Shown here piece after piece: positions 1 through 45,288 of a DNA stretch of 45,288 nucleotides. The first letter of the stretch is position 1. Each line of letters starts with the position of its first letter. The notes below the pieces were generated by a model. The model ran no database searches, was not told the origin of the DNA, and was given only the letters and a program-made list of their open reading frames with translations. The translations under genes were made by a program, and so were the position numbers. Source of the stretch: Thermoplasmatota archaeon (GTDB lineage Archaea > Thermoplasmatota > Thermoplasmata > Thermoplasmatales > Thermoplasmataceae); the NCBI GenBank assembly GCA_023487765.1, contig JAMDBW010000014.1, positions 1 through 45,288 on the forward strand, in the 5' to 3' direction.

Positions 1-344
1 TCAAGAATACCCTTCATCTGTTTGAATGCCCTCTCCACAGAATCCTTGTCGTAGTATTTTCTCACGACATCGTCAATGCCGAGATCCGTATTGTGGAATA
101 TGAGGGAATATCCGGGATATTTCGCTATGTCTTCATTTGAGGAATGCTCGTAATAGTGATCCTTCTTCAGGGATTCCATGGTCGGATTATATACGATAAT
201 AAGCCTGCCCGAAAGGAAAACGACATCAGTGCAGTATACCTTTGTGTTCTTCAGCGACACCATGCGCTTCTTTGTGTAGATATCGTTCCTGTCGATTCCA
301 TCAATGATCCTCTTCAGGTCCGGCGTTTTCTTGAGGCCGCAGAT
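1..344 (-). pseudogene. IS1634/IS4-like DDE transposase fragment (N-terminally truncated, continues past left edge)
   Basis: Minus-strand open frame reads ICGLKKTPDLKRIIDGIDRNDIYTKKRMVSLKNTKVYCTDVVFLSGRLIIVYNPTMESLKKDHYYEHSSNEDIAKYPGYSLIFHNTDLGIDDVVRKYYDKDSVERAFKQMKGIL, a DDE transposase-like C-terminal region ('YYDKDSVERAFKQMKG'); an in-frame stop at 345-347 removes the N-terminal part. Confidence 0.7.
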
Positions 345-421
345 TCACCCGACCGTGAAAGGGAGGGTGTAACATATGGACAGAAAAGTCAGTGAACTGC
401 AAGGAAAGCTATATGACATGG

Positions 422-1218
422 GTGCGCCGTCGAAGATGAACAACCATGAGAGAAAGTCTCAACACAGAAAGAACCGGAAACTATGAAGCGAGGGTCAAGG
501 CTGAACTGGCAACAGTTTCGGCTGAAGCAGACCGACAACGGGGTCAACGGAACCTCAGCAATGAGGCTCGGGTACCTCTACGCGAAGCCGCAGGCCTGAA
601 TGAAAATGAACCTATATGTAGCGTCGTGAGTATAGCCCGCAGTAATGCGGTGAAGGGGTATGTCGAGCCTGTCTATGTGTGGCGAAGACAGTATCATGCA
701 TCTCCAAATCCGGCAAGGATGCATGAATGCCCCGGCGTAGCAGGGCAGGCATGGGGTGAAGGTTGCTCGAGATAAGACGGGAGATCCCCCACTGTTCCGA
801 AAGGATAAGTGTGCCTATAAGCGGAAGTGAAGTGGCACTCAATGCAGTGCGGGAAGACAGAGGAGATCGTAGTACCTGTGAGAACGTCGTAATGACGGTG
901 GAGGAAAGGGTCTACACTTCACGGGAACCCAAAGGAGAACTGAGGCTGTCCTTACTGTCCGGGAGGACTATCATGGGACGGAATGGGTGCATAAAATGAA
1001 TAGAGCGCTCTAATGTGGGTCAGAGTAATGCATTCCATGAAAATGTCGACAGGTAATCCAGAGGGGATATCCTGCTGCCAAAGCCGCATGTGCAGACTGC
1101 ACATGATGCCATAACTGCAGCAGGTGAAACACCATCCCGTGTCGGTAAGCGTAGTGCGGGAAAACCGCAAGCACTGTTTGACGAGAGGCTTCTGGGTAAC
1201 GCCAGAAGTCTACTCTAC
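422..1218 (+). mobile_element. Group II intron, ORF-less or strongly ORF-deleted (possibly degenerate)
   Basis: Starts GTGCGCC; 'acgggagatccc...gaagacagaggagatcgtagtacctgtgagaacgtcgtaatgacggtggaggaaagg' resembles the DII/DIII region of bacterial-type group II introns; 'AAGCGTAGTGCGGGAAAACCGCAAGCACTGTTT' (about 1146-1179) is DV-like, followed by a DVI-like hairpin GAGAGGCTTCTGG-GTAACG-CCAGAAGTCT[A]CTCTAC with a bulged A at 1212 and a terminal YAC. No reverse transcriptase ORF inside. Confidence 0.72.
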
Positions 1219-1324
1219 ATGTAAATGTCTGACAAATAGTTTATTACCGGGCCCAAAAAAGCATGTGGAATCTGAAAAATCAATAAATCACAGTGTCAGA
1301 CAGATTTGTATGTTGGTTATGCGG

Positions 1325-1807
1325 TTATAGTTTTTTTAGCTTTTCATCGGCATCCTCCGGCTTCCTGTAATCCACCTGATAAGGCTTTGCGTGGTTCATC
1401 TTAAAGCTCTTCAATATCCTTCGGACCTGCCTCTCGGAATATTCTGTGTTGAATTCTGATTTTATGAGATCCTTGATATCCCCAAGGTACCAGAGATCCT
1501 TTGCCTTTAGCAGTGCCATGAGATCGTTTTTCTGTTCACCGGAGAGCTTTGATGGTTTTCCACCGGCGAATCTCGGAATGAGGTCTTCATATCCGGATTT
1601 GCTCCATCTTCTCAACCATTCGTATGCAATGGTTTTTACGACACCAGCATGCTTTGCCGCTGACGGTCCGCTCTTTCCCTCGTAAAGATCATTGATGAAG
1701 ATCAGTCTCTGCAGTACCTTTCCTCTTTTCTGCTCTTCCCTGATAAGCTTTCTCAATTCACCGGAGGCCAGATGTCTTTTCACTTCCTTGGGCGTACGTT
1801 TTGTCAT
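1325..1807 (-). pseudogene. IS630-family transposase, N-terminal (HTH) part only; DDE half missing
   Basis: 160 aa winged-helix/HTH Tnp protein (KHAGVVKTIAYEWLRRWSKSGYEDLIPRFAGGKPSKLS...SERQVRRILKSFKMNHAKP); ends at an A-run with no DDE domain downstream. Confidence 0.75.
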
Positions 1808-2043
1808 TAAAGGCCATGGTAATATGGTTTCATACAGTGATGTCTAAGACTATAACTGCTTGAATGGTTCATCTTGTCAATCCCGCAAAGGTCGCGGGAA
1901 AAATGTGCGATGTTAATCCATGTCGCTTAAGAGTTAAGAACTCGACAACTTCCATAATTCCAACAGGTTATTCTATAAAAAACTCAACCAACTCCCACAA
2001 AAAATAAAAAATAGAGAGGGTTTAAAAAATATATTCGGGTTGA

Positions 2044-3675
2044 TTACTCGTCGGAGTCTCCGCCCATTCCAGGTTTTCCGCCGGCGCCAGGTCCACCTTT
2101 TGTTCCTTTGGTAGCGATTACGTCGTCGATTCTCAGGATCATTACAGCGGCTTCCGTTGCAGCTTCAATGGCCTGTTTTCCGACACGTATAGGTTCTATA
2201 ACACCGGCTTTCTCCATATCCTCGACTTCGCCCGTATAGACATTGATTCCTGAAGTTGTTTTGCCCTTCGCGTGCTCATTCCTTATCTTTATGAGGACGT
2301 CAATGGCATCAAGCCCGGCATTCTCTGAAAGTGCACGCGGGATTTCCTCAAGCGCATTCGCAAATTTCTCAATGGCAAGTTGCTGTCTTCCGCCCACTTT
2401 GGAGGCGTATTCTCTCAATCTCAGGGAAATTTCAGATGCAGATGATCCTCCGCCGGTCACGTATCCGCCATCCTCAACGGCAGCCGCAACTACATGGATG
2501 GAATCAGTTATTGATCTCTCTATCTCATCAACGACGTGTTCGGTGCCTCCCCTGACAAGAACGCTCACTGCTTTTGGATTCTTGCAGCCGGTTACGAATG
2601 TCAGGTAATCGTCTCCGATCTTCACCTGTTCAACTGATGCCGCCATTCCAAGATCCTGCGGGGATAGTTCGTCCATGGATGAGGCGATTGCAGCCCCCGT
2701 TGCCTTGGACAGTTTTTCAACGTCGCTCTTCTTAACCCTTCTAACGGCGTATATACCTTCCTTGGCGAGATAGTGCTGTGCAAGATCATCTATTCCTTTC
2801 TGTGTTATGAGAACATTTGCGCCTGATTTCTTGACCTTGGAGACCATTTCTTTCAGTACATTCTCTTCCTGTGACAGGAATTTCTGAATCATCGAAGGGT
2901 CGTCGATTCTAATGTTGGTATCGAATTCAGGTTTCTTTATCTCAAGTGCAGCGTTGAGCAGGGCAATTTTTGCATCCTTCACGAAATTAGGCATTCCGGG
3001 GTGAACCTTTTCCTTGTCAACAATGATTCCGAATATCAGCTCAGAGTCCTCTATGTCTCCACCCTGTTTCTTGACTATCTGAATGTTGTCAAAGTCGACT
3101 GAATAACCGCTATCAGTCTTTTCGGCTACCGCCTTGACTGATTCGTAGGAGATTTCCGAAAGCTTCTCTTTGCTGGATGACGCACTTTTGCTGCTCAATG
3201 AAGTTCCTGCCATTTTCATTAACAAACCCTTGTCCTGGAACTTCACCGGTTTCGATATGTCATCCATAACCTTCTTGGCGTGATCGGCTGCCATTCTGTA
3301 ACCTGCTGAAATGACCGTTGGATGTACGTTCTGATTGATCAGGCTTTCCGCTTCCTGAAGCAGTGCTCCTGCTATCACTACGGCTGTGGTTGTTCCATCA
3401 CCGACAAATGAGTCCTGTGTTTTAGAAACTTCTACCATCATCTTTGCCGCAGGGTGTTCTACGTCCATTTCCTTCAGAATTGTTACGCCGTCGTTCGTAA
3501 TAACAATGTCACCGAGCGAGTCCACAAGCATCTTGTCCATGCCTCTCGGACCCAGACTGGATCTTACTGCCTGGGCAATACCCTTAGCTGCATCGATGTT
3601 GTTCTTCATGGCATCTCTGCCGGTCTCTCTTTTCGTGCCTTCCTTTAATATGAATATTGGTTGACCGCCTATCAT
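2044..3675 (-). CDS. thsA: Thermosome subunit (group II chaperonin)
   Basis: 543 aa; [34 protein letters not shown], Gly/Met-rich C-terminus [17 protein letters not shown]. Confidence 0.97.
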
Positions 3676-3983
3676 AATGACCTCACCAAAGTAAAAATAA
3701 ACTTCTATATAACCATTTCTAATTTTGATTCGATGTGATTATTGAATATCGGATGATATGCCGGTGAAATTCAAATTCAAGCCATTGCAACCGCATCTGC
3801 ATTGTAATGCAAGTTCCGTGAATTGCCTTTGGATCGGGTTCTATTCTGTTCATCCTACTCGCTCTGCGATCATTTTCCCGGGCGACGGAGACGGCAAAGG
3901 CAGCAATACCATGAAAAATCGCGTACTTCGCCTCATCCCTGTTAAAGCGGCAATTCTTTAATGAACGATGGTAATAACTGTTC

Positions 3984-4271
3984 ATGATACAGGTTGAACA
4001 GGTTGACATAGCCGGAAAACCATACGAATTTATGAGGATGGAAATGGGAAATGCTCCTCTTCTGGTGCTGAAAGGTTCAAAAGGTTTCGTAATGTGCGGA
4101 TATCTCAATATTGAAGCCTCCGAAAAACTGGGCGATGCTGCTGTGCGCGTCACCGGAGTCAGAGACCTTGAAACTATGCTCGAGAGTAAGGCCGCAAACG
4201 TATCCGGCAAGGCAAAAGCCTTAGGCGTGAAAGAGGGGCAGAAAGTCTCGGAATTCATCCACATGCTTTAG
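3984..4271 (+). CDS. DUF1805 (YunC-like) domain protein
   Basis: 95 aa; GNAPLLVLKGSKGFVMCGYLNIEASEKLGDAAVRVTGVRDLETML is typical of DUF1805. Confidence 0.85.
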   Translation: MIQVEQVDIAGKPYEFMRMEMGNAPLLVLKGSKGFVMCGYLNIEASEKLGDAAVRVTGVRDLETMLESKAANVSGKAKALGVKEGQKVSEFIHML

Positions 4272-4284
4272 TGGCAGTCTGACT

Positions 4285-4746
4285 ATGATTAAGGAAAGAA
4301 AAGCGGCAGTGGCCGTAATAAAATCGGGCGATCAGATTCTTCTGATAAGGAGGAAGAAGATTGACGGTGATCCCTGGTCAGGACACATAGCTCTGCCCGG
4401 TGGTCATGTGGAAACAGGTGAAACAATAGAACAGGGTGTTTTGAGGGAGATCAGAGAGGAGGTCTCTCTGTGTTATTCTGAGAACGATATTGTCGGTGAA
4501 ATGTCACCTGTAAACACTGTCAGGATGCCTGACCTCTGGGTGTACCCGGTTATAATCGCTGCCGCTTCATATAACGGGGCTAAAGCCGGTCCGGAAGTCG
4601 AAGAGATACGTGTGGTTAACATCGGCGATTATCACGAGACAATCGAACCAGGCTTCAACTCCCCTGCAATGGATTATGGCGGCTGGATAGTATGGGGACT
4701 TACCTACAGGATACTCAGGACTTATCTGGAATCCACAAAACAGTGA
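4285..4746 (+). CDS. NUDIX hydrolase
   Basis: Nudix box GGHVETGETIEQGVLREIREEV. Confidence 0.92.
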   Translation: MIKERKAAVAVIKSGDQILLIRRKKIDGDPWSGHIALPGGHVETGETIEQGVLREIREEVSLCYSENDIVGEMSPVNTVRMPDLWVYPVIIAAASYNGAKAGPEVEEIRVVNIGDYHETIEPGFNSPAMDYGGWIVWGLTYRILRTYLESTKQ

Positions 4747-4752
4747 CCCGCG

Positions 4753-5742
4753 TTAAAAAGTTTTAGTTCCATTTTCTTCAAACGATACACGTACAACAAA
4801 GCTGGATATATCCATCAGAGATTTCTGGAGTGTCTCCAGCTCATCTTTCCTGCTTATTGCAAGGATAAATCCTTCTCCTCCTCCACCCATAAGTCTCGCT
4901 GCCGCTGCTCCATTCTCCGAGGCAGTTTTTATTATTCCGTCGATCTTTTCGTTAGAAACGTTCTTTCCAAGCTTCTTCTTCAGGATCCATCCATTGTTCA
5001 CGGCTTCCGTAAATCTGTAAAAATCTCCCGCTTTTACTGCTGATTCCATCTGGTAGGCCAGTTCTTTCATCCTGAGGAGGTTTGAAACCACTTCATGTGA
5101 CCCTTTCTCTGATTTTTCAACCTGATCGCGGAGAACCTGTGAACTCTCTCTGGTTTTGCCCGTATAAACCAGCAGGGTACGTTTTTCAAGCTCCTTTATG
5201 AAGCTGGCACTGCCAGCCATGCGGTCAATGGTTTCCTTTCCGGACTTGAACTCCATGAATTTAAATCCGCCGAGGCTTACAGCAAAGGGATCCTGCTTTC
5301 CGAGGGTTACGCCAAAATAATCCCCCTCTATCCGGAACGCTTCTCTTGCTATCTCCCATGGGTCAGTTATCTGTCCTTTGATTCTGTAGATCAGGGCAAG
5401 AACTGCAGTTATCAGCGCACTGGATGAACCGAGGCCGGAGCCCGGGGGCACCCCGGCATTAATGGCAATGCGCCCGCGGTCGATACCCCTGCTCTGGAAA
5501 AGCATGGACATCTTGTGAAGAACGTCATCCTCCTCGTTTTCTTTTCCTATTATCACGCTCTTGAGAAAATCTCTTGAGGATATCTCAAGTTCGTACTCAT
5601 CCTTTGTATAGATCAGGGTTACGCCACGGTCAATGGTGGTGTTTACAACGGCTCCTCCATAAGTGTCACAAAATGGATTTATGTCGGTCCCTCCGCCTCC
5701 AAAACTAACCCTGAACGGACTGTAAGCGATGATTTTTGTCAT
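4753..5742 (-). CDS. GHMP-family kinase (heptose/sugar kinase-like)
   Basis: PFRVSFGGGGTDI N-terminus, PPGSGLGSSSALITAV ATP-binding motif, RLMGGGGEGF C-terminal motif. Confidence 0.9.
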   Translation of the reverse strand: MTKIIAYSPFRVSFGGGGTDINPFCDTYGGAVVNTTIDRGVTLIYTKDEYELEISSRDFLKSVIIGKENEEDDVLHKMSMLFQSRGIDRGRIAINAGVPPGSGLGSSSALITAVLALIYRIKGQITDPWEIAREAFRIEGDYFGVTLGKQDPFAVSLGGFKFMEFKSGKETIDRMAGSASFIKELEKRTLLVYTGKTRESSQVLRDQVEKSEKGSHEVVSNLLRMKELAYQMESAVKAGDFYRFTEAVNNGWILKKKLGKNVSNEKIDGIIKTASENGAAAARLMGGGGEGFILAISRKDELETLQKSLMDISSFVVRVSFEENGTKTF

Positions 5743-5843
5743 TGGGAATCAGCGTTCAGGCATGGTAACTATTGCCTTAAATATCTTGTGCAACAGATTT
5801 GCCTTTCAAAAACTGATTTATATTTCAAAATCATAGAGAAGGT

Positions 5844-6386
5844 ATGGAAAAGAATAACAGCTACTGGCATACGGTACCTATTGGGTCGAAAGCACCCGAA
5901 ATCCTTAATGTAATTATAGAAACGCCTCAGGGCAGCAAGAACAAATATGAGATATCCAAGGAGTTTCCAGGCGTTGTTCTGGACAGGGTCCTTCACTCTT
6001 CCGTAATGTATCCTATTGAATACGGTGCGGTTCCGCAGACATACTACATGGATGGAGACCCCCTTGATGTAATGGTACTGGTTTCCGAAAGAACGTATCC
6101 GGGCATTGTGCTTTCTGCCAAGCCCATTGGTGTCATGAAAATGATCGATCAGGGTGAAGTCGACAACAAGATACTGATGGTTGCAGACAAGGACCCGCGT
6201 TACAGGGAAATCAATAATTACACAGACCTTTCGCCCCACCTGCTGAAGGAAATCGTGCACTTCTTTCAGACGTATAAATTGCTGGAAAACAAGAAGACGG
6301 AGGTTTCAGGGTGGGAAGATCGCGATGTGGCTATAAAGGAGATAGAGGAATCCGTAAAACTCTACAACGAGAAATTCCCCAGATAA
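5844..6386 (+). CDS. ppa: Inorganic pyrophosphatase (family I)
   Basis: KYEISKEFPGVVLDRVLHSSVMYPIEYGAVPQTYYMDGDPLDVMVL; DKDPRY. Confidence 0.97.
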   Translation: MEKNNSYWHTVPIGSKAPEILNVIIETPQGSKNKYEISKEFPGVVLDRVLHSSVMYPIEYGAVPQTYYMDGDPLDVMVLVSERTYPGIVLSAKPIGVMKMIDQGEVDNKILMVADKDPRYREINNYTDLSPHLLKEIVHFFQTYKLLENKKTEVSGWEDRDVAIKEIEESVKLYNEKFPR

Positions 6387-6387
6387 T

Positions 6388-6714
6388 ATGACAAGAGGAA
6401 CTGAGATTCCTGTCGGGCGAGGCAGGGTTATCATCGATCCCGCCTTCAGGAACATTGCGGGCAGGGGAAAATACATAATCGTGAGGTTGAAAACCAGGCA
6501 AGGCCCCTGCAACGACGCAGACTGTCAGCCCATAATGTACGCATCTCTGGAAATAGCTGAAATACCGGATAATACTCTGAGAATATTCGCGGGAGAAGGC
6601 TATTTTCTGGCACTTGACCAGGAAATATTCTCTGCAATCGACAGGAACAGGCAGACCGCATTCCTGAAGAAAGTATTTCCCGGCAGATATTCCGTCAGGG
6701 GCATCTCCTTCTGA
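6388..6714 (+). CDS. Hypothetical protein (108 aa), probably lineage-specific
   Basis: ORF begins 2 bp after ppa stop in the same direction; no family recognised. Confidence 0.6.
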   Translation: MTRGTEIPVGRGRVIIDPAFRNIAGRGKYIIVRLKTRQGPCNDADCQPIMYASLEIAEIPDNTLRIFAGEGYFLALDQEIFSAIDRNRQTAFLKKVFPGRYSVRGISF

Positions 6715-6828
6715 AGCATTTCCGATTCCTCATAAATACGGAAGTTCATCATTCGCGCAACCTCAAACCATTTTTATATCGTAGTATGCTACCATGATAC
6801 GTCGAATAGCAAAGCATCCCGGCTTTTT

Positions 6829-8040
6829 ATGTTCAGTAACAAAGAACTCTGGGCCGTAAGCATTGCATCCGGGATCCGTTCCATCGGTTTTGGGGCTACA
6901 TGGCCTTTCATGGCAATTTTCTTTAACAGGAATCTTGGCGTACCGGTCTATGCAGTCGGAATAATATTCACTCTGCTTTCCGTCGGGTCAATAATTTTCA
7001 GCCTTGTGGGTGGAGGGCTGGCAGACTTAATGGGGAGAAAGAAAACCCTTCTCACAGGGAGCCTGATAAGCACCGCACTGTTTGGTTCTGTGGCAATAAA
7101 CCTCTATGCGGGAGCTTCAGTTCTCATCATAGCCACTCTGTTCATCCTGACATCAATTGGCGGTTCACTAGTATTCCCGTCAGCAAATGCCCTCGTTGCA
7201 GATGTGACTGCAGAGGAGGACCGGATGAACGGATACGTGATATACAGGATAATGGCTAACCTGGGTTGGGCCGTGGGGCCGCTGACAGGATCCCTGATAA
7301 TCAATTTCGGAATTTTATGGATCTTCATTCTTGTTGCAGCCTGCAGCATTATCCAGGGACTCATCGTCATGGTGTTCATAAGAGACAGGTGGAAGGAGAG
7401 AAAAACAGCGGAAGGATCGAAGAAGAAACTGAACATGGTTGCATATGACAGGTATCTGCTTGCATTCACGCTTGGAACTTTCTTCGTGACCCTGGTATCT
7501 TCCCAGTTCACTGTAACTCTGCCCGTATATTCCAGCCTGAAAATCGGCATACCCGAGAACATGATGGGTTACATTTATGCCGTTAACGGGACAGTGGTCG
7601 TTCTTGGGCAATTTCCTATGACCAATTTCATGAAGAGGTACCCGGATATGGTTTCGATGATTGCTGGATCCATCGCATACAGCATCGGTTACTTCCTCGT
7701 AAGCCTCTCAGGAAACCTCCCCGACCTCATGTTCGACATGGTGATCATAACCATAGGGGAAAACCTGATCTCACCGGTAATGAACAGCATCGTGTCCAAG
7801 ATAGCCCCGGATGACAAGGTTGCGAGGTATCTTGGTTTCATGGGAATGGTGAACTCTTCCGGAAGAGCCCTCGGACCGTCTGTGGGCGCATTCTTCCTGT
7901 CAGTCTACGCTTTCCGGGGGTTATACGTGTGGTCATCGGTGGATCTTTTCGGTGCCCTTTCCATAATGGTGTTCATGGTCTTCACGCGGATGACCCGGAA
8001 CAGATATGCAAAACCCGGAGTGGCCGATACCGGTTCTTAA
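6829..8040 (+). CDS. MFS transporter
   Basis: 403 aa, multiple TM segments, GGGLADLMGRKKTLLTGSLIS MFS loop motif. Confidence 0.92.
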   Translation: MFSNKELWAVSIASGIRSIGFGATWPFMAIFFNRNLGVPVYAVGIIFTLLSVGSIIFSLVGGGLADLMGRKKTLLTGSLISTALFGSVAINLYAGASVLIIATLFILTSIGGSLVFPSANALVADVTAEEDRMNGYVIYRIMANLGWAVGPLTGSLIINFGILWIFILVAACSIIQGLIVMVFIRDRWKERKTAEGSKKKLNMVAYDRYLLAFTLGTFFVTLVSSQFTVTLPVYSSLKIGIPENMMGYIYAVNGTVVVLGQFPMTNFMKRYPDMVSMIAGSIAYSIGYFLVSLSGNLPDLMFDMVIITIGENLISPVMNSIVSKIAPDDKVARYLGFMGMVNSSGRALGPSVGAFFLSVYAFRGLYVWSSVDLFGALSIMVFMVFTRMTRNRYAKPGVADTGS

Positions 8041-8912
8041 AGTGTCTGAAAGCTTATTGAGAGGACCACGCCGATTAGGAAGATGAAACCTATGAAAGTA
8101 TTTGAGTTCTGGAACGAGACCCTGATACTCCTGGGATCCTCCGGATTTACGATGTAGTGCTGGTATACAATCAGCGCCAGAATCGGTATCAACGATATGT
8201 CGTAAAATATTGAATGAAGATAGAAAGCAAGGGCCAGGAAGAAAGCAAATGTGATGGCGTGGATTACGTTTGACAGCAGCAAACCAGTCTTTATTCCGAA
8301 GTCAGTCATCACGGTTCTCAGACCTGAAGCCCTGTCGTGTTCAACATCCGGGATAGTGTAAATCATGTCAAAGCCGGCAATCCACAGGGATGACGCCAGA
8401 AATATGAGGTACAGGGGCCATGTGGACGGAAATGCTGGAGTTATGGCAAGGTACCCGGCAAGAACTCCGACTCCTATGGTAAGTCCCATGTAAAGGTGTC
8501 TCCATGGCGTAACCCTCTTCATGAAAGGATCCGTGACAAAGAGCACGAGAACAATCGGGGAAAGCATGAAAACAAATCTGTTAAGAAGGAAGGCCGAAAC
8601 CTCAAAAACAGTCCCGAAGACGAGTGTCAGAATCAAAGCTCCTTTAAGGCTCAGTTTTCCTGATACCAGTGTCCATCCGCTTTTTCTGGGATTCCTGACA
8701 TCATACTTGAATCCCTCGATCCTGTTTACCGACATGGCAGTGGCCCTGGCAAATGTCGTTGCAAGCAGAATCAATAGGAGTTTCGAGTAATCGTAGGAAT
8801 TCTGCGAGGCAAGAACTGCCCCGCTCAAAACGAACGGTATATCAAAAACGGTATGTTCCAGCTTAATGTATTCAATGATGTCTTTAAGATTCATAGCCCG
8901 TATTCTCTCCAT
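8037..8912 (-). CDS. UbiA-family prenyltransferase (menaquinone/4-hydroxybenzoate type)
   Basis: KLEHTVFDIPFVLSGAVLA, NRIEGFKYDVRNPRKSGW, DMIYTIPDVEHDRASGLRTV. Confidence 0.92.
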   Translation of the reverse strand: MERIRAMNLKDIIEYIKLEHTVFDIPFVLSGAVLASQNSYDYSKLLLILLATTFARATAMSVNRIEGFKYDVRNPRKSGWTLVSGKLSLKGALILTLVFGTVFEVSAFLLNRFVFMLSPIVLVLFVTDPFMKRVTPWRHLYMGLTIGVGVLAGYLAITPAFPSTWPLYLIFLASSLWIAGFDMIYTIPDVEHDRASGLRTVMTDFGIKTGLLLSNVIHAITFAFFLALAFYLHSIFYDISLIPILALIVYQHYIVNPEDPRSIRVSFQNSNTFIGFIFLIGVVLSISFQTL

Positions 8913-10354
8913 CTCTTTTTCACAGTTTCTTTCAAGTCGTCAGGGACATCCATCACTTCAGGCCATTTTCTGGTATAGCCTTCATCGGCATTTTTCCTCG
9001 TTGCGTCTATACCCATTTTAGACCCGTAATTGAACATTTGGGATGCATGGTCAAGGCTGTCTGTCACTGTTCCGGGGATTATGGTCACGTCTCTCTGTGG
9101 ATCAATCCTTGTCGTCATCGCCCATATAACCTGTTTCCTGTCGTGAACGTCGATGTCATTGTCAACAACAACGATGATCTTTGAGAACATCAGTTGACCG
9201 AGACCCCACAGGGCAAACATCACTTTCTTCGCCTGGCCCGGATACCTCTTCCTTATGGATACCACAACCATGTTGTGGAAAACCGCTTCTTCAAGGGTGT
9301 TCATCTCCACGATTTCCGGAATCTGGAATCGTATCATGGGCAGAAACATTCTCTCAATGGCTTTTCCTATAATCACATCCTCATGCCATAATTTGCCCAC
9401 AATGGTGGCCGGATAAACCGGTTTCTTCTTCTCTATTATCCTCTTAACGTGAAAAACCGGAAATTCCTCTTCAAGTGAATAATAGCCGGTATGGTCTCCA
9501 AATGGTCCTTCGATCCTTGTTTCAGATGTGTCTACATAACCCTCGAGAACAATCTCGGAATTCTTCGGGTACTCAAGATCAACGGTCTGCCCCTTTACAA
9601 GATCCATCCTCTTTTTTGAGACCAGGCCTGAAAAAGAGAATTCGTCAATGCCGCTGGGAAGCGGCGCAACTGCTGAGAATATTGTGAGCGGATCTGTTCC
9701 GAGGATCACAGCAACATCCATGATCTTCTTCCTTTCCGAATAATTGTGTTCATGTTCAGCTCCGCCTTTGTGTATCTGCCAGTGCATGCCGAGTGTCTCA
9801 GAATCATATACTTGCATCCTGTACATGCCTGCGTTTCTTGTTCCGGTCACAGGATCACTGGTTACAACGAGCGGTAAAGTGATGAATTTACCGCCGTCTT
9901 CAGGCCACGTCTTACAGATCGGATATCTCATCAGGTCAGGTCTCTCGATTACCGTATGCCCTGATCCGATGGATGACGACACCCTCGGTTTTATTCCGCT
10001 GAGTTCCTTCATCATCTGGAGTCCCCTGGAAATAAGGGATTCCGTATCGCCTGGAACCTGGATCAGGCTGAGAAGACGCTTTCCCACATCTTCCGGATCG
10101 TCACCCAGAATCATTTTCATCCTGTCCCGGGTGGAAAAAAGGTTTCCGGCGACAGGGATTTCCGATCCCTTTACGTTCGTGAAAAGAATAGTGTTCCTGT
10201 TTCCGGTCCTGAGTTCTTCACTGAGGATATGGGTAAGCTCGAGATTCGGATCGACCTCCGTTTCCACCTCTTTGAGCATATTGGACTTCTTCAGTGTGGA
10301 GAGGTAATCTTCGAGATCTTCGTAAACCATGTAAATGGTTAATGGCTTAGCCAA
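8891..10354 (-). CDS. UbiD-family decarboxylase
   Basis: 487 aa; GMYRMQVYDSETLGMHWQIHKGGAEH, EGPFGDHTGYYS, VVVDNDIDVHDRKQVIWAMTTR. Confidence 0.95.
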   Translation of the reverse strand: MAKPLTIYMVYEDLEDYLSTLKKSNMLKEVETEVDPNLELTHILSEELRTGNRNTILFTNVKGSEIPVAGNLFSTRDRMKMILGDDPEDVGKRLLSLIQVPGDTESLISRGLQMMKELSGIKPRVSSSIGSGHTVIERPDLMRYPICKTWPEDGGKFITLPLVVTSDPVTGTRNAGMYRMQVYDSETLGMHWQIHKGGAEHEHNYSERKKIMDVAVILGTDPLTIFSAVAPLPSGIDEFSFSGLVSKKRMDLVKGQTVDLEYPKNSEIVLEGYVDTSETRIEGPFGDHTGYYSLEEEFPVFHVKRIIEKKKPVYPATIVGKLWHEDVIIGKAIERMFLPMIRFQIPEIVEMNTLEEAVFHNMVVVSIRKRYPGQAKKVMFALWGLGQLMFSKIIVVVDNDIDVHDRKQVIWAMTTRIDPQRDVTIIPGTVTDSLDHASQMFNYGSKMGIDATRKNADEGYTRKWPEVMDVPDDLKETVKKRWREYGL

Positions 10355-10381
10355 ATATCAGTCTTTGCCAGATTCTAAAAA

Positions 10382-13051
10382 TTATGTGGCCTGCAGCAAA
10401 GAAGCTCTTGCTGCAGACAGTCTTGCAACGGGTATCCGGTGTGGTGAAGCGGAAACGTAGTCCAGCCCGATCCTATGGCAGAAGTAGATCGTTTCCGGAT
10501 CTCCCCCCTGTTCTCCGCAGATTCCAATTTCAAGGTCTTTTCTTGCCTGCTTGCCCTTATATACTGCCATTTTCATCAGTTCCCCGACACCTTCCTCATC
10601 AACAGTGATGAACGGGTCGGATTCCAGTATGCCTTCCTCAAGATAGCTGGCAAGAAACTTTCCTTCAGCATCATCCCTGCTGTAGCCGAAAGTCATCTGA
10701 GTCAGGTCATTTGTGCCGAATGAGAAAAAATCTGCGTATTTTGCTATTTGATCGGCAGTTACACAGGCCCTCGGTATCTCGATCATTGTTCCGAATTTGT
10801 ACTCTATGCCTGCCCCTTCCGAGAGTTTTGTCGCGACCTTCTCAAGCTTGGTCCTCAGGTTTCTGAGTTCGTTGCTGTGGCCTATCAGCGGGATCATTAT
10901 CTCCGGGAATATGCTGTGCCCCTGATCTTTGACCTTGGCGGCCGCAGTGATAATAGCCTTTACCTGCATCTCATAAATCTCAGGATAGCTTAGCCCCAGC
11001 CTGCATCCTCTGAAACCAAGCATAGGGTTGAACTCTTCCAGGTTCTTGACGGTATCGAGGATTCGTTTAAGTTCAGAGAGTTTGGAAATGAGGTCATCCA
11101 TTTCCCTCGAATCCTTTGTGCTGCTCAGCTTCAGTTTCAGGTCGAATATCTCATTTAAAATATCCTCCTTGTCCGGAAGGAACTCGTGCAGGGGAGGGTC
11201 AAGAAGCCTGATAATGACCGGATATCCGTCCATGGTTCTGAAGAACTCAGTGAAATCAGCTATCTGCATTGGAAGGAGTATGTCAAGGTACTTCAGTCTT
11301 TCAGCCAAACTTGCGCTCATTATCATTGCCCTCATTATCTGTATCCTGTCATTTCCGAGGAACATCCTCTCTGTCCTTGCCAGGCCGATACCTTCTGCGC
11401 CGTTCTCCCTTGCCACTCTTGCCTCCAGTGGAGTGTTTGCATTGGCTCTTATGCCCAGTTTTCTATACTCATCACACCACTTCAGAAGGACGTTTGCCTC
11501 GGAAGTGATTGAGGATGTTTCCAGGGTGGCTTCCCCAAGAATGAACTGTCCGTTTGTTCCGTCGACTGTAATGGTATCGTCTTCCCTTAACAGGGTGTCA
11601 CCGATTCTGACAGTCTGTTCCCTGAGGTTGACGTTCATCGTCTCCACACCCACAACCGCAGGTTTTCCCATGGCTCTCGCCACAACGGCGGCGTGTGAAG
11701 TCATTCCCCCTTTCTGTGTCAGGAATCCCTCTGATACTGCCATTCCCCTGACATCATCCGCAGTTGTTTCAGGTCTGACCAGTATTATCTTCCTCTTCTC
11801 TCTGGAAAGCTCCACTGCTCTCTCCGAGGAGAACACTACAGTTCCGGATGCGGCTCCAGGAGATGCTGCCAGTCCCTTTCCCAGCAATTTTTCAGTGCCG
11901 TTGTACCTGACCTGAGGATGAAGCAGCGTGTCCAGGGTTTCAGGCATAACTCTCAAGATTGCCTCTTCTCGTTTAATCAGCCCCTCCTCCACAAGATCAA
12001 CTGCCACTTTTATTGCAGCTCTGGCAGACCTTTTTCCGCTTCTTGTCTGCAGAAGGTAGAATTTCCCTTTCTCGATAGTGAACTCTATGTCCTGCATGTC
12101 TCTGTAGTGTTTCTCAAGGATTTCTGCTGATTTTATGAGCTGTGAAAATGCCTCCGGCATCTCTTTTTTCAGGTCCTGGATTTCACGCGGTGTTCTGATT
12201 CCCGCTACCACGTCTTCACCCTGTGCATTCGAAAGGTATTCTGCAAAAATTTTCCGCTCGCCGGTATTCGGATCGCGGGTAAATGCAACCCCGGTGGCTG
12301 AATCGTCGCCCATGTTGCCGAAAACCATGGAAACTATGCTGACAGCAGTGCCAAGATCGTCCGGAATGTCGTTGAGTTCCCGGTAAGTAACCGCACGTTC
12401 TGTATTCCACGATTTGAAGACAGCCTCAATTGCCATTTTAAGCTGGTTCAACGGATCCTGGGGGAATGTCATGTGATGTTTCACGTATATTTCCTTGAAT
12501 TCGTCAATGAGGATTCTCAGGGATTTATCAGTAAATTCATTGTCACTTTTTATTTTCTCCTTGATCTTCAGTTCAATCAATGCCTCTTCGAAGTCCGAAT
12601 GCGGTATGTTCATGACAACATTCCCGAACATCTGGATCAGTCTCCTGTAAGAATCCAGCGCGAATCGGCGGTTGCTCGTTTTTGCCGCAAGCACTTCAAC
12701 TGTCCGGTCATTAAGCCCGACGTTCAGTATAGTGTCCATCATTCCGGGCATGCTTACGGCTGCGCCCGACCTTACAGAAACCAGCAGCGGGTCGGTTAGA
12801 CCGCCAAATTCTTTTCCACTGGAATTCTGAAGGGTTTTCAGATGTTCCAGAACTTCTTCCCACAATCCCTCCGGGAAAGTGCCCCTGCCAAGGTATTCAG
12901 GGCAGGCTTCAGCGGAAATGGTGAAACCGGGAGGGACATTCAGTCCAAGTTTTGTCATTTCCGCCAGACCGGCTCCCTTGCCACCCAGAATAGCAACCAT
13001 TTCCCTGCTTCCTTCCCGGAAGTCATAAACCAATTTTTTCGAACTACCCAC
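10382..13051 (-). CDS. ppdK: Pyruvate, phosphate dikinase
   Basis: 889 aa; VSVRSGAAVSMPGMMDTILNVGLND, GGMTSHAAVVARAMGKPAVVG phospho-His motif, FGTNDLTQMTFGYSRDD. Confidence 0.98.
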   Translation of the reverse strand: MGSSKKLVYDFREGSREMVAILGGKGAGLAEMTKLGLNVPPGFTISAEACPEYLGRGTFPEGLWEEVLEHLKTLQNSSGKEFGGLTDPLLVSVRSGAAVSMPGMMDTILNVGLNDRTVEVLAAKTSNRRFALDSYRRLIQMFGNVVMNIPHSDFEEALIELKIKEKIKSDNEFTDKSLRILIDEFKEIYVKHHMTFPQDPLNQLKMAIEAVFKSWNTERAVTYRELNDIPDDLGTAVSIVSMVFGNMGDDSATGVAFTRDPNTGERKIFAEYLSNAQGEDVVAGIRTPREIQDLKKEMPEAFSQLIKSAEILEKHYRDMQDIEFTIEKGKFYLLQTRSGKRSARAAIKVAVDLVEEGLIKREEAILRVMPETLDTLLHPQVRYNGTEKLLGKGLAASPGAASGTVVFSSERAVELSREKRKIILVRPETTADDVRGMAVSEGFLTQKGGMTSHAAVVARAMGKPAVVGVETMNVNLREQTVRIGDTLLREDDTITVDGTNGQFILGEATLETSSITSEANVLLKWCDEYRKLGIRANANTPLEARVARENGAEGIGLARTERMFLGNDRIQIMRAMIMSASLAERLKYLDILLPMQIADFTEFFRTMDGYPVIIRLLDPPLHEFLPDKEDILNEIFDLKLKLSSTKDSREMDDLISKLSELKRILDTVKNLEEFNPMLGFRGCRLGLSYPEIYEMQVKAIITAAAKVKDQGHSIFPEIMIPLIGHSNELRNLRTKLEKVATKLSEGAGIEYKFGTMIEIPRACVTADQIAKYADFFSFGTNDLTQMTFGYSRDDAEGKFLASYLEEGILESDPFITVDEEGVGELMKMAVYKGKQARKDLEIGICGEQGGDPETIYFCHRIGLDYVSASPHRIPVARLSAARASLLQAT

Positions 13052-13191
13052 GTACTTTTATGGAAGGGTTTAAAAAAGTTTTTATCAAAAATCATCACCC
13101 CCGGTTACGAAATTCGAAAAAGGCGGGCAATACATGTCCCTGAACATGTCATAATACATTTTTTTATGAAATGCGGCAATAAAGTATTAAT

Positions 13192-13908
13192 ATGGAACGT
13201 TTATATGTGCACACCCCCCTTGGTGACATATCTTATCTCCACAGGGATGGTATTTTTCCGGTCATTTTCCTTCATGGACTCGGAGGTTCCAGCAATAACT
13301 GGTTAAAACTCGCCCCTCTATTCCCGGAAAAATACCGGCTTATAATTCCGGACCTGCTGGGCCACGGTAAATCGACCCGGCATGCGGATTATTTTACAAT
13401 ATCGGACCAGGTGGAATTCCTGGGGCATCTCCTCGGATCCCTGAAAATTGATGAATCCGGCTTTGTCGGAAATTCCTACGGGGGATGGGTATCTATGAGG
13501 TATGCACTGTCCCGCGGCAAATCACGGTTCCTGGTATTGATAGATTCCGCCGGTATCAACAAGACGCTTGGAGAAGAACCTCCTGAAGTCAGGGATCAGT
13601 TTGTCCGGAAGGTAATGGATATGAATCCGGCAAATGATCCGGACATAATCGGGAAAATGCTGGCACAGAATGCCACCGGAACAGAGAGAATAAATCCGCA
13701 GGAATTAACGGAGCTTCCCGAAGATACACTGATCATCTGGGGCGAAGGCGATAGAATAATAGACAGAAGATACTCTGAGGAACTTCATAAGGGAATACCG
13801 GGCAGCAGGCTGAGAACAATCCCTGATGCAGGCCACACACCTCACTCGACCCATCCGGCTGTAGTATCGGGCTTTATACTGGATTTCCTTGAAAATCTGG
13901 GCATCTGA
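13192..13908 (+). CDS. Alpha/beta hydrolase
   Basis: HGLGGSSNNW oxyanion region, GNSYGGW nucleophile elbow, DAGHTPHSTHP catalytic His region. Confidence 0.93.
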   Translation: MERLYVHTPLGDISYLHRDGIFPVIFLHGLGGSSNNWLKLAPLFPEKYRLIIPDLLGHGKSTRHADYFTISDQVEFLGHLLGSLKIDESGFVGNSYGGWVSMRYALSRGKSRFLVLIDSAGINKTLGEEPPEVRDQFVRKVMDMNPANDPDIIGKMLAQNATGTERINPQELTELPEDTLIIWGEGDRIIDRRYSEELHKGIPGSRLRTIPDAGHTPHSTHPAVVSGFILDFLENLGI

Positions 13909-13964
13909 ACGAATGATTTGCTGGTATAACGGCATGTGTGCGATATGCCCGGATTCGCAAAACA

Positions 13965-15227
13965 TCATTCTCTCTTCTGCAACAGTTCCGATATGCGGGC
14001 AAGAACCTTCCAGGACATCTCGGCTTTCGAAATGTTGCCAAGCTCCACAAGTTCATTTCCGGTTATGACCGTATAGTCGTTTGACACGAGTCCGAAAGCA
14101 CCGCTTTCACTTGAGTAGGGATTAAAGACTATCAGATCCGGAGATGAATTTCTGAATTTTTCGTTGATCGCGTTCATGGAAAACTCACCGGACAGCCTGA
14201 ACACTGCCAGAAAGCCGTCATAGTTCTCCCTGATCAGGTCATTCAGCTTCTTCCTTGGTATGAGCTTGAGCTCCACGCTTTTCTTACTGTCTATTTTTTC
14301 CGTACTCCTGTTCTCAACAGAGAAGTCCGGAAGAGCAGCAATGTTAATTATTACGTCAAATTTGTGCTTCCCGATAAGATCAATGGTCTTTTCCTCGTAT
14401 TCATCCATGGTAAAAGCGTCAAAAGTCCGGACATATTCCGGTATGGGGAACGTGGAATTCCCCACAAAGTATACCTCCTCCGAACCAAGCCTGAAAGCAT
14501 TCCGGACAAACCAGGATGCAGTGAAACCGCTCCCGTGATTCGTGAGTGTTCTAACGGGGTCTATTGTCTCCTCCCCCCTGCCTCCAATGATTAAAACCCT
14601 CTTCCCCCTGAGTGACTGTCCATTGAATGATCGGGAGACGTAATCAAGTATTTTCTCTGAATCAGAGATTTTTGCCTTGAGGTTTTCAATTCTCGGCGGG
14701 ATTGCAACAACGCCCATGGATCGCAGATCCTGCAGGTTCTGTATTTTGATCGGGTTTTTCATCATCCCCTCGTGCATAACCGGGCATATAACAACAGGAT
14801 TGCCGTTTCCGAAAGCGAATGAAAAGAATAGTGACGGCACATCGTCAGAGATTCCGGATGCAATTTTGCCAATGACATTGTACGAGGCGGGGCAGATCAG
14901 CAGGAGAGTATCTCCGGGCTGGTCTATGAAATATTTTATATGTTCAATCTCCCCGGTTATTTCCGTAACCACGCTATTATCGGATGCCCATTTCATGATC
15001 TCGGGATTAACAAGCTGCGCAGCTTCGCGTGACATTGCAACAACAACCCTGGCACCCTCCCTTCGCAACTCGCGTACGATGTCAGGCACCCTGTAAATCG
15101 AAATGCTGGCTGTAACTGCCATTATTACGGTCTTGCCGTTTAACGAATTCTCAAATCTTGCAGGATCAATATTTTCAATCACGTTTATCACCTGAATATA
15201 TACCAGGACCCGTTTGCCTCGGCACAA
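13965..15227 (-). CDS. coaBC: Bifunctional phosphopantothenoylcysteine decarboxylase / phosphopantothenate-cysteine ligase
   Basis: Flavoprotein domain (MAVTASISIYRVPDIVRELRREGARV, LLICPASYNVIGKIASGISDD, PVVICPVMHEGM) plus CoaB domain (GRGEETIDPVRTLTNHGSG). Confidence 0.9.
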   Translation of the reverse strand: MCRGKRVLVYIQVINVIENIDPARFENSLNGKTVIMAVTASISIYRVPDIVRELRREGARVVVAMSREAAQLVNPEIMKWASDNSVVTEITGEIEHIKYFIDQPGDTLLLICPASYNVIGKIASGISDDVPSLFFSFAFGNGNPVVICPVMHEGMMKNPIKIQNLQDLRSMGVVAIPPRIENLKAKISDSEKILDYVSRSFNGQSLRGKRVLIIGGRGEETIDPVRTLTNHGSGFTASWFVRNAFRLGSEEVYFVGNSTFPIPEYVRTFDAFTMDEYEEKTIDLIGKHKFDVIINIAALPDFSVENRSTEKIDSKKSVELKLIPRKKLNDLIRENYDGFLAVFRLSGEFSMNAINEKFRNSSPDLIVFNPYSSESGAFGLVSNDYTVITGNELVELGNISKAEMSWKVLARISELLQKRE

Positions 15228-15580
15228 AGTTTCTCTGCGGCATCGAACAGCTCAATTCTTGAGAACGAAACATTCTTTCCTTTCTTGGTGACCCTTGCGC
15301 GGACGGTAACGGGACCTTCTTTAACGGGCAGGTAGAAGCTGGTATTCAGACTGATGGTTACCTGATTGCTGTTTTCGCCGTAGCTGAGGACGCTTAATCC
15401 TCCGGCAGCATCCAGGATGCTCATAATTGCCCCTCCGTTCATGATATCACCTATCCTGAGCAGGCTCTCCTTCAACGGCACTACTAACTCCACGGAACCG
15501 GGATTGACTTCCTTCACTTCGATCCCTAATCCGGAAAGATAGTTATCGGTCTTGAGAATCCTTGAAAACAGGTCTTTCAT
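15188..15580 (-). CDS. PaaI-type hotdog thioesterase
   Basis: GDIMNGGAIMSILDAAGGLSVLSYGE and hotdog-fold pattern. Confidence 0.88.
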   Translation of the reverse strand: MKDLFSRILKTDNYLSGLGIEVKEVNPGSVELVVPLKESLLRIGDIMNGGAIMSILDAAGGLSVLSYGENSNQVTISLNTSFYLPVKEGPVTVRARVTKKGKNVSFSRIELFDAAEKLCAEANGSWYIFR

Positions 15581-15769
15581 TTATGTTAAGTTAGACCTTT
15601 GTTATTATTATTCATTTTCATTCGAAAAAGGTATGTTAAATAGGAATGATCGTAACAAGAATATCTAAATATCGAAAGTCATATATTTGACATACGAGTT
15701 AGCTCTCTACTGATTTTTGAGTACAATTCAAATAAGAAAATCATATAAACAATCAGCGTATTATTAGCT

Positions 15770-16483
15770 ATGGAAGCTAATACTGAGGAACTCAGTAAAA
15801 TAGCAGAGATGCTTAAGCTCCTCGGGCTCTCATCATACGAAGCTCAGGGTTTCGCGGCTCTTGTGTATCATGGAGTTGCAAACGCAGATACCGTCGCAGA
15901 CACCGCCAGGATACCTCGAACTTCCGCATATAAAGTTATGGAATCTCTTGTACAGAAGGGCTTTGCCAAGGAAACAGAAGGCAGGCCGAGGATGTTCAAA
16001 CCTGAAGACATGAACAGGATACGTTCGGAATTCCAGGAAAAGTTAGACAGCCTGTTCCACAGCCTTAAGGACCTTCAGGACATGCTTCCATCCAAAGGTG
16101 AACCACAGCTCGTCTACACCATTTACGGCACCCAGAAAGTGATGGGAAAACTTGCAGACATGATCAATCTTACCGAGAAAGAACTCATAATCTGCACTCC
16201 AAGAGTCAGGGAAATCCGGACCGAACTGAAGAAGAATCTCGACAATGCCATAAAGAGGGGCGTGAAAGTGGTTTTTGTCACTCCACCAAACAAGCGGATA
16301 CCTCCGAACACCCAGGTTTTCAGAAAGGACGGCCTGATCGCAACGGATGTCGTAAGCGACCAGGTGAGGGCAATGCTCGCTGGTCCTGAAATGGATGCCT
16401 GCGGTTACACGGATAATCCGGCGCTTGCACTGCACGTATATCAGTTCATCAATATGATGATCGAGAGTGACAAGATTTATTGA
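15770..16483 (+). CDS. TrmB-family transcriptional regulator
   Basis: N-terminal TrmB wHTH (LKLLGLSSYEAQGFAALVYHGVANADTVADTARIPRTSAYKVMESLVQKGFAK). Confidence 0.9.
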   Translation: MEANTEELSKIAEMLKLLGLSSYEAQGFAALVYHGVANADTVADTARIPRTSAYKVMESLVQKGFAKETEGRPRMFKPEDMNRIRSEFQEKLDSLFHSLKDLQDMLPSKGEPQLVYTIYGTQKVMGKLADMINLTEKELIICTPRVREIRTELKKNLDNAIKRGVKVVFVTPPNKRIPPNTQVFRKDGLIATDVVSDQVRAMLAGPEMDACGYTDNPALALHVYQFINMMIESDKIY

Positions 16484-16498
16484 TAAGGGGGGTTTTGT

Positions 16499-17356
16499 GT
16501 GTCTTTAACTGATAAAATACTACTTGGAGGTCATGTGTCAGCGTCCGGTGGAGTGTCCACTTCCCCGGAGCGTGCAGAAAAATTCTCATTTCACACATTC
16601 CAGATCTTCTCCAAGAATCAGATGCAGTGGAAAGGAAAACCACTGAGCGATGATGAAATCAATAAGTTCAGGGAGGAGATTTCAAAACGATCCATGAAGG
16701 GAATGATGATTCATGCATCATATCTCCTGAACATGGCCACGCCAAAGCCGGATTTGAAAGTGAAAGTTCTTGACGCCTTTCAGGACGAAATCAGGAGGGC
16801 GGACGCACTGAATATGCCATTCCTCACGTTTCATCCGGGATCAGCCTCGGATACCACCGAAAAGGAGGCACTCAAAAACATTGCCGATAACCTGAACACC
16901 CTGATTACATCAGGCCAGAAGTGTACAATCCTCATGGAAACCTCTGCAGGACAGGGTAAAACAGTCGGTCACACTTTTGAGCAGCTTGCGGAAATTCTTG
17001 ATTTTATTGATCAAAAGGATAAAATGGGGATATGTTTTGATACGTGCCATGTCTGGGCGGCAGGTTATGATATTAAGACCACTGAGGGATACGGTGAAAC
17101 CATGGACCGGTTCAGGACCAGCCTTGGACTGGATCGCCTTAAAGGATTCCATCTCAATGATTCCAAGAAGGGTGTTAACAGCAGGGTAGACAGGCACGAA
17201 CAAATCGGAGACGGCACCCTCGGCACTGATGGAATTTCAAATTTTATAAATGACAGAAGATTGCGTGGCAAACCAATGATCCTGGAGACACCTCTTGGAG
17301 AAGAGGGCTATGCAAGAGACATTGCCAATCTGTCCAGGATATTTTCCGGAGAATGA
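16499..17356 (+). CDS. nfo: Endonuclease IV (AP endonuclease); GTG start
   Basis: GGHVSASGGV, TFHPGSA, ILMETSAGQG, CFDTCHVWAAGYD, HLNDSKKGVNSRVDRHEQIGDG. Confidence 0.95.
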   Translation: MSLTDKILLGGHVSASGGVSTSPERAEKFSFHTFQIFSKNQMQWKGKPLSDDEINKFREEISKRSMKGMMIHASYLLNMATPKPDLKVKVLDAFQDEIRRADALNMPFLTFHPGSASDTTEKEALKNIADNLNTLITSGQKCTILMETSAGQGKTVGHTFEQLAEILDFIDQKDKMGICFDTCHVWAAGYDIKTTEGYGETMDRFRTSLGLDRLKGFHLNDSKKGVNSRVDRHEQIGDGTLGTDGISNFINDRRLRGKPMILETPLGEEGYARDIANLSRIFSGE

Positions 17357-17360
17357 AATT

Positions 17361-18560
17361 TTGAATATAAGGACATTCAGGCCAATTGTCTTCAGAAGCG
17401 ATCTGAACGACATCACTTCACCGCCGTTCGACGTCATAACGCGACAACAGGAGCAGACCCTGAAAAAGAGCCGGTACAATATAACACACATAACATTGCC
17501 CGAAACAGGCGGCTTCGGGAAATCAGTCCAGACGATGAATCAATGGATGGAAGAAGGGGTACTGGTAAAGATCCAGCAGGAAACGCTCATAATATTGTGC
17601 CAGGATTTCAAGTCCGGCGGCAAGGAACTTTCAAGGATAGGACTTATGGCTCCCGTAGAAACGTCCTCCGAAGGAAAAGAAATAATTCCTCACGAGGAAA
17701 CATTCGAATGGGCCGTAGAAGAGAGAAAGGAACTGATGATCAGGACCGGCTGCCAGCTTGAACCTATTTTCCTTGTAATAAACGGAGTTGCATTTGAGAG
17801 GGTGCTGAGATCGGCCATAAAGGCTCTTGACCCGGTACGAACTTTCGAGGAGCCGTCAGGCGTGATTAACCGGGTGTATATGGTGAGCGATCCGCATTCT
17901 CTGAGCTCGATACAGAATTCAGTCTCCAGAGAAAAGGCCGTGGTTGCAGACGGACACCACAGGCTCAGGGCCGCCCAGGATATCTACCTTGATAAACCTG
18001 CCAAAACGAAGGATTTCTGGAAATACAGCTTTTCATACGTTACCTCGCTGCAGCAGGATTCTCTCATGATCTCCGGAATCCACAGGTTGATAAGCAGCGC
18101 TCACAAATTTTCCGACTACGCGGAACGCATAGGGAAATATTTCACACTTGAGAAAAAAAACTCAGCCGAAAATCACAAGGGAATAATGGTTTACGACGGC
18201 TCTTTTTACTCATTGGAACCCGGAGAGGAAAGTTACAGGGCCATAGGCGAATCCGGAAAATATCGTTTTCCCGCTGACCCGGCGCTTGTGAATCGCCTGA
18301 TTTTCCAGGATATTATGGGTCTGACCATCAATGAAATTTCAAGGCAGATAACATACACGCAGAGTGTTCCTTTTGCCGTTGAGGAAGTCGATAAGGGTAG
18401 AATCGGATTTGCGTTCCTGATGCCTGCGTGGGACAAGAGCACGTTTATTTTCATGACGGACGGTGGAAGAATTTTTCCGCAGAAATCAACATATTTCTAC
18501 CCGAAGATTCCATCGGGCGTTGCCATATACGGCCCTGAAGATTCCACTGCCAATGACTGA
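17361..18560 (+). CDS. DUF1015 family protein (start uncertain; TTG at 17361 likely, ORF track opens at 17295)
   Basis: IRTFRPIVFRSDLNDITSPPFDVIT, VVADGHHRLRAA. Confidence 0.85.
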   Translation: MNIRTFRPIVFRSDLNDITSPPFDVITRQQEQTLKKSRYNITHITLPETGGFGKSVQTMNQWMEEGVLVKIQQETLIILCQDFKSGGKELSRIGLMAPVETSSEGKEIIPHEETFEWAVEERKELMIRTGCQLEPIFLVINGVAFERVLRSAIKALDPVRTFEEPSGVINRVYMVSDPHSLSSIQNSVSREKAVVADGHHRLRAAQDIYLDKPAKTKDFWKYSFSYVTSLQQDSLMISGIHRLISSAHKFSDYAERIGKYFTLEKKNSAENHKGIMVYDGSFYSLEPGEESYRAIGESGKYRFPADPALVNRLIFQDIMGLTINEISRQITYTQSVPFAVEEVDKGRIGFAFLMPAWDKSTFIFMTDGGRIFPQKSTYFYPKIPSGVAIYGPEDSTAND

Positions 18561-18597
18561 AATAATAGTTTCCGGAGAGAAGATTCGTTCAGTGACT

Positions 18598-19692
18598 TCA
18601 GAGTGTCTCACGTCGTCCGTCTCCCCGATGAACCATCTCCGCGGCCATCACAAAAATGATAGGAATAATGAAGAGCGGCAAAACTGAATAGAAACCTACA
18701 GACTGGAACAACGAACCGCCGCTTGCTGATCCTAAGACCAGTCCTATTGAGAAGAAGCTCTCGTAATAGAATACGCCGGTTGCCGGAGATGAAGTACTGG
18801 TTATGTAGGCAAGTACTCTGGCGAAGGCAATCGACGCTCCTATTTCTGATACAGAAAGTGTCATCACAACAAACCACAGGTCGTGGAAAAGGAATAAAAA
18901 GACGGGTGCTGAAAGTAGAATCGAGGCAACAGCCGACGTGCGTCTTATGTGGGCCCCATCCGTAAAATTCATGACGGCAAAGGTAATCGATGAAGCGAGG
19001 GCTGGCAACGATCCGGCGAATCCTATAGTCAGATAATTAAGCCCAAGTTTTGCCAGGTAAGGAATAAAAACGTACAGGTAGAAGCCAATTGATATGCCGG
19101 TGAACAGTAAGGGAAGGATGTAAATGATCCTGGGCCTGGATGAAACGCGCCTCTCTATCCTTCCCAAATTTCTTGGAGTAAAAATATACGCAACAAGAAA
19201 AGCAATGGCTGAAATAAAAAATAACCACCTGAATCCGATAAGCTGTAATACAGCTCCCGAAGCAAGCGGGGCAGCAAAACCGGTAACGCCCCAGGAAGCC
19301 GAATATTTCTCCGCAGCTTTGGTATCCTCCATGTAGCTTAGAGAAATTTCGGTGCCTATCCAATAGAAAGCCTGAAGAATATTGGCTGCTGCAATCAGAA
19401 GACCGAAAATAGCCCTGTCGTCAAAACAAAATAGCAGTCCTACCAGGAACAGACCGGCCGATGCTCCTCTGATCTCACCGGATATGTGTTTTATGTCAAG
19501 CCTGAATTGAAACAATGAAACCACAATGAGCGGCAGGGCGAACAGAACTCCAAACAGCCCCACTTCATAATAACTGAACCCGTATTTCACCGCCAGCAGA
19601 GTAAAACTGAACCGCAGGCTGAACCAACCCACTGAGAACATAAATCCTGAGACTACAAGATTTACCGGTATGCTGTTATTCCTGTAGCTCAT
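18598..19692 (-). CDS. MFS transporter
   Basis: 364 aa polytopic membrane protein with MFS-like organisation. Confidence 0.8.
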   Translation of the reverse strand: MSYRNNSIPVNLVVSGFMFSVGWFSLRFSFTLLAVKYGFSYYEVGLFGVLFALPLIVVSLFQFRLDIKHISGEIRGASAGLFLVGLLFCFDDRAIFGLLIAAANILQAFYWIGTEISLSYMEDTKAAEKYSASWGVTGFAAPLASGAVLQLIGFRWLFFISAIAFLVAYIFTPRNLGRIERRVSSRPRIIYILPLLFTGISIGFYLYVFIPYLAKLGLNYLTIGFAGSLPALASSITFAVMNFTDGAHIRRTSAVASILLSAPVFLFLFHDLWFVVMTLSVSEIGASIAFARVLAYITSTSSPATGVFYYESFFSIGLVLGSASGGSLFQSVGFYSVLPLFIIPIIFVMAAEMVHRGDGRRETL

Positions 19693-19886
19693 TGAGCCGC
19701 ATTGGTGTGATTAATATAAATCATGTGAGAGGTCAGTTCATATCCCGTCGGGTCAGTGCCAGGCTCAGCCGGAACACTACTGGAGCGGATTCCGGGCAGT
19801 AAAAGAGAAATGCCGCGAAATACTTAACCTGTTGAATCGCGGGCATGTTATATTTATATCGTGCCAAATGATATAGAAAATCCATT

Positions 19887-20225
19887 ATGAATCCTGAACA
19901 ACTTAAGCCGGGCCTTGGTGAACCAGATACAGCAGTCAGGGTCTTACTACCCAACAAGAGGAAAGGAGAAATGTTCGGTATAGTTGAAAAACTGGCTGGA
20001 GCTTCAAGATTAAATGTTATGTGTGAAGATGGATTTACGAGAAGTTCAAGGATCCCGGGAAAGATGAAAAAGAGAATGTGGATCAGGGAAGGAGATCTTG
20101 TCATTGTTAAACCATGGCAGTTCCAGAACGAGAAGGCTGATGTGGTTTACAGATACACGCAAACACAGGCAAATTACCTCAGCAGAAGTAATATTCTGCC
20201 TGATGTCATTAATATCTTTAAATAA
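19887..20225 (+). CDS. eif1A: Translation initiation factor aIF1A
   Basis: S1/OB fold: VLLPNKRKGEMFGIVEKLAGASRLNVMCEDGFTRSSRIPGKMKKRMWIREGDLVIVKPW. Confidence 0.97.
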   Translation: MNPEQLKPGLGEPDTAVRVLLPNKRKGEMFGIVEKLAGASRLNVMCEDGFTRSSRIPGKMKKRMWIREGDLVIVKPWQFQNEKADVVYRYTQTQANYLSRSNILPDVINIFK

Positions 20226-20227
20226 TT

Positions 20228-20992
20228 ATGCAGGAAGAATCAGCGCTAGAGCTTTTATTAAAATCCAACGAGTTTCTGCACCATCTTGACCTTGACAGGA
20301 AAACTGCGGACCTTGTTTTCGACAGAAGAACATTAAGGGCTCTTTACGAGCTAATGTCAAAACAATCTGTCAACTATATAGACTTCCCAATATCAAGCGG
20401 GAAAGAATCAGTGGTTTTCAAGGCTTACTTAGACCATAAACCTGTAGTAATAAAAATTTACAAACTGTCAACTTTGAGATTCTCAAGCATATGGAAATAC
20501 ATTGACGGGGATCACAGATTCTCAAAGGAACGCGTTAACAGGTCAAACGTAGTCAACATATGGGCAAAAAAAGAATTCACAAACCTCCGGGAATTCCAGA
20601 AATATGGTGTACCATCTCCAAAACCCATTGCTTTTCATAAAAATTTGCTGATGATGTCCTATGTCGGAACAAAAAAAAGCCCGGCGCCCATGCTACGGCA
20701 AATAGACGCTGACTTTCAGGATCTTTATGAACAGGTTCTGAAATTCACGAAGATCATCTATCAGGATGCCAAAATCGTTCACGCGGATCTCAGTGAATAC
20801 AATATTTTATACCACAGGAAAAAGGCGTATTTTGTTGATGTCGGGCAGTCTGTTTCCCGGGACCACCCCGCTGCACAATATTTCCTGGAAAGGGACATAA
20901 GAAATATAACAAACTTTTTTACAAAAAAGGGTGTAAATTGCCGGTACGACGAGATGTTGAGGGAAGTCGTGGGATCAAAAGCACCGGAATAG
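20228..20992 (+). CDS. rio1: RIO1-type serine/threonine kinase
   Basis: SSGKESVVFKA, IVHADLSEYNILY, YFVDVGQSVSRDHP. Confidence 0.96.
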   Translation: MQEESALELLLKSNEFLHHLDLDRKTADLVFDRRTLRALYELMSKQSVNYIDFPISSGKESVVFKAYLDHKPVVIKIYKLSTLRFSSIWKYIDGDHRFSKERVNRSNVVNIWAKKEFTNLREFQKYGVPSPKPIAFHKNLLMMSYVGTKKSPAPMLRQIDADFQDLYEQVLKFTKIIYQDAKIVHADLSEYNILYHRKKAYFVDVGQSVSRDHPAAQYFLERDIRNITNFFTKKGVNCRYDEMLREVVGSKAPE

Positions 20993-21001
20993 GTTTAACA
21001 T

Positions 21002-21601
21002 ATGGCAAGCAATAATGCTGACAGTGACTCGAAAATGGAAAACGGTTCTGAGGACAACGTAACCGAACTGAGAATACCTGAGGATCGTGTGGCGGTCCTA
21101 ATCGGAAGAAACGGGGAGACCAAGAAACTCCTGGAAGAGAAAGGTCACGTGACTCTGGATATAGAATCTGAAAATGGAATAATCACAGTTTCACAGAACG
21201 GCGACCCCCTTAAAGCTAACATCTCCCTGAGTGTGATTCAGGCCATTGGTCGCGGTTTTAATCCACAAAAAGCGCTGGAGTTGCTTCAGGACAACTTTCA
21301 GCTTATCGTGATATCTCTCCGGGATTTTGCGAAACCTGGATCCAAACGGATTGCTGAACTGAGGGGAAGGCTGATAGGAACCGGCGGGAAGACGAGAAAA
21401 GTAGTGGAGGAATTAACTTCGACGCACATCTCGGTGTACGGGGATACTGTTTCCATAATCGGAGATTACGTTTCGGTAGAGTATGCACGCGAGGCGCTTA
21501 TGCTACTGATAAAGGGCAGCAAACAGAGGACAGTCTACACTTTTCTGGAAAAAAACGCACGGGACCTGAGGCTCAGGAGAATCGAGGAAAGCTTCGGATA
21601 A
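21002..21601 (+). CDS. KH-domain RNA-binding protein (Krr1/Dim2-like ribosome biogenesis factor)
   Basis: LRIPEDRVAVLIGRNGETKKLLEE; second KH ELRGRLIGTGGKTRKVVEELTSTHISVYGDTVSIIGD. Confidence 0.93.
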   Translation: MASNNADSDSKMENGSEDNVTELRIPEDRVAVLIGRNGETKKLLEEKGHVTLDIESENGIITVSQNGDPLKANISLSVIQAIGRGFNPQKALELLQDNFQLIVISLRDFAKPGSKRIAELRGRLIGTGGKTRKVVEELTSTHISVYGDTVSIIGDYVSVEYAREALMLLIKGSKQRTVYTFLEKNARDLRLRRIEESFG

Positions 21602-21652
21602 TCAGGGAGAATCAACAAACAATTATATCCGCCATTATAATGACGGAAGCGA

Positions 21653-21727
21653 AGCGGGGTAGGGTAGTTAGGAAATCCCGACGGGCTCATAACCCGTAGA
21701 TCAATGGTTCAAATCCATTCCCCGCTA
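21653..21727 (+). tRNA. tRNA-Met (CAT), initiator type
   Basis: AGCGGGG...CCCCGCT acceptor stem; anticodon arm ACGGG CTCATAA CCCGT with three consecutive G:C pairs; A1:U72 as in archaeal/eukaryal initiators; T arm GGTTCAAATCC. Confidence 0.95.
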
Positions 21728-22462
21728 TTTTCTGCCACAGTATATATAATCTATTTTTGTAAGCAGTTCCCGGATATCAGATTCACCGGGAGGGTCGGAC
21801 ACCTTCAGGTTCAGTTCCAGCATTGTCCTGGCTGTGGGTGCACCGATTGCAAAAAATTTCACATTCCTCAGTAGCGCCGTATTTATTTTTCCATCCGAAA
21901 GGGCAGCGTGAACCACTTTTGCTTCGTGCGACGAGGTAATTATGACCCCGAAACATGAAGGAGACGATATCTGCTGTATGAATGCGGTGCTATCAACCGG
22001 GACGGCATCGTACAGGCGAACCGGAATAAAAAAATAACCGTGATCTGCAAGGAAATTCTCGATAATCCTGTTTGATTTAGAACTGGTGAATAATATGATC
22101 TTCATATTCTGCCAGGCATTATTGCGGATTATCTCGATGACTCCTTCCGAGGTCCTGACTTCAGGCAGCCTGCACGGTAATCCGGCCGCCACAAGAGCTT
22201 CCGCAGTTTTCTCACCGATGGCGACTGCCTCCGGCTTCGTGGCGAAAATGTCCGGAAATCTGTCCAGTGCTGTCCGCGTTCCGTATGCGCTTGTAAAAAT
22301 CACAACATCTGGCTTGAAATTCCTGATTTTTACATCATCCAGATCTTTGTTCAGTTTCAGGGACGTAACCGGGACATTTACGATAGCAAAACACCTGCTG
22401 GAATATCCTGCATTATCTTTTGCTTCCGGCCTTGTGGTCACAATGAATTTCTGAAACGTCAT
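21725..22462 (-). CDS. hemD: Uroporphyrinogen-III synthase
   Basis: 245 aa; VIFTSAYGTRTAL, AIGEKTAEALVAAGL, FAIGAPTARTMLELNLKVSDPP; adjacent to hemC. Confidence 0.88.
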   Translation of the reverse strand: MTFQKFIVTTRPEAKDNAGYSSRCFAIVNVPVTSLKLNKDLDDVKIRNFKPDVVIFTSAYGTRTALDRFPDIFATKPEAVAIGEKTAEALVAAGLPCRLPEVRTSEGVIEIIRNNAWQNMKIILFTSSKSNRIIENFLADHGYFFIPVRLYDAVPVDSTAFIQQISSPSCFGVIITSSHEAKVVHAALSDGKINTALLRNVKFFAIGAPTARTMLELNLKVSDPPGESDIRELLTKIDYIYCGRK

Positions 22463-23394
22463 AAGCCCTTTCCGAAATTATAACCATAGCCCGCGGGCAC
22501 CCTATCCGTGATCTCTTTCACAAGTTCCTCAAGACCGGCCTCATTATTGAAAGTCCTGGAAAATTCCTTGAACTCTTTTGAGTTCCGGGAATAAAACCTG
22601 CATCTAATCCTGAACCCGAACTCTGTTTTTTTGCATAGAATACCGGCGGGAACGGAACAGCCAAGGTTCAGGTCAGACATGAGTTTCCGTTCCATTTTCA
22701 GAATATCCATGGTATCCTGATGTGAGATTTTCCGGATCACGTCTGCATTTTCATAATCCACACGAGAGACAACGGCTATTATCCCCTGATTCGGGGCCGG
22801 AAGAAAATCATCTTCAGTGAGCAGACTGTACGGGATATTTATTCCGAGTCTGTGAATTCCAGCCTCCGCGATTATTATTCCATCGTACTGGCCATCAAGG
22901 AATTTCCTTATCCTGGTATCAATGTTCCCCCTTATGTTTTCAGCAACCAGGTCAGGTCTGAAACTTTTGAGTTCGTGAATTCGTCTTATGCTGGATGTGC
23001 CAATCCTGGACCCAGAAGGCAACGATTCGAGGTTGAACCGTGAGACCATGGCATCAAGAAAATTCTCTCTTGGCAATGTACCGGATATTTCGAGTCCGCC
23101 CAGCAGTATGGATGGAAGATCCTTCGCACTGTGGACAGCTATGTCCACATTCCGGTCAAGAACATTCTGGTTCAGTTCTGCGACGAAGACACCGGTTCTG
23201 TCCATTTCATACAACGGTGAAACTGAATCTGTGTCACCGGTGGAAGATATCTTCACAATCTCGGTCTGGCATCCCGCATCATTCAGTCGCCGGGCAACCA
23301 TCTCCGCCTGCTTTACAGCAAGCTTGCTCGGTCTTGTGCCAATCCTGACTGCAGGCATAATTAACGTCAGTGCTATATTGTTAAAAAAGATCAC
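22459..23394 (-). CDS. hemC: Hydroxymethylbilane synthase (porphobilinogen deaminase)
   Basis: RIGTRPSKLAVKQAEMVA, AVHSAKDLP, GTSSIRR, ENIRGNIDTRIRK, LGCSVPAG. Confidence 0.96.
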   Translation of the reverse strand: MIFFNNIALTLIMPAVRIGTRPSKLAVKQAEMVARRLNDAGCQTEIVKISSTGDTDSVSPLYEMDRTGVFVAELNQNVLDRNVDIAVHSAKDLPSILLGGLEISGTLPRENFLDAMVSRFNLESLPSGSRIGTSSIRRIHELKSFRPDLVAENIRGNIDTRIRKFLDGQYDGIIIAEAGIHRLGINIPYSLLTEDDFLPAPNQGIIAVVSRVDYENADVIRKISHQDTMDILKMERKLMSDLNLGCSVPAGILCKKTEFGFRIRCRFYSRNSKEFKEFSRTFNNEAGLEELVKEITDRVPAGYGYNFGKGL

Positions 23395-23399
23395 TCCAA

Positions 23400-24455
23400 T
23401 TGAGCCGGATCAGGAATCGAGCCGGAGGAAATGTATTGGCACTTAACACAGGTGTAATGGTGGAGAAGGAGGAGGCAAACCGCACTCTCAGGATTCTATT
23501 CAGGAAAGGACTTGTAAGAAAAGACCTGAAGATAATCTACAATGGCACGAAAGTCATAATCCCGGTGAAATCAGCGGAATCTATTGTTCATGCGACGACT
23601 GTGCAGGCTGACTTCGAGGAGAGGAAAAACCGAATTTCACCTCAGGATCTGATTTCCATGGAATTGGAGAAATTACGTGTCAGCACGACCATTCATGATA
23701 ACTGGATCAGATTCGGGGACGCGCTGGTCATCAAAGAGAGTATCTGGAAGAATCCGGACAAAATCTTACTGGAAACCGTCGCGAGGAAAATGGGCCTGAA
23801 AACCATATACCTGGACAGAGGCATTAAGAGCGGCTGCAGAAGGACACCATCAGTCTCAAGAATACTCGGCCCCGGTGGTGAAGTCACCCACAGGGAAAAC
23901 GGCATCATATACACATTCGATCCAGAAAAGGTGATGTTTTCTCCCGGCAATGTAAACGCCCGCATCAGCGAGGGGAGGCGTGACTACAGTGGCATGATCA
24001 TACTGGATATGTTCGCGGGAATCGGTTACTTTTCCCTTCACATAGCAAAATTTTCCGGCAATAACACGGTGTTCTCATGTGAAATAAATCCGGACTCCTA
24101 TCATTTTCTTAACAGGAACGTTGATTTGAACTCGTTGCAGGACTCTGTGATTCCACTACTCGGGGACTGCCGTAGCGTGGCCCCCGCGATCAAAGCCGAT
24201 TACATCCTCATGGGGCATTTCCAGTGTCTTGACTATCTCGTGACTGCAATCCTGAGATCAAAAATAGGGACGATAATAAATTTTCATGTCCTTGTACCCA
24301 CAGACAGGCTTGACAGATACCACTACGAAATCCAGTCTCACGCACGATCATTGGGTTGCGTACTGGACTTCATGGATCAGTACGTTGTCAAGTCTTTCGG
24401 CCCTCATATGTGGCATATCTCGGTCAAAATGAGGGTATCGAATCTTCTCCTGTGA
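23400..24455 (+). CDS. Trm5/Taw2-like tRNA methyltransferase / aminocarboxypropyltransferase family protein
   Basis: VMFSPGNVNARIS followed by ILDMFAGIGYFSLHIAKFSGNNTVFSCEINPDSYHFLNRNVDLN; start uncertain (23400 TTG or later). Confidence 0.82.
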   Translation: MSRIRNRAGGNVLALNTGVMVEKEEANRTLRILFRKGLVRKDLKIIYNGTKVIIPVKSAESIVHATTVQADFEERKNRISPQDLISMELEKLRVSTTIHDNWIRFGDALVIKESIWKNPDKILLETVARKMGLKTIYLDRGIKSGCRRTPSVSRILGPGGEVTHRENGIIYTFDPEKVMFSPGNVNARISEGRRDYSGMIILDMFAGIGYFSLHIAKFSGNNTVFSCEINPDSYHFLNRNVDLNSLQDSVIPLLGDCRSVAPAIKADYILMGHFQCLDYLVTAILRSKIGTIINFHVLVPTDRLDRYHYEIQSHARSLGCVLDFMDQYVVKSFGPHMWHISVKMRVSNLLL

Positions 24456-24532
24456 ATCCAAAAATATGATTCCGAAAACCCTCAAAGAAATAAATGCCGG
24501 GATGGGGTCTCCTCGGGAGGAATCAGATGAAC

Positions 24533-24690
24533 GGAACACTGTTTCATGCCGATTTCAACGATTCAAACAACATAGTCAAAAAAGGCAATACCTGAAAACT
24601 CCCGCCAACGGGACAGGGGGTGCATGGTTATGCCCGCGAAGTTTAAGTCTCAGGCAGGTGATTACGAGGTCAGGGGAAATCATAACCTGA
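24533..24690 (+). pseudogene. Degraded IS605-type tnpB 3' tail plus right end (orphan RE relic)
   Basis: GTLFHADFNDSNNIVKKGNT then (other frame) PANGTGGAWLCPRSLSLRQVITRSGEII, matching the intact TnpB at 37143 (GTLIHADLNGSYNIIKKAIPEAFANGIEGVGLYPRSLSISQMITSKGGC); DNA block CCGCGAAGTTTAAG shared exactly. Confidence 0.85.
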
Positions 24691-25144
24691 GGTTAATGTG
24701 GCTGTAGTCCATGCTCCTGATCGAGTATGCGACAACCCTCGAATCGCTCCTTTCAACTTCCTCAATACCGGTGATAGCCTCCATTGTTTTAAGGTAATCC
24801 ACTCTGGATTTGTTGACGGTGATCAGCACAAAGTCAATGTCGCCAAGAATGAAGTAAATAGCAACCACGTTTGGCAGCTTTTTTAGTTTATCACCGATTT
24901 TTGCCGCATAGTTCTTTCCGTAATTGGTTTTTATGAAGGTTAAGGTGACGAAGTCATATCCGAGCTTTTCATAATCAAGAATAGCAACAGTCTTCCTGAT
25001 GTAACCCTGCTTCTTCAGCTCCTTTATTCTCTTGCTGATGGCGGAAGGAGAAAATATGCCGACTCTCTGTCCGATCTCGCTCAGCGGTAGATCCGCCTCA
25101 TCCTTCAGTATATTCAGTATTTTTAGATCATAATCGTCTAACAC
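24680..25144 (-). CDS. Lrp/AsnC-family transcriptional regulator
   Basis: DDYDLKILNILKDEADLPLSEIGQRVGIFSPSAISKRIKELKKQGYIRKTVAILD. Confidence 0.93.
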   Translation of the reverse strand: MLDDYDLKILNILKDEADLPLSEIGQRVGIFSPSAISKRIKELKKQGYIRKTVAILDYEKLGYDFVTLTFIKTNYGKNYAAKIGDKLKKLPNVVAIYFILGDIDFVLITVNKSRVDYLKTMEAITGIEEVERSDSRVVAYSIRSMDYSHINLRL

Positions 25145-25270
25145 GATTCTCTAATTTACATAATCATAGAAAATTTTTTCCATCTCACGTTATTTTGGAG
25201 CAAATTATTCTTCCAATGCCACTTCAACTGAAAATTTATAAAATCGTTTCAACATCAGTGGCAGGATAAA

Positions 25271-26611
25271 ATGACTGTGGAATTCATCCACGCGCCGGCA
25301 ACCGAAACCATTCAAAACATAAAAGGCGGTTACCTGACACCATCAGAAATAGTTGAGACGCTGATTCACAGGATTGAACGACTTGATGTCGGGCTTGGTG
25401 CATATTCTGCGTTGAATCACAATATTCTGGATGAGGCAAGAGCTCTCGAATCGGTATTCAAGTCCGGCAAAAAGCTCAGCAAACTCTCCGGATTGCCAAT
25501 AGCGGTCAAGGATATTTTCGACACAAAGGGCATAGTGACCTCCTATGGTTCAGCAATGTTCTCAACGCACATCCCGGAAAAAGATGCGATCGCCGTTAAT
25601 AACATAAAGAAAAACGGGGGCCTGATCATAGGAAAGACTTCAACGCATGAATTCGCCCTTTCTATCATAACCCCTCAATGTCGGAATCCATGGAATACTG
25701 ACAGAATTGCGGGAGGCTCAAGCGGAGGATCGGCAGTTGCTGTTGCCGCCGGGCTGGCAATTGGCGCATTAGGATCTGACACAGGGGGTTCCATAAGGAT
25801 TCCGGCAAGTATGTGCGGGGTAACAGGGATGAAACCGACTTTCGGTGTTATCGATACTTCCGGTGTATTTCCGGAAGCCCCCTCTCTGGACCACGTTGGC
25901 GTAATATGCAGATATGCTTCGGATCTCCCGGTATTACTGGAGGCGACGGGTTGTAAGATACGGCAGTCCGGCATAAAGCGGAAGAAAAAGATCAGGGCAG
26001 GAATCCTCACTGGCTTCCTGGAGATGTGCAGACCTGCGGTAAAGAATCAATTTCTGAATCAAATAGATCAAATGGCTTCCGAAGATATCTGCGAGATTGG
26101 AGAAATTCAATTGAACGATCGGGAAGTTTTCCAGGAGGCACTCAACGTGATTGATGAAGTGGAGAGCTCGTATGTTCACAGAAACCTCTTTCATGCCAAC
26201 AGGGATAAATATATGGGCATTTCGGCCGATCAGATTGAATCCGGAACCCGGCGGAAAGCTCATGAATACATATGGGCAAAATCTCAGCAGACTGAATTCA
26301 AAAAATATCTCAAACGGATTTTCAGGAACTTTGATTTCCTGATGCTCCCCACGCAACCTGATTCAGCACCGACTTACAGCGATGCAATGGCAATGAAGGG
26401 AAATGAACTGGGCAGATATCTTGAGTTCACAGATCTGTTCAACATGTCGGGTAACCCTGCAATATCAGTTCCTTGCGGTCTCATAAGTGGTATGCCGGCA
26501 GGCTTGCAGATCGTCGGAAAAGTGCAGCGTGACATCGAAGTTATCGACATCGCCTCCTCTTTCCAGAATGTCACGTACTGGCATAAAATGTATAATAGTA
26601 AGTTCAAATGA
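25271..26611 (+). CDS. Amidase (amidase-signature family)
   Basis: PIAVKDIFDTKG, AGGSSGGSAVAVAAGLAIGALGSDTGGSIRIPASMCGVTGMKPTFG. Confidence 0.94.
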   Translation: MTVEFIHAPATETIQNIKGGYLTPSEIVETLIHRIERLDVGLGAYSALNHNILDEARALESVFKSGKKLSKLSGLPIAVKDIFDTKGIVTSYGSAMFSTHIPEKDAIAVNNIKKNGGLIIGKTSTHEFALSIITPQCRNPWNTDRIAGGSSGGSAVAVAAGLAIGALGSDTGGSIRIPASMCGVTGMKPTFGVIDTSGVFPEAPSLDHVGVICRYASDLPVLLEATGCKIRQSGIKRKKKIRAGILTGFLEMCRPAVKNQFLNQIDQMASEDICEIGEIQLNDREVFQEALNVIDEVESSYVHRNLFHANRDKYMGISADQIESGTRRKAHEYIWAKSQQTEFKKYLKRIFRNFDFLMLPTQPDSAPTYSDAMAMKGNELGRYLEFTDLFNMSGNPAISVPCGLISGMPAGLQIVGKVQRDIEVIDIASSFQNVTYWHKMYNSKFK

Positions 26612-26764
26612 GATCATGGGTATGTCTTCTCAAGTATTCCGGCATCAGATCATTTTCAATTGACCAATATCAGCATTAATTTTTGTAGTATGCGTGTATA
26701 TGAAATAAAAAATACGTAAAATAGAGCGCATGGGGAAATTCATGAGAGATATTATATATCGAAT

Positions 26765-28258
26765 GTGTTTGTTCTTCAATTAATGACAGAAAAAGATGGG
26801 CTTACAAAATCTGCCCACACTTTAAAAAAGGGGGAAGTGGGAATTCTACAGGGAGTGTTCCAATCCTTCTCGTTTGTCGGGCCTGCTGCTGATGTTGCCA
26901 TACTTCTGCTTGGAACTGTGTATTTTGCAGGAGTTTCCACGCCAATAGCCATTATAATTGCATGGCTGATTTATGGCCTCTGGATGATCACACCGTATGA
27001 GTTCTCGAAGTATAAATCGAACGCCGGAAGCTATTACGCGTATTCAGCCAGTTCCACAAAGGACGGGATGCTCGGTCCTCTGGCTTTATTCTCATGGATG
27101 GGTGAGAATTTCAGCGGTCAATCTTTTGGCATACTCGGACTCGCAGCGTTTCTTTTCGCAATATCAACGACGATCTCCGGTATACCCTATATCTGGGTCC
27201 TTTTCGCCATAGTAATCGCCGTATATATGTTCATAGTGCCCTATCTCGGGATAAAGATATCTCTGAACTACGTTGCAATCACTGGCATACTTGAACTTGT
27301 TGTACTGGTTGTTGGGGCCGCAATCATAATTATTATGGCCGGACCAGCCAACTCCATCACACCGTTCACAATCCCTGCCGGCACGATCAGTGCTGTATTC
27401 TTTGGAATAGTTTTCTCCATAGTTGATTTCACGGGACTCGGAACTGTCACCACTGTCTCGGAGGAAATCAGGAATCCAAGAAAGCAGATCAAGAAAGCGC
27501 TGGTAATCAGCTGGTTGCTTGCCGGTCTCGCACTTATACCGGCATCCTACGCACTTGTTATCGGATGGGGAAATGTCGGTCTAGGCGGGATTGGAAACTA
27601 TGCCAACGCTCCCGATCCCGGTCTGCTTGTGTTTCAGCGTTACCTTGGGCCGATTGGTTTCATTCTCCTTGCAATATTTACCATAAACAGTTATTTCTCA
27701 TACGGAGTTGCAAAAACAAACGCCGTCAGCAGGATATGGTTCTCGGCTGCCAGAGACGGAGTAATTTTTCCGAAGTGGATAGCGAAACTCCATCCCAAAT
27801 TTAAGACACCCGGAAATGCAATGAGCCTGTGGCTCGGTATATCATTTATACTGGATATCATACTGGGAATATTCTACGGGCCGGTATACGCGGCGCTGAT
27901 ATTGCTGACCATGGCGGGAATATACATCATATGTGTTCATGTTATAGCGAACACAGCCCTGACACTTTTCAGCTTCTCAGAACTGAAGAAATCCGGGCAG
28001 TCAAGCGTGCTTCTGCATTTTGTGGCACCCACGCTTGCTTCTGTTCTCGGACTGGTTGTGATATTCTTTTCGGTACAGCTGACGTATTCAAGCTATGTCG
28101 GTGATCCTAGCGGAATAAATCTGGCATTCATGGCTGCTGTTCTCATATCGATAGTATGGGTGGTAGTACTCGGACCGATTATAGCGCTATACTACAAAAA
28201 GCGGAAACCTGAAATCCTGAAAAAAGCGGGAGTTTACGACTCTGAACTTGCGGAATGA
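26765..28258 (+). CDS. APC-superfamily amino acid permease
   Basis: 497 aa polytopic; SVVDFTGLGTVTTVSEEIRNPRKQIKKAL-like motif (actual FSIVDFTGLGTVTTVSEEIRNPRKQIKKAL). Confidence 0.92.
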   Translation: MFVLQLMTEKDGLTKSAHTLKKGEVGILQGVFQSFSFVGPAADVAILLLGTVYFAGVSTPIAIIIAWLIYGLWMITPYEFSKYKSNAGSYYAYSASSTKDGMLGPLALFSWMGENFSGQSFGILGLAAFLFAISTTISGIPYIWVLFAIVIAVYMFIVPYLGIKISLNYVAITGILELVVLVVGAAIIIIMAGPANSITPFTIPAGTISAVFFGIVFSIVDFTGLGTVTTVSEEIRNPRKQIKKALVISWLLAGLALIPASYALVIGWGNVGLGGIGNYANAPDPGLLVFQRYLGPIGFILLAIFTINSYFSYGVAKTNAVSRIWFSAARDGVIFPKWIAKLHPKFKTPGNAMSLWLGISFILDIILGIFYGPVYAALILLTMAGIYIICVHVIANTALTLFSFSELKKSGQSSVLLHFVAPTLASVLGLVVIFFSVQLTYSSYVGDPSGINLAFMAAVLISIVWVVVLGPIIALYYKKRKPEILKKAGVYDSELAE

Positions 28259-28267
28259 AGTGATAAT

Positions 28268-29641
28268 ATGAAAAGCGAATATGAATTGAGTTTTGCCGGG
28301 GCTCCGTCAATAAGGACGAAGCTTCCGGGACCAAAGTCCATGGAACTTCTGAAAAAACAGAATCAACTGGAGACTGGAACGAGGACATACACGAACCAGT
28401 TCCAGCTCGCAGTGAAGAAAGCAAGCGGATCAACAGTTGAGGATGCGGACGGAAACGTTTTCATAGACTGGTTCAGCGGAATTTGTGTCATGAATATGGG
28501 TCATGGGCACCCCGAAGTGAAGAAGGCAATGATTGATCAACTTGACTCCATTGTTCACATAAACGAAGTTCCTACGGAGGCCAGGATAAATTTTCTTGAG
28601 ACCCTGAACTCCACTCTTCCAGGAGGCCTGAGAAATAAGTCCCGGGTTATGTTCACTGTTACCGGCGCCGATGCTTGTGAAGCCGCTATCAGCCTTGCCA
28701 GGCACGTCTCAAAAAAGAAGACAATTGTCGCCTTTGGAGGAGCGTATCATGGAGTAGCAGGCGATATAATCGGGGCAACAGGAAACCACCATTACCGTGA
28801 TTTCGCCGGACTTTCTGCACAGAACATCTACCATCTTCCGTATCCATACGCTTACAGATTCCCGGGAAAGGTAAATGAGGAAGACATAAGCAAGTTCATT
28901 GTTGACCAGCTAGAATACCTGATCACTGATCCATATGCCGGACCCGGTGCCATTGGGGGTGTACTGGTGGAACCGGTTCAGGGAGAAGGAGGATATATAG
29001 TTCCCCCGGATGATTTCCTGCCGCTGCTACGGGAACTCACGGAGAAATACTCAGTGCCTCTGATTCTGGATGAAGTTCAGACCGGTGTGGGAAGAACAGG
29101 AAAGATTTGGGCCAGCGAGCACCAGAAAGTGACTCCGGACATAATGTGCATTTCAAAAAGCATAGGGGGCGGAATACCCACATCCATGATAGCCTACAGA
29201 TCGGAATATGATCAAAATCTTCCGGCAGGATTCCATCTCGGAACATATCGCGGGAACCCGCTCGCTCTGGCAGCTGGAAATGCCATACTCAATCACCTTA
29301 AGAACTCGGGACTCCTTGACAGGGTCAGATCAAAGGGGGAATACATAAAAGGGAGATTCCAGGAGATCGCGGAGGATAACAGATTTGTCGGGGACGTCAG
29401 GGGAAGGGGATTCATGATAGCCGCTGAACTTGTGAAGGACAGAAAAACCAAGGAGCCTGCAGTTGAACTTGTTTCAAGAGCAAAATCGGCAATGTTCAGC
29501 AAAGGTCTTCTGATGCACACCTGCGGGCACTACTCAAATGTACTGAGACACATGGCTCCGCTTACCATCGAGGATGAACTCATCGAAAAAGGTATTGAAA
29601 TATTTGGAGAATCCCTGAAAGAGGCTTCAAAGAAAGCCTGA
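28268..29641 (+). CDS. Class III PLP-dependent aminotransferase (GABA transaminase-like)
   Basis: DADGNVFIDWFSGICVMNMGHGHPEV, LILDEVQTGVGRTGKIWASEH, PDIMCISKSIGGGIP (Lys motif). Confidence 0.95.
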   Translation: MKSEYELSFAGAPSIRTKLPGPKSMELLKKQNQLETGTRTYTNQFQLAVKKASGSTVEDADGNVFIDWFSGICVMNMGHGHPEVKKAMIDQLDSIVHINEVPTEARINFLETLNSTLPGGLRNKSRVMFTVTGADACEAAISLARHVSKKKTIVAFGGAYHGVAGDIIGATGNHHYRDFAGLSAQNIYHLPYPYAYRFPGKVNEEDISKFIVDQLEYLITDPYAGPGAIGGVLVEPVQGEGGYIVPPDDFLPLLRELTEKYSVPLILDEVQTGVGRTGKIWASEHQKVTPDIMCISKSIGGGIPTSMIAYRSEYDQNLPAGFHLGTYRGNPLALAAGNAILNHLKNSGLLDRVRSKGEYIKGRFQEIAEDNRFVGDVRGRGFMIAAELVKDRKTKEPAVELVSRAKSAMFSKGLLMHTCGHYSNVLRHMAPLTIEDELIEKGIEIFGESLKEASKKA

Positions 29642-29662
29642 CCAAATTTTTTGTGATGCCTG

Positions 29663-30718
29663 ATGTCTTTTAAATTGATGAAATTTTCATCAAACATTGC
29701 TGCCGGTCTCGGTTCTATCAAATCCCTGGGGGAATATTTCGAGGATCTGAAGCTGAGCAGGAAAGCAATGATAATCTCTGGAGAGAAATCTTACCGGATA
29801 GCCGGAGAAATCGTGTCGAAGTCCCTGCAGGAGTCCAATATTCAAATTGAGGAATTCATCGGGAAGTTAGAACCAACCAGAGAAACGGCAGAAAGCTTTA
29901 TTTCGAAACTGTCAGGATACAAGGGAACAGAAACTGCCATTGTCGCCATAGGCGGCGGTTCAGTAGTCGATGTATGCAAATATGTCGCAAAAGAGCTCAG
30001 CCTGGACCTGGTCGTCATACCAACTCTGCTGGCAAGCGATGCAATCGCAACAGGGTATTCTGTTCTATGGGAAAAAGGAAAGAATCAGGCAATAGAGACA
30101 AAAACCCCATCACTGATAGTGGGAGATTACGACATTCTCAGGAATCAGCCAAAACGGTTTGTAGCGGCAGGAGCTGGAGACATGCTTTCCAAAATATCGG
30201 CGCTTTACGACTGGAGGCTGGCATTCTGGCTCGGAAATGAAAGTTACAATGATTTCGCGATGAATGTGGCAAAATCAACTACTGAACTGCTGGAAAAGAG
30301 GATACTCGACGTTTCAAAGATGAATTACATCGGGATCGAGACGCTGTTCCTCGCAGAGGTAACAGACGGATATTTGATGGAGCTCTCCGGTTCCACAAGG
30401 GTTGCGGCAGGAAGTGAACATCTCTTCACATTTGCCCTGGAAACACTGGATTCAAACGGCATCCATGGGGAATACTGCGCACTGGGAACGATTCTGATGT
30501 CCTATCTGCAATCGAGGGATAAAATGGACACAAGAGGATATCTGCAGGCCGTAGGAGCGCCTACCACAGCTTCAGAACTGGACATCAGACCTTACAACAT
30601 AGTGAAGGCACTTACCATGGCTCACAAAATGAGGCCATGGTATACGATTCTCGGACAGAACGGTCTTTCCGAGGGAGCCGCGGAGAGGCTGGCCAGATAT
30701 ACACGTGTAATATCGTAA
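29663..30718 (+). CDS. Glycerol-1-phosphate dehydrogenase-like (iron-containing ADH superfamily) protein
   Basis: GGGSVVDVCKYVA, PTLLASDAIATGYSV, AAGAGDMLSKISALYDWRLA, GSEHLFTFALE, IHGEYCALGTILMSYL; Asp/His/His metal ligands retained. Confidence 0.85.
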   Translation: MSFKLMKFSSNIAAGLGSIKSLGEYFEDLKLSRKAMIISGEKSYRIAGEIVSKSLQESNIQIEEFIGKLEPTRETAESFISKLSGYKGTETAIVAIGGGSVVDVCKYVAKELSLDLVVIPTLLASDAIATGYSVLWEKGKNQAIETKTPSLIVGDYDILRNQPKRFVAAGAGDMLSKISALYDWRLAFWLGNESYNDFAMNVAKSTTELLEKRILDVSKMNYIGIETLFLAEVTDGYLMELSGSTRVAAGSEHLFTFALETLDSNGIHGEYCALGTILMSYLQSRDKMDTRGYLQAVGAPTTASELDIRPYNIVKALTMAHKMRPWYTILGQNGLSEGAAERLARYTRVIS

Positions 30719-30757
30719 GCCTGTGCACGGAGCCGGAAAATTGCGAGGTGAAAAAAT

Positions 30758-32086
30758 ATGAAAATAGAGACAGTAAATCCGTATAACGAGGAAAAAATTG
30801 GAAATTACGAGACAGAAAATGTTGAACAGGTAAAATCCAGGATAGAAAAAATTCGTTCCAACAAGTATGAATGGGGTATGCAGACTGATGAGAGAATTGA
30901 CTATTTCAGAAATGTACTGAAACCGCGTCTGGTGAAATTCAAGCCGGACCTGGCCAGGCTTATTACTTCGGAGATGGGAAAACCCATATCGCAAAGTCTT
31001 TCCGAGATAGACAAATGCATTGATCTTGTGGATTTTGCTGCCGGAAATTACGCGAAATTCCTCGAAAACGATTATGTGGAAACGGGCAGTAAAAGCACTT
31101 ATGTGAGATTTGATCCGCTCGGTGTAATTGGACTGATCATGCCCTGGAATTATCCTCTATGGCAGGTAATGCGGGCAGCTATCCCTGCAATGCTTTCCGG
31201 TAACGGAATAATTCTCAAACACGCGTCAATAGTCACAGGTACAAGCCTGATGATCGAGGAAATATTTGATTCTCCGGTGTTCAGTTCAGTGGTTATTCCC
31301 GGGAACCAGGCCATTGACATTATAAAATATCTGGACGGAGTCTCATTTACGGGCTCCTCTAACGTGGGTTCAAGTATTGCACAGGAAGCGGGCAAGCATC
31401 TCAGGAAGGCTGTTCTGGAACTTGGAGGATCCGATCCTTTCATAGTCCTTCCCGACGCTGATATTGAAAAAACAGTCAAAAATGCTGTGTTTGCAAGATT
31501 ACAGAATGGCGGCCAGAGTTGCATCGCCTCAAAGAGATTCCTGGTTCACGAGAAAATATTTGAAGAATTCAGGAAAAAGTTCTACGAGTCTTTTCATCAG
31601 GTCAGTGTTGGAGACCCTGCGGATGAAAAAACCTTTCTCGGACCGCTCTCTTCACGTGAACAGGCAGATACAGTTTCCGGCCAGATCACGCAGATGAGGT
31701 CTATTGGAGAAGTATCGCAAATCTCACAGAGGACTGGTAACACAATATTTCCGACAATCGCTGTAACAGACAGAAAATTCACAGAGGAAATATTTGGACC
31801 AGTTGCAATTCTCAAGAAATTCAGAACTGAAGATGAAGCGATTTCCCTGGCAAACGAGACATCATTCGGACTCGGTTCATCGATATGGGGGGATCCGGAC
31901 ACCGCTGAAAGAATGGCTCCGAGAATACAGTCAGGAATGGTTTACATCAATAAGATTGTCGCATCTGATCCGCGGGTTCCCTTTGGGGGCATCAAACGCA
32001 GCGGTCTGGGAAGGGAACTGTCAAGATACGGTCTTCTCGAATTCACGAATATTAAAACGGTATGGATCGAATCCTCTCCAAGATAA
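30758..32086 (+). CDS. Aldehyde dehydrogenase (succinate-semialdehyde dehydrogenase-like)
   Basis: GLIMPWNYPLWQVMRAAIPAMLSGN, LELGGSDPFIVLPDADI, NGGQSCIASKRF catalytic Cys. Confidence 0.95.
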   Translation: MKIETVNPYNEEKIGNYETENVEQVKSRIEKIRSNKYEWGMQTDERIDYFRNVLKPRLVKFKPDLARLITSEMGKPISQSLSEIDKCIDLVDFAAGNYAKFLENDYVETGSKSTYVRFDPLGVIGLIMPWNYPLWQVMRAAIPAMLSGNGIILKHASIVTGTSLMIEEIFDSPVFSSVVIPGNQAIDIIKYLDGVSFTGSSNVGSSIAQEAGKHLRKAVLELGGSDPFIVLPDADIEKTVKNAVFARLQNGGQSCIASKRFLVHEKIFEEFRKKFYESFHQVSVGDPADEKTFLGPLSSREQADTVSGQITQMRSIGEVSQISQRTGNTIFPTIAVTDRKFTEEIFGPVAILKKFRTEDEAISLANETSFGLGSSIWGDPDTAERMAPRIQSGMVYINKIVASDPRVPFGGIKRSGLGRELSRYGLLEFTNIKTVWIESSPR

Positions 32087-32171
32087 CTGTCACGCGCATT
32101 CCGGCATTAACATCCCGCCTCGCTTGCCAGTTCGGCCGGGACTAGTGACTGTTCAGTCCGGCGAAGCCGGA

Positions 32172-33158
32172 TTATAATCCCTCTTCACCAGGTTCAAAGC
32201 AGTCAGGTTCCTCAAACCCGAAGCGCTCCAGCAGAACTGCACCTCTGGCGCAAATAGCCATCCCGTGAAATACTATCTCAATCATTCCCACGAAGGCGTT
32301 GTCATTGTCCAGAAGAAATGCGCCTTCATCGCCATTCTCTGCAAAAACACTGTCTTCAGACATTGCGATGAACTGATCCTGTATAAAGAGAAGATGATTG
32401 TCTCTTATCAGCTTCATTTTCGCATCTATGCAAAGCACCCTGCCCTCTGTAAATCCGGAGGTCCTGCCTGTTTTTCTCACATTCATACCAATACGCGGGT
32501 CAACTGTTCCGCTTGGTCTTCCCAGGTACTTTATTCTCGGGGTGCTCGGTACAACGGTGTTGAGTGTGCCGACGGCGGCATCCAGATCATTTACCGAACC
32601 GGGAGCCAATCTGGAAATAACTGAGAGTTTTGCGAGAGCATAACCGCGCTCAGGGGAATCCAGAACCGAGGGCTGAACGATCACGTCACCTATGTTTGCC
32701 CCGTCTGGAGCCAGTATTTGAGAGGTTGAGACTACGTATTTCCGATCCCCCATGGTGAGGATTCCTCCGATAGTTCCGACAGTCCTGAAATTCATATGGC
32801 CGATCGACACTCCGCCCGGCACAACGTTTTCAGGGCTTGCTTTTATCGGGTCCGGCGTCGAGATCTTCGGGATGCTCGTAACGAGAGGATAGATGCTGAA
32901 TCCCATTTGTGCAGATGAAAACTCATCTTTCAGGGCCAGGCCTGTTTCTTCGTTCTCAACAAAGATATACCAGAAAAATTCAGGAATGTCAAATCCAAGG
33001 CCGAAGCCAACGAATGAATCCACCTCAGCAAGAAGTCTTGCCAGTATCCCCCTGCTCCGTTCTATTTCGCGATCTGCGCAATCAAGATCGCAAGGATGTC
33101 TGGCGATCTTGTAGGCAAATTCCTCAATTTCCTTCTCACAATACCAGCAGATAGCCAC
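32172..33158 (-). CDS. Zinc-ribbon-like protein with NAL1-type trypsin-fold domain, catalytic residues apparently lost
   Basis: N-terminal CWYC...HPCDLDC; VGTIGGILTMGDRKYVVSTSQILAPDGANIGDVIVQPSVLD, NDLDAAVGTL, GRTSGFTEGRVLCIDAKMKL, NGDEGAFLLDNDNAFVGMI follow the NAL1-like serine protease layout. Confidence 0.7.
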   Translation of the reverse strand: MAICWYCEKEIEEFAYKIARHPCDLDCADREIERSRGILARLLAEVDSFVGFGLGFDIPEFFWYIFVENEETGLALKDEFSSAQMGFSIYPLVTSIPKISTPDPIKASPENVVPGGVSIGHMNFRTVGTIGGILTMGDRKYVVSTSQILAPDGANIGDVIVQPSVLDSPERGYALAKLSVISRLAPGSVNDLDAAVGTLNTVVPSTPRIKYLGRPSGTVDPRIGMNVRKTGRTSGFTEGRVLCIDAKMKLIRDNHLLFIQDQFIAMSEDSVFAENGDEGAFLLDNDNAFVGMIEIVFHGMAICARGAVLLERFGFEEPDCFEPGEEGL

Positions 33159-33253
33159 GTCGGAAAGACAACTATGAATTGCTCTTATATTTTTGCAGTG
33201 TCATCGCCGTGGGGCTTAAGTTTCTGTCCAGATGGCAAACACACTGATATTTT

Positions 33254-34180
33254 TCAGTTTCTCGCCATTGCAATTTCCTTTGGCAGTACAGTTGAGACCA
33301 CGAAATTCGGTTCGTCAACAATTTCACTGATTCTAAGGTCTCCTGCCACGCTGCAGAGCATGTATGATTCGTCTGCCGAGTATCCGCAAAGTTTCAGTTC
33401 TTCTATCATGTTAAGGAGCGATTCTCTTGCTGCGGTCTTGAGGTCGCTGTGAATACCCATTGTGACAACAACTTCGCCATTGTAGTTCTCGGAACTGAAA
33501 GCCCTCGGATATTTCATTCCCATTTTTTTGTGAACCTTTATGAAAATTTTTGTTTCAGCAATGGTCTCAATTGCTGTTCCGCATACTTCTCCGTCTCCCT
33601 GTGCCGCATGAGGATCTGCCAGCGATAACAGGGCACCCTCCTGATAAACCGGCAGGAATACACTGGCCCCCTTTTTCAGGAGTTTATTATCCATGTTGCC
33701 ACCGAAAGACTGAGGTGGTATCATCGGATGATCGCCCTCTGCGGGAGAAACTCCCACAATTCCCAGAAAAGGTGATACTCGTATATTAACACCCCTCAGG
33801 AAATCACCGGATGTGGAAGCGATTCCATCTTTTATATCCCAGATAACAAGCCGATTTTCAAACATTCCCTTAAGGAAACCAAAATTCTTGATTATTCCAG
33901 TCCATCCCCAGTCTGCTGTGGAAATATCCATTATTTTCACTTCAAGAACGTCTCCCGGCTCTGCTCCATTTACATATATGGGACCCACTGCTGCATCAAG
34001 CTTCGATGAATCTATACGGGACATATCATCTGTTGACGAGTTACGGTTGATCTGCAAGGTTGAAGAATCAGGTATTTTTACAGTGAGTTCCTGATTATCA
34101 TTGACGTAGAGCACTGGATTCAAAGACGGGCTCCATTTGAAATGAATATTTCGCTCATCAAGACCATTCAGTTTCAACAT
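33254..34180 (-). CDS. Acetamidase/formamidase family protein
   Basis: GPIYVNGAEPGDVLEVKIMDI, SPFLGIVGVSPAEG, GGNMDNKLLKKGASVFLPVYQEGALLSLADPHAAQGDGEVCGTAIET. Confidence 0.95.
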   Translation of the reverse strand: MLKLNGLDERNIHFKWSPSLNPVLYVNDNQELTVKIPDSSTLQINRNSSTDDMSRIDSSKLDAAVGPIYVNGAEPGDVLEVKIMDISTADWGWTGIIKNFGFLKGMFENRLVIWDIKDGIASTSGDFLRGVNIRVSPFLGIVGVSPAEGDHPMIPPQSFGGNMDNKLLKKGASVFLPVYQEGALLSLADPHAAQGDGEVCGTAIETIAETKIFIKVHKKMGMKYPRAFSSENYNGEVVVTMGIHSDLKTAARESLLNMIEELKLCGYSADESYMLCSVAGDLRISEIVDEPNFVVSTVLPKEIAMARN

Positions 34181-34218
34181 TCATAGGTATAATAACAGGA
34201 ACATAAAAATTTTAAAGT

Positions 34219-35208
34219 TTACTGGGGGTTCGGGGCCCTCCTGTAATTAAGATAATGATCAGGCATCTCCTGAACTTCTATCTCTGTTCTGAACTTTCTT
34301 CCCCCTCTCATGAAACCCAGAGATATGACGTTCCCCATTCCGATTCTGGAAATCCTCTCAAGCAGACTCTTCATGTCAGTCACAGATTCCCCGTTGATGC
34401 TTATTATAATGTCCCATGGTCTCAGTCCTGCCTCAAAAGCCGGGCTCTCCCGGGATATTCTGGCAATTACAACTCCTTTTACGCCTCTGGCCCACAATCG
34501 TGTCTGCATATCGCCTGTAATTGTGCTCCCTGATATGCCGAGCCATGGCCTCACTACCCTGCCGTATTCCAGAATCTGTTCCATTACCCGCTTGATTGTC
34601 ATAGAAGGTATTGCAAATCCCACTCCCTGAGCAAACGCGATTATGGCAGTATTCATCCCTATGACTTTTCCGTCGAGAGTAGATAAAGGTCCGCCACTGT
34701 TGCCCGGATTTATTGCCGCATCAGTCTGTATCAGTCCTTCAAAAATAAAATCGGCCCATGGCATGGGTCTTTCCAGGGCACTAATGACGCCGAGGGATAC
34801 GGAGGGATCGCCGGGGAGTCCCAGTGCATTTCCCACAGCCAGGACAAACTGCCCCGCCTTAAGGTCTTCTGAATCCCCGAGTTCGCAGGGCACAAGACCC
34901 TTTGCGTTAATTTTTATCAGGGCCACGTCAGTTGCGGGATCATTACCTACTATCTCAGCTTCAAAAGTATCACCGTCACGTGTTGTGACTTCCAGTTCCC
35001 GGGATTCCTGCACCACGTGGTTGTTTGTCACAATGTATCCGCTGGAACTCAGGACTATTCCGCTTCCAGCTCCCATTACAGGGAATACTTCGCCATATCT
35101 GTCCGCCTGAAACTTCTTGTTGCGTATCATTACAACACCATCTCTGATTTTCGAGACGGTGTCTGTTATTTCTTTCTGGAAATTTCCTGCACTTATCATT
35201 TTATCCAC
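34219..35208 (-). CDS. HtrA/DegP-like trypsin-family serine protease with PDZ domain, no evident signal peptide
   Basis: GSGIVLSSSGYIVTNNHVV, NDPATDVALIKI, IQTDAAINPGNSGGPL (His/Asp/Ser triad), PDZ GVVIARISRESPAFEAGLRPWDIIISINGESV. Confidence 0.95.
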   Translation of the reverse strand: MDKMISAGNFQKEITDTVSKIRDGVVMIRNKKFQADRYGEVFPVMGAGSGIVLSSSGYIVTNNHVVQESRELEVTTRDGDTFEAEIVGNDPATDVALIKINAKGLVPCELGDSEDLKAGQFVLAVGNALGLPGDPSVSLGVISALERPMPWADFIFEGLIQTDAAINPGNSGGPLSTLDGKVIGMNTAIIAFAQGVGFAIPSMTIKRVMEQILEYGRVVRPWLGISGSTITGDMQTRLWARGVKGVVIARISRESPAFEAGLRPWDIIISINGESVTDMKSLLERISRIGMGNVISLGFMRGGRKFRTEIEVQEMPDHYLNYRRAPNPQ

Positions 35209-35255
35209 CGGGGGTAAGTTCGAACCCCAGGTCCAGATTTCCTTCAGATTAATAT

Positions 35256-35288
35256 ACCAGAAAGTATCTCTGGTGTTACCTGGTAACA
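35256..35288. promoter_or_regulatory. Two adjacent palindromes (putative operator) just upstream of the HxlR-like gene
   Basis: ACCAGA-AAGTATC-TCTGGT and TGTTACC-T-GGTAACA, both perfect inverted repeats, between the divergent htrA-like and HxlR-like genes. Confidence 0.55.
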
Positions 35289-35291
35289 GAA

Positions 35292-35681
35292 ATGGTTGAG
35301 GTAAAAGTCATTTCCAAGCTTGAAGAAAAAGAGGGAGCCGCATTCAATGTGCTCAGTCAAGTCTCAAGTACGTGGGCGATCCCAGTCATACTGCGTCTTG
35401 GTTATTTCGAGGTCCTTAGATACAATCAGTTGAAAAACACATTGAAGAACGTCAGTTCTCGAAGCCTCTCAAGAACCCTGTCTTCTCTCGTTTCCAGTGG
35501 TATTGTTTCCAGGGAGGTCAGGAACGGATCGCCGCCCCGGGTCTTTTATTCGCTTACTGAGAGAGGTACAGAGTTAGCGGAACTGTTGGACAGCATGTCT
35601 GAGTTGGGCATCAAGTGGGATAGTTCAGAACCCGATTCAGAAACGATTGAAGTTTCCGTGGCAGGATCTCCGCCGGCTTAA
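35292..35681 (+). CDS. HxlR-like winged-helix transcriptional regulator
   Basis: SSTWAIPVILRLGYFEVLRYNQLKNTLKNVSSRSLSRTLSSLVSSGIVSREVRNGSPPRVFYSLTERGTELAEL. Confidence 0.9.
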   Translation: MVEVKVISKLEEKEGAAFNVLSQVSSTWAIPVILRLGYFEVLRYNQLKNTLKNVSSRSLSRTLSSLVSSGIVSREVRNGSPPRVFYSLTERGTELAELLDSMSELGIKWDSSEPDSETIEVSVAGSPPA

Positions 35682-35943
35682 ACCGGACTGCGATTCCCGG
35701 AAAATAAGGAATTCAACGCGGATACGCTGTTCTCCACAAAGGGAAGAAATTGCGTAATGCAGACTCTTTCGTTGACGGAAAATATCTCCGGATAAATCGG
35801 CCGGTAATAGAAATGGAACAGAAAAGAGAATACGTTAAGGCAGCAGACATGGTTTCGATCAAACGCAGTAGAGGCCTGTCATTCAGATAATCAACGAGGA
35901 ATCCACAACCCATCGCTAGAAAAGATTTTAAGGAGAGTCTTTC

Positions 35944-36888
35944 ATGATTCAAAACATGGACTACACCGATATTGACAAATCACTGGATATGAGGTTTGTT
36001 ATATCGTATCCCGGCAGTCCGGCAATTGCGCAATTTTCCAAGCGAAATAAACTTTCATTCCAATCGGGACTTCACCTTGGCGATCAAACTCTGGAACTCG
36101 CGTACTTCATACCAGCTTCTCTGAAGGAGAATCGCGACATATCTATCTTCCTTTCACAGAGTGAAGCACAAAGACAGGGAAACATATATTTCATAAATTC
36201 ATCCACGCAGGACCCTTTCATGTATTCTGCTATAAAAACACAGCTAAAGAATACGAAGTCCCTTATGCTTGACAATATTTTGCTTCGCGAAGGGAGATAT
36301 TGCATTTCGTGTCGTTTCCATCACTCGGAGACGGAGAAAGTCTCCAAAGCCATTTTAGGATACGCAGCTACAATTGAAGGTCTTGAGCTGGAATATTTTG
36401 GCGAGAATCCCGGAATCCGCAAAATTCTTGAAGAAATCAGCAGGACCGTGAAGTTGAAATCATTTGAGTGGTCCGTGAGGATTCCGGAAGAGGAGATGGG
36501 GAGTGAGATTCTCGTGGCTCTGGGGAATGAATGGGTCGGTGCTAACAGATTCATGACGAGCGACACTCATGTGAACAGGCTGGTTAAAACACGGTTTCCG
36601 GTGAAAAATCCTGAAAAGTTACTTATGACGACAATTTCCGAACCAGACAATATTTATGAGATGGAAACCGACAGGAGCTTCACATTTCTGGATTTCTATT
36701 TCCGCAGAGCCTACGAATTAAGAATACTGAGGCTTGTCAGAGATCTGCATTTCAAGAACGAGTATCTGTACACAAAGGTGACTATCCCGGAAATCCTCTC
36801 TGAAAACTTCATGGAAGCGATCACTGAAACTTTTGAGCACTATCCTGACTGGGAACCAGTCCTGACACATGCCTCTAATTTCCAGTAA
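35944..36888 (+). CDS. Hypothetical protein (314 aa), orphan
   Basis: Long ORF with archaeal-like composition; no family recognised. Confidence 0.65.
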   Translation: MIQNMDYTDIDKSLDMRFVISYPGSPAIAQFSKRNKLSFQSGLHLGDQTLELAYFIPASLKENRDISIFLSQSEAQRQGNIYFINSSTQDPFMYSAIKTQLKNTKSLMLDNILLREGRYCISCRFHHSETEKVSKAILGYAATIEGLELEYFGENPGIRKILEEISRTVKLKSFEWSVRIPEEEMGSEILVALGNEWVGANRFMTSDTHVNRLVKTRFPVKNPEKLLMTTISEPDNIYEMETDRSFTFLDFYFRRAYELRILRLVRDLHFKNEYLYTKVTIPEILSENFMEAITETFEHYPDWEPVLTHASNFQ

Positions 36889-37142
36889 CTGCAGATCAAG
36901 ATAATTGAAGTTTTCAACTCATTTCCTCATTTCCACGGTGAAGAGGAAGACTAAGATGGGATCAATAATTACAATATAGTTAGCAATAATGATAACTCAA
37001 TATATCTTAAATGTACATAATATTAACAATGAAAGCCAGGGAATCCCTGAATCTGCGGTAGATATCCGACCCTTCATGTTTACTCACATGACGGGAGGAT
37101 CAGGTATTCAGGAATAAAAAAACCATTCCATGGAGGCCGGAT

Positions 37143-38387
37143 ATGAAGGTAATCAGGACTGAACAGATATACATCAGGAAAAATGCCACAGTATCAAGGG
37201 CATGCCATCTCTCCAGCAACCTGTACAACCAGGTGAATTACATCCTCAGGCAACAGTTCCTGAAGCATGAAAAGCCCAGCGGATATAATGCGCTTGCAAA
37301 ACAGTTTTCCATGCCATCTGGAAACGATGATCATGACAACTACAGCAAACTTCCGGCACAGACGGCACAGTGGACCATAAAAAAGGTGAAGCAGGCATGG
37401 AACTCCTACTTCAAAGCCATGAACGCGTACAGAAGATATCCTGAAAAATTCACAGGAAAGCCGAAAATACCGGGATACAGGGAGAAGAACGGGGAATTCA
37501 TCCTGACATTCACCAACCAGCAGTGCAGCATCAGGGACGGTATCCTGAAATTCCCGAAGATAATGGAACTGGAGGTGAAGACAGGACTGGAGAATGTGAA
37601 TCTGAGAGAGGTCAGGATAATTCCAAAGGGATCGGGTTACACTGTGGAAATAGTATATGCGAAAGAGATCGCGGCTCCGACAGCGAAAAAGCCTGAACGC
37701 ATCATGGGTATCGATATCGGCGTGAGGAATCTTGTAACCATTGGCAACAACATCTCCGTACAGGGGATTGCTGTAAGGGCAGGATTGCTTAGATCGATAA
37801 ACCAGTTCTTCAACAAAGAACTTGCGAGACTGAGATCGATAAACGATCTTCAGGGAAATGAGGAAAAGCAGACAAAACGGATACAGAAACTCTTCATGGT
37901 ACGGAACAGGAAGGTGAAGGACATCATGCACAAACTCAGCAGGTCCATAGTGGAATACGCATCGTCAGGAGGCATCGATACAATAGTCATCGGCCACAAT
38001 GAAGGATGGAAACAGTCGGTGAACATGGGAGGGAAAAACAACCAGAACTTCGTGCAGTTACCCTTCAACATGCTGATCAGCCAGCTCAGGTACAAGGCCG
38101 AAGAGAAAGGCATAAACGTCATAATACAGGAGGAGAACCACACAAGCAGATGTTCATTCCTTGACAGCGAGACCATAGAACACCATGACACATACACGGG
38201 CAGGAGAATAAGCAGAGGCGTATTCCAGTCTGCAGCCGGAACACTAATACATGCAGATCTCAACGGATCGTACAACATAATAAAAAAGGCAATCCCCGAA
38301 GCATTCGCGAACGGGATAGAGGGTGTAGGGTTATATCCGCGAAGTTTAAGCATCAGTCAGATGATAACTTCCAAAGGTGGATGTTAA
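37143..38387 (+). CDS. tnpB: IS605-family TnpB (RNA-guided endonuclease, OrfB), apparently intact
   Basis: RuvC-I GIDIGVRNLVTI, RuvC-II IIQEENHTSRCSFLD, RuvC-III HADLNGSYNI; no adjacent tnpA. Confidence 0.95.
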   Translation: MKVIRTEQIYIRKNATVSRACHLSSNLYNQVNYILRQQFLKHEKPSGYNALAKQFSMPSGNDDHDNYSKLPAQTAQWTIKKVKQAWNSYFKAMNAYRRYPEKFTGKPKIPGYREKNGEFILTFTNQQCSIRDGILKFPKIMELEVKTGLENVNLREVRIIPKGSGYTVEIVYAKEIAAPTAKKPERIMGIDIGVRNLVTIGNNISVQGIAVRAGLLRSINQFFNKELARLRSINDLQGNEEKQTKRIQKLFMVRNRKVKDIMHKLSRSIVEYASSGGIDTIVIGHNEGWKQSVNMGGKNNQNFVQLPFNMLISQLRYKAEEKGINVIIQEENHTSRCSFLDSETIEHHDTYTGRRISRGVFQSAAGTLIHADLNGSYNIIKKAIPEAFANGIEGVGLYPRSLSISQMITSKGGC

Positions 38388-38410
38388 CATGGTTAACGGA
38401 AATCGTAACC
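38301..38410 (+). ncRNA. Putative TnpB right end / omega-RNA (reRNA) region
   Basis: 3' tail of tnpB plus RE with hairpin GGTTAACG-GAAAT-CGTAACC; same block partly conserved in the 24.6 kb relic. Boundaries inferred. Confidence 0.5.
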
Positions 38411-38412
38411 TT

Positions 38413-38598
38413 ATGGCACGGCAGGATGCCTCAACTACAAGACAGATGAATTACATAACCAGATTGCAGAATAATCCCCGGAGTCAGATTACAGTCCGGG
38501 AGTATCTAAGCTCACGCGGAAAGGAAATTACCAATGCTCTAACAAGAAGCGAGGCCTCAGACCTCATAAAACTCCTGATCTTCGTGAGAAGCTACTGA
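38413..38598 (+). CDS. Small protein with QxxYIxxL...LTxxEASxLI motif (DUF3072-like)
   Basis: MARQDASTTRQMNYITRLQNNPRSQITVREYLSSRGKEITNALTRSEASDLIKLLIFVRSY; ORF track opens at 38377, internal ATG at 38413 more plausible. Confidence 0.55.
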   Translation: MARQDASTTRQMNYITRLQNNPRSQITVREYLSSRGKEITNALTRSEASDLIKLLIFVRSY

Positions 38599-38677
38599 AA
38601 TAAGGCGAATGGGCGTTTGAGATTTGTGTAAGGTTCTCAGAAGCAGTTCTTCGAGTTAACACAGTTGTCTGTGGTAG

Positions 38678-39262
38678 TTAAACGATTTGGAGGGGTCGGT
38701 ACGGTTTTTGCGGCAAGACTATTTGTATTCTGTCACCAGGTTTAACGGTACCGCCTTCCAGTGCTACGCCCATTACCCCACCTTTTCTGATTATTGACCC
38801 GTCTTTGGCACGATCCAGGAGTGCATTCATCAGTCTTGGACGGAAATCATCAAGCTGAGCACAGGGATTTCTGAGTCCCGTTATTCCAACAACAGCAGTT
38901 TCTCCTATATGCAGCTCTGTTCCTGTCGGAAGTCCAAGCAAATCAATTCCATAAGTCGTAATGTTTTCGCCAATCTGCCCCGGAAATATGTTGTACCTTG
39001 CATTTTGCAGTTCCGTAAACAGTTCGGAATGTATAAGATGAATCTGTCTCAGGTTTGGTTGCTCAGGATTCCGTGCGATCCTTGATAAATGTTGCACAGT
39101 TTTACCCATGTGGGCATCTCCTTCAACTCCCAAGCTCTTCAGCAGCACGATGCTTTCTACATTTGCTTTGGAGAAAACGTGTTCTTTGCTGCGACTGACT
39201 GCAACAACCGAACCAGTTGTATGGTCATATTCTTGCCATCCAAAAGTGTTCTCTTCTGCCAT
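38678..39262 (-). CDS. MOSC domain protein
   Basis: GVEGDAHMG, GENITTYGIDLLGLPTGTELHIGETAVVGITGLRNPCAQLD, KGGVMGVALEGGTVKPGD. Confidence 0.93.
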   Translation of the reverse strand: MAEENTFGWQEYDHTTGSVVAVSRSKEHVFSKANVESIVLLKSLGVEGDAHMGKTVQHLSRIARNPEQPNLRQIHLIHSELFTELQNARYNIFPGQIGENITTYGIDLLGLPTGTELHIGETAVVGITGLRNPCAQLDDFRPRLMNALLDRAKDGSIIRKGGVMGVALEGGTVKPGDRIQIVLPQKPYRPLQIV

Positions 39263-39369
39263 AACTCGATATCTGTACCATAATATATTATCAATTCTGA
39301 ATTTGTCGAATCAATGTATTGGGGTGCAAGGCTGGAAATACTACTTTAACGCCCAATAACCATAAAAAG

Positions 39370-39454
39370 TGCGAGGGATGGGATTCGAACCCACGAACTC
39401 CTACGAGACAGAATCTTAAGTCCTGCACAGTTGGCCAGGCTTTGTTACCCTCGC
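39370..39454 (-). tRNA. tRNA-Leu (TAA)
   Basis: Minus strand GCGAGGGTAACAAAGCCTGGCCAACTGTGCAGGACTTAAGATTCTGTCTCGTAGGAGTTCGTGGGTTCGAATCCCATCCCTCGCA; long variable arm; anticodon loop CTTAAGA. Confidence 0.95.
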
Positions 39455-39500
39455 AATGTATCGGCTTATACTCCGGCAATATATTAAAAGTGCTGAAATT
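39432..39500. repeat. Direct repeat copy A: tRNA-Leu 5' part plus upstream promoter
   Basis: 69 bp block TGGCCAGGCTTTGTTACCCTCGCAATGTATCGG(C)TTATACTCCGGCAATATAT(T)AAAAGTGCTGAAATT; 2 differences from copy B. Confidence 0.92.
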
Positions 39501-39950
39501 AGAAGATGGAGGAGAGGCATGCAGATGGAGATGGGAAATCTTCTGATCCAGGAGTGGAACTTCTTCAAAAATAGTTTATATACGCCCCTTTATTGTTTCC
39601 TATGTTAAACATATTTAGTTCATCAACGAAGAATGAGGCCTGAATATGCTCGATCAACTGTAAGTAGAGGTGTAAAATCTGAAGTTAAGTTTTTCTTTTT
39701 TGGGAATAATTCTCTGGGTCTTAAGTGCAATTCTTTTCATTTTTCGTGGATACCACCCGAACTTCTTCATTCCAATAGTAGTCGGAACTGTGATATTTCT
39801 CTATGGGCTTTTCAGCAAGTGATAATATGGGGTTCAGCATCCTCAAGTGATCTACAAATTGAAACAGGAGCAAATCTGAGCTTAAGTACTGAACAGTTGC
39901 AACTAAATTCCAAAAGTCAATTGAAGCAATCATCGAAATATTAATTATAA

Positions 39951-40917
<967 letters not shown>

Positions 40918-41117
40918 ATAGAATAGTCCGGTCAAATGTGAATGCTATTAATTGATCTGAGCCCCTTAATTTTGGACAGTAATTCCGTCTTCCAATGAGA
41001 CATTTTCTCTCAACCTCCTTTTTCTCTTCCCTGTTTTTCATTCTTTTCTCATCCTTCCTCTTTCTGTCTTCCAGAAATCTTTTCCTGAAGTCCTCATCCA
41101 TTAGCCATCACTTTTCG

Positions 41118-41292
41118 AATTCATCCGGAGGAAGGTATTATCTCTGCTGTTAAGAGGAAGTTCGGAGAAAATACGGTATCCCGATCTGAGGAAAACCTCC
41201 TTGCAGAGGATTTTCTGAGGTTCTGGGCATACGACGAGATCAGGGAATACGGTGAGAGAAGAGCAGGAATGGAGGTAAAAGTGCAGGGTTGA
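41118..41292 (+). pseudogene. Transposase C-terminal fragment (IS4/IS5-like)
   Basis: IISAVKRKFGENTVSRSEENLLAEDFLRFWAYDEIREYGE resembles the C-terminal 'IKRKFG' region of DDE transposases; no start or upstream domains. Confidence 0.45.
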
Positions 41293-41590
41293 ACCCTGAG
41301 GACGAGCAGAAGGGAGTGATTCGGCGGAAATGAACAGGATATACAGGATTCATTCAACAGAGCATGCGAATGCTATGGTAATTACAATACCGTTAGATGA
41401 ATAATAAATTCCTATCATGATTATCGGTTAAAATGAGCGGTTTTTGAAGATTCAATCCGCGTATCATACGTGCCTCACACACTATAAGCCTTCATGAATC
41501 CTGTGTTTTAGGTGAAAAATCATATCAAGTATAATTATTTACCTAACTGCATATAATCGCCATAGTGCGAATGCAAATCATTATATCGCG

Positions 41591-42220
41591 TTGATAGGTC
41601 AACGTATCGTGTTTGAGCCTATTGCAAAAAACATTTTCAGATGGGGGACCATAGATGGAGAATCTGGCATAATGATGTATTCACACTTACTACTGAAGGA
41701 CGGCAAAGCTGTTTTAATTGATCCGCTCGCTATGCCCAGGCTTAATCAAATGATCAAGATACTGGGTGTACCCGAAGCAGTAATCATGACAAATTATCCT
41801 CATTTACGGGGGTCCCCTTTAATTTCTAGGCAGTTGAATATACCTTTGTTTTTTCCAGATATTACGGAAGTGGATGAAGACGAGGCACTCATCAACATAT
41901 TCATTGATTTATACAATATGAATCACGGACAGCAATACAAGGAATCAACTAACCTTCCTCTCGGAATCAGGGCATATGTAATCCCAGGTCGCCGTGAAAT
42001 GGCACTGGAGTTTAATGACTATTTGATAGTAGGTGATTCAGCATATGGGATTAATGAGAAACTCAATTTCTATCCTACCGGCATCTGGCCGGACGATACG
42101 GGCAGCAAGGCACGTGTCACTTCCGATGCTCTGAATCCATTAATAAGAAAAACCGGGGCTAGAGGGCTCTTATCAGGGCATATGGAAGACATCCCGTCGG
42201 GACTTCAAGAACTGATCTAA
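41591..42220 (+). CDS. Metallo-beta-lactamase-fold-like protein lacking the canonical HxHxDH motif
   Basis: LLLKDGKAVLIDPLAMPRLNQMIKILGVPEAVIMTNYPHLRGSPLISRQLNIPLFFP ... YVIPGRREMALEFNDYLIVGDSAYG follows the MBL layout with TNYPHLRG in place of THxHxDH. Confidence 0.6.
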   Translation: MIGQRIVFEPIAKNIFRWGTIDGESGIMMYSHLLLKDGKAVLIDPLAMPRLNQMIKILGVPEAVIMTNYPHLRGSPLISRQLNIPLFFPDITEVDEDEALINIFIDLYNMNHGQQYKESTNLPLGIRAYVIPGRREMALEFNDYLIVGDSAYGINEKLNFYPTGIWPDDTGSKARVTSDALNPLIRKTGARGLLSGHMEDIPSGLQELI

Positions 42221-42274
42221 TAACTAAATCTACCATCTAATCGTGGAAACATTACGATTCGAGCCTTGTACGGG

Positions 42275-42343
42275 TGGCCAGGCTTTGTTACCCTCGCAAT
42301 GTATCGGTTTATACTCCGGCAATATATCAAAAGTGCTGAAATT
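42275..42343. repeat. Direct repeat copy B: truncated tRNA-Leu 5' fragment plus promoter
   Basis: 69 bp, 67 identical positions to 39432-39500; no 3' half of the tRNA adjacent. Confidence 0.92.
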
Positions 42344-42586
42344 TGAATATAGGGGAGAAGGTATCCTGTGTTGAGAATGGAATGTGAGAGAACATCGGAT
42401 GAACTGGAGATGTAAATTTTTCTTGTAATATGTGTATATTCCTGTATTACAACTCAAGTTAGGAATTTTTATGGAGACTTCTCAAATATTTTGTTCAAAT
42501 TCAGAAAATATTGGCCTGAATAACTCTTTCGAACTCACACCACATGGCAAAGGGATCATTGACCGATCAACGACGCCTCGCAAATC

Positions 42587-43228
42587 TCAGTTTGAAGGTT
42601 TTGCATAGATATATACGTAGTCAAAAGGTCTCGAATAATCATCTGGTTCAACACTTGATTCTAGTACTTCGAGCCCTGAATTAACCAGCATTTCTAATAA
42701 TTTATCCAGCGAATAGTAATTGACTTTCATCTTACCCCCTTCCGTCGAATCCTCAATTAATGTTGTAGTTTGGTCTTTTGTTCTAGTGGCAATATATAAA
42801 CATCCATCTTTCTTCAAGACTCTCTTTGATTCTTGAAACGTCTTCATGACATCAGACTCATCCAAATGAAGTAAGGTGGCAACGTTCCAAATGCCGTCAA
42901 AGAGGTTTGATGCAAATCCCAGCTGGCATAAGCTCATAACCCTAAATTCAACATCAGGATGCTCTTTTGAAGCTATTTCAATCATCGAAATCGAACTGTC
43001 AATACCTGTTACTTTGTAGCCATTCTTGATGAAATAGGGCACAAACCTTCCTGTACCACAACCCGCATCCAGAATATGCCCACCCTTTTTTACCCTGGAC
43101 GTAAATTTGTTATATCTTTCCAGGGGCTTTCTCTTCATTTCCGGGTCGTCCGTAGCCTTCATAAAAGCTTTGTGATAGTTCTCAGCCACTCTTTTGGAGT
43201 TGTAGTGGTCCACTGACCATGTACGCAA
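42587..43228 (-). CDS. Class I SAM-dependent methyltransferase
   Basis: ILDAGCGTGRFVPYFIKNGYKVTGIDSSISMIEIA. Confidence 0.92.
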   Translation of the reverse strand: MRTWSVDHYNSKRVAENYHKAFMKATDDPEMKRKPLERYNKFTSRVKKGGHILDAGCGTGRFVPYFIKNGYKVTGIDSSISMIEIASKEHPDVEFRVMSLCQLGFASNLFDGIWNVATLLHLDESDVMKTFQESKRVLKKDGCLYIATRTKDQTTTLIEDSTEGGKMKVNYYSLDKLLEMLVNSGLEVLESSVEPDDYSRPFDYVYIYAKPSN

Positions 43229-43639
43229 GAGAATAATAAAAAAAGTTTGTTGGACGGAGAAATGAATGGTCTAAAACCACTAAAAAACGGTTTAAATATC
43301 GATTGAGCCTAATTCTAAATATCAAATGGGTATTGTTGCCTAAGTAAAAGGAGAAACTGAAGAACGGAAAGCCACAACAAAATAAGTGAGTAAATGTAGT
43401 GAACTCATCGGAGAACTCCTTAGTGAAGACAATGATTTTGACAAAGTTCCGGGCATCAAAAGAAGGCGGATATAACACCAACTAATGATTTCCGGACAGT
43501 TTTTTCAGTTTCCACACTCCCTGATTCATCTGTGCCCATGGTAGATATCCTTGGATGATAGCAAAATTAGATGACCTATCGCAATAAGACGTCTTTATAG
43601 CTTTGTTTCGTGACGCAGTATGAATACCTTTAAAACCTA

Positions 43640-43936
43640 ATGAAATCTTCAGAACTCATGATGCCTGGAGGAATCCCGCCACAAGGGGGGGAACTGGTTG
43701 AATTTGAGACAGAAGAAGAGCCTAAATGGGTAACGGTAAAACTGAAGGATGGAGCCGTAATTCAGATCAAGATGGAAATCGTCGCGATAATGAGGAGCGG
43801 CAATGATCAGAACACCGGACTGCCTCTTTACATGGTGCAGGCAACCAACATTATAAGGTTGATGAAAGTGCCTAAAGAACTGATGCAGAAACCAAGTCAT
43901 CTGGACGATTCAAGAGGACAGAATCTCTACCGGTAG
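43640..43936 (+). CDS. Conserved-looking hypothetical protein (98 aa)
   Basis: MKSSELMMPGGIPPQGGELVEFETEEEPKWVTVKLKDGAVIQIKMEIVAIMRSGNDQNTGLPLYMVQATNIIRLM; coding-like composition, no named family recognised. Confidence 0.65.
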   Translation: MKSSELMMPGGIPPQGGELVEFETEEEPKWVTVKLKDGAVIQIKMEIVAIMRSGNDQNTGLPLYMVQATNIIRLMKVPKELMQKPSHLDDSRGQNLYR

Positions 43937-43984
43937 AATAGCGTTTACTGTCGTAAGAAACATATATTCCTCAGGTGATGTATT

Positions 43985-44380
43985 ATGGTGGACGAGAAGG
44001 ACTGGGCAATAATTGAACTTCTCAGGACTAACTCAAGAATTTCCAACTCAGATATAGGCAGGGAAATCAACGTATCAGAAGGAACAGTCAGAAAACGAAT
44101 CCAGAAACTCCGTGATGAAGGCGTTATAAGAAAATTCACAGTTATCCTGCACAACGAGGGCGTTGAAGGAATAATACTTCTGCGAACTGAACCCAAGAAG
44201 TCCAAGGAACTTATTTCATCCCTTGGTAAGAGATTTGATGAAATTTACGAATTCACCGGCAGGTTTGATCTTGCAATAAGAGTTAACTGCAAGTCTCTGG
44301 AAGAACTGAATGCGGTTGTCGATGAACTGAGAAATACAGACGGGATAAAGAACACAGATACTCTTGTCAGGCTTCATTAA
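43985..44380 (+). CDS. Lrp/AsnC-family transcriptional regulator
   Basis: DWAIIELLRTNSRISNSDIGREINVSEGTVRKRIQKLRDEGVIRKFTVIL. Confidence 0.93.
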   Translation: MVDEKDWAIIELLRTNSRISNSDIGREINVSEGTVRKRIQKLRDEGVIRKFTVILHNEGVEGIILLRTEPKKSKELISSLGKRFDEIYEFTGRFDLAIRVNCKSLEELNAVVDELRNTDGIKNTDTLVRLH

Positions 44381-44441
44381 CTAGTCATTTCTTTCGATAT
44401 AATTATATATCAAAGTATTATTGGAAAACGGAGAGAACCAC

Positions 44442-44711
44442 ATGGCAGAAGAGAACGTTATTTTCGTTGGTAAAAAGCCAACTATGAACTATGTACTGGC
44501 CGTAGTTACGCAGTTCAACAACAATATTGACAGGATAGTGATCAAGGCGAGGGGCAAAGCTATCAGTAAAGCTGTGGACATCGCGGAAATAACCCGGCAC
44601 AAATTTATTCAGACGGCAAAATACGAAGATATAAAAGTCGAAACCGAGGTTCTCCATGGGGAAAGAGGAGACTCAAACGTTTCATCGATTGAGATCACCC
44701 TCAAGAGATGA
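44442..44711 (+). CDS. albA: DNA/RNA-binding protein Alba
   Basis: VIFVGKKPTMNYVLAVVTQFNNNIDRIVIKARGKAISKAVDIAEITRHKF; internal ATG at 44442 preferred over TTG at 44421. Confidence 0.96.
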   Translation: MAEENVIFVGKKPTMNYVLAVVTQFNNNIDRIVIKARGKAISKAVDIAEITRHKFIQTAKYEDIKVETEVLHGERGDSNVSSIEITLKR

Positions 44712-44838
44712 GATAATCCCTCATAATTTTTAATGACGGATTATATATTTCCGTTGCCTGGCACTTCGCAAAATAAATTTTCTGTTATGAACAATTATTA
44801 AATGAGCAGTTTAAATTACGCTAAGGCATAGTGGATAG

Positions 44839-45288
44839 ATGAGGGACTTTCTGGAATGGCAATCGGGCCTTCACGGTAAGGTTGATGAAGTCAATCAGAG
44901 GCTCATGGAAGCAGTACATACTGACCAGGAAGATCTCTACAGGATGTCCCTGTATACCATAGAGGCTGGCGGAAAACGTTTCAGGCCACTCTTAACAATC
45001 CTTGCGTACGAGATAAGCTGTGACCAGCCATATAACAAGATCCTGGATCTGGCTGCAGGATATGAATTAATACATACTGCAAGTCTGATCCACGACGATA
45101 TTATTGATAATGCTTCGGTGCGAAGGGGCAGACCAACTGTAAATAGTGTGGACGGGCTCGCGAACGCCATAGTGGTTGGTGATTATCTTTTCGCCAAGGC
45201 CTATGAGCTCGGTTCAAGATACGGCGCAACAGTATCTAAGATTATGGCAGACGCTTCAAGCAGGCTTGCAGAGGGTCAGACACTCGAA
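44839..45288 (+). CDS. Polyprenyl (geranylgeranyl/farnesyl) diphosphate synthase, truncated by right edge
   Basis: MRDFLEWQSGLHGK...IEAGGKRFRPLLTILAYE...LIHTASLIHDDIIDNASVRRGRPTVN (first Asp-rich motif). Confidence 0.93.
   Translation, partial: MRDFLEWQSGLHGKVDEVNQRLMEAVHTDQEDLYRMSLYTIEAGGKRFRPLLTILAYEISCDQPYNKILDLAAGYELIHTASLIHDDIIDNASVRRGRPTVNSVDGLANAIVVGDYLFAKAYELGSRYGATVSKIMADASSRLAEGQTLE

Follow-up and report, generated by a model that had tools for sequence, protein, structure and literature searches.

Group II introns are self-splicing, mobile RNAs. They are reported to be present in 15% of Thermoplasmatota genomes (PMC8919778), and archaeal introns without an ORF, as well as homing into the ORFs of introns, have already been described (PMC4424553, PMC2882425). 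ORF-less introns of Methanosarcina were reported by Dai and Zimmerly 2003, whose work we use here as cited in PMC4424553 and PMC2882425, and in Thermosynechococcus elongatus the ORF-less intron TeI3c lies within TeI4c, inserted after the first and before the second ATG of the host reverse transcriptase (RT) gene (PMC2882425). Here we describe an ORF-less group II intron inside the RT start of a related intron in a Thermoplasma-like archaeon, a new occurrence of an arrangement that is already known. The window, that is, the whole stretch of DNA analysed, is an entire 45,288-nt contig (C30) of a metagenome-assembled genome (1.33 Mb, 88 contigs, 69.8% complete). An initial annotation of the window had taken the host to be archaeal, and this is supported by its thermosome, for which the closest structure match is 1a6d, the thermosome beta subunit of Thermoplasma acidophilum.

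Results

The interval 422-1218 (+) is a genuine group II intron, ORF-less and 797 nt long, and the limits given in the initial annotation were borne out to the base by an Rfam match and by the ends of homologous copies. In a cmscan search, RF02005 (group-II-D1D4-6) matched 453-747 (+) with 56.6 bits, above the gathering threshold of 49, and, under permissive settings, RF00029 (Intron_gpII, DV-DVI) matched 1145-1218 (+) with a score below gathering (30.3 versus 40 bits) yet an E value of 0.0016, stopping exactly at 1218. Order-wide blastn (117 genomes of the same order as the window genome) yielded homologous matches in 17 genomes, the window's own and 16 others; many of these matches start at intron nucleotide 1 or end at nucleotide 796/797, with differing DNA beyond, and the boundaries at 422 and 1218 are therefore right. 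The intron runs from GTGCGCCGTC to CTACTCTAC, with a GUGCG 5' end and an AY 3' end that both fall at homolog-supported boundaries, and is present as one copy in its own assembly. An exact conserved intron motif gave 0 matches in viral contigs, and DNA matches in a plasmid collection were only DV-sized and lay in six bacterial plasmids, four of which were also among the best RT matches (plasmid RTs were at most 44% identical). The low RF00029 score might suggest that the region is merely structured noise or an unannotated gene; given the RF02005 score, the exact homolog ends and the EBS/IBS covariation (see below), we regard that reading as vanishingly improbable, the covariation ruling it out.

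The two flanks of the intron are of different nature, which the initial annotation overlooked. The 5' exon (343-421, +) is the remnant of a second family-A intron and begins just before its RT start: the start codon lies at 376-378, and 376-421 translates to MDRKVSELQGKLYDM, interrupted after 421. Up to 421, this exon shares 79% DNA identity with a family-A intron of another genome (G072) at its RT-start region, which puts the window intron inside a related intron's RT gene. Abutting the RT-start remnant is a truncated IS1634-like transposase fragment (3-342, -; NF033559, 24.1 bits, cut-off 100), called as an ORF at 3-263, with a frame that runs on to about 342. The 3' exon (1219-1338, +), by contrast, is the right end of an IS element, with a 31-bp inverted repeat at 1307-1337; from the intron 3' end onwards it is 92.5% identical over 120 nt to a full, intron-free IS copy in the same genome (G000:C46:30220-32003). 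An IS630-like transposase orfA (1325-1807, -; NF033545, 82 bits, cut-off 100) borders the IS end. That IS copy on C46 (locus L010, 4721-6504) measures 1784 bp, has 31-bp inverted repeats and encodes a 548-aa transposase that is weakly IS66/ISL3-like; the insertion points of this element are the A-rich ends of other transposase orfA genes, of which one lies on C46 and the other, IS630-like, in the window, and these points are possibly frameshift sites.

The two flanks cannot once have formed one exon. The RT gene is not resumed in the 3' exon, so splicing would restore no reading frame, and because the 3' exon does not match the 5' exon, the locus must be rearranged or misassembled. The simplest cause of the mismatched flanks is recombination between intron copies or misassembly through a repeat. 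A pure assembly artefact, in which two intron loci were joined in the metagenome through the repeated intron, would fit a genome in 88 contigs that is 69.8% complete, with the intron 421 bp from the contig start; the assembly holds a single copy of the window intron, however, and we consider this explanation plausible, though on balance doubtful.

Both EBS1 and EBS2 recognize the 5' exon. EBS2 (GTATAGC, 630-636, +) forms 7 of 7 pairs, one of them G-U, with IBS2 (GCTATAT, 408-414), which lies one base upstream of IBS1, and EBS1 (CTATGT, 673-678, +) forms 6 of 6 pairs, also with one G-U, with IBS1 (416-421). Among 123,300 positions scanned in the window's own genome, 6+7 pairs occurred at position 421 only, which supports both the boundary and the choice of target. 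In the window copy, G043 and G077, the three family introns whose 5' end, DI and 5' exon could all be read, EBS1 occupies one and the same loop position but differs in sequence (CTATGT, ATGTCC and CTTATT, respectively), and the last six exon bases (IBS1) are ACATGG, GGACAT and AATAAG; in all three, EBS1 pairs 6/6 with its own exon versus 3/6 or fewer with the other exons. EBS2 of G077 has another sequence at the same loop position (TCCGCA, with TGCGGA in the exon, read by eye, the fixed 7-nt register used in scoring being one base off for this intron), and that of G043, again in this loop position, is similar to EBS2 of the window copy and does not tell the window exon and the G043 exon apart. 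The use of EBS2 argues against type IIC, and we tentatively class the window intron as IIB-like, the assignment being tentative because EBS3, in the coordination loop, is left at three candidate positions and the 3' exon may be foreign. A delta-delta' interaction in the style of IIA introns was unsupported (T precedes EBS1 in all three introns, and the first 3' exon base, known for two of them, is A in one and T in the other). We likewise rejected the idea that both exons stem from retrohoming into the IS element, the intact IS sequence (GGGACATACC followed by ATGTAAATG) misfitting EBS1/EBS2 in register.

Domain I has a closing helix, and compensatory changes support domains II, III, V and VI. 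Domain I (427-780, +) is closed by CCGTC (427-431) with GACGG (776-780) and contains the Rfam D1D4-6 core (453-747). Domains II (781-858, +) and III (862-915, +) consist of helices that covary among eight introns, with compensatory changes in 27 of the 37 pairs of the 8-sequence alignment, and a DIII-like segment previously proposed near 865-915 is thereby borne out at 862-915. The domain IV region (916-1146, +; limits approximate) is without RT ORF or RT remnant. Domain V (1147-1179, +) retains the AGC triad and its overall fold, with two mismatches in the lower stem (AAGCGTAG/CACTGTTT) and an RF00029 score below gathering; domain VI (1183-1215, +) is a covariation-supported helix with one bulged A, at 1212, as noted in the initial annotation; such a base is expected 7-8 nt from the 3' end of a group II intron, and A1212 agrees with this. 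Across 14 copies, 91.1% of DV-DVI alignment cells were paired versus 79.5% after shuffling, covariation was 0.395 versus 0.18, slid versions dropped to about 40% pairing and 11 pairs had changed on both sides.

A caveat of the initial annotation, that the lower DV helix has two unpaired positions, proved correct. In the window copy, 2 of the 25 DV-DVI pairs fail, both in the lower DV stem (2 of its 8 pairs), whereas none fail in three other copies. These two mismatches make the activity of the window copy doubtful, and it is probably a poor splicer or inactive. The same mismatches bear on its origin, because recombination between intron copies would also explain why the DV strands resemble different relatives, a resemblance of few bases. 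More specifically, the copy could be a dead chimera of two family members that recombined, or between which the RT switched templates, the crossover lying near the DV loop; a 5' part with its RT-gene exon would have been joined to a 3' part formerly in an IS element, leaving DV unpaired and splicing abolished. In favour of this, the DV 5' strand AAGCGTAG recurs unchanged in the G035 intron, where it faces CTACGTTT, and in other copies the strands that match the 3' strand CACTGTTT face 5' strands of AGTG type; moreover, the EBSs fit the 5' exon, and the 3' exon is unrelated. The crossover evidence amounts to few bases, however, and in G093 a decayed copy likewise combines GT at these DV columns with CACT, so that plain mutation is possible; we put this chimeric origin slightly short of even odds.

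Neither the ORF list nor tblastn revealed an RT or RT remnant inside the intron, including DIV, in agreement with the ORF-less status proposed earlier. The nearest full-length relative, G043:C16, is 2027 nt long and carries in DIV an RT/maturase of 434 aa (TIGR04416, 399.7 bits; Pfam RVT_1 and GIIM), in which a Pfam scan found no DNA endonuclease domain. It is of the same archaeal family as the window intron, with the same 5' and 3' ends, the same EBS positions and 77% identity over intron nucleotides 1-363, and differs in its RT/maturase and in its target site. The expectation that an ORF-less copy would depend on an RT in trans was borne out only in part: the window's own genome has two group II RTs, on C46 and C26, but the C46 protein (319 aa) is C-terminally deleted and without the GIIM (maturase) domain, and the C26 protein, which shares 48% identity with the G043 RT, breaks off where its contig ends. 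With no full-length family-A RT or other intact helper found in this 69.8%-complete genome, the two proteins make a helper acting in trans possible, as candidates. The same genome also holds a degenerate group II intron remnant (G000:C34:3155-3420, L012; RF02005, 36.6 bits, below cut-off) and an 88-bp unit repeated in tandem about three times upstream of the group II intron on C26 (G000:C26; L011, 694-959).

Other genomes of the order contain further forms. One ORF-less relative (G088:C8; L117, 2722-3423), 702 nt long, has only the RT start (MKRLEDIQNALYQAAKTDRKR) left in DIV and interrupts an IS3-type transposase (HTH_21 + rve) within DNGPQY. Its exact removal yields a continuous 315-codon frame (...RVDNGPQYSSKLFRKAMKLLGI...), for a 5' end at 2722 (GCGCG, not GTGCG) that was picked by motif and near which other in-frame cuts also leave the frame open. 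This restoration is suggestive of splicing by ORF-less members, and some of these introns probably splice. In G072:C30 (L106, 1116-1750), a family-A intron has an internally deleted RT gene with its first and last codons fused (MDTRVSELYGKLYDLVKAKRHNTM, then a stop), possibly an intermediate to ORF-less forms. A second intron type, with the 3' end TTTTACCCTAC, ends inside the linker between DV and DVI of a family-A intron at two loci, G049:C89 (L054, 1316-1430) and G072:C8 (L055, 2635-2750); the former is apparently a twintron with an RT, its outer 5' part lying beyond the contig, and the latter shows DV followed by two different DVI domains. G082:C37 (L112) carries two RT-bearing group II intron copies in the same orientation, about 2 kb apart.

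Discussion

We favour, at a probability of roughly 0.9, a history in which an ORF-less, IIB-like intron retrohomed in trans into an RT gene and then underwent a 3' swap and DV decay. The intron is of a family resident in this Thermoplasmatales-like order, and an ancestral copy would have reverse-spliced, via EBS1 and EBS2, into a related group II intron, at the start of its RT gene, presumably with an RT from another copy acting in trans. Later, the 3' side would have been replaced by the end of an IS element, through recombination between intron copies or misassembly, and DV would have gained its two mismatches, probably leaving a copy that splices poorly or is inactive. Within this account, the identity of the intron, its exact ends, the fit of EBS1 and EBS2 to the 5' exon, the lack of an ORF and what the two exons are have been demonstrated, and splicing, mobilization in trans and the sequence of events are inferred. 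Against this history we counted the mismatched 2 of 8 lower-DV pairs, the sub-gathering RF00029 score, a 3' exon that is not RT gene, the lack of a good EBS1/EBS2 target at that site in the intact IS copy, and the failure to find a full-length family-A RT in the 69.8%-complete genome.

A broader proposal, that an ORF-less Thermoplasmatales family is spread in trans by RTs without a DNA endonuclease domain, prefers other mobile elements (intron RT genes and IS transposases) as homing sites and acquires new exon combinations by recombination between introns, seems to us unlikely. The window copy itself is one more example and introduces no new principle. One archaeal order, however, harbours introns with an RT, introns without an ORF, intron fragments and nested introns next to one another, with target-site pairing that can be read, and this makes trans mobilization in archaea testable.

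Compared with the Methanosarcina introns, as far as these are portrayed in the papers that cite them, the window intron is likewise archaeal, ORF-less and located in a related group II intron's ORF, with RT-bearing introns alongside; unlike their multi-layer nests, it belongs to another order, represents one nested insertion and has a non-matching 3' exon. The T. elongatus introns are bacterial, with ORF-end remnants in DIV and intact driver RTs (PMC2882425), whereas the window intron lacks any RT remnant in DIV, and its 69.8%-complete genome yielded no intact helper. Like TeI3c in TeI4c, however, the window intron is ORF-less, lies near the first codons of a related RT ORF and shows good EBS/IBS pairing with its target (PMC2882425).
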